From a virus, in the IMG/VR virus record IMGVR_UViG_3300050343_000041, positions 1 to 45,252 of that record: a stretch of 45,252 bases of DNA. One strand, written 5' to 3'. Of the stretch, positions 1-45,252 are shown piece after piece. Every line of letters starts with the position of its first letter. Within the stretch, counting starts at the first letter, position 1. The notes below the pieces were generated by a model. It searched no databases. It saw nothing but the letters and a program-made list of their open reading frames with translations, and was not told the DNA's origin. Both the position numbers and the translations under genes were made by a program.

Positions 1-1198
1 CTTGCAGGTTTCGATCCTGTAATGATCTCCCTAATCGCTCGTGCCATGCCTAACTTGGTAGCATACGACATCTGTGGCGTTCAACCAATGAGCGGTCCTA
101 CTGGACTAATCTTTGCAATGAAAGTCACATTACCAAGAGAATGGCGCTGCACTACGCGCTGGTTCAGAAGCACTCTACAACGAGCCTGACACCAACTTCT
201 CTGGTAACTCACAGGGTCCTGCAGCATACAACGACCCCGCTTCTCCCCTTGGAGACGGTGGTACTACCGATGCTAACCCTGGACTGCTTAACGACGCTAC
301 AGGCGGCGGCACAACTGCTGCTAACTACGAGCGCCAAGCAGGCAACATCGCTAGAGAAGATGCAGAAGCACTTGGATCGGGTTCGACCCTATTCAACGAG
401 ATGAGCTTCAGCATTGAGAAGACCTCTGTTACTGCAAAGACCAGAGCTCTCAAAGCAGAATACACTCTAGAATTGGCACAAGACCTTAAGGCTATTCACG
501 GTCTTGATGCTGAGCAAGAACTTGCTAACCTATTGTCTAGCGAGATCCTTGCAGAAATCAACCGCGAAGTAGTTCGTACCGTTTACACCGTTGCTAAGCA
601 AGGTGCTCAGAACAACGTTGCTAACGCTGGCGTATTTGACCTTGACGTTGACAGCAACGGCAGATGGTCGGTTGAGAAATTCAAGGGACTTATGTTCCAG
701 ATCGAAAGAGATTGCAACGCCATCGCGCAGCAAACTCGTAGAGGAAAGGGCAACTTCATCATCACTTCTGCTGATGTAGCTTCCGCTCTTGCCATGTCTG
801 GCACCCTTGACTATTCCTCAGGTCTAACTGGCGCTGGTGGACCTTCCATCGGTGAAGTAGATGACACAGGTAACCTTCTAGTTGGTACTATGAACGGACG
901 TATTAAGGTCTTCGTTGATCCTTACTCCGCTAACGTTTCTAACACCCACTACTACGTTGCAGGTTACAAGGGTTCTTCTCCTTATGACAGTGGACTATTC
1001 TACTGCCCATATGTACCCCTCCAGATGTTACGCACGATCGACCCTAGCACCTTCCAGCCTAAGATTGGCTTCAAGACACGCTACGGTATGGTTGCTAACC
1101 CATTCGTTGTACAAGCGAACGGAACACCTGATGCTGAGGCACTTACACACAACCGTAACCAGTATTACAGACGTGTTCGCGTTGCGAACCTTACCTGA
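1..1198 (+). CDS. 23: Major capsid protein gp23, 5' partial, one apparent frameshift
   Basis: C-terminal part of the T4-type major capsid protein, which forms the hexamers of the head after cleavage by the gp21 protease. The readable protein runs from the window edge (LAGFDPVMISLIARAMPNLV) to the stop at 1196-1198 and ends NRNQYYRRVRVANLT. The frame changes near 121-123: frame 1 is correct up to about 120 and the frame of 401-1198 is correct afterwards. Removing one A from the AAA at 121-123 gives a continuous product through EALYNEPDTNFSGNSQGPAAYND. I read this as a homopolymer error, since both sides are excellent capsid sequence. A strong terminator follows. Identity is from recognised cyanophage gp23 sequence; the start lies upstream of the window. 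Confidence 0.93.
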
Positions 1199-1220
1199 TA
1201 CAGGTTATCATATCAACACA

Positions 1221-1245
1221 GGGGGGCAGACGCCCCCCTTTTTTT
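1221..1245 (+). terminator. Rho-independent terminator after gp23
   Basis: A perfect 7-bp G/C stem (1221-1227 with 1232-1238), an AGAC loop and a run of seven T at 1239-1245. It sits 23 bases after the gp23 stop and would end the head-gene transcript. Confidence 0.92.
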
Positions 1246-1248
1246 GTG

Positions 1249-1257
1249 CTTAAATAG
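1249..1257 (+). promoter_or_regulatory. Putative T4-type late promoter
   Basis: CTTAAATAG directly after the gp23 terminator, 22 bases before the next start codon. It resembles the TATAAATA element recognised by gp55, with the first positions degenerate. Position supports re-initiation of late transcription; there is no direct evidence. Confidence 0.4.
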
Positions 1258-1278
1258 AACTAGTTATTCCGTATTGTT

Positions 1279-1446
1279 ATGCCTCGTGGTCGTTTACATA
1301 AAACAGATATGCTTGCCAAAGTATATAAGTTGAAAACTGAATTGTATGATAAAGAAACGAATCCATCAATGACAGGTCAATGGTATGACGGAGCTCATGA
1401 TTCGCTAGATAAGGTATTAGATATCATAAACGAATACAACCAATGA
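1279..1446 (+). CDS. Small conserved cyanophage-type protein, 55 aa
   Basis: Hypothetical protein beginning MPRGRLHKTD and ending DIINEYNQ. It has a basic N-terminus followed by two likely amphipathic helices, with no membrane segment or recognised domain. The start is the first ATG after the late promoter, and the stop overlaps the next start (ATGA). It belongs to the small late cluster between the capsid gene and the tail-tube-like gene. I recall similar short proteins downstream of gp23 in other cyanomyoviruses, but assign no function. Confidence 0.7.
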   Translation: MPRGRLHKTDMLAKVYKLKTELYDKETNPSMTGQWYDGAHDSLDKVLDIINEYNQ

Positions 1447-1704
1447 ATCAGTCGTTAGTATTATTATTATGTTTGTCTCCACTAGCAACGATCTTTATTG
1501 TAATGAAACTTGCTGTTTGGATATCAGAAGCAACATCATACCGTTCCAAAACACAAGAACTACAAAAGATGCAACATGGACCATACGAAATCTGGGATTA
1601 TGAAGATGAAGAAGCAGACGACTGGCAAAAAGAAACCCTCATGGGAGGATGTGACCCACTCACAAAAAGATTGGGATGATTTTTGGTACAATGAGGATGC
1701 ATGA
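1443..1704 (+). CDS. Small membrane protein, probably frameshifted near its end
   Basis: The uninterrupted frame (1443-1679, 78 aa) begins with a hydrophobic segment (residues 4-26), followed by a charged cytoplasmic-type tail rich in D/E. It is probably a single-pass inner-membrane protein. The last residues (KRLG) look wrong. Removing one A from the A run near 1665-1670 lets the frame continue to 1704 with the ending DWDDFWYNEDA, whose composition matches the tail and which closes against the next gene's start. I therefore extend the feature to 1704 and regard the shorter ORF as an indel artefact. Function unknown. Confidence 0.55.
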
Positions 1705-1900
1705 AATAAAACCCAGTCATTATATCACTGAAGAAAAATGTCAGGAGATGATTGATGATGCCATACGAAAACATAATCGTAATGCTGGAATTATCAGTAT
1801 GTGTGTTGGTTGGGTTGTTCTCGCACTTTTTGCTGAGGGTCTTCTTCGACTCATTGGAGTTATAGATCCTTTACTGCCCTGGTTAAAAATTACACTGTAG
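1697..1900 (+). CDS. Small single-pass membrane protein, hypothetical
   Basis: From the ATG at 1697 this is a 67-residue protein, MHEIKPSHYITEEKCQEMID..., with a soluble helical N-terminus and one hydrophobic segment (about GIISMCVGWVVLALFAEG) near the C-terminus. I prefer the 1697 start to the in-frame ATGs at 1676 and 1691 because 1697 gives the usual few-base overlap with the corrected upstream gene. No domain recognised. Confidence 0.55.
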   Translation: MHEIKPSHYITEEKCQEMIDDAIRKHNRNAGIISMCVGWVVLALFAEGLLRLIGVIDPLLPWLKITL

Positions 1901-1903
1901 ACC

Positions 1904-2084
1904 ATGAGAATGGACATACTACAAAAAAGAATTTGGCAACTTAAAATAGCAGAAAAAATAGATGAAGCGATTAGCGAACACTATTCGCTTCAAGGATTGC
2001 CCTGTACCAGATTGGAAAAGACCAAAGGTGGAGTGGTGGAGAGAATACCTTATTAGTTTAGGACTAGATCCAAACAACCCATAA
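1904..2084 (+). CDS. Small hypothetical protein with an apparent frameshift
   Basis: It starts MRMDILQKRIWQLK, four bases after the preceding stop. In the raw frame it stops near 2054 with an implausible middle. A one-base change near 1980-1988 moves it into a frame reading TIRFKDCPVPDW...WWREYLISLGLDPNNP with a stop at 2082-2084. The second half is protein-like (Trp-rich, ending just at the next promoter), so I take the composite as the real gene of about 60 aa. Function unknown. Confidence 0.5.
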
Positions 2085-2087
2085 ATA
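2081..2087 (+). promoter_or_regulatory. Putative late promoter (ATAAATA) before the gp3-like gene
   Basis: ATAAATA matches the T4-type late promoter core. It overlaps the upstream stop codon and lies 22 bases before the start at 2109, the same arrangement as at 29996, 37559 and 41816. Confidence 0.6.
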
Positions 2088-2108
2088 CTAGTAGCTTGGG
2101 AAGTTGAC

Positions 2109-2630
2109 ATGTCTGCTCAGTGGTATAAAGAACAACCTGCCAATAGGAATTTTTTAAATCCTATTGGTTTTATCCTTAAACTGGAAAAGTTTGAGGGTGT
2201 AGATTTCTTTTGCCAAACAGCAAACATCCCCGACATTACAATGCCAACCACGGAAGTACCAACTCGATTTAGGAGTTTGTCTATTATCCCTGGTGGCGGA
2301 GTAACGTTCGGGGATTTTGTCGTGCGTTTTATTGTAGATGAAGATCTAGTAAATTATAATGCAATTCATAAATGGATGCGTGATAATGGAAATGCAGATG
2401 AGATGCTAAGACAAACTGATGAGGAAGATATCTATACTAATGGTCAACTATCAATTCTCACTAGTGCATTTAACCCAGCATTTATAGTAGATTTCAAAAA
2501 CCTATTTCCAGTAGCACTGACTAATTTACAGTTTGATGCTACAATAAGTGATGTAGAGTACATAACTGCAGAGGTGGTATTTAAACACCAGCAGTTTTTC
2601 CTTTGTGATAAAAATAGTAAACGTTTATGA
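2109..2630 (+). CDS. 3: Tail-tube-like structural protein, probably tail completion protein gp3
   Basis: A 173-aa virion protein. The N-terminal half contains phrases typical of T4-type tube-fold proteins (FILKLEKFEGVDFFCQTANIPDITMP, then IIPGGGVTFGDFVVRFIVDED), and the length is close to T4 gp3 (176 aa). It lies immediately before uvsY/uvsW, where cyanomyovirus gp3 is usually annotated. Its role would be to cap the tail tube and stabilise the sheath at the neck end. Related folds (gp19 tube, gp54 initiator) cannot be excluded by eye: the tube fold is fairly secure, gp3 itself is inferred from length and synteny. Driven by the late promoter at 2081; overlaps uvsY by 4 bases. Confidence 0.65.
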   Translation: MSAQWYKEQPANRNFLNPIGFILKLEKFEGVDFFCQTANIPDITMPTTEVPTRFRSLSIIPGGGVTFGDFVVRFIVDEDLVNYNAIHKWMRDNGNADEMLRQTDEEDIYTNGQLSILTSAFNPAFIVDFKNLFPVALTNLQFDATISDVEYITAEVVFKHQQFFLCDKNSKRL

Positions 2631-3100
2631 ATTTTGAAACCCTTCGTAATAAATTTGAAAAATTGAGAGAGGACTGGTCAGAAGATTCTGCAGTTGACTT
2701 TCAATTCAAGAACAAACAGTATACCACAGATTTGGGACAACTTGCATTATCGATCCCTTTCCAACACAATAAATACTTAAACCATTACACTGACATTCAA
2801 CAGATCAAAACTTCACTTGAATTTGAGATCCGTAAATTGGTTAGAGAAAAACGAGAGTATTACTCTGGCGAGGCAGACGCTAAGATATACGCCGCTAAAC
2901 CATTTGGATCAAGCATTAAAACTTCCGAGAAAATGAAAACTTACCTGGAGAGCGATGATGATATCATCAATCTTGAGGCGAAGATCAAGTATCTAGATCA
3001 GATGTTGTACTGGTTGGATCAAGTCATGCGTCAAATTTCTAATAGAGGGTTTCAGGTCAAAAGTGCCATTGAGTGGGAGAAATTTGTTAACGGACAATGA
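2627..3100 (+). CDS. uvsY: UvsY recombination mediator
   Basis: A 157-aa protein that in T4 loads the UvsX recombinase on gp32-coated single-stranded DNA. Visible features are an acidic, helical N-terminus (MNFETLRNKFEKLREDW), a conserved basic segment (IRKLVREKREYYSGEADAKIYAAKPFG) and a helical C-terminus (LEAKIKYLDQMLYWLDQVMRQISNRGFQVKSAIEWEKF, here split for reading). T4 UvsY is slightly shorter (137 aa). It overlaps both neighbours by 4 bases and pairs with uvsW as in T4. Assignment is firm on sequence pattern and synteny. Confidence 0.88.
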   Translation: MNFETLRNKFEKLREDWSEDSAVDFQFKNKQYTTDLGQLALSIPFQHNKYLNHYTDIQQIKTSLEFEIRKLVREKREYYSGEADAKIYAAKPFGSSIKTSEKMKTYLESDDDIINLEAKIKYLDQMLYWLDQVMRQISNRGFQVKSAIEWEKFVNGQ

Positions 3101-4570
3101 TGACTACCCTTTCTATTAAGAAGAAGAACGAAGTTTACATTACAATTAATTCTAAGGAACCACATGTCCATCAGGAACTGTCGGACTACTTCACATTTGA
3201 GGTTCCTGAAGCTAAGTTCCTGAAGAAGAACCCCAGATACAAATACTGGGATGGAACTATTCGTCTGTACTCTCCTGGTACAGGCGACCTTTATGGTGGT
3301 CTAATGAAGCACCTACAAGTGTGGGCTAACGAGAGACAATATAAAGTTGAGTATGAAACTAATGACTGGTATGGAGAAGTCAGAGAAACTAACGACTTTG
3401 TTTCATACGCAGGCATTGAAACATTTATGAATAAAATTACACGATCTGAAATCAAACCAAGGGTGTATCAGTATCGTGCTGTTTACGAAGCAATTAAAAA
3501 TAATAGGAAGCTCTTACTTTCTCCTACGGGCAGCGGAAAGAGTTTGATGATCTATTCCCTCGTCAGATACTATACTGCTACCAACAAGAAAACGCTCATC
3601 ATCGTTCCTACTACGTCCTTGGTAGAACAGATGGTCAATGACTTTAATGATTACGGGTGGAATGCTGACGACCATGTGCATAAGATATATTCGGGCAAAG
3701 ATAAAAATTCTGACAAACCAATTATTATATCAACCTGGCAATCAATCTACAAGTTTCCAAAAAGATACTTTGATGATATTGATTGTGTTATCGGTGATGA
3801 GGCACACCTATTTAAGTCGAAGTCCCTCACAGGAATCATGACTAAGTTGCATAACGCAAAGTATAGGTTTGGTTTTACTGGAACACTTGATGGTAGCAAG
3901 ACACACAAGTGGGTGTTGGAAGGATTGTTTGGTGATTGTGAGAGAGTAACTAAAACAGACGATCTTATTAAAGAAGGTTACCTGTCTAAATTTAGGATAA
4001 AAATTCTACTTTGTAAACATGCTCCGCAATACTTTGAATCATATCATGAAGAGATTGATTACTTGGTAGAGCATCGTGGTAGAAATAACCTCATCAAAAA
4101 TTTAGTAAAAGATATTGAAGGGAACACGCTTGTCTTGTTTAACTATATCGAGAAGCATGGTGAACCACTTTTGGAATTGATAAATAGCACCATAGACCCC
4201 GAGCGAAAAGTATTTTTCGTTCACGGTGGTACTGATGTAGAAGATAGAGAGACAAGTACGCCAACTTACTGAAACTGAGAACAATGCTGTAATCATTGCT
4301 TCTTACGGAACATTCTCTACAGGTATCAACATCAAACGATTACACAATATTATTTTTGCTTCCCCTAGTAAGTCACGTATTCGTAACCTCCAGTCGATTG
4401 GACGAGTGCTTAGAAAAGGAGAAGGAAAAGACATTGCAACCTTATACGATATCGCTGATGACATTGGCGGTCAGAATTATACCCTTAGGCATTTGAATGA
4501 AAGAGTCAACATTTATAATGATGAGAACTTTAAGTATGAGGTTATTAAAGTAAACCTTAGAGCAAACTAA
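3097..4570 (+). CDS. uvsW: UvsW helicase, one apparent frameshift
   Basis: Superfamily 2 DNA/RNA helicase that in T4 unwinds branched DNA and R-loops and helps shut off origin replication. Seen: Walker A LLLSPTGSGKS around residue 145, DEAH box in IGDEAHLFKSKS near residue 233, motif III region GFTGTLDG. After a frame change the C-terminal RecA lobe carries YGTFSTGINIKRL and SIGRVLRKGEGKD (motif VI). The raw frame stops at 4272, but removing one base around 4249-4252 (GAGACAAGT) restores a product of about 490 aa ending VIKVNLRAN, close to T4 UvsW (503 aa). I call this an indel error rather than a broken gene. Confidence 0.9.
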
Positions 4571-4571
4571 T

Positions 4572-4970
4572 ATGGATGAAGAATTCCTAGCAACTGTAAA
4601 ATTAATTACTGGTGAAGAAATTGTAGCAAAAGTTTGCTACTTAGAAGATGAGGATAAAGTATTACTAGAAAATCCTCTGCAGGTTGAGAATGCGAAACAA
4701 AGAAAAGGTCAGTTAGAAGTATCTGGTTTTTCTTTTAAAGAATGGGTTAGCGCCACGTTCGATAACATGTTCATTCTCAATAGGCATCATATTATTACAA
4801 TGACTGAGGTTGATGGACAGATTCAAGAGTTCTATGAGAAAACCCTGCAACGATTAGAGAATGGAAAATCTCTAACGGGTAGGGGTCATAAGTTACCTAA
4901 GTCATCTGGATACCTAGGTTCTGTTAAAGATATGAAAAAATCTTTAGAAGATATATTTAATAAGAGTTAA
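4572..4970 (+). CDS. Sm-like protein, paralog of 18603-19565 proteins
   Basis: A 132-aa protein whose first 45 residues (FLATVKLITGEEIVAKV, then DEDKVLLENPLQVE) show the Sm1-like pattern of a small beta-barrel: strand, conserved Gly, strand, Asp turn, strand. A later strand (NMFILNRHHIITMTEV) could be Sm2, and a helical tail follows. Three proteins before the polymerase gene share this layout. A crystal structure of an Sm-like protein of putative cyanophage origin has been reported (from memory), so the fold is plausible. An Hfq-like RNA-binding role is inference only. It starts one base after uvsW and ends before a promoter-bearing gap. Confidence 0.65.
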   Translation: MDEEFLATVKLITGEEIVAKVCYLEDEDKVLLENPLQVENAKQRKGQLEVSGFSFKEWVSATFDNMFILNRHHIITMTEVDGQIQEFYEKTLQRLENGKSLTGRGHKLPKSSGYLGSVKDMKKSLEDIFNKS

Positions 4971-5038
4971 AAGCTACAACCTCTCTTGAACCCTCACAGA
5001 GTTATCCTACTCATGTTCTGAGGATTTGTCAACCCCCC

Positions 5039-5067
5039 TTTACAAATCCAGTTGATCGTGCTATCCT
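5039..5067 (+). promoter_or_regulatory. Sigma70-like promoter upstream of gp55
   Basis: TTTACA (5039-5044), a 17-base spacer and TATCCT (5062-5067) lie in the 103-base gap before the late sigma gene. The expected start is near 5074. A host-sigma promoter here would let gp55 be made before late transcription. Pattern only. Confidence 0.4.
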
Positions 5068-5091
5068 TAGTACATGATAATGGTACAAACC

Positions 5092-5598
5092 ATGGCATAT
5101 GCAGTAATGACCAGAAAAAAGACAGAATACTACGTCAACAACAAAGAGTTCCTTGCTGCGATCACTGACTATCGGCAGAAGGTTCATGCCGCTAAGGAAG
5201 CTGGCAATCCTCGCCCACGAGTCACCAATTATATTGGTTCTTGCTTTCTAAAGATCGCAACACATCTATCTTATAAACCAAACTTTGTCAACTATATGTT
5301 CCGTGAGGACATGATCTGTGACGGCATTGAAAATTGCCTCCAGTATATTGACAACTTCGACCCAGAAAAATCTAAGAACCCATTTGCTTATTTTACTCAG
5401 ATCATTTACTACGCATTCTTGCGTAGGATCCAGAAGGAGAAAAAGCAATTAGAAATCAAAAGTAAGATCCTAGAAAGATCAGGACACGATGAAGTGATGC
5501 ATACAGACACATACGATGGTAGTATGTCTGGTATGAATGCTTCTTACTCTGATATGGGTAGTATCAAAGAAAACATTGAAACAAAAATGAACCGATGA
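5092..5598 (+). CDS. 55: Late-transcription sigma factor gp55
   Basis: A divergent sigma factor that directs host RNA polymerase to TATAAATA-type late promoters, with the clamp gp45 as activator in T4. The segment from about residue 65 to 120 (FVNYMFREDMICDGIENCLQY, NFDPEKSKNPFAYFTQIIYYAFLRRIQKEKK) matches sigma region 2: DGI...CL, FDP, NPF.YF..I...A...RI..EKK. Length is 168 aa from the ATG at 5092 (T4 gp55 185 aa). I chose 5092 over 5074 because 5074 falls at the predicted transcription start; 5107 is a further alternative. The gene overlaps the next by ATGA. Confidence 0.9.
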   Translation: MAYAVMTRKKTEYYVNNKEFLAAITDYRQKVHAAKEAGNPRPRVTNYIGSCFLKIATHLSYKPNFVNYMFREDMICDGIENCLQYIDNFDPEKSKNPFAYFTQIIYYAFLRRIQKEKKQLEIKSKILERSGHDEVMHTDTYDGSMSGMNASYSDMGSIKENIETKMNR

Positions 5599-5834
5599 GC
5601 GGTGACTACGAAACTTATGACTGGCATGAGACAGCATATGGAAGATTCCGTATCGAACAAAAACGCTTTGGAACGTGGACTAGCTATAGTGAGAATGGAG
5701 AGGAACTCGTCACAGGCGGTACGAGGGAATCTGTCATGGAAGGAACGCCATTCCACTTGGAAGGTGTTGCTACTAACTGGGCTAACTGCAGATACTCAGC
5801 ACGATACGATGGGACAGTGAGTGGTAAACTATGA
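5595..5834 (+). CDS. Hypothetical cyanophage protein, 79 aa
   Basis: Starts MSGDYETYDWHETAYGRFRIEQKRFGTW and ends YDGTVSGKL. It is rich in aromatic residues and looks like a small all-beta domain with a two-strand repeat (YGRFRIEQ, YSENGEELVTGGT). No signal peptide or membrane segment. It lies between gp55 and gp47 with 4-base overlaps on both sides, so it is co-translated with the recombination genes. No function assigned. Confidence 0.75.
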   Translation: MSGDYETYDWHETAYGRFRIEQKRFGTWTSYSENGEELVTGGTRESVMEGTPFHLEGVATNWANCRYSARYDGTVSGKL

Positions 5835-6049
5835 AACCAACTGAAAACTATGAACAACTCTTGGAAAGATTTACCAAGAGAACTGAACAAATCAGTAAAC
5901 AAGTTCCTTCTAATACTGTAGAAGCAGAAAAGATTAAGGAACAATTAGATTACTTGCGTGGATGCAAAGACACGATAGAATATCTTATGAAAGGTAAACT
6001 GCCAAATGATGGTAACCATGACGGAATGAAGGATCATAAACCCCAATGA
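5831..6049 (+). CDS. Hypothetical coiled-coil protein, 72 aa
   Basis: MKPTENYEQLLERFTKRTEQ... is mostly charged helix with heptad-like spacing of Leu/Ile through about residue 55, then a polar tail (GNHDGMKDHKPQ). It overlaps gp47 by 4 bases. It may be a small regulator or partner, but nothing in the sequence says of what. Confidence 0.7.
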   Translation: MKPTENYEQLLERFTKRTEQISKQVPSNTVEAEKIKEQLDYLRGCKDTIEYLMKGKLPNDGNHDGMKDHKPQ

Positions 6050-7086
6050 AAATTGCACTGATTACTGATCAACACTTGGATGGACGCAAAGGTTCTTTGA
6101 CGTTCTGGAATTATTTTCAAAAATTTTATGATAATGTATTCTTTCCAACTCTAGAGAAAGAAGGTATTGATACTATCATTGATCTAGGTGATACTTTTGA
6201 TAATAGAAAGTCAATGGATTATAATACTTTCAACCGTGTTGATTCAAATTATTTCCAACGACTGAAAGATTACGAAGTTCATATGATCTTAGGTAATCAT
6301 TGTACATACTATAAAAACACAAACAAAATTAATTCACCAGAACTTCTCTTAGAGAAGTACAGCAACATCAACATCTATGCTGAACCAAAAGAGATTACTC
6401 TTGGCAGTAAAAAGTTTCTGATGATGCCTTGGATTAATTCTGAGAATAGAGAAGAGTGTCTGAAATATATTACAGAAAGTGATGCTGACAATATGTGTGG
6501 GCACCTTGAGTGTGATGGATTTGAAGTTACCCCTGGAATGAAATTTGAAGGTGGGTTTAGTATCTCACAATTCAAAAATTTTAAACGTGTTTGGTCTGGA
6601 CACTTCCACCACAAATCAAAACATGGTAATGTTCAATACTTAGGTAACCCATATCAGATGTTCTGGAATGATTATAAGGACTCTCGTGGATTCCATATCT
6701 ACGATACTGAAAGTGATCGACTTAAGTTTGTCAGAAATCCATATGAAATCTTCGACAAGATCTTCTATGACGACACCAGTGTGGACTACAACAAACAAGA
6801 TGTGTCTGATTATAAAGACAAGTTCATCAAGATCGTTGTCAACGAAAAGCGAGACTACCAAATGTTTGAAACACTGGTTGATCGTCTTTACAACGTAGGA
6901 GCTCATGATGTTAAAATTGTTGAGACCTTAGTTGATGCGGACAATGTGGAAGATGTAGATCTTGAAACCAAAGATACTATGACTCTCTTAAATGAGTACA
7001 TTGACGAGGTAGAAATTGCCGTAGACAAAACAGATCTCAAGTCCCTAATGAGGACCCTATATATTGAGAGCTGTCAGGTTGCCTAA
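6046..7086 (+). CDS. 47: Recombination nuclease subunit gp47 (Mre11-like)
   Basis: A 346-aa metallophosphoesterase that forms the gp46/gp47 complex, resecting DNA ends for recombination-dependent replication and host DNA breakdown. Metal-binding motifs are in order: D8-x-H10 (ITDQHLDG), GD49 (DLGDTFDNR), GN84H85, H153 (GHLE) and H186-x-H188 (SGHFHHKS), followed by the Mre11-type YLGNPYQM segment. Length matches T4 gp47 (339 aa). It is separated from gp46 by one small gene. Assignment is secure from the complete motif set. Confidence 0.95.
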   Translation: MKIALITDQHLDGRKGSLTFWNYFQKFYDNVFFPTLEKEGIDTIIDLGDTFDNRKSMDYNTFNRVDSNYFQRLKDYEVHMILGNHCTYYKNTNKINSPELLLEKYSNINIYAEPKEITLGSKKFLMMPWINSENREECLKYITESDADNMCGHLECDGFEVTPGMKFEGGFSISQFKNFKRVWSGHFHHKSKHGNVQYLGNPYQMFWNDYKDSRGFHIYDTESDRLKFVRNPYEIFDKIFYDDTSVDYNKQDVSDYKDKFIKIVVNEKRDYQMFETLVDRLYNVGAHDVKIVETLVDADNVEDVDLETKDTMTLLNEYIDEVEIAVDKTDLKSLMRTLYIESCQVA

Positions 7087-7346
7087 TGTATATCATTACC
7101 CTAGAAGACCATCCTGATGGTGTGTTTTCTATTTTTGATGATGCAAAAGATCGTGTCATTCCTATCTGGATTGAGAATGATGATGCGGACAGATACCTAA
7201 TGATGATGGGGTATGATGAAGATTACCCCCCAATGGAGGTTGTGGAAATAGAAGATCATGTTATAATAGGAGCATGTCAAGACCGTGCTCAGAAGTTTTC
7301 TATCATCACGCCTGACGATTTTTTGATACCACCTGAAGATTCCTAA
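7086..7346 (+). CDS. DUF3110-like protein
   Basis: An 86-aa acidic protein between gp47 and gp46. The pattern IENDDADRYLMMM...DYPPMEVVEI...C...FSIITPDDFLIPPE resembles DUF3110, a small cyanobacterial domain with a DDA.RY helix and a terminal LIPPE. The link is from memory of the family consensus and needs a profile search. The start overlaps the gp47 stop (TAATG). Function unknown; homologs in the host suggest acquisition from cyanobacteria. Confidence 0.6.
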   Translation: MYIITLEDHPDGVFSIFDDAKDRVIPIWIENDDADRYLMMMGYDEDYPPMEVVEIEDHVIIGACQDRAQKFSIITPDDFLIPPEDS

Positions 7347-7348
7347 GA

Positions 7349-9094
7349 ATGATTATATTTGAAAAGATCCGTTGGAAGAATTTTCTTTCCACGGGTAATG
7401 TGTTTAGTGAAATTGATTTAGAAGAAGGTAGAACAAATTTAATCGTTGGTAACAACGGAGCAGGTAAGAGCACCATTTTGGATGCTCTTACTTTTTCGCT
7501 GTTTGGAAAACCTTTTCGTAAGATCAGTAAAGCATCTCTTATCAACAGCATCAATGAAAAAGATTGCATGGTTGAGATCGAGTTTCGTATTGGTAAAATA
7601 GAATATAAAATTATTCGTGGTATCAAACCGAACAAGTTTGAGATCTATTGTAATGGTCAACTGTGGAATACTGAAAGTAGTGTAGTAGATCAGCAAAAGA
7701 ATCTTGAGGCAAATGTTCTTAAGATGAATTATAAATCATTTACACAGATTGTTGTGTTGGGATCATCTACGTTTGTCCCATTCATGAAACTACCTGGCGC
7801 ACAACGTCGTGATATTATTGAAGATATCTTGGATATCCAAGTGTTCTCTACAATGAATGTTCTTCTCAAAGATAAGATGAGAGAGAACAACGAAGAAGTT
7901 CGTGACATTGATTACCAACTTGATCTCTTAAGAGATAGGATTGAGTTGCAGAAAACGAACATGTTGCAACTAGAGCAAAGAACACAAGATGAGATTGATC
8001 GTAAATTAGAAAAAGTAAAAGAATACAATAAAGTAGAACTTCAAGGTGTTGAAGATGTTGCTGTTCTCACACAACAAATCGGAAATCTTAATGAAGAAAT
8101 GCAGGAGTATCAAAAGTCCAGTCAAAAATTAAGTAAATTAAACACATACTTGATAAAGTTGACACACAAATTAAACACATGCAAGAAAGAACATGCGTTT
8201 TTTGAGGACAATAAAGTGTGTCCAACTTGCACACAAGAACTGTCAGAAGAGTTTCGCGACGAAAAATTAGAATCTGGAAAAACTAAAGTTGACGAGATGC
8301 TTGTGGGGTACAATGATATCCTCTCTGCTATAGGAGAAGAGGAAGTTAGATTTAATAAATTTACTGAGTTATCTACTCAGGTTAATGAAATCAACACTAC
8401 AATCTCACAGACCAACTTCCAATTGATGACCGTCCGTAAACAAGTAGAATCAATACAAGAAGAGATCAAGCAACTAGAAGGTGACAATGTTGATAAGAAA
8501 GCAGAGTTTGATAAACTAGAAACTCTTGTAAACAATAAGAAAAAATTGTCAAAGCAACATGCTAGTTTAAAGCAGGACAAAGATGTTCTTGCAACAGCAG
8601 GTCAACTCCTCAAAGATAATGGTATTAAGACCAGGATTATCAAAACCTATCTTCCTACCATGAATAAGTTAATTAACGATTTCTTACAAAGGATGGAGTT
8701 CTATGTCAATTTTACCCTTGATGAGAACTTTGAGGAGCAAATCAAATCTAGATACCGTGATGTATTCTCGTATGATAGTTTCAGTGAAGGCGAAAAAGCT
8801 CGTATTGATATCTCTCTCTTGCTCACTTGGCGTAGTATTGCTAAGCTTAAGAATAGCGTGGATACTAACCTCCTTATTTTAGATGAGATCTTTGATGGAT
8901 CCCTTGACCAATCAGGTACGTCTGACTTAGGATGGATTCTCAGAAACTTTGACGACACAACAAAGGTGTTCGTCATCAGTCATAAGCAGGGACTGGAGGA
9001 TAAATTTGACAGGACTATCACAGTTAACAAGGTCAAGAACTATTCGGTTCTGGAGCAGACAGTTAATGAAGTGACACACGGACTGGTTGGGTGA
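7349..9094 (+). CDS. 46: Recombination nuclease subunit gp46 (Rad50-like)
   Basis: A 581-aa SMC-type ATPase partner of gp47. N-terminal Walker A GNNGAGKST at about residues 34-42; Q-loop region near residue 145 (FVPFMKLPGAQRRDII); long coiled coils interrupted by a zinc hook CPTC at about residues 290-293; C-terminal signature FSEGEKARIDIS near 479 and Walker B LLILDEIFDGS near 508; H-loop VISH. Slightly longer than T4 gp46 (560 aa). It starts 3 bases after the upstream stop. Secure. Confidence 0.95.
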   Translation: MIIFEKIRWKNFLSTGNVFSEIDLEEGRTNLIVGNNGAGKSTILDALTFSLFGKPFRKISKASLINSINEKDCMVEIEFRIGKIEYKIIRGIKPNKFEIYCNGQLWNTESSVVDQQKNLEANVLKMNYKSFTQIVVLGSSTFVPFMKLPGAQRRDIIEDILDIQVFSTMNVLLKDKMRENNEEVRDIDYQLDLLRDRIELQKTNMLQLEQRTQDEIDRKLEKVKEYNKVELQGVEDVAVLTQQIGNLNEEMQEYQKSSQKLSKLNTYLIKLTHKLNTCKKEHAFFEDNKVCPTCTQELSEEFRDEKLESGKTKVDEMLVGYNDILSAIGEEEVRFNKFTELSTQVNEINTTISQTNFQLMTVRKQVESIQEEIKQLEGDNVDKKAEFDKLETLVNNKKKLSKQHASLKQDKDVLATAGQLLKDNGIKTRIIKTYLPTMNKLINDFLQRMEFYVNFTLDENFEEQIKSRYRDVFSYDSFSEGEKARIDISLLLTWRSIAKLKNSVDTNLLILDEIFDGSLDQSGTSDLGWILRNFDDTTKVFVISHKQGLEDKFDRTITVNKVKNYSVLEQTVNEVTHGLVG

Positions 9095-9136
9095 CCAGTT
9101 TCTTTGTTATGCTGTATCCATCAGCAACAGAGACAC

Positions 9137-11251
9137 ATGCAAACACAAGAAATCAAAGGAAACCTAGCACGATTGCTCGCAACCGAGAACCTGATTGTTG
9201 AGCATCGCAAGGTGCCTACTGCATCTTTTGATGTTGATCGTCGTGTGTTGACCCTCCCTCAGTGGGACAAAGCATCTGGCACTGTCTATGACATGCTAGT
9301 TGGACATGAGGTTGGACATGCTCTGTTCACACCTAATGAAGATTGGCGCGACATTGCTGATTGTCCTATGGATTTTGTCAATGTAATTGAAGACGCTCGT
9401 ATCGAGAAATTGATGAAGCGTAAGTTTCCTGGTCTCCGTAAGTCCTTTGCTTCTGGTTACAAAGAACTCAATGACAAAGATTTCTTTAGTATTCAAGGAG
9501 AAGAGATTGAAAAGTTTTCTTTAATTGATCGTATCAACTTGCACTTTAAAATTGGTGCTAGTTCTATGATTCCTTTTTCTATAGAGGAACAGGTGTTTGT
9601 TGCACGTACTGATGTTGCAGAAACATTTGAAGAGGTGCTTAGTATTGCTGTAGATGTATATAACTTTAGTAATGAAACTGAACAAGTGGCAGAGCTTCCT
9701 GTTCCAAATTCTTCTGGGAAAGGTGAAACTGATGAAGATCAGGAGCAAGAATCTGAAGAACAGAATGAAGAACAGTCACAGCAATCAATGCCACAAGGTT
9801 CTCAGCAACCTCAGTCATCTCCCGAAGAAGACGAAGAAGATGGGGAAGAGGAAGATGATGAAGAATTAGAAGGCACTCAGGGTGGAGATCGATCAAAAAC
9901 TCAACGTTCTTTTGATAGTTCTTCTGAGAATCTTTCTTCTCGCACTGGTCGCAATTCAATCTATATTGAAATACCTGAAAAAATTGACGTTGACAATCAC
10001 TTGGTTGACTGGACTGTTCTTCATGAGTGGATTGATATCAACCAAAGAGATGCAGAACACTACGAATCAGTTGATGCTGAGTATACACAATTTAGAAAGC
10101 AATCTCAGAAAGAAGTAAACTACCTTGTCAAAGAGTTTGAATGTCGTAAATCTGCTGATGCATATGCTCGTGCAAGTCAATCTAAAACTGGTGTTCTTGA
10201 TACTACTAAGTTGCACACATACAAGTACAATGATGACATCTTCAAAAAAGTAACTGTTATCCCTGATGGTAAGAACCATGGTCTGTTATTCCTGCTTGAC
10301 TGGTCTGGTTCTATGAGTAATGAAATTCTTGCAACTGTAAAACAAGTTTTAAACTTGACTGCATTCTGTAAGAAAGTTCAAATTCCCTTTGAAGTATATG
10401 CATTCACTAATGACTGGGTTGCTGCAAAACGTTCTATGGAAGGAGATAATGGGTACATTGACTATGACTACAAAGGTCTTGAAAAGAATACAGTTTACAT
10501 TAATCAAGAGTTCTTTCACATGATGAACTTTGTTTCTTCACGTTCTAACTCAAAGGACTATGAGCGTATGTGTTTGAATCTATTCAGGGAAGCATACTAT
10601 TACACACATCACGTTTCATACAATCCAACTTTTGGTGTTGGTTTGTCTGGAACTCCTTTGAACGAAGCTATTGTGATGCTTAATTACATTATCCCTCAGT
10701 TCAAGAATACGAATGATCTTCAGAAGGTCAACGTTTGTATTCTGTCAGATGGTGAAGGTGGTTGTGCAGCATATGGTCATGAGATCTATCTTGATCATAA
10801 AGATGAATTCAAAGTTGCAGCACGTCGCATTGACTGGTATCAAGTTCTTCGTGATCGTAAAACTGGTCGCACCTATCCTCAGTTTGATGGGGAGAATGTA
10901 ACTAACATCTTCATTAAACAAGTTCGTGATCGTAACCCTGGTGTCAATGTTATCGGATTTCGTATCTTAGCAGGATCACAACTTACAAGTTTCGTTGGTA
11001 GGTATGCAAATTTTGATGGTTACTCTGAAGTACAGAAGCAATGGAAGAAGGAGAAGTCCGCTATTATTAATAACCCCATTGCATTTACTGCACTGTATGC
11101 TATCTCTAATAGTTCTTTAGGTGAGAATGTTGAATTCGATGTTGAGAGTGGTGCTAAGAAGGGGGAGATCTCTCGTGCATTCAAGAAAATGCTTAGTAAA
11201 AAAGCAACCAACAAAAAACTACTTAATTCTTTTGTGGAGTATATTGCATGA
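9137..11251 (+). CDS. CobT-like metalloprotease/VWA protein
   Basis: A 704-aa protein with an HEVGHALF zinc-metalloprotease-like motif near residue 57 and an ED pair (NVIEDARIEKL) about 30 residues later. An acidic, Gln/Glu-rich linker spans about 195-250, and a von Willebrand A domain has the metal-site motif DWSGSMS near residue 390 followed by LSDGEGG near 535. Cyanophages commonly carry this next to a CobS-like AAA+ ATPase, echoing CobS/CobT of cobaltochelatase and MoxR-VWA pairs. The protein partner here is unknown. Start at 9137 is chosen over an upstream in-frame ATG (9104) because of the leader shared with the cobS-like gene. Confidence 0.8.
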   Translation: MQTQEIKGNLARLLATENLIVEHRKVPTASFDVDRRVLTLPQWDKASGTVYDMLVGHEVGHALFTPNEDWRDIADCPMDFVNVIEDARIEKLMKRKFPGLRKSFASGYKELNDKDFFSIQGEEIEKFSLIDRINLHFKIGASSMIPFSIEEQVFVARTDVAETFEEVLSIAVDVYNFSNETEQVAELPVPNSSGKGETDEDQEQESEEQNEEQSQQSMPQGSQQPQSSPEEDEEDGEEEDDEELEGTQGGDRSKTQRSFDSSSENLSSRTGRNSIYIEIPEKIDVDNHLVDWTVLHEWIDINQRDAEHYESVDAEYTQFRKQSQKEVNYLVKEFECRKSADAYARASQSKTGVLDTTKLHTYKYNDDIFKKVTVIPDGKNHGLLFLLDWSGSMSNEILATVKQVLNLTAFCKKVQIPFEVYAFTNDWVAAKRSMEGDNGYIDYDYKGLEKNTVYINQEFFHMMNFVSSRSNSKDYERMCLNLFREAYYYTHHVSYNPTFGVGLSGTPLNEAIVMLNYIIPQFKNTNDLQKVNVCILSDGEGGCAAYGHEIYLDHKDEFKVAARRIDWYQVLRDRKTGRTYPQFDGENVTNIFIKQVRDRNPGVNVIGFRILAGSQLTSFVGRYANFDGYSEVQKQWKKEKSAIINNPIAFTALYAISNSSLGENVEFDVESGAKKGEISRAFKKMLSKKATNKKLLNSFVEYIA

Positions 11252-11457
11252 ATATTACTGTTCCAATGAGGGTATTGGGCAGTGGTCTTGTGATCATTGC
11301 TTACTTTACTATCCTCCATATCAATACAACATTTGGTGTGGCATTGCAGATGGTAGGTGATAGTATTTCAATTCCTTATTTTATAAAGACAAAATCTTGG
11401 GATGTGGTTATCATGGTTACATTCCTCCTAGTTATCTCTATATCACATTTGCTATGA
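11248..11457 (+). CDS. Small two-span membrane protein
   Basis: 69 residues with two hydrophobic segments (about residues 8-30 and 52-68) joined by a short polar stretch. It overlaps both neighbours by 4 bases, which supports it being translated. No family recognised. Size and topology would fit a holin-like or membrane-modifying protein, but nothing else supports that. Confidence 0.6.
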   Translation: MNITVPMRVLGSGLVIIAYFTILHINTTFGVALQMVGDSISIPYFIKTKSWDVVIMVTFLLVISISHLL

Positions 11458-11969
11458 ACATTTTTGTTACTGATGAATCTCCACGAGAATCTGCTTATGT
11501 CCTACCTGATAAGCACATTGTCAAGATGCCATTAGAGACCTGCCAGATGCTCTCTATAGTCGCCTCAGACAAGTGGGGACATGGTTATGGTACACTGCCT
11601 AAGAAAGATGGAAACCCCTATGCTACAGAGAAGGGAGCGTTCCGTAATCACCCTTGTACTATCTGGGCAAACGAAACTAGGTCAAACGCTAGATGGTTGC
11701 TTACGCATGGTATTGCATTGTGTGAAGAGTATGAGGCACGATATAGTAAAGTCCATACTTGTTATAAAACTCTCCTTGCTGCTGATGAAATTATTCCTTA
11801 TGTAGCATGGGGTGATCACACACCTTTCGTTCGTGCAATGCCAGAGGAGTTTAAGTTTGACGATAGTATTTCTACTATCGAAGCATACAAGATGTATATT
11901 TCATCTAAACCATGGGTGTCATCCAACTATCTGCGTGTGCCACATCGCAAACCGTCCTGGGTTGAGTAG
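11454..11969 (+). CDS. Conserved phage protein of the DKH(I/V)VKM family
   Basis: A 171-aa protein, MNIFVTDESPRESAYVLPDKH, then VKMPLETCQML, an NHPCTIWANETRSN segment, a helical middle (LCEEYEARYSKVHTCYKTL) and a C-terminal proline-rich tail. I recognise the overall pattern from many phage hypotheticals, where DKHVVKM and HPS..W are invariant. Conserved His and Asp suggest an enzyme, perhaps a nuclease or DNA-repair protein, but that is a guess. The start ATG at 11454 overlaps the preceding stop. Confidence 0.65.
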   Translation: MNIFVTDESPRESAYVLPDKHIVKMPLETCQMLSIVASDKWGHGYGTLPKKDGNPYATEKGAFRNHPCTIWANETRSNARWLLTHGIALCEEYEARYSKVHTCYKTLLAADEIIPYVAWGDHTPFVRAMPEEFKFDDSISTIEAYKMYISSKPWVSSNYLRVPHRKPSWVE

Positions 11970-12017
11970 AAAACTCTTCTCTATGCCCTATACTATATTC
12001 ATACACAACACAGACAC

Positions 12018-13112
12018 ATGCCTTTCGCTCCCGTTCCCGTTTCAACTGAAGATCTTGTTTCTTACCTTTCCGACAACTTCGGTACTGAGGTAAATACGAA
12101 GCAATTGTTTGAAGCATCTGAGCACTTTAACTGCTCTCTCGCTACTGTTAAGAAGCGTCTTGCTAATTACAAGCAAGGTATTGGTAAGTGGAATTTGACT
12201 GTGCAAGAACGTCTTGAGCAGAATCTTGCTGCTCCTTCTGCAATGCCTGCTATTGAGCAAAACCTTGTTCCATCTAAAGATCCCAATTACGTTCCCTTCG
12301 GAAACTATAGCGACGTTAAGAAAATTCTACAAAGTCGCATCTTCTATCCTACTTTTATCACTGGTCTTTCAGGAAACGGTAAAACTTTCTCTGTTGAGCA
12401 AGCATGTGCTGCTCTAAATAGGGAACTAATCCGTGTGAACATTACCATTGAAACTGACGAGGATGATCTTATTGGTGGGTTCCGTCTTGTTAATGGCGAA
12501 ACTGTTTGGCATAATGGTCCTGTCATCGAAGCTCTGGAACGTGGAGCTGTGCTGCTTCTAGATGAAGTTGACTTGGCATCCAATAAAATTCTCTGTCTGC
12601 AATCTGTTCTTGAAGGTAAGGGTGTCTTCCTCAAGAAAACTGGTCGTTATGTAGAACCAAAAGCAGGTTTCAACATCATTGCTACTGCTAACACCAAGGG
12701 CAAAGGTTCTGACGATGGTCGCTTCATTGGAACAAATGTTCTCAACGAAGCATTTCTTGAGCGTTTCGCATTAACTTTTGAGCAAGAGTATCCTACTCCT
12801 TCTACTGAAACTAAGATCCTTCTACGTGTTGCTGCAGCAGTTGGCAAGCATGATGAAGAGTTCTGTGTTAATCTTGCTAACTGGGCAGACATCATCCGTA
12901 AGACATTTGCTGATGGTGGTATCGATGAGGTAATCTCTACTCGCCGTCTGGTCCACATCATGAGAGCATATGCTATCTGGAACGATCGCATGAAAGCAAT
13001 CAAAGTTTGTGTGAACCGTTTCGATGATGAGACCAAGCAATCATTCATCGAATTGTATGATAAGATTGATGCTGACGTAAACACTGAGGAGGAAACCAAT
13101 GACGAGGTATGA
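12018..13112 (+). CDS. cobS: CobS-like AAA+ ATPase
   Basis: A 364-aa MoxR/CobS-class AAA+ protein. An N-terminal helical domain (about 1-90) is followed by Walker A GLSGNGKT (about 116-123), a conserved ETDEDDLIGGF segment, Walker B VLLLDEVDLAS (about 178) and sensor/Arg-finger region (IIATANTKGKG, LNEAFLERFALTF). In cobaltochelatase, CobS powers Co insertion with CobT; in cyanophages the gene is widely annotated cobS, although an actual cobalamin role is unproven. Its leader resembles that of the CobT-like gene 2.9 kb upstream, which fits joint action. Confidence 0.85.
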   Translation: MPFAPVPVSTEDLVSYLSDNFGTEVNTKQLFEASEHFNCSLATVKKRLANYKQGIGKWNLTVQERLEQNLAAPSAMPAIEQNLVPSKDPNYVPFGNYSDVKKILQSRIFYPTFITGLSGNGKTFSVEQACAALNRELIRVNITIETDEDDLIGGFRLVNGETVWHNGPVIEALERGAVLLLDEVDLASNKILCLQSVLEGKGVFLKKTGRYVEPKAGFNIIATANTKGKGSDDGRFIGTNVLNEAFLERFALTFEQEYPTPSTETKILLRVAAAVGKHDEEFCVNLANWADIIRKTFADGGIDEVISTRRLVHIMRAYAIWNDRMKAIKVCVNRFDDETKQSFIELYDKIDADVNTEEETNDEV

Positions 13113-13272
13113 TTTTCACGGTTACATTGGACATGTGGCAATCCTTAAAGATTGCCAACACCGTTCAGGTAAGATCCTGGAAGGTGAAGGATACAGATTA
13201 AAAATGCAAGCGATTGACGGAAGTGAATTTGAATGCTATCATAATAATATTGAGTACATTTGGGATAAATGA
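13099..13272 (+). CDS. Small hypothetical protein, 57 aa
   Basis: MTRYDFHGYIGHVAILKDCQ...IEYIWDK. It has a GAGGA ribosome-binding site just upstream, overlaps the cobS-like stop and ends overlapping the next ATG (ATGA). The alternating hydrophobic pattern suggests a small beta domain. No family recognised. Overlaps on both sides make it a convincing gene despite its length. Confidence 0.65.
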   Translation: MTRYDFHGYIGHVAILKDCQHRSGKILEGEGYRLKMQAIDGSEFECYHNNIEYIWDK

Positions 13273-13556
13273 CCTTGAAATACAATGAAGACGCTCTGAT
13301 CAAAGAGCTACGTGACTACATCTCTGGAACCTATGGGCAACACTACTCTGCTGGTAACGACAGCATTCAAACGTTAGATCTGATTGAAGCATGTGGAGAC
13401 GCTGAGGCATTCTGCCGTAGCAACATCCTCAAGTATGCTTCACGCTATGATCGTAAGGGCACTGCCCGTCGTGATATCATTAAGATCCTTCACTACGCAT
13501 TGCTGCTGCTCCACTTCTCTGACAAAACTGCCATTACCGAATCCTACAACCAATGA
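13269..13556 (+). CDS. DUF3310-type protein
   Basis: A 95-aa protein. QHYSAGNDSIQTLDLIEACG, then FCRSNILKYASRYDRKG, matches the DUF3310 pattern HY...I..ID.IEA......F..GN.IKY..R...K. It is found in many phages next to replication genes, sometimes called a nucleotide-kinase-like protein; the biochemical role is unclear. It overlaps the clamp gene by 4 bases. Family call is good, function open. Confidence 0.8.
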   Translation: MTLKYNEDALIKELRDYISGTYGQHYSAGNDSIQTLDLIEACGDAEAFCRSNILKYASRYDRKGTARRDIIKILHYALLLLHFSDKTAITESYNQ

Positions 13557-14245
13557 GTAAAGTTATCCTTTCTGAAAAAACACTAGATGTCCTTAAGAAC
13601 TTCAGTACAATCAATTCCTCCATCGTATTCCGATCAGGAAGCACAGTACGAACTATTAGCAATGCAGAAAACATTCTCGCAAAATTCACCAGCGAGGAAA
13701 TATTTCCTACTGACTTCGCAATTTATGATCTCAGTCAGTTCCTTGGTGGTATTACTTTGTTTAATGAACCTCAGCTCGAGTTCACCTCTACGGATTTTGT
13801 CAGCATTCGCGGTGGGCGCAATTCTGCCAAATATTACTTTAGTGATCCTGAGATCACTCTCAAGAGTGCGCCAGAAAAGAACGTAAAGTTTCCAGGTGCA
13901 GACCTGCAATTTAATTTGAGTGGAGATGAGTTGATTGCATTGCAGAAAGCATCTGCTGTGTATGGTCTTCCTGATCTTACCTTCAGATCAACTGAAGGAG
14001 AAGATACTATCAAACTAATTCTTCGTGACAAAGAGAATGATACCAGCAATACTTATGATCTCACCGTGGCAGGTTGTTCTACTGGCACCTATTCTCTTGA
14101 TGTTAAGATTGAAAACATTCGTGTTCTCGGCAAGAGCTCTAACGCTACTGCGGGAGATTATACAGTTAAGGTTTCTAAACACTTGATTTCTGAGTGGACT
14201 AATACCGATGTTGAACTAACTTACTACATCGCATTAGAACCTTGA
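13553..14245 (+). CDS. 45: Sliding clamp gp45
   Basis: A 230-aa DNA polymerase processivity clamp, forming a trimeric ring on DNA and, in T4, activating late transcription through gp55/gp33. Length equals T4 gp45 (228 aa). Characteristic stretches are LKNFSTINSSIVFRSG at the N-terminus, DFAIYDLSQFLGGITLF, and the C-terminal SEWTNTDVELTYYIALEP. Followed within 800 bases by its loader gp44. Secure by pattern and context. Confidence 0.92.
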   Translation: MSKVILSEKTLDVLKNFSTINSSIVFRSGSTVRTISNAENILAKFTSEEIFPTDFAIYDLSQFLGGITLFNEPQLEFTSTDFVSIRGGRNSAKYYFSDPEITLKSAPEKNVKFPGADLQFNLSGDELIALQKASAVYGLPDLTFRSTEGEDTIKLILRDKENDTSNTYDLTVAGCSTGTYSLDVKIENIRVLGKSSNATAGDYTVKVSKHLISEWTNTDVELTYYIALEP

Positions 14246-14838
14246 GGTTACACAAAGTTTTTTATGTTCCTATCTTTACATTCAGGTTTAACAAACATAA
14301 CTACTATCAATTTTCTGATCTAGAAAAAAATGATAGTCGTCCTAGAGGATGGACAACTCCATTGAACTCTACGTTTCCTGCTATACAAGATAACGATCTT
14401 CTTGTCTCTCCAGATGTCAGGGACAATATGATGAGTGATCTAAAGGAACAGATTAAAAAACTTTTCTATATGCATGGCATACCTGACAAGTTTGACTTTG
14501 TTGATTTCTGGTATAACTCATACCATGACAACCAAGGACAAGAACAGCATACACATCTGACTGGTTGTATGTCTGTCACTCCGTACTGGTGTGGGATCTA
14601 TTACAACAAAGGATTTACACCAACAACATTCTTTAGACCAGATTCAAACAACAGGGTTCACCAGTTCCCTTACAATGGACCTGAGTTTAGAGAATACTTT
14701 GCTGACAGTTTACAACCTAATTTGTCTGATGGTGATGTAATTTTATTTCCACCATACCTAAAGCACTCTGTTGATTTGCAAACCAGTGCTAGTATGCGAC
14801 TGACCTTTTCTTTCAATTTACAATTACATAATGGTTGA
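14242..14838 (+). CDS. 2OG-Fe(II) oxygenase-like protein, TTG start
   Basis: A 198-aa protein resembling cyanophage 2-oxoglutarate/Fe(II) dioxygenases. Candidate metal ligands H103/H105 (EQHTHLTG), distal H175 (FPPYLKHSVD) and R186 (SMRLTFSFN) for 2OG. Starting from the TTG at 14242 overlaps the clamp stop (TTGA); no ATG occurs before residue 63, so a non-ATG start is needed. Substrate unknown; members are thought to hydroxylate or repair nucleic acids or modify proteins. A second oxygenase of this class lies at 41367. Confidence 0.7.
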   Translation: MRLHKVFYVPIFTFRFNKHNYYQFSDLEKNDSRPRGWTTPLNSTFPAIQDNDLLVSPDVRDNMMSDLKEQIKKLFYMHGIPDKFDFVDFWYNSYHDNQGQEQHTHLTGCMSVTPYWCGIYYNKGFTPTTFFRPDSNNRVHQFPYNGPEFREYFADSLQPNLSDGDVILFPPYLKHSVDLQTSASMRLTFSFNLQLHNG

Positions 14839-15001
14839 TGTACCATACGAAATTCTGGAGTATTGCGACTCTTTTACCTTTGATGCTGAACGTAATGATT
14901 TACGCTATATTGATTGTGTTTACATGAACATGGGTGAGTATGGTAATGACCTAGAACAACTCAGAGAAATGAGACAACGCATCCGTCCTATTTTTGAATA
15001 A
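14831..15001 (+). CDS. Small hypothetical protein, 56 aa
   Basis: MVDVPYEILEYCDSFTFDAE... ending MRQRIRPIFE. It overlaps the oxygenase stop by 8 bases and ends 6 bases before the gp44 start. Acidic, with aromatic residues and a terminal amphipathic helix. No domain recognised; the tight packing supports it being a gene. Confidence 0.6.
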   Translation: MVDVPYEILEYCDSFTFDAERNDLRYIDCVYMNMGEYGNDLEQLREMRQRIRPIFE

Positions 15002-15007
15002 TTTATT

Positions 15008-15952
15008 ATGAGCAAAGAATTTTTGTGGGTGGAGAAATACCGCCCAAATATTGTTGAAGATTGTATCCTTCCTGACACTACTAAAGAAGTGTTTCAGGGT
15101 TTCGTCAATCAAGGTGAACTACCTAACCTACTACTGAGTGGCACTGCAGGTGTTGGCAAGACAACCATCGCCAAGGCACTGTGTGAGGAGATTGGTGCCT
15201 CTTACATCGTGATCAATGGATCCGATGAGGGACGCTTCCTAGACACTGTAAGGAACAGAGTCCGTCAGTTTGCTACGACTGTCTCTCTCACCTCTGGAGC
15301 GTCCCACAAGGTGGTCATCATTGATGAGGCAGACAACACAACTAACGATGTCCAGTTGTCCCTGAGGACCGCTGTGGAGGAGTTCCATGGCAACTGTCGT
15401 TTCATCTTCACATGCAACTTCATTAACAAGATCATTGAACCGTTGCACTCACGCTGCACAGTTGTGGACTTCAGGATCAAACCCGAACAAGCAGTCAAGC
15501 TTCAGGGTGAGTTCTTCACACGCCTCAAAACTATTCTTACTAATGAGAATGTAGAGTATGAAGACAAGGTTCTCGCTAAGTTGGTCAAGCGTTATTACCC
15601 TGATTGGCGTCGTCTTATTAACGAGTGCCAGCGTTATGCTGCTACAGGTAGTATCAACTCTGCCATACTGGTTGATGTTGCTGACGTTAATCTTGATGCT
15701 CTTCTTGGATCCTTAAAGAAGAAAGAGTTTACTACAGTCAAGAACTGGGTTGTTCAACACATGGACAATGACCCTAGTATGGTGATGAGAAAAATCTATG
15801 ACAGCATGTATGGTGTTCTGAAACCTGCTTCTATTCCCGAAGCTGTTCTTATCATTGCCAAGTACATGAAAGATATTTCTGTTGTACCTGATCAAGAGAT
15901 TAACATGCTTGCATGTTTAACTGAGATCATGATGAGTTGTGAATTCAAATGA
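15008..15952 (+). CDS. 44: Clamp-loader ATPase gp44
   Basis: A 314-aa AAA+ subunit that, with gp62, opens and loads the gp45 clamp. Walker A LSGTAGVGKTTIAKAL at about 42-57, Walker B VVIIDEADN at about 101-109, sensor 1 FIFTCNF and the SRC motif LHSRCTVVDF near 146. T4 gp44 is 319 aa. gp62 lies 1.2 kb downstream, separated by small genes and dam. Confidence 0.94.
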   Translation: MSKEFLWVEKYRPNIVEDCILPDTTKEVFQGFVNQGELPNLLLSGTAGVGKTTIAKALCEEIGASYIVINGSDEGRFLDTVRNRVRQFATTVSLTSGASHKVVIIDEADNTTNDVQLSLRTAVEEFHGNCRFIFTCNFINKIIEPLHSRCTVVDFRIKPEQAVKLQGEFFTRLKTILTNENVEYEDKVLAKLVKRYYPDWRRLINECQRYAATGSINSAILVDVADVNLDALLGSLKKKEFTTVKNWVVQHMDNDPSMVMRKIYDSMYGVLKPASIPEAVLIIAKYMKDISVVPDQEINMLACLTEIMMSCEFK

Positions 15953-16092
15953 CATTACTCAAATTTATTGAGAAAGAACCTAAAATTATTATGATGGAGG
16001 AAATGTATGAGCGACTCGAAAAAGAATCAGAGAGACAGTGGAGTTACATCAAGAGTCAAAACCACACCTCAAAACGTAAAGGAAGCACATGA
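15949..16092 (+). CDS. Possible small protein overlapping the next gene
   Basis: A 47-aa ORF starting MTLLKFIEKEPKIIMMEEM, with ATGA overlap to the gp44 stop and ending SKRKGST. Its second half (16007-16092) is read out of frame with the following gene. The sequence is protein-like (charged helix), and the overlap at its start matches the local style, but no homology is recognised. It could be a true overlapping gene or a chance frame. Confidence 0.4.
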   Translation: MTLLKFIEKEPKIIMMEEMYERLEKESERQWSYIKSQNHTSKRKGST

Positions 16093-16231
16093 AGCATTAT
16101 TTTATGCTACAATGAATTTACCTGCTGCATCTGCCCATTGTGGTATGACTCAGAAGGAACTTAAAATGACATTTTTTGAATACCTTAAATACAATGCCCC
16201 GAACTTTGAAGTCCCTAAAGACACCCCTTAG
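16007..16231 (+). CDS. Small helix-turn-helix-like protein
   Basis: A 74-aa protein with an excellent ribosome-binding site (GGAGG, 6 bases before the ATG). The disordered N-terminus (SDSKKNQRDSG) is followed by EAHEALFYATMNLPAASAHCGMTQKELKMTFFEYL, whose helix-turn-helix rhythm (LPAASAHCGMTQKELKMTF) resembles a small DNA-binding motif. No family assigned. The stop overlaps the start of dam. Confidence 0.65.
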   Translation: MSDSKKNQRDSGVTSRVKTTPQNVKEAHEALFYATMNLPAASAHCGMTQKELKMTFFEYLKYNAPNFEVPKDTP

Positions 16232-17040
16232 GTATCCTGGTGGAAAGAGTAGAGCACTTACTAAACTCTTTCAATACATTCCTGATCTAAAAGATTATAA
16301 AAAGTATCATGAACCTTTCTTGGGTGGTGGTTCTGTGGCGTTGGAAATTGGTAAGCGATATCCACACTGTGGATATTTGGGTAAACGATCTCTACGAACC
16401 ACTCTATAACTTTTGGAGAATATTACAAGACAACGGTAATGAAATTAAGAACATCCTCCTCCAACTTAAACAAAGGCACCCTGACCCCACTTCCGCTAAG
16501 CAACTTTTCTTGGATGCTAAAAAATACCTTGAGGAGGATACCAAGGAAACTGAGGATCTTCATCGCGCTGTTTCTTTCTATGTTGTCAATAAGTGTAGTT
16601 TCTCAGGTCTTACAGAATCAAGTTCCTTCTCAAAGCAAGCAAGTGAATCCAACTTCTCTTTGGCGGGAATAGAAAAACTTCCATTTTACTCTGAACTAAT
16701 TGCGAAATGGAAAATTACTAATCTGTCATACGAGCAACTCCTTACAGACAACAAAGAAATTTTTACTTATCTTGATCCTCCATATGAGATTAAATCAAAT
16801 CTATATGGAAAGCGTGGAAACATGCACAAAGGTTTTAATCATGACCACTTTGCTGTCAAGTGTGATAGGTTTATTGGTCCACAACTGGTATCATATAATT
16901 CTTCTCAACTGATCCAAGATCGTTTTGACGGGTGGACAGCTGCAGAATTTGCACACACTTATACCATGAGGAGCGTAGGGAGTTATAATACAGATCAAGC
17001 AGCTCGTAAGGAACTAATCCTTTTTAATTATGAAATGTGA
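16194..17040 (+). CDS. dam: Dam-type adenine methyltransferase, one apparent frameshift
   Basis: N6-adenine DNA methyltransferase of the D12 class. Seen: SAM-binding TPLRYPGGKSRAL at the N-terminus, HEPFLGGGSVALE, then after a frame change DIWVNDLYEPLYNFW, FYVVNKCSFSGLTESSSFS and catalytic LDPPYE (DPPY). The change lies at about 16363-16372; removing one base gives RYPHVDIWVNDLY, a natural join. I treat it as an indel error. The start at 16194 (MPRTLKSLKTPL) leaves a short overlap with the upstream gene. It likely methylates GATC or a related site to protect phage DNA or mimic the host. Confidence 0.88.
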
Positions 17041-17173
17041 AGTCACCCTATACAAAGCAGGCACCATCTTCAAGGAAGAGGTGATTGCTGTTGACTATCA
17101 AGATGCTCGCAAGGTTGCCGTTGCTCGCAATCCTGGTGCTAAAATTGTTTCCGTTACCGCCGTATTTAAATAA
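17030..17173 (+). CDS. Small conserved protein, 47 aa
   Basis: MKCEVTLYKAGTIFKEEVIA...ARNPGAKIVSVTAVFK. An even beta-alpha-beta pattern suggests a compact domain. It overlaps dam at its start and gp62 at its end (TAATG). I recall equivalents beside gp62 in cyanomyoviruses. Function unknown. Confidence 0.65.
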   Translation: MKCEVTLYKAGTIFKEEVIAVDYQDARKVAVARNPGAKIVSVTAVFK

Positions 17174-17562
17174 TGTATCAACTGAAAGATTACCTGTACT
17201 CGATTAACCAATCCAAAAAGAATATTCTTGATGACGATATAGATGCTGAGAGAAAGTATCCCCCATATATCGTTAACAGGTGCTTGTCTTCTTTCACTGA
17301 TACTATTTTATATGTCAATGAACTGAATAAGAATCCTCATCTACCAAAGAAGTTACAGTATGATTTTTTACTAAATAGTGTGAAACCTAGGAAGCGTTTC
17401 TCTCCTTGGGCACGTAAAGATTCTATTGATTATATTGAGTTAGTAAAAGAGTATTATGGTTATAATGACGATAAAGCTCTACAGGCACTCAGAATTCTCA
17501 CCAAGGATCAACTAGATCATATTACAAAAGCATTGAGTAAAGGTGGTAAACATGAGCGGTGA
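17173..17562 (+). CDS. 62: Clamp-loader small subunit gp62
   Basis: A 129-aa helical protein beginning MYQLKDYLYSINQSKKNILD and containing YPPYIVNRCLSSFTDTI and LQYDFLLNSVKPRKRFSPWARK. This pattern is the cyanophage version of gp62, shorter than T4's 187 aa. It completes the gp44/gp62 loader. Position before RegA matches T4 (45-44-62-regA). Assignment rests on recognised sequence plus synteny. Confidence 0.85.
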   Translation: MYQLKDYLYSINQSKKNILDDDIDAERKYPPYIVNRCLSSFTDTILYVNELNKNPHLPKKLQYDFLLNSVKPRKRFSPWARKDSIDYIELVKEYYGYNDDKALQALRILTKDQLDHITKALSKGGKHER

Positions 17563-17983
17563 AATTGAAATTCAGTGGCGACAAACCGATATGGTTGAAG
17601 TTGTCCTGAACGAACCAGATGATTTTCTTAAGGTGAGAGAAACACTAACAAGGATTGGTGTAGCATCACGTAAAGAAAAAAAGATATATCAATCCTGTCA
17701 CATTCTGCATAAGCAGGGTAAGTATTATATCGTACATTTCAAAGAGTTGTTTGCCTTGGATGGCAAGAATACAAATCTTTCTTTGAATGATGTACAACGT
17801 CGTAATCGTATTGTACAACTTCTAGTTGATTGGGGACTAGTAAATATCTCTGCAGAGAGTCAGGAAAAAATTACTGACCTAGCACCACTCAATCAAATTA
17901 AAGTTCTTTCTTTTAAGGAAAAAGGAGAATGGACGCTTGAGTCCAAATACAATATCGGTCGCAAGAAGCAAGAAGGCGAGTAA
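17552..17983 (+). CDS. regA: Translational repressor RegA
   Basis: A 143-aa RNA-binding protein that in T4 represses translation of early mRNAs (44, 62, 45, its own) by covering their start sites. Seen: EIQWRQTDMVEVVLNEPDDFLKVRETLTRIG and the conserved SCHILHKQGKYYIVHFKELFALDGK. I start at the ATG at 17552 (MSGEIEIQW), which has GGTGG 6 bases upstream, rather than the ORF's first ATG at 17543. It overlaps gp62 by 11 bases. Somewhat longer than T4 RegA (122 aa). Confidence 0.9.
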   Translation: MSGEIEIQWRQTDMVEVVLNEPDDFLKVRETLTRIGVASRKEKKIYQSCHILHKQGKYYIVHFKELFALDGKNTNLSLNDVQRRNRIVQLLVDWGLVNISAESQEKITDLAPLNQIKVLSFKEKGEWTLESKYNIGRKKQEGE

Positions 17984-18001
17984 ACCGTATATTTTAATAG
18001 T

Positions 18002-18032
18002 GAAAACCGTTATTAAATTATAAATGGTTTTC
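18002..18032 (+). other. AT-rich hairpin after regA
   Basis: Perfect 7-bp inverted repeat (GAAAACC 18002-18008, GGTTTTC 18026-18032) with a 17-base AT loop containing TTATAAAT. It has no T tract, so it is not a typical terminator. It may protect the regA transcript 3' end. Confidence 0.4.
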
Positions 18033-18033
18033 G

Positions 18034-18041
18034 TTAAATAA
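18034..18041 (+). promoter_or_regulatory. Possible late promoter in the hsp20 leader
   Basis: TTAAATAA resembles the TAAATA core seen before other late genes. It also forms the 5' strand of the outer helix of the leader RNA, so transcripts starting here would lack that helix. Weak evidence. Confidence 0.3.
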
Positions 18042-18127
18042 ACGTGTGAGAGGGCAGGGGACGGTTCTCCGTCCCGCTTTCACGCAAGGATGCCTTCGGG
18101 GTCCTAACGTACACGTCGCTTATTTAA
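18034..18127 (+). ncRNA. Structured leader RNA upstream of hsp20 (wcaG-motif candidate)
   Basis: The stretch folds into a closed multi-stem element. An outer helix of 8+6 bp pairs 18034-18041 with 18120-18127, and 18042-18047 with 18111-18116, with a CGC bulge. Inside are a 6-bp helix (18047-18052 with 18077-18082, one wobble), a perfect 7-bp hairpin (18058-18064 with 18069-18075, loop TTCT) and a shorter hairpin (18088-18104). The likely ribosome-binding site AAGGA abuts the outer helix, so folding could control hsp20 translation. The wcaG RNA motif is known from cyanophage 5' leaders (from memory); identity needs a covariance-model search. Confidence 0.6.
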
Positions 18128-18131
18128 GGAC

Positions 18132-18536
18132 ATGCCTAATATTACATGGGAACAATATACCCCATATTCAATTGGATTTAATGAAACATTTCAACGACTT
18201 GAAGCTCTTGCAGGAGCAGGAACAAACTATCCTCCATACAATGTCATTAATGGATCTGATGGTAGAACAATACTGGAAGTCGCTCTTGCTGGATTTTCAA
18301 GAGAAGATCTTAAAGTTGAATCAGAACGAAATGTTTTAACAGTATCTGCTAATAAAGCACCACCAGATAAGGAAAGGAAATACGCCCATAAAGGAATTTC
18401 ATATAGAACATTTGCACGTAACTGGCAGATGGGAGACGATGTGGAAGTGGAAGCAGTTGAGTTTAAAGATGGGTTGCTATCAATTATCCTCAGGAAAGAA
18501 CTGTCCGAGAAACAGAAGCGTAAGAAACACTTCTAA
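18132..18536 (+). CDS. hsp20: Small heat-shock protein Hsp20
   Basis: A 134-aa alpha-crystallin-domain chaperone typical of cyanomyoviruses. The N-terminus (PYSIGFNETFQRLEAL) resembles IbpA/IbpB and leads to YPPYNVI, then EVALAGFSREDLKVE, RTFARNWQMGDDVEVEAVEFKDGLLSI (domain end, G-x-L) and a basic tail (EKQKRKKHF). It would hold unfolded proteins and may aid virion assembly or protect host photosystems during infection. It sits behind a structured leader RNA and ends 9 bases before a terminator, so it is probably a single-gene transcript. Confidence 0.92.
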   Translation: MPNITWEQYTPYSIGFNETFQRLEALAGAGTNYPPYNVINGSDGRTILEVALAGFSREDLKVESERNVLTVSANKAPPDKERKYAHKGISYRTFARNWQMGDDVEVEAVEFKDGLLSIILRKELSEKQKRKKHF

Positions 18537-18545
18537 ATAAAAACG

Positions 18546-18571
18546 AAAGGCACTTGACGGTGCCTTTTTTT
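18546..18571 (+). terminator. Terminator after hsp20
   Basis: Stem AAAGGCAC/GTGCCTTT (18546-18553 with 18560-18567), 6-base loop TTGACG, T run 18565-18571. The loop doubles as a promoter -35 element. Confidence 0.85.
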
Positions 18572-18582
18572 AATGCTAAACT
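18554..18582 (+). promoter_or_regulatory. Sigma70-like promoter nested in the hsp20 terminator
   Basis: TTGACG (18554-18559, the terminator loop), a 17-base spacer and TAAACT (18577-18582). It lies 21 bases before the first Sm-like gene and would drive the Sm-like/polymerase/uvsX/41 operon with host RNA polymerase. Confidence 0.5.
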
Positions 18583-18602
18583 AAAGTGTACAACAATTTG
18601 CC

Positions 18603-18956
18603 ATGGCCGTATCAATCGTAACCCTGAAAACGGGTGATCGCATCATCACTGAGTTAAAAGAGATTTTTGATGGGGAGGATGGGGACAAGAAAGGTGTCTG
18701 CCTGCTTATGGAAGAACCCTACATCCTCAACCTTACAGGCGAGAATGCTCAGTATATTACTGAACAATACAATATGGAATATCAAGTTAAATTTAGTAAG
18801 TGGAATCCATATTCTCCTGACTTCCAATTTAAAATTCCATATGATTCTGTAATGACAATTAGTAATCCTGAACCAGGATTGCAAAATGCCTACGAACAAA
18901 AGATTAAAGAAAAGAAAGAAATCGAAACTGAAACTATCCAACCAGAAGTATTATGA
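18603..18956 (+). CDS. Sm-like protein, copy 1 of a tandem trio
   Basis: A 117-aa protein: VSIVTLKTGDRIITELKEI, then LLMEEPYIL, KWNPYSPDFQFKIPYDSVMTISNP and a charged helical tail. The strand-Gly-strand opening and the W-P-S and V-T-I-x-x-P strands are shared with the two genes that follow and with 4572-4970. I infer a small beta-barrel of the Sm/LSm type. It is first in the operon after a promoter and overlaps the next gene by 4 bases. RNA binding is possible but unproven. Confidence 0.65.
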   Translation: MAVSIVTLKTGDRIITELKEIFDGEDGDKKGVCLLMEEPYILNLTGENAQYITEQYNMEYQVKFSKWNPYSPDFQFKIPYDSVMTISNPEPGLQNAYEQKIKEKKEIETETIQPEVL

Positions 18957-19345
18957 CTGAACAAAAACTAAAGACAAATCATAACATCCGTATTGTAACT
19001 CTTACCACTGCTGAGCGTGTGCTTTGTATGTTTGGTGAAGTTCGTGATGATGAAGAGAAAGTAGCTGGATATCGTTTACTGTATCCATACTCACTTGCTC
19101 TGGGTGATCCCAATGAAGACGGTAGTATTCCTATCACATATTCACGTTGGTGTCCTTTCTCTCCAGTAGAAGAACATCGTCTTGGTGGAGAACATATTAT
19201 CAGTGTTGTATATCCTGATAATAATATTGTTGACAATTTTGCAAACAAACTACGTGAAATTGGATTGACAGACGAAAACATTTTCTTCCCATTGGAGGGG
19301 GCAACAGATGGAGATAACAGCGAACCTGATCAAGCTGCAGAATGA
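18953..19345 (+). CDS. Sm-like protein, copy 2
   Basis: A 130-aa paralog of its upstream neighbour: IRIVTLTTAERVLCMFGEV, LLYPYSLAL, YSRWCPFSPVEEHRLGGEHIISVVYPD, then a helix (NNIVDNFANKLREIG) and an acidic tail. The conserved Gly after the first strand is replaced by Ala-Glu. It overlaps the next gene by 38 bases in another frame, unusually long for this genome. Likely forms homo- or hetero-rings with its neighbours; that is inference. Confidence 0.65.
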   Translation: MTEQKLKTNHNIRIVTLTTAERVLCMFGEVRDDEEKVAGYRLLYPYSLALGDPNEDGSIPITYSRWCPFSPVEEHRLGGEHIISVVYPDNNIVDNFANKLREIGLTDENIFFPLEGATDGDNSEPDQAAE

Positions 19346-19565
19346 ATGGATCATCGCTCAGGTAGAACCAGCAGAGGGTGACAGTTTACCAGGTGACCCT
19401 GATGTATGGATGGTTGAACCGTATGTGGTAGAATCTGATGGACAGATAACCCCATGGGCAGAACACTCTTCTGAGCGTGAGTTTAATGTCAGGTCTGGTG
19501 ATCTGACAGTCGTGACCAACCCAAGCAAGACACTCCTTGCTCGTTATATTGAATCTCTTGAATGA
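19308..19565 (+). CDS. Sm-like protein, copy 3 (short)
   Basis: An 85-aa paralog: ITANLIKLQNEWIIAQVEPA, VWMVEPYVV, then FNVRSGDLTVVTNPSKTLLARYIESLE. It keeps the first strands, the PY motif and the V-T-x-x-P strand followed by a terminal helix, and lacks the long tails of copies 1 and 2. It starts within the upstream gene's tail and overlaps the polymerase start by 4 bases, so it is probably translationally coupled to gp43. Confidence 0.6.
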   Translation: MEITANLIKLQNEWIIAQVEPAEGDSLPGDPDVWMVEPYVVESDGQITPWAEHSSEREFNVRSGDLTVVTNPSKTLLARYIESLE

Positions 19566-22054
19566 AGTTTTACACTAGTGTTGAGCAAGCAGGCAATCGT
19601 CTGCTTGTCCGTGGTTATGAGAATGGCAATCGCTACTGCGTGAGGGTTCCTTTCAACCCCACGATGTATTTGCCTAGTAAGAATTATTCTGAGTGGACAA
19701 CACTAGAAGGTGATTGTGTAGAACCACATAAGTTTGGTTCTATCAATGATGCTCGCGAGTTCATCAAACAATATAAAGAGGTAGATAACTTTGACATCTA
19801 TGGAAACTCTCGTTTCCTGTATCAGTATATTGCGGAGCAGCATCCTGAAGAGGAACTAAAATACGATGGTAGTAAAATCCGTGTCTTTACAATTGACATT
19901 GAAACAGCAGCAGAGAACGGATTCCCTAACATTGAAACAGCAGACCAAGAGATCCTTGCTATCTCCCTGAAGGATAGTTTCTCAGGTAGGATTACAGTAT
20001 GGGGTGCTCGTGCATTTGAAAACAGTGATCCTATGGTGGATTACATGCACTTTAGATCTGAAGAATCTATGCTTGGTGCTTTCTTGCAGTATTGGCAAGA
20101 GAACTATCCTGATGTGATTACAGGGTGGAATGTGCAGTTGTTTGATATGCCATACATTCACAATCGTATCGAACGTGTACTAGGAGAGAAATATACCAAG
20201 TTACTCTCTCCATGGAAACTGGTATCACAACGTGAGATCTTTATCAAAGGTCGTAAACAATTTGCTATTGACACTCTTGGTATCTCTACTCTTGATTACC
20301 TAGAACTGTATAAGAAGTTTACTTATACTAACCAAGAATCATATCGTCTAGACCATATTGCTTTTGTTGAACTTGGATCTAAGAAACTAGATCACTCAGA
20401 GTTTGACACATTCAAAGAGTTCTATGAGGGAGACTGGCAGAAGTTTATTGAATACAACATTCATGACGTTCGTCTGGTAGATCAACTAGATGATAAGATG
20501 AAGTTGGTTGAACTAGCATACACCATGGCATATGATGCTAAGGTAAACTATGAGGATGTATTCTCACAAGTTCGTATGTGGGATAACTACATCTATTGTG
20601 AACTGCTTAGACGTAAGATTGCTATTCCTCCTAAGAAGGAAAGCGCAACTAAAACAGAGAAGTATGCGGGGGCATATGTTAAAGAACCGAAGCCTGGATT
20701 CTATGATTGGGTGGTGTCTTTTGATCTCAATAGCTTGTATCCTCATCTCATTATGCAGTACAACATCTCACCCGAGACACTACTCGACAAGAGACATTCA
20801 ACAGTTACAGTTGATAAGATCCTTGAAAAAGAAGTAGAGATTGAGGGTGAGTATGCTGTGTGTGCTAATGGAGCTCAGTATCGTAAAGATAAGCACGGGT
20901 TCCTGCCACAAATGATGAAGAAGATGTATGACAGTCGTGTTATATTCAAGAAGAGAATGATCAAGGCAAAGCAGGAGTATGAAAAAACTCCTACTGTCGA
21001 ACTCATGAAAGAGATTGCTCGCTGTAATAACATTCAGATGGCAAAGAAAATTTCTCTCAACTCTGCTTATGGTGCTATCGGTAACGAACACTTTCGATAC
21101 TATCGTCTAGCAAATGCTGAGGCTATCACTCTATCTGGTCAGGTATCTATCCGTTGGATTGAGAGTAAGATGAACCGATACCTAAATAAACTGCTCTCTA
21201 CAGATTCGGTTGATTATGTCATCGCATCTGACACTGACTCAATTTATCTTAATCTCGGACCTCTTGTTGATAAATTTTTTGGTGCTAAATCTAGCGATAA
21301 AGCAGCAATTGTGGGGATACTTGACAAGATCTGTCAGGAGAAACTGGAACCTTTTATTGAGGATTCATATCAAGAGTTGGCGAACTACGTTTCAGCGTAT
21401 GATCAAAAGATGAGTATGAAGCGTGAGAACATCGCTGATCGTGGCATTTGGACTGCGAAGAAGCGTTACATTCTCAACGTTTGGGACAGTGAGGGGGTTA
21501 GATATAAAGAACCCAAGATGAAGATCATGGGTCTTGAAACCGCTAGGTCATCGACACCAGCGTATTTTAGAGACAAGTTATATGCAGCGTTTAAGATTAT
21601 TATCGGCAAGACAAATGATGAACTTATCACTTTCATCAATGTTGTTAGAGCAGAGACCAGAGAGCGACACTATTCAGATGTCGCCTTCCCCAGAGGAGTT
21701 AACAACCTGGCAAAATATCGCCACCCGACTGAGATTTATCAGAAAGGAACACCCATTGCGGTAAGGGGTGCTCTACTCTATAACTATTATGTCAAAAAGC
21801 ATAAGGTAGAGAACAAGCATCCTCTCATTCAAGAAGGTGAGAAGATCAAGTTCATGTATCTCAAGACACCCAACCCTCTCCATGAGAATGTGGTTAGTTT
21901 CTTTGGTGAGTTGCCTAAGGAATTTGGTATCGAGAAATATGTGGACTACCAAACACAATTTGAAAAGTCATTCCTCGAACCACTCAAAAACGTGCTACAA
22001 TGTATTGGTTGGACCCACGAGAAGACCATTAGCATTACGAGTTTCTTTGGATGA
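19562..22054 (+). CDS. 43: DNA polymerase gp43
   Basis: An 830-aa family B replicative polymerase with proofreading. Exonuclease motifs: VFTIDIETA near residue 110 (Exo I), ITGWNVQLFDMPY near 200 (Exo II), YNIHDVRLVDQ near 300 (Exo III). Polymerase motifs: FDLNSLYPHL near 390 (A), KKISLNSAYGAIGN near 500 (B), ASDTDSIYL near 556 (C). T4 gp43 is 898 aa. The C-terminus ends ISITSFFG, resembling the clamp-binding tail of T4-type polymerases. Intact, no frameshift. Confidence 0.97.
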   Translation: MKFYTSVEQAGNRLLVRGYENGNRYCVRVPFNPTMYLPSKNYSEWTTLEGDCVEPHKFGSINDAREFIKQYKEVDNFDIYGNSRFLYQYIAEQHPEEELKYDGSKIRVFTIDIETAAENGFPNIETADQEILAISLKDSFSGRITVWGARAFENSDPMVDYMHFRSEESMLGAFLQYWQENYPDVITGWNVQLFDMPYIHNRIERVLGEKYTKLLSPWKLVSQREIFIKGRKQFAIDTLGISTLDYLELYKKFTYTNQESYRLDHIAFVELGSKKLDHSEFDTFKEFYEGDWQKFIEYNIHDVRLVDQLDDKMKLVELAYTMAYDAKVNYEDVFSQVRMWDNYIYCELLRRKIAIPPKKESATKTEKYAGAYVKEPKPGFYDWVVSFDLNSLYPHLIMQYNISPETLLDKRHSTVTVDKILEKEVEIEGEYAVCANGAQYRKDKHGFLPQMMKKMYDSRVIFKKRMIKAKQEYEKTPTVELMKEIARCNNIQMAKKISLNSAYGAIGNEHFRYYRLANAEAITLSGQVSIRWIESKMNRYLNKLLSTDSVDYVIASDTDSIYLNLGPLVDKFFGAKSSDKAAIVGILDKICQEKLEPFIEDSYQELANYVSAYDQKMSMKRENIADRGIWTAKKRYILNVWDSEGVRYKEPKMKIMGLETARSSTPAYFRDKLYAAFKIIIGKTNDELITFINVVRAETRERHYSDVAFPRGVNNLAKYRHPTEIYQKGTPIAVRGALLYNYYVKKHKVENKHPLIQEGEKIKFMYLKTPNPLHENVVSFFGELPKEFGIEKYVDYQTQFEKSFLEPLKNVLQCIGWTHEKTISITSFFG

Positions 22055-22227
22055 GTAAGAGAATTTTTGTTGTGACATGGACTAATCATCTTGTCGGTCA
22101 GGTAGGACCAGAGGACATTAAGTGCTTTGAGGACTACAAAACTGCTATTGGGTTTTCTAAACTCATGAAGCAGAAATATAATTATGTAAACTTTTACGAG
22201 GAGAATGTAAATCAATGGGATTCCTAG
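22051..22227 (+). CDS. Small hypothetical protein, 58 aa
   Basis: MSKRIFVVTWTNHLVGQVGP...NVNQWDS. It overlaps the gp43 stop (ATGA) and runs 13 bases into uvsX. The sequence reads as beta strands followed by a helix (DYKTAIGFSKLMKQKY), with no family recognised. Coupling on both sides suggests a genuine replication-cluster gene. Confidence 0.6.
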   Translation: MSKRIFVVTWTNHLVGQVGPEDIKCFEDYKTAIGFSKLMKQKYNYVNFYEENVNQWDS

Positions 22228-23231
22228 ACACAGTAATCAAGGATAGTGGCAATGAGTTTGCTGGTTTGGTTAGTGAAGGAGTTGCTGCAGGTGACATTAC
22301 TGATTATGTCGATACTGGCAGTTATATCTTTAACGCCCTGGTTAGTGGTTCTCTGTTTGGAGGTCTTCCTTCAAACAAAGTCACCGCTCTTGCAGGAGAA
22401 TCAAGCACTGGGAAAACTTTTTTTGCTCTTAGTGTCGTTCGTAATTTCCTTCGTGATAATCCTACAGGCGGCGTCATTTATTTTGAAACTGAATCCGCCA
22501 TTTCCCGTGACATGATTGAGTCGCGTGGTATTGATTCCCAACGTATGGTTTTGTTTCCTGTCTCAACTATTGAGGAGTTCAGGACTCAAGCTTGTCGTAT
22601 CGTTGACAAGTACATGAAAGAACCTAAAGACAAACGTGAACCTATGATGTTTGTGTTAGATTCTTTGGGTATGCTTTCAACTAACAAGGAGATGGAAGAC
22701 GTTGCTAACGATAAGCAGGTCAGGGACATGACTAAGAGTCAGTTGATCAAGGGTGCCTTTCGTGTGCTTACACTTAAACTGGGTCAAGCACAGGTGCCTA
22801 TGATCGTCACTAACCATACCTATGATGTGATCGGTTCCTATGTTCCGATGAAAGAAATGGGTGGTGGTACAGGTCTTAAGTATGCTGCATCTACTATCAT
22901 CTATCTTACTAAGAGTAAGGAACGTGATAGCAAGAAAGAAGTTGTTGGTAGTATCATTAAATGTGAGGCAAAGAAGTCTCGTCTAACCGTGGAGGGTTCT
23001 AAAATTGCAACACGTCTATTTTTTGACGAGCGAGGTCTTGACAAATACTACGGATTATTGGAGTTGGGTACAGAGTACGGGGTATTCGGAAAGAACGGTA
23101 ATAGGGTCACTATTGGTGAATCTTCCGTTTATCCTTCTGCTGTACTTGCTGATCCCGAGAAGTATTTCACAGAAGAAGTGATGGCAAAGTTGGAAGAAGC
23201 AGCACAGCAGGAATTTTCGTATGGCAATTGA
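22215..23231 (+). CDS. uvsX: Recombinase UvsX (RecA-like)
   Basis: A 338-aa strand-exchange protein that forms filaments on single-stranded DNA with UvsY's help. Walker A GESSTGKTFFAL near residue 62, Walker B MMFVLDSLGML near 143, loop regions (MKEMGGGTGLKYAAST) near 220, and C-terminal GLDKYYGLLELG. Shorter than T4 UvsX (391 aa). Followed immediately by the helicase gene with an 11-base overlap. Secure. Confidence 0.93.
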   Translation: MGFLDTVIKDSGNEFAGLVSEGVAAGDITDYVDTGSYIFNALVSGSLFGGLPSNKVTALAGESSTGKTFFALSVVRNFLRDNPTGGVIYFETESAISRDMIESRGIDSQRMVLFPVSTIEEFRTQACRIVDKYMKEPKDKREPMMFVLDSLGMLSTNKEMEDVANDKQVRDMTKSQLIKGAFRVLTLKLGQAQVPMIVTNHTYDVIGSYVPMKEMGGGTGLKYAASTIIYLTKSKERDSKKEVVGSIIKCEAKKSRLTVEGSKIATRLFFDERGLDKYYGLLELGTEYGVFGKNGNRVTIGESSVYPSAVLADPEKYFTEEVMAKLEEAAQQEFSYGN

Positions 23232-24609
23232 GCGTATTGAACAAACTATCTTGCGAAACCTCATACATAATGAGGAATATTACCGCAAGGTAGTTCCGTT
23301 TTTAAAAGCAGAATACTACGAGAATTATCATGAGAAGATCATCTTTGAAGAGATTGCTGATTTCGCTTCCAAGTATGATAAAGTTCCTACTAAAGAAGTC
23401 ATTACGATTAACCTCCAAAATCGTAATGACCTTACTGACGAATCGTTTAACGATTCGGTACAGACAGTATCCTCCTTATCAGATGAATGGGTTGAATACG
23501 AGTGGCTCCTCGATGCAACAGAAAAGTGGTGTCAAGACAGAGCAATCTATCTCGCCCTTATGTCCTCGATCAAGATCGCAGATGGAGGCGATAAGAAAAT
23601 TTCGCGAGATGCGATACCCACTATTCTCCAAGAGGCCCTGGCGGTATCGTTCGACGAGCACATCGGACACGATTACATAGAACAAGCAAAAGATAGATAT
23701 GATTTCTATCACAGAAAAGAAGAGAAAGTCCCATTTGATTTGGAGAAGTTTAACTTTATTACCAAAGGTGGTCTCTCTAACAAGACTCTCAATGTCGCTC
23801 TTGCTGGTACGGGTGTCGGGAAATCTCTATTCATGTGCCACCAAGCTAGTGCCGCTCTCACAGAGGGATACAACGTTCTCTACATTACATGTGAAATGGC
23901 AGAGGAGAAGATCGCTGAACGAATTGACGCAAACCTATTAAACGTAAATGTTAAAGACATTGTTGATCTACCAGAAGTTCTCTTCACCAGTAAGGTTAAT
24001 GAGATCGCTAGAAAAACTCAGGGTAAACTTATTATCAAAGAATATCCCACAGCATCGGCACATGCTGGACACTTTGGAGCACTCTTGAGTGATTTAAAAC
24101 TCAAGAAAGATTTCAAACCCCATATTATTTTTGTTGATTATTTAAACATATGTGCAAGTGTGAGGTACAAAGGTGCGGTTGTTAATTCGTATACCTATGT
24201 TAAGGCGATTGCTGAGGAGCTTCGGGGTCTTGCTGTGGAACATAACGTCCCTATTGTTAGTGCTACTCAGACCACTCGTTCTGGTTTTGGCAATAGCGAT
24301 CCAGATCTTACCGATACTTCTGAGTCTTTTGGTCTTCCTGCCACTGCTGATTTTATGTTTGCCCTTATCTCTACTGAGGAGTTGGAACAACAGGGTCGCC
24401 TCATGGTCAAACAACTTAAAAACAGATACTCAGAAACTTCTACCTCACGAAAATTCATGGTGGGAATTGACAGATCGAAGATGAAGCTGTATGATGTAGC
24501 AGATGATGCTTCCGAAATTAGCATCGACAATGACGACGTGGGAGACCAACTCTCACAATTTTCAGACACACAAAACCGACTATCTAAATTTGCCGAGTGG
24601 AACGTATGA
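23221..24609 (+). CDS. 41: Replicative helicase gp41 (DnaB-like)
   Basis: A 462-aa hexameric 5'-3' DNA helicase that works with primase gp61. N-terminal domain residues 1-150; Walker A LAGTGVGKSLFMCH near 193; Walker B HIIFVDYLNICAS near 302; DnaB-type motif H4 region with SATQTTRSGFGNSDPDLTDTSESFGLPATADFM near 350 (described in parts). T4 gp41 is 475 aa. Overlaps uvsX and mazG. Confidence 0.93.
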   Translation: MAIERIEQTILRNLIHNEEYYRKVVPFLKAEYYENYHEKIIFEEIADFASKYDKVPTKEVITINLQNRNDLTDESFNDSVQTVSSLSDEWVEYEWLLDATEKWCQDRAIYLALMSSIKIADGGDKKISRDAIPTILQEALAVSFDEHIGHDYIEQAKDRYDFYHRKEEKVPFDLEKFNFITKGGLSNKTLNVALAGTGVGKSLFMCHQASAALTEGYNVLYITCEMAEEKIAERIDANLLNVNVKDIVDLPEVLFTSKVNEIARKTQGKLIIKEYPTASAHAGHFGALLSDLKLKKDFKPHIIFVDYLNICASVRYKGAVVNSYTYVKAIAEELRGLAVEHNVPIVSATQTTRSGFGNSDPDLTDTSESFGLPATADFMFALISTEELEQQGRLMVKQLKNRYSETSTSRKFMVGIDRSKMKLYDVADDASEISIDNDDVGDQLSQFSDTQNRLSKFAEWNV

Positions 24610-25010
24610 CTATTAAATTTGAACGCTATGAAGAATTTGTTTCAGCAGTTACTTCAGACGCTTCTACAAACTTTGTTGATTTCGCTGACCGTATTGGTGA
24701 TCTGGATCGACAAGGTGCCAATATTGAGAGACTTCTTACTGCTGGTGTTGGAATTAATGCTGAGGGTGGTGAGTTCCTTGAGATCATTAAAAAAATGGTC
24801 TTCCAAGGAAAACCGTGGAACGAAGATAATCGTGAGCATCTCATTATTGAGTTGGGTGACGTTATGTGGTATGTTGCTCAAGCTACAATGGCACTTGATA
24901 TTTCCTTCGATGAGGTAATCGAAACTAATGTCAACAAACTGAAGAAGCGTTATCCTGGTGGTGAGTTCAATGTTCACAACTCAGAAGTTCGTGCTGCAAA
25001 CGATCGCTGA
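24606..25010 (+). CDS. mazG: MazG-like nucleotide pyrophosphohydrolase
   Basis: A 134-aa all-alpha NTP pyrophosphatase. The MazG metal signature is E53-x-x-E56 (NAEGGEFLEI) and E82-x-x-D85 (IIELGDVMWY), followed by the conserved N-x-x-K-L..RYP segment at 108-117 (NVNKLKKRYPGG). Cyanophage MazG has been studied as an enzyme hydrolysing dNTPs and was proposed to act on ppGpp. I start at 24606, overlapping the gp41 stop (ATGA), rather than the ORF's first ATG at 24597. Confidence 0.88.
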   Translation: MTIKFERYEEFVSAVTSDASTNFVDFADRIGDLDRQGANIERLLTAGVGINAEGGEFLEIIKKMVFQGKPWNEDNREHLIIELGDVMWYVAQATMALDISFDEVIETNVNKLKKRYPGGEFNVHNSEVRAANDR

Positions 25011-25210
25011 TGTTTTCCTTCTGGATTCACCTGAGAGCATTCTTCACTGTGGTGGTTGTGAGTTGTTCTCATCCTGCCAACTGGGATCAATGTGTTCGGG
25101 TGGACCAGTGGCTCTTGCCAGAACTGCAAGAAGGGTATAGAATATGGTCAGGACAAACTCACCCCTACCAAAATGAAAAAGATTATCTCAATGACCTCCC
25201 CTCTAAATAG
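25010..25210 (+). CDS. Small putative lipoprotein
   Basis: 66 residues with a hydrophobic N-terminus (FSFWIHLRAFFTVVVVSC) ending in a lipobox-like VVSC at about residues 16-19. A soluble part follows, rich in aromatics (NWDQCVRVDQWLLPELQEGY). It starts on the mazG stop (TGATG). It could be a spanin-like or other envelope protein of the infected cell; no homology recognised. The terminator hairpin begins inside its last codons. Confidence 0.5.
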   Translation: MFSFWIHLRAFFTVVVVSCSHPANWDQCVRVDQWLLPELQEGYRIWSGQTHPYQNEKDYLNDLPSK

Positions 25211-25229
25211 TTAGACGGGAGGTCTTTTT
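25193..25229 (+). terminator. Terminator hairpin whose 3' arm is the next gene's ribosome-binding site
   Basis: Perfect 8-bp stem GACCTCCC (25193-25200) with GGGAGGTC (25217-25224), 16-base loop, then TTTTT directly before the ATG at 25230. The 3' arm contains GGGAGG, an ideal Shine-Dalgarno sequence; the loop contains a late promoter core. See findings. Confidence 0.8.
25203..25210 (+). promoter_or_regulatory. Putative late promoter inside the hairpin loop
   Basis: CTAAATAG in the loop of the 25193-25229 hairpin. Initiation about 6 bases downstream would yield an mRNA lacking the 5' arm, so the ribosome-binding site would be free. Matches the late core seen at 2081 and 30256. Confidence 0.6.
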
Positions 25230-26666
25230 ATGTCAGGAATGGACTGGGGCGATTACGGAAAGGACGCACCATCGGGTGGTGGTATTCGCTTGCGTATTCT
25301 TCATGATGCTATTGTAAACAGAACACCTATTGATGTTGAAATTCCAGGTGGAAAAGCAGTCATCATGACAACTGATAGTGTTCTATCAGATATAAAGAGT
25401 GTGGTTGATGGTAATCTGGAATATGATTCACCTGATAAATCAAAAACTAATAATTTTGTATCAAGGTACAGTCGTAAATCTGTACTGCAAGCTGTACAGA
25501 AAGTCGGTAAAAAAAATAAATGTACTCAGATAACTTTTACCAAAATTACAAAGACAGTTGAGTTTGGTAGTAACCAAGGATCGGGTGGTGGATCTGATAA
25601 CACTGCTCTGTTTGAAGGTGCAGCATGTTGGGTTACAGCATACAGATACACATTAGGAAATAAAAATATTGATGTCGATTATGTTATCCCAATGCATAAA
25701 TTGGCATCAGTATCTGGATCTGTATCCACAGATAAATCATTGGGAGAAATATACGACTTCATATCGAATGATCCTGATTGGATGAAGTCAAGTATTAAAA
25801 CAGCAAATGAATTATACAGCGCAACAAAATTTAGAAATACTAAATTTAAATTCTATAGAGGAACTGGTATTGTAAAAACTATTGAAAGTCATTATAGTAA
25901 GGTTAATAAAGAAGACGGCAAACCATTCTCTCAAATTAATAAATGGTCACCTGCTGATATCTACATGTGTGAATGTGATTTTGATATGGACATCTACACA
26001 AAAGAAATGACATTCCAAGGTGGTATTAATAGGGTACTACAAAATCTAATTGGTGAGAAAAAATTAATTGGGGTATCACTAAAGAAAGTAACATCTAGTT
26101 CAGCAAATCTTACGGAACATAATTTTACTAGAGCATCACTGACAGTTAGCAAACCATTTACTAGAGCATATTCTAATTCACTCATGAATTCAATGGATGT
26201 GTATCTTGAGGGAACTGGAGTCAGTGTCCAGTTCAGAGCAACAGATTCTGAAGGTAAGACATGGCAGGGTGAAGTCATGGGAACTTCTGCTAAGCATGGT
26301 AGAGTAGGTGGAGGAGTTATGAACTACATTATGGAAGCTGTTTATGGTGAAGGTAATGGAGTGTGGAAAGATTACCCTAGTGCTGCAGCAGTATCTTCTG
26401 CTTCTAGAGGAAATGCACTAGATCAAAAAATTTTTGATCTTGCAAGAGATAATAAAAGTAATGTTATGAAAACTGGTGAACAAGTTTCACTGGAAGATAT
26501 TTCTAGGATGAGACCCCAATGGAAATTTGCTAAGTATCTTGGTCTTCTAGTTGTTGATCAATTGAGGAGAGGTACAAAAATACAACGTAATGAAATTACA
26601 ACTAGAGTATATTTGTATGCAACATCTGCATCAGATGATTCTGCACCTTACATTAAGATCTCCTAA
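25230..26666 (+). CDS. Putative virion structural protein, 478 aa
   Basis: First gene of a late operon. It starts MSGMDWGDYGKDAPSGGGIR and is a large mixed alpha/beta protein without signal peptide or membrane segment. Recognisable stretches include GKAVIMTTDSVLSDIKSVV and KWSPADIYMCECDFD. I recall similar proteins as conserved late hypotheticals of cyanomyoviruses, presumed virion components. The ribosome-binding site GGGAGG is 7 bases upstream, within the hairpin described above. It overlaps the next gene by one base. Structural role is inferred from late expression and neighbours only. Confidence 0.7.
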   Translation: MSGMDWGDYGKDAPSGGGIRLRILHDAIVNRTPIDVEIPGGKAVIMTTDSVLSDIKSVVDGNLEYDSPDKSKTNNFVSRYSRKSVLQAVQKVGKKNKCTQITFTKITKTVEFGSNQGSGGGSDNTALFEGAACWVTAYRYTLGNKNIDVDYVIPMHKLASVSGSVSTDKSLGEIYDFISNDPDWMKSSIKTANELYSATKFRNTKFKFYRGTGIVKTIESHYSKVNKEDGKPFSQINKWSPADIYMCECDFDMDIYTKEMTFQGGINRVLQNLIGEKKLIGVSLKKVTSSSANLTEHNFTRASLTVSKPFTRAYSNSLMNSMDVYLEGTGVSVQFRATDSEGKTWQGEVMGTSAKHGRVGGGVMNYIMEAVYGEGNGVWKDYPSAAAVSSASRGNALDQKIFDLARDNKSNVMKTGEQVSLEDISRMRPQWKFAKYLGLLVVDQLRRGTKIQRNEITTRVYLYATSASDDSAPYIKIS

Positions 26667-27862
26667 TGGCAAACGTAACTCAACTAAAACATCTAGAACA
26701 CCTGGAAGATGAGATGCTGAACTATGGTATCCAAGGATGTCATGCAGCTGTTGCTTTTTTGGAGGAACTGAAAAAGATGTTGGGACAGCAGGAAAGTGCT
26801 GGTTTCATGCAGACAAAATGGGACGGTGCTCCATCAGTTATCTGTGGTACAGATCCTGCATCTGGTATGTTTTTTGTTGGGACTAAATCTGTCTTTGCAA
26901 AGACACAACCCAAGTTATGTTTTACTGATACACAAATTGATGAGTGGTATGATGGTGATCTTGCAGAAAAACTTAAATTCTCTTTGAAGTATTTTGCTGA
27001 ACTGGATATCAAAGGAGTTATCCAAGGTGATCTTATGTTCACTAATAGCACAATAAAAACAGAAGTCATTAAAAAAGAAAAACTTTATACATTCAGACCT
27101 AACACTATTACCTATGGTATTCCTATAGATCATCCTATTGGAGTAGCAGCGGGTAAGGCAAAAATTGGTGTAGTATTTCACACTCACTATACTGGAGATG
27201 ATCTACCTACTATGCAAGCAAGAGCTGGTGCTGATATAAAAGGATCTGCTAATGCATTGGTAATTAAGAACGACACTCCAATGGATCGTGTTGGATTCTC
27301 TAAGCAAGAGATGACTAAGTTTAAAAATCATATCGATGTAATTGATCGCATGTGTCGTATCTCTGGTGATTTCCTAGATGAACTGGTAGTTCTTACTGGT
27401 ACTACTGGAGATAAGAAATTTCATATTGCATCTTACTTAAAGCAATTCTTTAATAATGAGATCAAGAATGCTCGCACCATTACAAATGTAGAAGATGCCA
27501 TGTACAACCTTCTTAACTTTTATGGTGATAAGATGGAGAAGGAACTTGCCAAGATTAAAACAGTAAAGAACCTTACATTAAAAAGAAAGCTAGTATACGA
27601 TAGTCAACTATACGTTGAGAATAATAAGGACAAGTTTAAAGCAATGCTATCACTGTATAAAGAACTACAAACAGTGAAGCAAATGGTTATAGATAAACTG
27701 GACCACCTGGAAGAGTTTAGAACATACGTTCAAACTGAAAAAGGGTATAAGGTTACAACTCCTGAGGGATATGTTCTTCATAAGGACGGTAGTATGATCA
27801 AGTTTGTTAATCGCCTGGAGTTTGCTTACAACAACTTTACTCTACAAAAACAATGGCGTTAA
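26666..27862 (+). CDS. Nucleotidyltransferase/ligase-like protein (KxDG motif)
   Basis: A 398-aa protein. TKWDGAPSV at residues 50-58 has the K-x-D-G motif I of covalent nucleotidyltransferases (DNA/RNA ligases). VIQGDLMF near 119-126 could be motif III, and SANALVIKND near 194-203 resembles motif IV. The C-terminal part (240-398) is helical. I recall the family as a conserved cyanophage hypothetical (DUF6267-like). An RNA-ligase-like activity is inferred from motif order only; motif V (K-x-K) was not found by eye. It overlaps a cytidylyltransferase-fold gene by 10 bases, suggesting a joint pathway. Confidence 0.6.
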   Translation: MANVTQLKHLEHLEDEMLNYGIQGCHAAVAFLEELKKMLGQQESAGFMQTKWDGAPSVICGTDPASGMFFVGTKSVFAKTQPKLCFTDTQIDEWYDGDLAEKLKFSLKYFAELDIKGVIQGDLMFTNSTIKTEVIKKEKLYTFRPNTITYGIPIDHPIGVAAGKAKIGVVFHTHYTGDDLPTMQARAGADIKGSANALVIKNDTPMDRVGFSKQEMTKFKNHIDVIDRMCRISGDFLDELVVLTGTTGDKKFHIASYLKQFFNNEIKNARTITNVEDAMYNLLNFYGDKMEKELAKIKTVKNLTLKRKLVYDSQLYVENNKDKFKAMLSLYKELQTVKQMVIDKLDHLEEFRTYVQTEKGYKVTTPEGYVLHKDGSMIKFVNRLEFAYNNFTLQKQWR

Positions 27863-28416
27863 ATGTCAATAGGTGCTACTTCACTTTTGGTAGGTTTCAA
27901 CCACCTACCACTGGTCATAAAGATAACTTTGCTGGTGTGAAAAATGCAGCAGGTTCTGATGACTATCGTATATACATTTCCCAAACTGTAGATGCGAAAG
28001 GTAGCAACCCATTGCCGCCAGATAGAAAGTTGTTCTATATGAATAAGATGTTTCCACAACATAAGGGAAAGATCTTCTCTGGTCCCAAACAACCTGTTGC
28101 TATCTTACAAGATCTTATGATGGCAGGTTATAATGAGGTCGTGTTTCTTGTAGGATCTGATAGAGTTTCTGCTATGCAGTTCCTCCATAAATATAATGGT
28201 AAAGATTTTACATTCAGAAAAATTGATATTCAATCTTCTGGAAGTAGAGATGCTGATGGTGATACTTTTGCCATTTCTGGAACTAAGATGAGACGCGCAG
28301 CACATGCTAGCGACTTTGACACTTTTAGAAAAGGCATTCCAACATCATTAAATGATCGTGATTGTCGTGCTTTGATGGATGAGATTAGAGCAAACCTACC
28401 AAAAAATTTTAAATAA
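27853..28416 (+). CDS. NMN adenylyltransferase/cytidylyltransferase-like protein
   Basis: A 187-aa protein with the HIGH-superfamily nucleotidyltransferase fold. FGRFQPPTTGH near residues 12-22 is the (T/H)xGH substrate motif, FLVGSDR near 98 is the middle strand, and ISGTKMRRAA near 141 is the ISxTxxR motif typical of NMN adenylyltransferases. The likely reaction is transfer of AMP or CMP to a phosphorylated small molecule, possibly NMN to NAD. The substrate is unproven. Phage NMNATs are known in NAD salvage (NadR/NadV) that counters NAD-depleting defences; no NadV is seen here. Confidence 0.75.
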   Translation: MALNVNRCYFTFGRFQPPTTGHKDNFAGVKNAAGSDDYRIYISQTVDAKGSNPLPPDRKLFYMNKMFPQHKGKIFSGPKQPVAILQDLMMAGYNEVVFLVGSDRVSAMQFLHKYNGKDFTFRKIDIQSSGSRDADGDTFAISGTKMRRAAHASDFDTFRKGIPTSLNDRDCRALMDEIRANLPKNFK

Positions 28417-28670
28417 TGAAGGACTTTAAAAAGTTAAGAGAAGAAGCACTACGTCAACAACAGAGACATACCTTTATATTTAAAGAAGGTGATGCTGTTA
28501 TGTCTGCCCGAACAGGAGACAAGGGACACATCCATAGAGTAGGCGGTAACTATGCTATCGTAATTACTGATGATGGAAATATGTTGCGTGAATGGATAAA
28601 GAACATTAGATCTATAAATAATACGAGAAGAACCTCCTTATTGAACGATGAAGAAACCAGATCCTATTAA
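28416..28670 (+). CDS. Small KOW-like hypothetical protein
   Basis: 84 residues: a basic helical N-terminus (MKDFKKLREEALRQQQRHTF) followed by GDAVMSARTGDKGHIHRVGGNYAIVITDDGNMLREW, which reads like a KOW/SH3 barrel (G-x-V, G..G.I..VGG.YA.V). The N-terminal MK-D-F-KK motif recurs at 29637. Overlaps its neighbours by 1 and 23 bases. Possibly RNA- or DNA-binding; not established. Confidence 0.65.
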   Translation: MKDFKKLREEALRQQQRHTFIFKEGDAVMSARTGDKGHIHRVGGNYAIVITDDGNMLREWIKNIRSINNTRRTSLLNDEETRSY

Positions 28671-29640
28671 TACAGTAAAGCACCAAGATGAGTTCTCGTC
28701 TGGTTTGATGGAACAGTTCGGCAAATGGATGGGTGGCGATTGCTTCCAGAATACTGAGATGCCTGATTTGCATTTATCTGAAGCTCCTTTTGATGGCATG
28801 GATCCACAGTCCAATGGTGCTGAGATTGAAGATGTTACTAAGAAAAAGAAGAGTGCTAAAAAAGGTGCATACGTAGGACAAGAATCTGCTAAGAGTGAGG
28901 AAGTCCTTGAACGTGAAGAGTATGAAATTGATGGAGAAGTTTATGTCCTAGAAAAAGTAAAGATGGATGGCGTTGATGACAACGGTAGCACCTCTTGCTG
29001 GAAAGGATATAAGAAGCAAGGAACTAAGAAGAAAGGTGGTAAGGAAGTTAACAACTGTGTAAAAGCAGGTGATGAAGTAACTCACGATGGTGAGGAACTA
29101 GAAGAGAAGAATGGTCTCTATGCTAACATTCATGCTAAAAGAAAGAGTGGTGGTAAGATGCGTGATAAGGGAGACAAGGGTGCTCCTACAGAGAAAGCAT
29201 TCAAAGATTCTGCAAAGACAGCTAAAGAATCAGTAGAATTGGATGAATATTTTGAAAAGAATAAAGAAGGAAAGATGGTGAAGAAGCACAACTGTGCTAA
29301 GAAAGTTAAGTATAAGAAGGAAGAATTCTTCTGTCTTCCTGAGCAACACACCATGCTCGAAGATGGCACTGTAACTCATTACGATCTAGTCAGTGAGAAG
29401 GGTGAAGTTCTAAGAAACATTCCTGTTGAGGGACTAGAGATCATGCTCAGTGAAGTTCATGAGCATGCTGACAATCATGCTAAGAATGCTGCACTGCTAG
29501 GTGAGAAGAAACTTGACCCAGTTGGTAAGGCAGATGCTGATATCGACAACGATGGTGATGTAGATAAATCTGACAAGTTCCTACATGCACGTCGTAAGAA
29601 AGTCACTAAGATTGTTGCAATGTCGAAGAAGAAAAAATGA
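28648..29640 (+). CDS. Lysine-rich putative virion protein with EF-hand-like motif
   Basis: A 330-aa charged, low-complexity protein (many K, E, G) with short ordered blocks: NGLYANIHAKRKSGGKMRDKG near 150-170, EEFFCLPEQHTMLEDGTVTHYDLV near 228-250, and near the C-terminus ADADIDNDGDVDKSDKF, a calcium-binding DxDxDG loop of dockerin/EF-hand type. Such proteins are frequent in marine T4-like phages next to structural genes. Role unknown, possibly scaffold or internal virion protein. Confidence 0.6.
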   Translation: MKKPDPINTVKHQDEFSSGLMEQFGKWMGGDCFQNTEMPDLHLSEAPFDGMDPQSNGAEIEDVTKKKKSAKKGAYVGQESAKSEEVLEREEYEIDGEVYVLEKVKMDGVDDNGSTSCWKGYKKQGTKKKGGKEVNNCVKAGDEVTHDGEELEEKNGLYANIHAKRKSGGKMRDKGDKGAPTEKAFKDSAKTAKESVELDEYFEKNKEGKMVKKHNCAKKVKYKKEEFFCLPEQHTMLEDGTVTHYDLVSEKGEVLRNIPVEGLEIMLSEVHEHADNHAKNAALLGEKKLDPVGKADADIDNDGDVDKSDKFLHARRKKVTKIVAMSKKKK

Positions 29641-29999
29641 AATCATTTAAAAAATTTCAAGAGGAGTGTGGTTGCGAAAAAAAGGAAAGTAAGGTAAAAT
29701 CTAAACTAAAGAATAAAAAATCTGGTAATGTAGAAGTGATGCCTAATATTCCTGATGGTAAGAAAGGGATGACCACCCGTGCAACTAATGAAGCAAAGAA
29801 CTATGAAGGTCCTTTGTATGCACCGTGGTCTTCTGTTGTAAAAGGTAGAGGATTTGATCCTATTGAAGAAAGAAAAGTAAAAGAATCATTTGAGGGTGGC
29901 GTTACAAAAGCACGCCGTGACTATCGTTCTGGTACTTTATTAACTTTCAAACAATTCATGTCAAAAATTACTGATATCTTAGACGAGTGGGAGAAATAA
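29637..29999 (+). CDS. Small basic late protein, 120 aa
   Basis: Starts MKSFKKFQEECGCEKKESK, with a lysine-rich N-terminal third. The middle has YEGPLYAPWSSVVKGRGFDPIEERK and the end LLTFKQFMSKITDILDEWEK, so the short F-K-x-F motif occurs at both termini. No domain recognised. It overlaps the upstream gene by 4 bases, and a late promoter overlaps its stop. Confidence 0.65.
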   Translation: MKSFKKFQEECGCEKKESKVKSKLKNKKSGNVEVMPNIPDGKKGMTTRATNEAKNYEGPLYAPWSSVVKGRGFDPIEERKVKESFEGGVTKARRDYRSGTLLTFKQFMSKITDILDEWEK

Positions 30000-30002
30000 A
30001 TA
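29996..30002 (+). promoter_or_regulatory. Putative late promoter ATAAATA
   Basis: ATAAATA overlapping the stop codon of the upstream gene, 19 bases before the start at 30021. Confidence 0.55.
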
Positions 30003-30020
30003 GTTATTGCAATATGCTAT

Positions 30021-30227
30021 ATGACTATGTTATCCTTTCTACTTCCCTTGGCGTCAAAAATTATTACCGATGCCATTAACAAAATTCCTGAGAATGAAGA
30101 ACTCGGTGAGAAGATGGTTGAGATCTGTCTTGTTATTCTTGCTAAAGCAGTTAAGTTAACTAAAACAGATATGGATGATCAACTACTTGAAGTTGTAACC
30201 AAAGCAATCAAGAATAGAGAAGAGTGA
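30021..30227 (+). CDS. Small hypothetical protein, 68 aa
   Basis: Starts MTMLSFLLPLASKIITDAIN; the second ATG (30027) is an equally likely start. A hydrophobic first 12 residues precede an amphipathic helical body with conserved-looking ENEELGEKMVEICLVILAKAVK. I recall similar proteins in cyanomyoviruses. It lies alone between a late promoter and a terminator. Function unknown. Confidence 0.65.
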   Translation: MTMLSFLLPLASKIITDAINKIPENEELGEKMVEICLVILAKAVKLTKTDMDDQLLEVVTKAIKNREE

Positions 30228-30234
30228 TATTCTA

Positions 30235-30256
30235 GGGGGAGCAATCCCCCTTTTTT
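30235..30256 (+). terminator. Rho-independent terminator
   Basis: Stem GGGGGA (30235-30240) with TCCCCC (30245-30250), GCAA tetraloop, T run 30251-30256. The next late promoter begins at its last T. Confidence 0.9.
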
Positions 30257-30263
30257 ATAAATA
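30256..30263 (+). promoter_or_regulatory. Late promoter TATAAATA
   Basis: Exact match to the T4 late consensus TATAAATA, directly after a terminator and 37 bases before the next start. Best late promoter in the window. Confidence 0.75.
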
Positions 30264-30299
30264 AACATTAGATAATAGTAATATTCGGAGCACACGTCA

Positions 30300-30917
30300 A
30301 TGTCCCTTTATGGAAGAACTGACAGCAATGCAAACAAAACCAAAGCTGGTGTGGGCATTGCAACGTCAAGTCAAGCAAAAACAACTGTCTTTGTTGATAA
30401 AACTGAGGCACAACTAGCAGAAACTAGATCTCGTGGTATCACTGCTCCTGGTTGGTGGTCGTACTTCACATACACTGATGCGGATGGCAATACGCGCCAT
30501 AAAGCAGAGCAACTTGTGAACATCGCTAACCCTGATCTCAATTCTAACGAGACACAAACTGATGATACTATCGCAGCAGACGTGGCATCGGCAGTAACCA
30601 TTACGGTTCAACCTGCTAACTCTACATCTTCTTCGGGTGCTGGTACTTACACCCTCACCACTACGACAACAGGAACACCTGGAGCACTTGCGTATCAGTG
30701 GCAGCGTCAAACTGCAACTGGTAAGCGTTGGGTTAACATCGCTGCTGGTACAGACACAGGTATTACTTATGCAGACTTCACGACCGCAACTCTTGCTTAC
30801 AGTGGTCTCGCTGGCGATACTCTGGATGGTAACAAGTTTAGAGTCAAGGTCACCTCTGCGGGTGGTACTGAAGAAGTAATGTCTAATGGTGCAGCAACAC
30901 TAACCTTCGGAAGTTGA
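30300..30917 (+). CDS. Virion structural protein with C-terminal Ig-like domain
   Basis: A 205-aa protein. The N-terminal half (MSLYGRTDSNANKTKAGVGIA, TVFVDKTEAQLAETRSRGITAPGWWSYFTYTDADGNTRHKAE) is a familiar conserved late protein of cyanophages. The C-terminal half is a Thr/Ser/Gly-rich beta domain (VTITVQPANST, AYQWQRQTATGKRWVNIAAG, FRVKVTSAGGTEEVMSNGAATLTF) reading like an Ig-like fold of the type found on tailed-phage capsids. It follows a strong late promoter, which suggests high expression. Possibly a head decoration protein; that role is inference. Confidence 0.75.
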   Translation: MSLYGRTDSNANKTKAGVGIATSSQAKTTVFVDKTEAQLAETRSRGITAPGWWSYFTYTDADGNTRHKAEQLVNIANPDLNSNETQTDDTIAADVASAVTITVQPANSTSSSGAGTYTLTTTTTGTPGALAYQWQRQTATGKRWVNIAAGTDTGITYADFTTATLAYSGLAGDTLDGNKFRVKVTSAGGTEEVMSNGAATLTFGS

Positions 30918-30920
30918 TGA

Positions 30921-31277
30921 ATGAACATTGCTGAATTGACACCAGATACCTGGTTGTTCTTTGCTATTCAACATTATAACAACCCGTCGTCGGTTACTTA
31001 TTCTGATTTTGAAGAGGACTTAAAGAGATTTAAGTACATTAAAAGATTATTAAAACGTAACGAGACGACGGGTGAACTTAAAACCCACTTGATATTAAAT
31101 CATATAATTATTTTATATAATGTTTTTGATGATGCAGCAACCCCGCTGCTATTTTACAAAATTGAAGCAACATATTGGTCTGTAATTAAGGCGTTCATGT
31201 TGTTTCTAAATAGATTACCACCTACACTTAACGAGGATGTTGACAAGGAATGTCTAAAGGAACTGAACCTAATCTAA
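30921..31277 (+). CDS. Conserved late helical protein, 118 aa
   Basis: MNIAELTPDTWLFFAIQHYNNP... then LKRFKYIKRLLKRN and HLILNHIIILYNVFDDAATPLLFYKIE. All-helical, with a conserved aromatic core. I recognise it as a common cyanomyovirus hypothetical in the structural region but cannot give a role; T4-type accessory transcription or virion function are both possible. Overlaps the next gene by 28 bases. Confidence 0.65.
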   Translation: MNIAELTPDTWLFFAIQHYNNPSSVTYSDFEEDLKRFKYIKRLLKRNETTGELKTHLILNHIIILYNVFDDAATPLLFYKIEATYWSVIKAFMLFLNRLPPTLNEDVDKECLKELNLI

Positions 31278-31960
31278 ATGAAATGATTAACTCAGCAGGG
31301 GATGGATCTGGTCTCCAGTTACCACCTGCTTTCGTTATGGTAAATCCTAAACAGCATCGTAAGTATAAGAAAAATAACGAAAAACTAGATGGTCGCTCTA
31401 AAGGTGCCAAAGATCTCTTCTCCCGTATCCAACGTAGAAAAATGAAAGAACAACTAGAAAATAATATTGAAGAAGCTGTCTCTTCTGAAACTGAAAGAGC
31501 ACAAAAACAGATCTCTCAGCAGAAAAAACTGGGTCGTCAAAAAGATCTCCAGAAAAAACGTGGAGAAGCAAAGTCGAAGATGCAAAATAAGACAAAGGAA
31601 ATGGACACCTTAATGAAGGCACGTCTATCTGACTTTAAAAAGAAAGCATCTGATCAAACAAAAAAACTTAAGAAGGAACAAACCGAAGTGACTACTAATA
31701 TTATGACTGAAAACCAAGATGTAATTCAAGTTGCACTTGATGTTGCAACATCTGAACTTAATCCCGCAGGTGAAGGAACATTTGCTAAGGTGCAATTTAG
31801 CAATGGATCTACACAAAACTTAGATAACTACTCTGCTAAGCGTATTGCTGCTTGCTACGCGCAGTTGGATGATACTCACAAGCAGCAATTCCAATACATG
31901 TTGAATAAAGACGCTTCGACGTATCAATCTGCATTGGACTTCGCTGTAAGGAATGTCTAA
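31250..31960 (+). CDS. Coiled-coil putative virion protein, 236 aa
   Basis: The N-terminus is a proline/glycine region (GDGSGLQLPPAFVMVNPKQHRKYKK), followed by about 110 residues of highly charged coiled coil (RIQRRKMKEQLENNIEEAV through KLKKEQTEV). A compact C-terminal domain (VQFSNGSTQNLDNYSAKRIAACYAQLDDTHKQQF, given in parts) resembles head-core or scaffold-associated proteins. No membrane segment. Probably structural or a scaffold; not identified. Confidence 0.6.
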   Translation: MSKGTEPNLNEMINSAGDGSGLQLPPAFVMVNPKQHRKYKKNNEKLDGRSKGAKDLFSRIQRRKMKEQLENNIEEAVSSETERAQKQISQQKKLGRQKDLQKKRGEAKSKMQNKTKEMDTLMKARLSDFKKKASDQTKKLKKEQTEVTTNIMTENQDVIQVALDVATSELNPAGEGTFAKVQFSNGSTQNLDNYSAKRIAACYAQLDDTHKQQFQYMLNKDASTYQSALDFAVRNV

Positions 31961-31965
31961 GTAAA

Positions 31966-32364
31966 ATGTCTGACATTAATACAGCTATCCTAGAGAGGTT
32001 AGAGAAAGTTGTTGACACGCTTCAGGAAAATTCCACGAAGATGGGTCAACTTCTTGCTGTACATAATGAAAAACTTGACAATCAAGACAGGGTTGATGCA
32101 GTCCTGTTTGAAAAATTAGATAGAATCTCTGCAGATCTTGCAAGAGAAACAAATGTTATCAAGAGAGGATGTGAGCGAGACATCAGGTTGGTTGATGATC
32201 GTCTTCGCCTCATGGAGAAAAAAATGTGGACCATAGCAGGAGCACTGTCTGTCATATGTTTCCTAGTGTCAACACCAGGACAGTCACTACTGAGAAACTT
32301 GACACCGCAGCAATCCCCTGTTAGTATGTCAACAGTGGTCATGCCTTCGATTGAGCTTTCTTGA
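31966..32364 (+). CDS. Coiled-coil membrane protein, XhlA-like layout
   Basis: A 132-aa protein: an amphipathic coiled coil (residues 5-85, repeating LE/KL heptads), then a single membrane helix (about MWTIAGALSVICFLVSTPG, 87-105) and a short polar tail. This soluble-coil-then-membrane-anchor layout matches XhlA-type holin accessory proteins. That role is inferred from topology alone; the nearest candidate lysin is the hydrolase at 38037. It overlaps the gp61 start by 14 bases. Confidence 0.55.
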   Translation: MSDINTAILERLEKVVDTLQENSTKMGQLLAVHNEKLDNQDRVDAVLFEKLDRISADLARETNVIKRGCERDIRLVDDRLRLMEKKMWTIAGALSVICFLVSTPGQSLLRNLTPQQSPVSMSTVVMPSIELS

Positions 32365-33346
32365 AGTAAAGTACATAAACTTAATATCCCCTCGCTTGAC
32401 GCTGTTCAGTCGCAAGAAGGCAGACCTGTACAATTTCAGGTGTCCTTATTGTGGCGACTCACAAAAGAGACGCAACAAAGCGAGGGGATATTTGTTCAAG
32501 ATCAAGAATGATTTTGTATACAAATGCCACAACTGTGGTAAGGGTAGAACTTTTTCTAACTTCTTGAAAGACCAAGATACTCATCTCCATGACCAATATG
32601 TCATGGAGAAATTTAAAGATGGCAGGACTGGTAAAGGAACTACTGTACCCAATCCTAAATTTAATTTCACGAAACCAAAATTTGTTAAAACAGATACAGA
32701 TTTAGAGAAGATATCTTCGCTAAATAATACTCACCCAGCGAGGGTGTATCTTGAGCAACGGGGTATCAAAGATCTAGATTATTTTTATTATTGTCCAAAG
32801 TTTAAAGAGTGGACAAATAAACAAAAACAAACTTTTGATACCCTAAGACAAGATTCACCTCGTATTATCATCCCATTCAAAGACAAAGAAGGTAACCTGT
32901 TTGGATACCAAGGCAGATCGCTAGCCCCAAAGGCAAAACTAAGATACATCACCATAATGCTTGACGAAGAAAAACCAAAAATTTTTGGACAGGATAAAAT
33001 TGATGCACGGAACCAAACAATTTATATTGTTGAAGGACCCTTCGACTCCACGTTTATCAAAAACTCTGTTGCTATGTGTGGGTCCGACGTTGATATTAGG
33101 ACGCTTGGTTGGAGCGATTATATTTGGGTTTTTGATAACGAACCACGTAATAGAGAAATCTGTCGATAGAATCTCCAAGAACAATCGACAGTGGAGATAA
33201 GGTAGTAATCTGGCCAGAGATAAAACAAAAGGACATGAATGATATGGTTCCTTGCTGGACACGATGTCCAAAATCTGGTAGAATTAAATACCTATTCATG
33301 GATTAGAAGCAAAATTAAAATTTAACGGACTTGGAAAAGAGTATGA
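32351..33346 (+). CDS. 61: DNA primase gp61, frameshifted toward the end
   Basis: Primase subunit of the gp41/gp61 primosome. The N-terminal zinc ribbon has cysteines at FRCPYCGDS and YKCHNCGKG. A Toprim-like domain follows (RIIIPFKDKEGNLFGYQGRSL, then IYIVEGPFDSTFI near 230 and IWVFDNEPRN near 260). The intact frame ends at 33169. Beyond it the expected C-terminus (VDRISK, GDKVVIWPEIKQKDMNDMV, LAGHDVQNLVELNTY, KLKFNGLGK) appears in successive frames up to about 33346, needing four or more indels. The start is a TTG at 32351. This is the upstream edge of the error-rich block. T4 gp61 is 342 aa. Confidence 0.88.
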
Positions 33347-35643
33347 CCAACGGTACTAAAGGTTAAAAAGCGTAGACGGGAATTGAAGCACTGAACCTTA
33401 GATAAGATGCACAATGGTAGAAGAAGCATGTGAAGGTCTTGCTGGTGTGTCTGCTCAAGTAGAGATCCAATCTGGTATTCAATTCTATGATGGTATTACA
33501 ACTGAGAGATTCAAGAGATTTTGATTCGGTCTGCTTCTGATCTAATTGATTTAGATTCATCCTAACTATCAGTATGTTGCTGCAAGACTGCTCTGTTTGT
33601 CTCTACGTAAGCAACTTTGGGTCTGATTGGAAAGGTCTTCCCTCACGTACAAGAGCATCTTGTAATCGGTACATGACAAGAGGAGTATATGATCAGGAAT
33701 TCTTGATAAATATACAGAGGAAGAGTTGACAAAAGTAAATTCATGGATTGATCATGAGCGTGACTTATGTTATTCACCTATGCTGGATTGCGGCAGGTTG
33801 TAGATAAATACCTAGTACAAGATAGAAGTTCTGGAGAGTATATGAGACTCCTCAGTTCATGTACATGATGATTGCTGCAACACTATTTCCAAGATATGAT
33901 AGATACTATCGTTAGAATATGTCCACCGATACTATGACGCAATCTCAAACACAAAATCAACATCCCAACACCAATCATGGCAGGAGTGCGAACACCACTT
34001 CGACAATTTGCTTCTTGTGTTCTTGTTGATGTTGATGACACCCTCGATAGTATCTTTAGTTCTGATATGGCTATTGGCAGATATGTTGCACAAAGGGCGG
34101 GTATCGGTATCAACGCAGGCAGAATCCGTGGCATCAACGTAAGATCCGAGGTGGAGAAGTACAACACACAGGTGTTGTCCCGTTCCTTAAAAAGTTTGAA
34201 TCAACTGTACGATGTTGCACTCAAAATGGGATTCGTGGTGGTTCAGCAACAGTCCACTTCCCAATCTGGCACCAAGAAATAGAAGACATTATTGTTCTTA
34301 AGAACAATAAAGGTACAGAAGACAATCGAGTGAGGAAACTTGACTACTCAATCCAAATTTCAAAACTTTTCTACGAACGTTTCATTGCGAATGGAGAGAT
34401 TAGCCTCTTCTCACCGCATGACGTACCAGGTCTCTATGATGCTTTTGGTACTGATGACATTTGACGCTTGCTATGTGGACTATGAATCAGATCAGTCTGT
34501 TCCAAGAAAGACTATCGGGGCACAAGAACTTAATCCTGAACATGCTTAAGGAGAGAGCAGAGACTGGTCGAATCTATATCATGAACATTGATCACTGCAA
34601 CTCTCACTCTTCCTTCAAAGATAAGGTTGAGATGAGTAATCTATGTCAAGAGATTACTCTACCTACAGATCCACTGCAGCATATTGATGGTGAAGGTGAA
34701 ATTGCTCTTGTATTCTGTCTGCTATCAATATTGGTAAGGTCAACAAGTCTGATGACTGAACTAGAAGAACTCTGTGATCCTGCAGTCCGTGGTCTGGATG
34801 AACTGATTGATTATCAGAAGTATCCTATCAAGGCAGCAGAAGTTGCACATCAAGGCACGTAGGTCTCTTGGTGTTGGTTTTATCGGTCTTGCACACTACC
34901 TTGCGAAAACTTGGGTTCAAGTATGACTCACAAGAGGCATGGGATGCTGTTCATGGACTCACTGAGGCGATTTCCAATACTATCTTCTGAAGTCATCTAA
35001 TCAAACTTGCAAAGAGAAGGTGCCTGTGGTTATTTTGGTCGCACAAAATATGCAGATGGAATTCTTCCTATTGATACATATAAGAACGATGTAGATGAAA
35101 TTGTCAAATCCTGGAATATGATTATGATTGGGAAGCTCTTAGGAGATCTATCTTGGAGCACGGTCTTAGGCACTCAGCACACTGTCCGCACAAATGCCTT
35201 CAGAGAGCAGTTCCGTTGTGTCAAACGCAACCAATGGAATCGAACCACCTAGAGGATACTTGTCCATTAAGAAATCAAAGAAAGGACCTCTTAAGCAGAT
35301 TGTTCCCAATACAATACCTGAAGAACAACTATACTCTTCTGTGGGATATGCCTAGATAATGATGGATATATTAAAGTTGTTGCTGTGATGCAAAAGTTCT
35401 TTGACCAAGCAATTTCTGGTAACTGGAGTTATAATCCAGAGAACTATCCTGACAATGAAGTTCCTGTTTCAGAAATGGCACAAGATCTTTTAACTACATA
35501 CAAGTATGGTTGGAAGACTTCTTACTATCAGAACACTTATGATTAAGTCTGATGAGTGTTGAAGAAAAAAAACTAGATAATCTTATTAAGAATTAGAACA
35601 GCCGAGGAGGAAGACTGTGAATCCTTGCAATTTAAAATCATGA
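33343..35643 (+). CDS. nrdA: Ribonucleotide reductase large subunit NrdA, many frameshifts
   Basis: Class Ia ribonucleotide reductase alpha chain, reducing NDPs to dNDPs for phage DNA synthesis. No single frame is open, but fragments in order give the full protein: MVEEACEGLAGVSA and IQFYDGITTER (ATP cone), FASCVLVDVDDTLDSIFSSDMAIGRY, RAGIGINAGRIRGI, TVHFPIWHQE, KLFYERFIANGEISLFSPHDVPGLYDAFG, SNLCQEITLPTDP (active-site Cys), RRSLGVGFIGLAHY and a C-terminal EEEDCESC redox pair. Span 2.3 kb fits T4 NrdA (754 aa). Only indels, no missing domains, so I judge it an intact gene in poorly corrected sequence. Confidence 0.85.
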
Positions 35644-35676
35644 AAGAATCAAACTACAAAGGAGAAAGTTGAAGGC

Positions 35677-36731
35677 ATGACAGTCTTCAATACTGAGAAA
35701 GTAGATACTAAAAAGCAACCAATGTTTTTTGGTCAACCTTTGGGAGTTCAGAGATACGATCTTTACAAATATCCTGTCTTTGATAAACTAACTCAGCAAC
35801 AAGTTGGGTTATTTCTGGAGACCTGAAGAAGTTTCTCTACAGAAGGATCGTGCAGATTATGCAAACTTCGTCCAGAGCAAAAGCATATCTTCACTTCTAA
35901 TCTTAAGTATCAGATCATGCTTGATTCAGTACAAGGGTCGTGGTCCTGGTATGGCGTTTATGCCTTATTGCAGTCTACCCGAACTTGAAGCATGTATGAA
36001 GTATGGGGATTTATGGAGATGATCCATAGTCGTTCATATACTTACATCATCAAGAATGTATATCCAGATCCTCTGAGGTCTTCGATAATATCTTAGATGA
36101 TGAAAGATTATAGAACGTGCTCAGAGCTGTCACAGCAGGCATATGATGACTTTATCAACGCTGCTCAACGCTGGTATGCTAGTGGTATGTGGATCTCTGA
36201 TTGGAAAGACTCTCCTAACATGGAAGTGGATCGTAATGAACTGAAGCGTAAACTATATCGTGCAGTTGCTAATGTCAATATCCTTGAGGGTATTCGTTTC
36301 TATGTTTCTTTTGCTTGTTAGTTTGCCTTTGGTGAACTCAAACTCATGGAAGGTTCAGTGCAAAAATTATTTCACTTATTGCTAGAGATGAGAACCAACA
36401 CCTTGCACTCACTCAGAATATTTTGAATAAGTGGAAGCAGGGTGATGATCCAGAGATGGAAGAGATTGCTAGAAGGTTCTATTATCGGACTCAATGCTAA
36501 ACTTCTCGGACTAAGTATGTTGAATGGACTGCTAATCGTCGTCTGAGATCTATTGGATTGAAGGCAATTTTTGATACTCCTATCACAAATAACCCTCTAC
36601 CATGGACAGAGCACTGGTTATCTTCTAAAGGTATGCAAGTTGCTCCTCAAGAAACAGAAGTAGAATCATATCTAATTGGGAGTATTAAGCAAGATGTTGA
36701 AAAAGATACGTTCGCTGGTTTTCAGTTGTGA
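35677..36731 (+). CDS. nrdB: Ribonucleotide reductase small subunit NrdB, many frameshifts
   Basis: Class Ia beta chain carrying the diiron-tyrosyl radical. Fragments in several frames give [58 protein letters not shown] (first iron ligands), then [34 protein letters not shown] (E..H), [20 protein letters not shown] and [19 protein letters not shown] (E..H ligand pair), ending KDTFAGFQL, the tail that docks on NrdA. About 350 codons. Same indel burden as nrdA, with no lost motif. Confidence 0.85.
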
Positions 36732-36892
36732 TAAGATACTCTTTACCTGGTTGGAGAGAAGACCTCTTACGGACAAACCTACCCAGTCAAGAAGAGAGAG
36801 ACCTCCTTTCAAAGGGTCCGTCAAGTCTCGCTCAGGCGTGGAGAATGCAAGCAATAAAATACAAATACGTGACCCATGGGACTAATAATTGA
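36728..36892 (+). CDS. Possible small GTG-start protein between nrdB and pcyA
   Basis: A 54-residue frame starting at the GTG that overlaps the nrdB stop and ending inside the pcyA start region. It reads RYSLPGWREDLLRTNLPS, then a helical EERDLLSKGPSSLAQAWRMQ. Composition is protein-like and it bridges the only gap between the two genes, but the block just upstream is error-rich, so the frame may be imperfect. Confidence 0.35.
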   Translation: MIRYSLPGWREDLLRTNLPSQEERDLLSKGPSSLAQAWRMQAIKYKYVTHGTNN

Positions 36893-37562
36893 CGATCTTG
36901 CTAAGATTATTCGTAAGCATCAAAAAACTCTACCATGTGTGGAACCATTAGATGTTAATGATAACTTTGCTAAAGTTTATAAAGAAACTGAGGATGGAGA
37001 TCTAACCATCCACAATGAGATGTATAGTTGTATTGGACTACGTAAGGTTCATCTTGAAATTGCTACTCTAGGACCACTTGATATCTTACATTGTGTTTGG
37101 TATCCAGACCCTGAGTTTGATTTACCTATATTTGGTGCAGATATTGTTGCTAACAATAATATTGTTAGTGCTGCCATTACAGATGTATCTCCTGTAGACA
37201 GTATAAGTCATCCAATATATGATGATCTTGCCGATATTAGTAGATTCTATAGTTTTAAACACAATAGAGATGTTCCCTCTTGGGGTAATATATTTTCACC
37301 GTACTATAAATTTGCTAGATTAGATTCAGATAGTGAAAAAAATGAGTTTTGTCATGTTGTTGACCAGTATCTAGAAGTATTTGTGGGAGCTGTGTGGAAA
37401 TCTACTAGAGATAATTACAGAGCAGATTACAGATATGATGGACAGATACAATACTGTGAAAATCAGAAGAAAAATGACAAAACTAGAAAAATTCTAGAAA
37501 AATATTTTGGTGTACGTTGGGCAAAACAGTACATCGATGAGATATTATTTGACGAACCCTAA
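36876..37562 (+). CDS. pcyA: Bilin reductase PcyA (phycocyanobilin:ferredoxin oxidoreductase)
   Basis: A 228-aa ferredoxin-dependent bilin reductase, reducing biliverdin IXalpha to phycocyanobilin. The PcyA core is plain: RKVHLEIATLGPLDILHCVWYPDPEFDLPIFGADIVA (given here as one motif block, residues 56-92) with E61, H72 and D89 matching the catalytic Glu/His/Asp of cyanobacterial PcyA. Also seen: AAITDVSPV, PSWGNIFSPY, and the C-terminal IQYCENQKKNDKTRKILEKYFG. PebS and PcyX are the phage relatives; the close match to cyanobacterial PcyA favours PcyA. A known auxiliary gene of cyanophages. Confidence 0.92.
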   Translation: MGLIIDDLAKIIRKHQKTLPCVEPLDVNDNFAKVYKETEDGDLTIHNEMYSCIGLRKVHLEIATLGPLDILHCVWYPDPEFDLPIFGADIVANNNIVSAAITDVSPVDSISHPIYDDLADISRFYSFKHNRDVPSWGNIFSPYYKFARLDSDSEKNEFCHVVDQYLEVFVGAVWKSTRDNYRADYRYDGQIQYCENQKKNDKTRKILEKYFGVRWAKQYIDEILFDEP

Positions 37563-37565
37563 ATA
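37559..37565 (+). promoter_or_regulatory. Putative late promoter CTAAATA
   Basis: CTAAATA overlapping the pcyA stop codon, followed within 3 bases by GGAG and start codons at 37578-37589. Confidence 0.5.
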
Positions 37566-37588
37566 CTGGAGAATGATATGATGAACAT

Positions 37589-38068
37589 GTGGAAAAAACT
37601 GAAGAGTATCCAAATCCCTGGCGATATCTGGAGTCCACTTTTAGTGGGAGCGATGTTGGGGATTACTACGGTTTTGTTTATAAAATTACCTGTAGCACCA
37701 CAAACCGTTCCTACATCGGTAGAAAATATTTCTGGCAAAAACGAAAGCCTAGACCTACTGCTGGTTCTACCAGGCGGAGAAGAGTTACATCTGAAAGTAA
37801 CTGGAAGAACTACTACGGAAGTTCTGACGAGCTTAAAGCAGATGTTAAAAAATATGGACAAGAATCTTTTACTAGAGAAATCCTCTCCTTACACGGGACA
37901 CCTGGAAGGGTCAACTACGAGGAGACCCGCCAACTCTTCCTCCATGATGTTTTGACCAAAGCACTTGACAACGGTACGCCAGCGTACTATAATTCTAATA
38001 TCCTCGGACGTTACTACAGGAAAGATTATTTTGATTTTGGAAACGATTCTGGCGTTGACGCCTGCTGA
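37589..38068 (+). CDS. GIY-YIG-like nuclease-fold protein
   Basis: About 159 aa. The N-terminal part has GFVYKIT (residues 28-34) and SYIGRKYF (41-48), variants of the GIY and YIG strands, then WKNYYGSSDELKADVKKYGQESFTREILSLHG and ETRQLFLHDVLTK. This layout is a conserved phage protein related to GIY-YIG endonucleases. As written the start is a GTG at 37589; deleting one T near 37590 would join it to the ATG at 37578, which has GGAG 6 bases upstream and is probably the true start. The competing frame at 37578-37955 is likely spurious. Confidence 0.65.
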   Translation: MEKTEEYPNPWRYLESTFSGSDVGDYYGFVYKITCSTTNRSYIGRKYFWQKRKPRPTAGSTRRRRVTSESNWKNYYGSSDELKADVKKYGQESFTREILSLHGTPGRVNYEETRQLFLHDVLTKALDNGTPAYYNSNILGRYYRKDYFDFGNDSGVDAC

Positions 38069-38419
38069 CTATGACCACCTTGCACGAGCAGTGCAGGTTG
38101 AGGCAGCAACTGGAACTAAAGATGAATACTGCGTTGCAGTTTCTATCCTTAACAGGGTTAACTCCCTGTATTCCCTAACAATGTTGCCGATGTAGTTTAT
38201 GCTCCTGGTCAATACGAAGGTTTCTTATACCGTCGTCCAGCAGCAAAGTCAAGTGTTGTTGCTAGGTTAAAAAACACAGACAATCTTCTGGAAGCGTATT
38301 CAATTATTGGAGACAGAACCAGTTTTAAAGGACAACGTATGTTGCCTTATCGCGTAGTTGCAGAAGATCCTATGTGTGATCGTAAAGGAAACTTTTACCA
38401 CTATCATTGGCAAAGTTAA
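38037..38419 (+). CDS. SleB/CwlJ-type cell-wall hydrolase, one apparent frameshift
   Basis: About 127 residues: LALTPADYDHLARAVQVEAATGTKDEYCVAVSILNRVN, then after a frame change FPNNVADVVYAPGQYEGFLYRRP and MLPYRVVAEDPMCDRKGNFYHYHWQ (each quoted in part). The E in VEAATG, the ILNRV helix and the VVYAPGQYEG segment fit the Hydrolase_2 (SleB) family, which cleaves peptidoglycan glycan strands. Adding one C in the CCC near 38163-38166 restores the frame. The most likely start is the TTG at 38037, overlapping the upstream gene by 32 bases. Candidate lysis or tail-associated lysin. Confidence 0.75.
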
Positions 38420-38427
38420 AAAGATAT

Positions 38428-38503
38428 GACTCAGTAGCTCAGTGGATAGAGCAACTGCCTTCTAAGCAGTCGGTCGTTGGTTCGACCCCAACCTGAGTCG
38501 CCA
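38428..38503 (+). tRNA. tRNA-Arg (anticodon TCT)
   Basis: Full cloverleaf: acceptor GACTCAG/CTGAGTC, D arm GCTC/GAGC, anticodon arm ACTGC-CTTCTAA-GCAGT, T arm GTTGG-TTCGACC-CCAAC, discriminator G and encoded CCA. Reads AGA codons, common in AT-rich phage genes. Confidence 0.95.
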
Positions 38504-38585
38504 GTCGGTATGGCGGAATTGGTAGACGCGCTAGGTTTAGGTTCTAGTGTCTTATGACGTGGAGGTTCAAGTCCTCTTACCGACA
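38504..38585 (+). tRNA. tRNA-Leu (anticodon TAG)
   Basis: Acceptor GTCGGTA/TACCGAC, anticodon arm CTAGG-TTTAGGT-TCTAG, long class II variable arm (TGTCTTATGACGT), T arm GAGG-TTCAAGT-CCTC. Follows tRNA-Arg without spacer. Reads CUA/CUN leucine codons. Confidence 0.93.
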
Positions 38586-38588
38586 CTC

Positions 38589-38660
38589 GCTCGAATAGCT
38601 CAGAGGTAGAGCACCTCCTTTACACGGAGATTGTCGGGGGTTCGATCCCCTCTTCGAGCA
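38589..38660 (+). tRNA. tRNA-Val (anticodon TAC)
   Basis: Acceptor GCTCGAA/TTCGAGC, D arm GCTC/GAGC, anticodon loop TTTACAC, T arm GGGGG-TTCGATC-CCCTC, discriminator A. Three bases after tRNA-Leu, so the three tRNAs are probably cut from one transcript. Confidence 0.93.
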
Positions 38661-38688
38661 TTACTCATATGAGGTTAAATGCTCAATA

Positions 38689-38937
38689 ATGTTAACGGCA
38701 AGGTGTAAAGTGTGTGGTACAGAACTAACCAGTACCAGAAAAGTTCAGTTCTGTGGATGTCACAATCAGATGAGAGTTCTCGATGATCTTATTGGTGCAA
38801 TCGATTTAAACGAAGTAGTATTGCTCAGACATGATAAGAACATGAAATACAAAGGAATTCTTACGTCTGAGGACTTAAGATATCAAGAAGAAAGACGTAA
38901 ACGTAAAGTTCGTCGATTAAAATATGAGGAAAGATGA
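38689..38937 (+). CDS. Small zinc-ribbon-like protein
   Basis: 82 residues with an N-terminal Cys4 pattern, CKVCGTELTST then FCGCHNQM, followed by a helical, strongly basic tail (RYQEERRKRKVRRLKYEER). It looks like a small nucleic-acid-binding zinc protein. The start is the ATG 28 bases after tRNA-Val; it overlaps the next gene by ATGA. Confidence 0.65.
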   Translation: MLTARCKVCGTELTSTRKVQFCGCHNQMRVLDDLIGAIDLNEVVLLRHDKNMKYKGILTSEDLRYQEERRKRKVRRLKYEER

Positions 38938-39149
38938 TTGATCTAGACAGACGTTATGAAAGTTACCTTCATAGTAAAAAATGTTTTACTATCAATGGTG
39001 CATGCGAAAATGTAATAGCATATGGATGGACCGATAATGGTTCGGACATAGATGGATATTACGTCTTGACAAACAACTATAAACTGAAGTATAATCTTCA
39101 AGAACAATGCATTAGTGTTGTACAACGCCCACTACATAAACAAAAATGA
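38934..39149 (+). CDS. Hypothetical protein, 71 aa
   Basis: MIDLDRRYESYLHSKKCFTI... then DGYYVLTNNYKLKYNLQEQCISVVQ. Likely a small beta-rich domain. It sits between the zinc-ribbon gene and talC with 4-base overlaps on both sides. No family recognised. Confidence 0.6.
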   Translation: MIDLDRRYESYLHSKKCFTINGACENVIAYGWTDNGSDIDGYYVLTNNYKLKYNLQEQCISVVQRPLHKQK

Positions 39150-39475
39150 AAATTTTTCTAGACACTGCTGACTACGAAGCAATTGCTGAACGCTATGAGA
39201 CTGGTCTAGTCGATGGTATCACTACAAATCCTACACTAGTTCGTAAATCTGGTGTAAACTACCTTGATTTTATTAGGACACTTGCTTCTGAATTTCAGTT
39301 TGAAAGTATTTCTGCTGAAGTTGAAGGTGATACTGATGTAGAAATGATTCGTAATGCCCAACAATATATTGAGGTTGGACAAAACGTTACTATTAAATTG
39401 CCTCTTACTAAAGATGGTTTATCTGCATGTAAAGTTCTTACTGGTGATGGTATTGAAACTAATGTAGGTTACTGA
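39146..39475 (+). pseudogene. talC: Transaldolase TalC, 3' half missing
   Basis: The first 107 residues of a phage-type transaldolase (about 215 aa when complete), which feeds the pentose-phosphate pathway to supply ribose and NADPH. Conserved positions: D6 (FLDTADY), TTNPT at 26-30, and K84 in TIKLPLTKDG, the Schiff-base lysine. After GDGIETNV the expected TLCFS continuation is absent. Instead GY and a stop follow, then a different protein in the same frame. No small indel restores it, so this is a real or assembly deletion of about 300 bases or more. As it stands it should be inactive. Confidence 0.8.
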
Positions 39476-39481
39476 TACTGA

Positions 39482-40536
39482 TTGGGAAAATATGATGACA
39501 ACAAAACAATTGAATCTATTGCTAAGAATGAACTCTACATGGGTTACATCTTTGGTATTATGATCTTGGGTGGATTCATCCGTGATTATAGTGCTGCATT
39601 AGAAGATGTCTATTCTTTAGCAAAGAAATACATTAAGGACAATCGTGTCCTTGTTATTATCACCTCACTGTTGGGTGGTATTCTTCCTATTCCAGGACGT
39701 GTTGCTTTATCAGCACCACTCCTAGATGGCATTGCACCAAGAGATCAAGAACGACGTTCTGATTTTGGTGTGATTGATTACCTATCAGTTCACCATTACT
39801 ACTGGTGGTCTCCACTAGAGAAGACAGTTGTTCTACCTATGGCAGTGATGGGTAGTATCCTATGGAACTTTTCTTAGGATATACTATTGTTCCTTTGATT
39901 ATTACCTTGACATACACATGGTGGTATATCTTCACTAAGGTTCCAGCTTCGTCTGTTGTCCCTAATCTAGATTATGTTCGTGAGTTCAACTGGCGTCGTG
40001 CTCTTACTGGATGGGCACCACTGATTGCTACTGTGATTCTTCTATTGAATACAGGCAAAGGTGGGGCAATCTTCTTCTTCCCTTGGTTCCTTGGAATGGC
40101 AATCTATTATTCGATTGTGTTTAAGGATTGGAAGTGGGGCAAGTGGTTGGATGGTAAGTTTGCTATCATTGCTACACTTGTTCTTGCTCTTGGTGGTGTG
40201 GTAGGATTGGTGAAAGGACCAGTCATGGAGTATCTCAACGCAGCAACGCCTGGGATGCTTATTCCTGCTTCTTTAGTCGCTATGGTTGCTGCCTACATTA
40301 TGGGTTCATCTGGTAAGTATGCTGGTATGACCTCTGCTCTTGTAGCAATCTTTGGACCTCAATACTTGGTATGGTTCCTTTGCACTGAGTATTCTGGTTA
40401 CTTAATCTCACCCGCACATAAGTGTCTCATGATCGGACAACAGTATTTCGGCACACCAATTCGCAAATACTATGCTGTGCTTTCTAGATTGTGTGTTATA
40501 CTGATTGGGTATGCGGCACTCACCTTCGTCCTATGA
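39482..40536 (+). CDS. DUF401-like permease, N-terminus missing, one frameshift
   Basis: About 350 residues of a polytopic membrane protein, roughly 8-9 hydrophobic segments. Conserved blocks match the DUF401/ion-transporter superfamily pattern as I recall it: ILPIPGRVALSAPLLD, then DYLSVHHYYWWSPLEKT, and near the end FGPQYLVWFLCTEYSGYLISPAHKCLMIGQQYF. The first part (39482-39877) and second (39862-40536) join if one T is added to the T run at 39871-39874. Family members are about 400 aa, so some 50 N-terminal residues are lacking at the talC junction. It would transport an organic anion; substrate unknown. It overlaps the next phage gene by ATGA, showing it is integrated in the phage gene order. 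Confidence 0.6.
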
Positions 40537-40775
40537 AACCCACTGTCATTCTTGAGAGATTTCCTTACCGCTACGTTCAGTGCGGTCTTCTGGAGATCAA
40601 CGGTAGACCTGACTACCGTATTCAAAAGTATCATGAGTGGAAGAAGAGATACTTTGACATGTATTTCCTTGACAATCAAATGCAACTAGACACCTGTCTA
40701 GAAGATGTAGAGTATACCAAATGGTTAGATCCAGATGGTGTGCCCTGCTATGTCCGTGACACTGTAACAAACTAA
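40533..40775 (+). CDS. Hypothetical protein, 80 aa
   Basis: MKPTVILERFPYRYVQCGLL... with a charged aromatic middle (YRIQKYHEWKKRYFDMYFLDNQMQ) and acidic C-terminus. The ATG at 40533 overlaps the permease stop. No domain recognised. Confidence 0.6.
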   Translation: MKPTVILERFPYRYVQCGLLEINGRPDYRIQKYHEWKKRYFDMYFLDNQMQLDTCLEDVEYTKWLDPDGVPCYVRDTVTN

Positions 40776-40784
40776 GAGGTTATT

Positions 40785-41090
40785 ATGAGCGTAAGATCAC
40801 AAGTTCAAGCTGCTGAAGAAGCACTCCGTCAAGCACTGATTAACGCTCTTGCTGAGGGAGATGAATATTGTTTGTCCGAACTGTTTACTCAGTATCAAGC
40901 AATCAGTAATCTGAATAAAAAAGTAAATGATATAACTCATTCTGCTTATGATTCAAATTACAATTTCAATCTGTCGTCTGATTATCTCCCTCGTCCTGGA
41001 GGAGATTTAGATAATTTTGATAATGTTATTGATTTTGGTGGTAATATTACTATTGGAAACTCTAGTGATGATACTATCACCTTCAGTTAG
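40785..41090 (+). CDS. Hypothetical protein, 101 aa
   Basis: N-terminal half helical (VRSQVQAAEEALRQALINALAEG, then YQAISNLNKKVNDI), C-terminal half Asn/Asp-rich and probably extended (DNFDNVIDFGGNITIGNSSDD). An AGAGG ribosome-binding site lies 5 bases before the ATG. Its stop is 10 bases before the structured RNA begins. Possibly virion-associated by composition; unknown. Confidence 0.6.
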   Translation: MSVRSQVQAAEEALRQALINALAEGDEYCLSELFTQYQAISNLNKKVNDITHSAYDSNYNFNLSSDYLPRPGGDLDNFDNVIDFGGNITIGNSSDDTITFS

Positions 41091-41099
41091 TCTCGGTAG

Positions 41100-41278
41100 G
41101 ACTATAAACTAGCCCTGGTGCGGGTGATTACGTTGCCGCTCAGTTTCTTACTTCTGATTAAAAAGTAAGTGGTGGTGCCAAATCCCCTTCCGTGTGGCTG
41201 TTTTCTTGTTTAGCAGTTAAAATAATAAAACAAGTGGCGTGCATGTGCCTAGTAGGGGATTGACCTCCCTCTTTTTTT
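41100..41278 (+). ncRNA. Structured non-coding RNA with terminator-like 3' end
   Basis: A gene-free 188-base gap with dense perfect pairings: GCGG/CCGC (41120-41123 with 41136-41139), CTTACTT/AAGTAAG (41147-41153 with 41163-41169), CTTGTTT/AAACAAG (41205-41211 with 41228-41234), GGC/GCC (41236-41238 with 41247-41249), and a long-range 8-bp AATCCCCT/AGGGGATT (41181-41188 with 41254-41261). The last helix competes with a hairpin AGGGG/TCCCT (41254-41258 with 41266-41270) followed by T7 (41272-41278). This looks like an antiterminator/terminator switch before tRNA-Gly and an oxygenase gene, or a stable small RNA. The manA and wcaG motifs of cyanophages are candidates; identity unresolved. Confidence 0.6.
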
Positions 41279-41351
41279 GCGGATGTAGTTCAGCGGTAGA
41301 ACGCTATCCTTCCAAGTTAGATGTCGTCGGTTCAAGTCCGATCATCCCGCT
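41279..41351 (+). tRNA. tRNA-Gly (anticodon TCC), one extra C in the acceptor
   Basis: D arm and anticodon arm CTATC-CTTCCAA-GTTAG and T arm GTCGG-TTCAAGT-CCGAT are normal. The 5' acceptor GCGGATG would pair perfectly with CATCCGC, but the sequence has CATCCCGC, one C too many in a homopolymer. This is probably a sequencing indel. Starts directly after the T run of the upstream RNA. Confidence 0.88.
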
Positions 41352-41366
41352 TTTTAATATATTGAT

Positions 41367-41819
41367 ATGAAGATAGGAGATATACAAGCACATAAGTATC
41401 CAGAAGCAGCAGATATCAATTCTGTTCTCCATAAAATTATATGTGACAACAGTGTTACCAGTGATAAGGGAGCACTAATGACACAGTGGGACTGTTTTAA
41501 TATCAAAGAATTTAATGTTCTTGCTGATTATGCAAAGAGTTTACTTGATAAACCAACCAAGTTAGTTGATCTCTGGGGTCAAGTATATAACGAGGGACAT
41601 TACCAAACTTTTCATAATCATATACACAATGACTGGTCTTTTGTTTACTATGTTAATACACCACCAGGGTCATCTCCAATTGTATTCAGGGGAATGAGCA
41701 AGAGGATTAAACCTGTTGCTGGTATGATGCTATTATTTCCTGGGTATGTGGATCACTATGTTCCTCCTAATAAAGGTGTTGGACGTAGTATAGTAGCAGG
41801 CAATCTTGTATATTCATAA
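41367..41819 (+). CDS. 2OG-Fe(II) oxygenase-like protein, 150 aa
   Basis: A compact dioxygenase of the type abundant in cyanophages. HNHIHNDWSFVYYVNTPPGSSPIVF (83-107, in parts) supplies H87-x-D89; FPGYVDHYVPPN gives distal H130; R140 in GRSIVAGN would bind 2-oxoglutarate. The HxD...H set is complete, so it is probably active. Substrate unknown. Lies 15 bases after tRNA-Gly, and a late promoter overlaps its stop. Confidence 0.78.
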   Translation: MKIGDIQAHKYPEAADINSVLHKIICDNSVTSDKGALMTQWDCFNIKEFNVLADYAKSLLDKPTKLVDLWGQVYNEGHYQTFHNHIHNDWSFVYYVNTPPGSSPIVFRGMSKRIKPVAGMMLLFPGYVDHYVPPNKGVGRSIVAGNLVYS

Positions 41820-41822
41820 ATA
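41816..41822 (+). promoter_or_regulatory. Putative late promoter ATAAATA
   Basis: ATAAATA overlapping the oxygenase stop, 38 bases before the fibre-like gene at 41860. Confidence 0.6.
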
Positions 41823-41859
41823 CTTCTAGCTTAGAAATAGTGTCTTCAGGACTGGAAGT

Positions 41860-43890
41860 ATGTCAAAAATTCTTGCAAATGAAATTGCTAATTATAATGA
41901 TGATTCTCCTATCGATATTAAGGAGGGTCTTAATATACCTGCAGGAAAACCACTGCAAGCAGCAGGATCTAGTGGTTCTTCTGGTCAAGTCCTTACGACA
42001 ACAGGAACTACTGTTGGGTGGGTAACACCATTTGATGGTGATTATAATACTTTACTTAATAGACCTAGTATTCCTGCAGCGCAGGTAAATTCTGATTGGA
42101 ATGCTAGTGGTGGTGCTGCAGTTATCTTAAATAAACCAGCAGTACCTCCTTTACCTAGTATTACAACAGCGTCTGCAGGTAGTGCTGCATTAGCATACAA
42201 TTCAGGTAACGGTCAATTTACTTTTACTCCTCCTGATTTATCTTCCTATGCAACAGAGACATGGGTTGAAAATAAAGGATACCTCACAACATATACAGAA
42301 ACTGATCCTGTATTTGCTGCTTCCGATGCAGCTGCTGTAACTTCTGCTAGTATTGCCAACTGGGATACCGCATATGGTTGGGGTAATCATGCTTCAGCAG
42401 GATATCTGACAACAGAAGCAGATACATTTCAGTCGGTTGTAGACAGAGGAAATACTTGTACAAGTCCTGTATACATTACAAATAAATTATATTTCTCAAA
42501 TAACTTTGCTACCTTAACAGATCTTCAGGCAGTTGATGCAACTACCTATCATGGTATGTTCGCTCACGTTCATGCTGAAGGTCATGGATACTTTGCACAT
42601 AGTGGTGGATGGGTACAATTATTAGATACAGCATCTTCAACTGGAGATTTGTTCGATGTAGATCTTTCTGTTGCTCCTGTTAATGGTCAAGTTCTTAAGT
42701 GGAACGGAACTGCTTGGGCACCAGCAAATGATCTCACAGGTGGTGGTGGTGGAGGTTTAGCACTAACTGATTTATCGGTACAATCACTAACACCATCTGG
42801 CGGTGGATCTTTAACATACAATGATGGCAGTGGTGTATTCTCTTACACTGCACCTGATTTATCTGGGTATCTTACATCTATTGGAGATGCAATTCAAGAT
42901 GTTGACTTCATAACCAATGGTTTGATGAAGAGAACTGCTGCTGGAACTTACACATCTACCACTGATAATTCTGGTAACTGGAACGCAGCATTTGGTTGGG
43001 GTAATCATGCAGTAGAGGGTTATCTAACACAATTACCAAACCACGGACTCAATAGTCACACTGGTGTAACTCTTAGTGGTGAGTCAGTAGGACAATTACT
43101 ACAATACAATGGTACTGCATGGGTAAACTGGACACCTTCTTACATTAGTTCTTATTCTGAAACTGATACACTTGCTACTGTAACAGGTAGAGGTGCTACA
43201 ACCAATGATAATATTACACTGGGTGATGCTTCAAACCAACCAGAGTTTAACTTGTCTGTTGGCGTATCTTCTGGTAGTGTTAACTACCTAAAAATATTTG
43301 GTGGAAGTAATGAAGTATACTTTAGAAACACCACTGGCACTGGTGTCGGTGGAAGTATCAATATTCAGGGTCGTTCTGGTGTGTCACTTTGGCAAGACAC
43401 TGGTAATTTAGGTCTTAGTGTTGATTCTGATTGCGCTGTAAATCTATTCTATCAAACCTCATTAAAATTAAAAACCACAACTACTGGTGTAACAATCACA
43501 GGTGCTCTTACTGCTGGTGGTCTGACTTATCCAACTACCAACGGCACAAGTGGTGATGTTCTTACCAGTGATGGTGCAGGTAATGTCACCTGGGCTGCTT
43601 CTACTGGTGGCGGTGGTGCTAGTGTTACTATCTCTGACACACCACCTGCTGCAACCGCTGGTGATTTATGGTGGGAGAGTGATACTGGTCGTCTAAAGAT
43701 TTACTATCAGGATACTGATACAACACAGTGGGTTGATACAACTCCTCCACTATCTTCGTTGGTATCTTCTGATATTCCTGGATCTGCAACTGCAACTGGA
43801 ACAGCAGGTGCAATTAGATTTGATAGTGGTTATGTTTATATCTGTGTTGCTACTAATACATGGAAGAGAGCAGCACTTACAACATGGTAA
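41860..43890 (+). CDS. Tail-fibre-like virion protein, 676 aa
   Basis: A long Ser/Thr/Gly/Asn-rich beta protein. The N-terminus (MSKILANEIANYNDDSPIDI, GLNIPAGKPLQAAGSSGSSG) is typical of cyanophage fibre or structural proteins. Repeats GWGNHASAGYL near residue 173 and GWGNHAVEGYL near 377, and SYATETW/PDLSGYLTS blocks, indicate a repetitive shaft. The region 540-580 has the module TAGGLTYP...VLTSDGAGNVTWAA, also present in the next gene. It likely contributes to host recognition. It has its own late promoter. Confidence 0.78.
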   Translation: MSKILANEIANYNDDSPIDIKEGLNIPAGKPLQAAGSSGSSGQVLTTTGTTVGWVTPFDGDYNTLLNRPSIPAAQVNSDWNASGGAAVILNKPAVPPLPSITTASAGSAALAYNSGNGQFTFTPPDLSSYATETWVENKGYLTTYTETDPVFAASDAAAVTSASIANWDTAYGWGNHASAGYLTTEADTFQSVVDRGNTCTSPVYITNKLYFSNNFATLTDLQAVDATTYHGMFAHVHAEGHGYFAHSGGWVQLLDTASSTGDLFDVDLSVAPVNGQVLKWNGTAWAPANDLTGGGGGGLALTDLSVQSLTPSGGGSLTYNDGSGVFSYTAPDLSGYLTSIGDAIQDVDFITNGLMKRTAAGTYTSTTDNSGNWNAAFGWGNHAVEGYLTQLPNHGLNSHTGVTLSGESVGQLLQYNGTAWVNWTPSYISSYSETDTLATVTGRGATTNDNITLGDASNQPEFNLSVGVSSGSVNYLKIFGGSNEVYFRNTTGTGVGGSINIQGRSGVSLWQDTGNLGLSVDSDCAVNLFYQTSLKLKTTTTGVTITGALTAGGLTYPTTNGTSGDVLTSDGAGNVTWAASTGGGGASVTISDTPPAATAGDLWWESDTGRLKIYYQDTDTTQWVDTTPPLSSLVSSDIPGSATATGTAGAIRFDSGYVYICVATNTWKRAALTTW

Positions 43891-43892
43891 AT

Positions 43893-43899
43893 CTAAATA
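43893..43899 (+). promoter_or_regulatory. Putative late promoter CTAAATA
   Basis: CTAAATA just after the upstream stop; GGAAGGAG and the next ATG follow within 30 bases. Confidence 0.5.
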
Positions 43900-43922
43900 C
43901 TACGGAAGGAGCATCTTAAGCA

Positions 43923-44966
43923 ATGGCAATCAATTTTCCCTCAACAGCTGGACAGGCAACTGATGGTAGTTTTACATATAACGTAGCGGGTATTGTATAT
44001 GCCTGGAATGGATCTTCATGGGCAGCAGCAGGAGCTGGTGCTAGTGCAACTGATACATCTTTGTTTAGTGTCACTACTAACTCTCCGTCTGGTACTGGTC
44101 AGTTAACTTATACTGCTGGTACTTTTTCTTATACTCCACCTAATCTTTCTGGTTATCTAACATCAGAAGTAGATACTCTTGGTACTGTAACTGGTAGAGG
44201 CAATAGTACGACCAGTGGAATAACTCTTAGTACAAGTAATCTTATTCTAGATTCTGCTAGTGATCAACGTATTCAACACAATGTTTCTGGTACAGAAACA
44301 TCTAAAATCATTTTTAGAAGCACTGGTGCTGTAGATTTCTATGCTTCAACTGGCATGAGTTTCTATGCTACCAGTGGTGCATCTCCTATCAATAGAAGAA
44401 TATCATTATTAACTGCAGGTGGTACACAACTTGAATATCAAAGCAGCACACGTCTTACAACCACATCTGGTGGTGTAGAAGTATCAGGAACTCTTACTGC
44501 TGGCGGTCTAACCTATCCAAACAGTAATGGTTCTCTGGGTCAGGTTCTTACTAGTGATGGTACAGGAAATGTAACATGGACATCTGCTGGACTTTCTGCC
44601 AGAGATACTTCTGCCATGGGATTACTGAATATTGCTAATGGCGGTGATGCTACACCTAACATCTCTACACCAAAAACATATGCTCTGTTATCTGTTCAAA
44701 CAACACATGCTGTTTGGGTAACATTATATAATTCTGATGCTGCTAGAACTGCTGATAATACTAGAGGTATTAATACAGACCCTATTCCTGGAACTGGTGT
44801 TCTTGCGGAAGTTGTTACAACAGGTGCTCAAACACAGTACCTATCTCCTGGAGTTATTTGTTATAACATTGCAACAACAGGGATTACTTATGCAAAGGTT
44901 AGGAACCTATCTGGTGCCACCAATGCTATAAATGTAACGTTAACACATGTAAAACTAGAGGCTTGA
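43923..44966 (+). CDS. Tail-fibre-like virion protein, 347 aa
   Basis: A second fibre-type protein, MAINFPSTAGQATDGSFTYNVAG. It shares with its neighbour PPNLSGYLTSEVDTLGTVTGRG and the TAGGLTYPNSNGSLGQVLTSDG/GNVTW module. It differs at the C-terminus, a compact domain (TPKTYALLSVQTTHAVWVTLYNS ... ATNAINVTLTHVKLEA, in parts) that resembles small beta domains ending many cyanophage fibres. A GGAAGGAG site precedes the start. Probably a partner or host-range variant of the larger gene. Confidence 0.75.
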   Translation: MAINFPSTAGQATDGSFTYNVAGIVYAWNGSSWAAAGAGASATDTSLFSVTTNSPSGTGQLTYTAGTFSYTPPNLSGYLTSEVDTLGTVTGRGNSTTSGITLSTSNLILDSASDQRIQHNVSGTETSKIIFRSTGAVDFYASTGMSFYATSGASPINRRISLLTAGGTQLEYQSSTRLTTTSGGVEVSGTLTAGGLTYPNSNGSLGQVLTSDGTGNVTWTSAGLSARDTSAMGLLNIANGGDATPNISTPKTYALLSVQTTHAVWVTLYNSDAARTADNTRGINTDPIPGTGVLAEVVTTGAQTQYLSPGVICYNIATTGITYAKVRNLSGATNAINVTLTHVKLEA

Positions 44967-44967
44967 T

Positions 44968-45252
44968 ATGTCGGAAAGAATCCACATCGTCACCCTTAAC
45001 AGACATGAAGATCTGGAGGGTTTCTATACAGAGATGGAGGGTAATGGTTTCCGTCTAAACATGAAGCGTCCTATCAGTAGAAATACACACTACTGGATGA
45101 CAGATGAACAAGCAGAAAATTTAAAACAAGACCCTAGAGTATGGGATGTGCAACTGACACCTGAAGAAATGGGTATGTATCCACATAAATGTGGAACATT
45201 AGATGACTATCAGATGGCAAGACAGTTGTCTCTTAGATTTTGGAAGAATGGT
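44968..45252 (+). CDS. Virion structural protein, 3' partial
   Basis: The first 95 residues of a protein leaving the window: MSERIHIVTLNRHEDLEGFYTEM..., then MKRPISRNTHYWMTDEQA and DPRVWDVQLTPEEMG. I recognise this N-terminus from large cyanophage structural proteins adjacent to fibre genes; the DPRVWDVxL segment resembles the inhibitor-like start of subtilisin-type proteases. The rest cannot be judged here. It begins one base after the preceding stop. Confidence 0.65.
   Translation, partial: MSERIHIVTLNRHEDLEGFYTEMEGNGFRLNMKRPISRNTHYWMTDEQAENLKQDPRVWDVQLTPEEMGMYPHKCGTLDDYQMARQLSLRFWKNG

What the first reader, a model, noticed from the sequence alone, without database searches (positions are those of the whole stretch)
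41100..41366. Riboswitch-like RNA with competing antiterminator and terminator before tRNA-Gly and an oxygenase
Seen: at least five perfect helices in 180 bases. The 3' strand of the long-range AATCCCCT/AGGGGATT helix is also the 5' arm of a short hairpin followed by T7, so the two folds exclude each other. It could sense a metabolite and control the downstream transcript, or be a stable phage small RNA. Structured RNAs of the manA and wcaG classes are known from cyanophages; I cannot tell whether this is one of them.
Basis: partly seen in the sequence, partly recalled or inferred. Interest (0 to 1): 0.7.

Follow-up and report, generated by a model that had tools for sequence, protein, structure and literature searches.

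The report
Modular wcaG pseudoknot RNA in cyanophages

Summary
The window is an IMG/VR cyanophage fragment. Bases 41086-41183 match Rfam wcaG (RF01761) at 52.4 bits, above its cut-off of 42. The Rfam model covers only part of the element. Relatives show a modular array from about 41087 to 41278: a leader hairpin, then tandem H-type pseudoknots (unit B, and a divergent unit C that Rfam misses), then a short hairpin that abuts tRNA-Gly(UCC). Covariation supports both pseudoknots and the closing hairpin. The window itself has three compensatory pair changes in unit B relative to S-CAM4.

A terminator/antiterminator switch is therefore not supported. The oxygenase is absent from this place in all relatives examined: the tRNA is usually followed directly by a late promoter and the tail fibre gene.

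Arrays occur once per genome and start at an upstream stop codon. They end mostly in a hairpin, which is a terminator, a combined terminator/promoter, or a hairpin before a tRNA. I favour a structured 3'-terminal or non-coding RNA domain over a riboswitch. The ligand, partner and function remain unknown. This is a new variant of a known kind.

The parts
40785..41090 (+). upstream ORF, 101 aa, PHROG 604 (unknown function); its stop codon TAG (41088-41090) lies inside the leader hairpin
   Evidence: in 45 of 50 arrays with a leader and an upstream ORF the ORF stop lies within about 20 nt of the leader start
41088..41104 (+). leader hairpin TAGTC-TCGGTAG-GACTA
   Evidence: 88 distinct leader hairpins in relatives; stem varies with compensation (AGTC/GACT, CGTC/GACG, AGAC/GTCT, CGTG/CACG); loop nt 2 and a tail nt are C-G 59 or U-A 29 with no exception
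41086..41183 (+). match to Rfam RF01761 wcaG
   Evidence: 52.4 bits, gathering 42, E 5e-7 over the window
41116..41172 (+). unit B: TGGTGCGG, small hairpin, then H-type pseudoknot. S1 41140-41143/41154-41157 (UCAG/CUGA), L1 UUU 41144-41146, S2 41147-41153/41163-41169, L3 UUAAA, then UGG
   Evidence: 65 relatives: 99.4% of cells paired, 7 of 11 pairs with changes on both sides, 0 of 500 shuffles; 58.9 bits to model R1, which was built from an alignment that includes it
41173..41237 (+). unit C: divergent second pseudoknot. S1 41197-41200/41214-41217 (GCUG/CAGU), S2 41205-41211/41228-41234, then UGG
   Evidence: weak match to wcaG (14.5 bits) and to model R1 (15.5 bits, E 0.004); S1 covaries (UA/CG/AU) in 31 relatives
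41238..41247 (+). closing motif CGTGCATGTG (following UGG), nearly invariant in the tRNA class
   Evidence: alignment A2
41255..41270 (+). closing hairpin GGGGA-TTGACC-TCCCT
   Evidence: covaries in 31 relatives, 4 of 5 pairs with changes on both sides
41272..41278 (+). T7 run; makes the closing hairpin terminator-like in this phage and in a minority of tRNA-linked relatives
41279..41350 (+). tRNA-Gly(TCC)
   Evidence: ARAGORN and Rfam; tRNAs of several kinds follow arrays, mostly 37-45 nt after the last pseudoknot

Best explanation
The element is a wcaG-class RNA built as a modular array: leader hairpin, H-type pseudoknot B, H-type pseudoknot C, closing hairpin. It fills the gap between the stop codon of the preceding phage gene and tRNA-Gly. 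Shown by comparison: the class, the modules, the two pseudoknots and the closing hairpin. Inferred: it is transcribed together with the upstream gene. Its 3' end is set right behind the closing hairpin, either by termination at a U-run (this phage, a minority of tRNA-linked relatives and most tRNA-free relatives) or by tRNA excision (the remaining tRNA-linked relatives). The pseudoknot array then serves as a stable 3'-terminal or free RNA domain that marks the boundary between a conserved upstream unit and an exchangeable downstream cassette. It is not a ligand-driven switch for the oxygenase. Whether its final activity is protection of the upstream mRNA or action as a free RNA is not decided.
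For: RF01761 match above cut-off. Tandem modules in named cyanophages and viral contigs. S1 and S2 pseudoknot covariation, 0 of 500 shuffles. In an unbiased selection on S2+UUU only, the inner three S1 pairs form in 64% of 162 distinct units against 23% with shuffled partners, maximum 33% in 2000 shuffles. The window carries three compensatory S1 pair changes relative to S-CAM4, whose DNA is 92% identical here. Unit C S1 and closing hairpin covary. Array starts at the upstream stop codon. 77 of 100 arrays are followed by a GC-rich hairpin by a strict test that misses some, the window included, against about 6% in controls. In 29 of 65 tRNA-free arrays that hairpin is a terminator overlapped by a promoter (control 1%), so the downstream transcript starts after the RNA. 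tRNA follows at a near-constant distance. Upstream genes fall in fewer families (17 clusters of 90) than downstream genes (31 of 96). One array per genome in the phage genomes searched.
Against: No transcript data were seen, so 5' and 3' ends are inferred. In at least 11 arrays a gene begins directly after the last unit without a hairpin (for example Syn1), which places the RNA in a 5' UTR there. Syn1 and two relatives have a TTGACA-17-TATAAT promoter, complete (12 of 12) in the two that were scored, ending 5-6 nt before the leader, so the RNA can also start independently. The strong primary-sequence conservation (27 invariant columns in unit B) suggests a specific partner, more than a generic 3' cap needs.
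Confidence: 0.45

Rival explanations
1. Tandem riboswitch: units B and C are aptamers for a metabolite, and ligand binding controls termination or read-through into tRNA-Gly and downstream genes. This is the published suggestion for wcaG and the reader's model.
For: Weinberg 2010 lists wcaG as a probable cis-regulator and possible riboswitch (PMC2864571). Compact H-type pseudoknots with U-rich L1 and A-rich L3 resemble known aptamers (own knowledge). High sequence conservation. Terminators follow many arrays. Sugar-nucleotide genes often lie downstream.
Against: No covarying alternative helix, although own against swapped duplexes differ slightly in tRNA-free arrays (-12.85 against -12.34, 2.5% of swaps as strong). 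Downstream genes are diverse (31 clusters of 96). In 29 of 65 tRNA-free arrays the downstream promoter lies after the RNA.
Confidence: 0.2
2. Free trans-acting phage RNA: the array is released as a stable RNA that binds a host or phage protein or RNA during infection.
For: One locus per genome. Leader hairpin can lie just behind a complete promoter. Discrete closing hairpin. Changing neighbours. Perfect leader loop-tail covariation and conserved unpaired bases.
Against: Only about 3 arrays have a convincing own promoter. No expression data. No target sought in host genomes.
Confidence: 0.2
3. Cis-acting processive antitermination RNA, working like put of phage HK022 or EAR: the array acts on RNA polymerase so that it reads through the hairpin into the tRNA and a long downstream unit.
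For: Array lies directly before a terminator-like hairpin, and downstream units include polysaccharide and tail fibre genes.
Against: tRNA-linked relatives mostly lack a U-run. In 18 of 36 tRNA-linked arrays a late-promoter-like motif follows the tRNA, and in many tRNA-free arrays a promoter follows, so read-through is not needed. Nothing here tests it directly.
Confidence: 0.1
4. Recombination anchor: a conserved repeat-rich boundary that lets phages exchange host-range cassettes, as proposed for PeSLs in T4-like phages.
For: Conserved array next to variable tail fibre and sugar genes. Modules gained or lost between phages. PeSL-like promoter/terminator hairpins in 29 of 65 tRNA-free arrays.
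Against: Compensatory changes in pseudoknots show selection on RNA structure, not on DNA identity. PMC4503421 judged PeSLs unlikely in S-PM2 acquisition.
Confidence: 0.05

Closest known systems
wcaG RNA (Rfam RF01761; Weinberg et al. 2010, PMC2864571)
   Same: Unit B and its 3' flank match above the curated cut-off; same hosts (cyanophages, marine).
   Different: The Rfam model covers the end of one unit plus unit B. Here the first wcaG hairpin is replaced by a leader hairpin, a second divergent pseudoknot unit follows, and the array ends before a tRNA rather than before an exopolysaccharide gene. Whether the published figure draws the S1 pseudoknot could not be seen.
STAXI motif (RF01728)
   Same: Pseudoknot repeated two or three times in tandem (paper text); function unknown.
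   Different: No Rfam match to it here; host range, sequence and neighbours differ.
PeSL promoter/stem-loop elements of T4-like phages (Arbiol 2010, Comeau 2014, cited in PMC4503421)
   Same: In many tRNA-free arrays the closing hairpin is a terminator overlapped by a promoter.
   Different: In the window no promoter overlaps the hairpin; PeSLs are not described with pseudoknot arrays (own knowledge; the original papers were not read).
H-type pseudoknot aptamers (preQ1-I, SAM-II)
   Same: Topology, U-rich L1 and A-rich L3 (own knowledge).
   Different: No Rfam match at E up to 5; no ligand known.

Membership tests
wcaG RNA RF01761 | bit score at or above the curated gathering score | tested here: met
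   52.4 against 42 bits
wcaG RNA RF01761 | 3' hairpin of the model (S2 of unit B) | tested here: met
   no non-standard pair in that helix; covaries in 65 relatives
wcaG RNA RF01761 | middle hairpin of the model | tested here: inconclusive
   2 of 5 pairs non-standard in the Rfam register; the window type GGTGA/TTGCC could pair in a shifted register
wcaG RNA RF01761 | first hairpin of the model, 7 bp | tested here: not met
   non-standard pairs in that helix; the leader hairpin takes its place, so this is a variant architecture
wcaG RNA RF01761 | position in the potential 5' UTR of exopolysaccharide or high-light genes | tested here: not met
   followed by tRNA-Gly, then a 2OG oxygenase and a tail fibre gene
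manA RNA RF01745 | match to the family model | tested here: not met
   not among matches at gathering score or at E up to 5
transcription-attenuating riboswitch | mutually exclusive antiterminator and terminator conserved by covariation | tested here: not met
   terminator hairpin covaries, alternative helix does not
transcription-attenuating riboswitch | specific ligand binding | not testable with these tools
   needs in-line probing
intrinsic terminator | GC-rich hairpin followed by a U-run | tested here: met
   41255-41278 in the window; U-run not found in most tRNA-linked relatives
PeSL | sigma-70 type promoter overlapping the stem-loop | tested here: not met
   none over the window hairpin; present in 29 of 65 tRNA-free relatives
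STAXI RF01728 | match to the family model | tested here: not met
   no match at gathering score or at E up to 5

The most novel reading that the evidence does not exclude
wcaG is not a 5'-UTR riboswitch class but a modular, tandem-pseudoknot non-coding RNA of marine T4-like cyanophages, present once per genome, whose 3' end is made either by a terminator fused to the next gene's promoter or by tRNA processing. Modules are gained and lost between related phages.
Probability: 0.35. Interest if true: 0.7.

Novelty: new variant of a known kind. Interest (0 to 1): 0.5.

Why it matters
wcaG has had no assigned function since 2010 and only a handful of papers mention it. Showing that it is a repeated, strongly covarying pseudoknot module with defined 3' boundaries, and that the downstream promoter often lies after it, changes which experiment to do first: look for a discrete RNA and its partner before screening ligands for a leader switch. 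The units, S1/S2 pairs and natural compensatory variants (UCAG/CUGA here, AGAG/CUCU in S-RIM8) give ready mutants to test.

Tried and rejected
manA: no match. Antiterminator helix as a conserved switch: rejected on covariation and swap tests; a weak signal in tRNA-free arrays (2.5% of swaps as strong) is not enough. Window structure judged by folding energy alone: not significant. Occurrence in cellular genomes: one pattern hit in Microbulbifer lies in sequence that reads as a protein-coding gene without the pseudoknot, taken as a chance match. The pattern GTGGCGTGCATGTG alone gives many chance matches, which were removed. A third viral scan had a gap set too narrow and returned one locus. Published transcript data for this RNA: none found in the held library. 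PeSL paper PMC4122927 was not held.

Full report
Identity. The window is a 45,252-base virus record with T4-like cyanophage genes. Rfam 15 gives wcaG (RF01761) at 41086-41183 with 52.4 bits against a cut-off of 42, and nothing else but tRNAs above cut-off. A second, sub-threshold wcaG half lies at 41188-41248 (14.5 bits).

Observation. As a single sequence this is not beyond chance (z -0.30; inverted repeats P 0.07-0.34). Only relatives decide.

Relatives. BLAST found 66 phage records, all cyanophages. Eighteen annotated loci and viral contigs show the same array, in most of the annotated loci directly upstream of tRNA-Gly(TCC). The arrays are modular: leader hairpin(s) AGUC-nYGGnnn-GACU, then units that each contain an H-type pseudoknot, then UGGCG(A/U)GC and a hairpin. 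The window has leader+B+C; S-RSM4, S-WAM2, S-H9-1 and Sf-CH11 have leader+A+B+C; S-RIM44 has leader+C. In the phage genomes searched there is one array each (18 genomes with RF01761, 12 with model R1). A scan of 84,980 cellular genomes gave one match, which looks like a coding-sequence coincidence.

Pseudoknots. Unit B: S1 (CUGG/CCAG in most), L1 UUU, S2 of 7 bp, L3 A-rich, then UGG. On 65 distinct sequences 99.4% of cells pair, 7 of 11 pairs show changes on both sides, and none of 500 shuffles reaches any of the five measures; sliding the partner by one column drops pairing to 54-57%. The window's own S1 is UCAG/CUGA where S-CAM4 (92% identical DNA) has CUGG/CCAG: three of four pairs are exchanged with compensation, and L046 carries an intermediate UCAG/CUGG. 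Selecting units on S2 and UUU alone, without asking for S1, the inner three S1 pairs form in 64% of 162 distinct units against 23% expected (maximum 33% in 2000 shuffles). Unit C keeps S1 by compensation (UA/CG/AU) with four exceptions in 31 at one pair. The leader shows loop nt 2 and a tail nt as C-G in 59 and U-A in 29 of 88 distinct hairpins, no exception. These tests were written for this question and relatedness is not fully controlled, but changes within near-identical phages and between units make inheritance alone a poor account.

Terminator and antiterminator. The closing hairpin covaries (4 of 5 pairs with double changes). Duplex strength with the own hairpin equals that with swapped hairpins. 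A U-run follows the hairpin in 10-12 of about 35 tRNA-linked arrays.

Context. The upstream ORF stop codon lies at the leader (within about 20 nt in 45 of 50). In arrays not followed by a tRNA, 44 of 65 have a terminator, and in 29 a promoter overlaps it (TTGACA or TTGCAT in the hairpin, TATAAT after the U-run; control 1%), so the downstream gene is transcribed from a start after the RNA. tRNAs (Gly, Leu, Met, Ile, Pro) follow 39 of 102 arrays against 8% of random places in the same loci, mostly 37-45 nt after the last pseudoknot. At least 11 arrays run straight into a gene. Downstream genes fall into 31 clusters (the largest being sugar-nucleotide enzymes and tail fibres), upstream genes into 17. 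In the window the 2OG-Fe(II) oxygenase (41367-41819; PF13759) sits between the tRNA and a late-promoter-like ATAAATA plus tail fibre leader (41815-41844) that in many relatives follows the tRNA directly. Its best phage homologues are about 31-37% identical and none lies in the annotated neighbourhoods read here. Distant oxygenases do follow a few other arrays (L009, L142, L145), so a weak link is not excluded.

Mechanism. Shown by comparison: class, modules, pseudoknots, closing hairpin, its place between a stop codon and a 3' boundary. Inferred: co-transcription with the upstream gene, 3' end at the hairpin by termination or tRNA excision, and a role as a stable 3'-terminal or free RNA. A riboswitch remains possible but its switching part finds no support. 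Three loci (Syn1 L009, S-RIM44 L014, contig L062) have a TTGACA-17-TATAAT promoter ending 5-6 nt before the leader, which suggests that the RNA can be an independent transcript.

Known kinds. wcaG was described in 2010 as a probable cis-regulator and possible riboswitch linked to exopolysaccharide and high-light genes; later papers only annotate it. The nearest architectural analogue is STAXI, a tandem pseudoknot motif of unknown function. I file the feature as a variant of wcaG: the curated score is met, but the model's first hairpin is replaced and the gene context differs. Whether the published figure already draws the S1 pseudoknot I could not check.

Noticed in passing
41815-41862: Late-promoter-like CATAAATA followed by a conserved tail fibre 5' leader (ATACTTCTAGCTTAGAAATAGTGTCTTCAGGACTGGAAGTATG) whose ends are complementary across the start codon; near-identical in S-CAM4, ACG-2014e and S-RSM4 relatives. 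It could be a second structured element that controls translation of the tail fibre.
   Followed up: partly
39146-40536: Transaldolase is cut to 109 aa (first half of PHROG 440), and the next gene (PHROG 14035, 345 positions) is split over two ORFs 39482-39877 and 39862-40536. S-CAM4 has an intact talC, an antitoxin-like gene and one intact ORF here. Deletion plus frameshift, or a sequencing error.
   Followed up: no
39066-39095: Promoter-like TTGACA-18-TATAAT with 12 of 12 matches inside the end of a small ORF, upstream of the shortened transaldolase.
   Followed up: no
L014, L009 and L062, just upstream of the leader hairpin: TTGACA-17-TATAAT promoter ends 5-6 nt before the first leader base, in Syn1 and S-RIM44 within or at the end of the tryptophan halogenase gene; suggests an independently transcribed RNA in these phages.
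   Followed up: partly
L139, L182 and other tRNA-free arrays: Terminator hairpin with the -35 box inside it and TATAAT right after the U-run, directly in front of sugar-nucleotide genes (29 of 65 tRNA-free arrays). Resembles PeSL elements.
   Followed up: partly
leader hairpins of all arrays (for example 41089-41114): Second loop base and a base in the A-rich tail covary perfectly (C-G 59, U-A 29, no exception), a lone pair that suggests a tertiary fold of the leader.
   Followed up: partly
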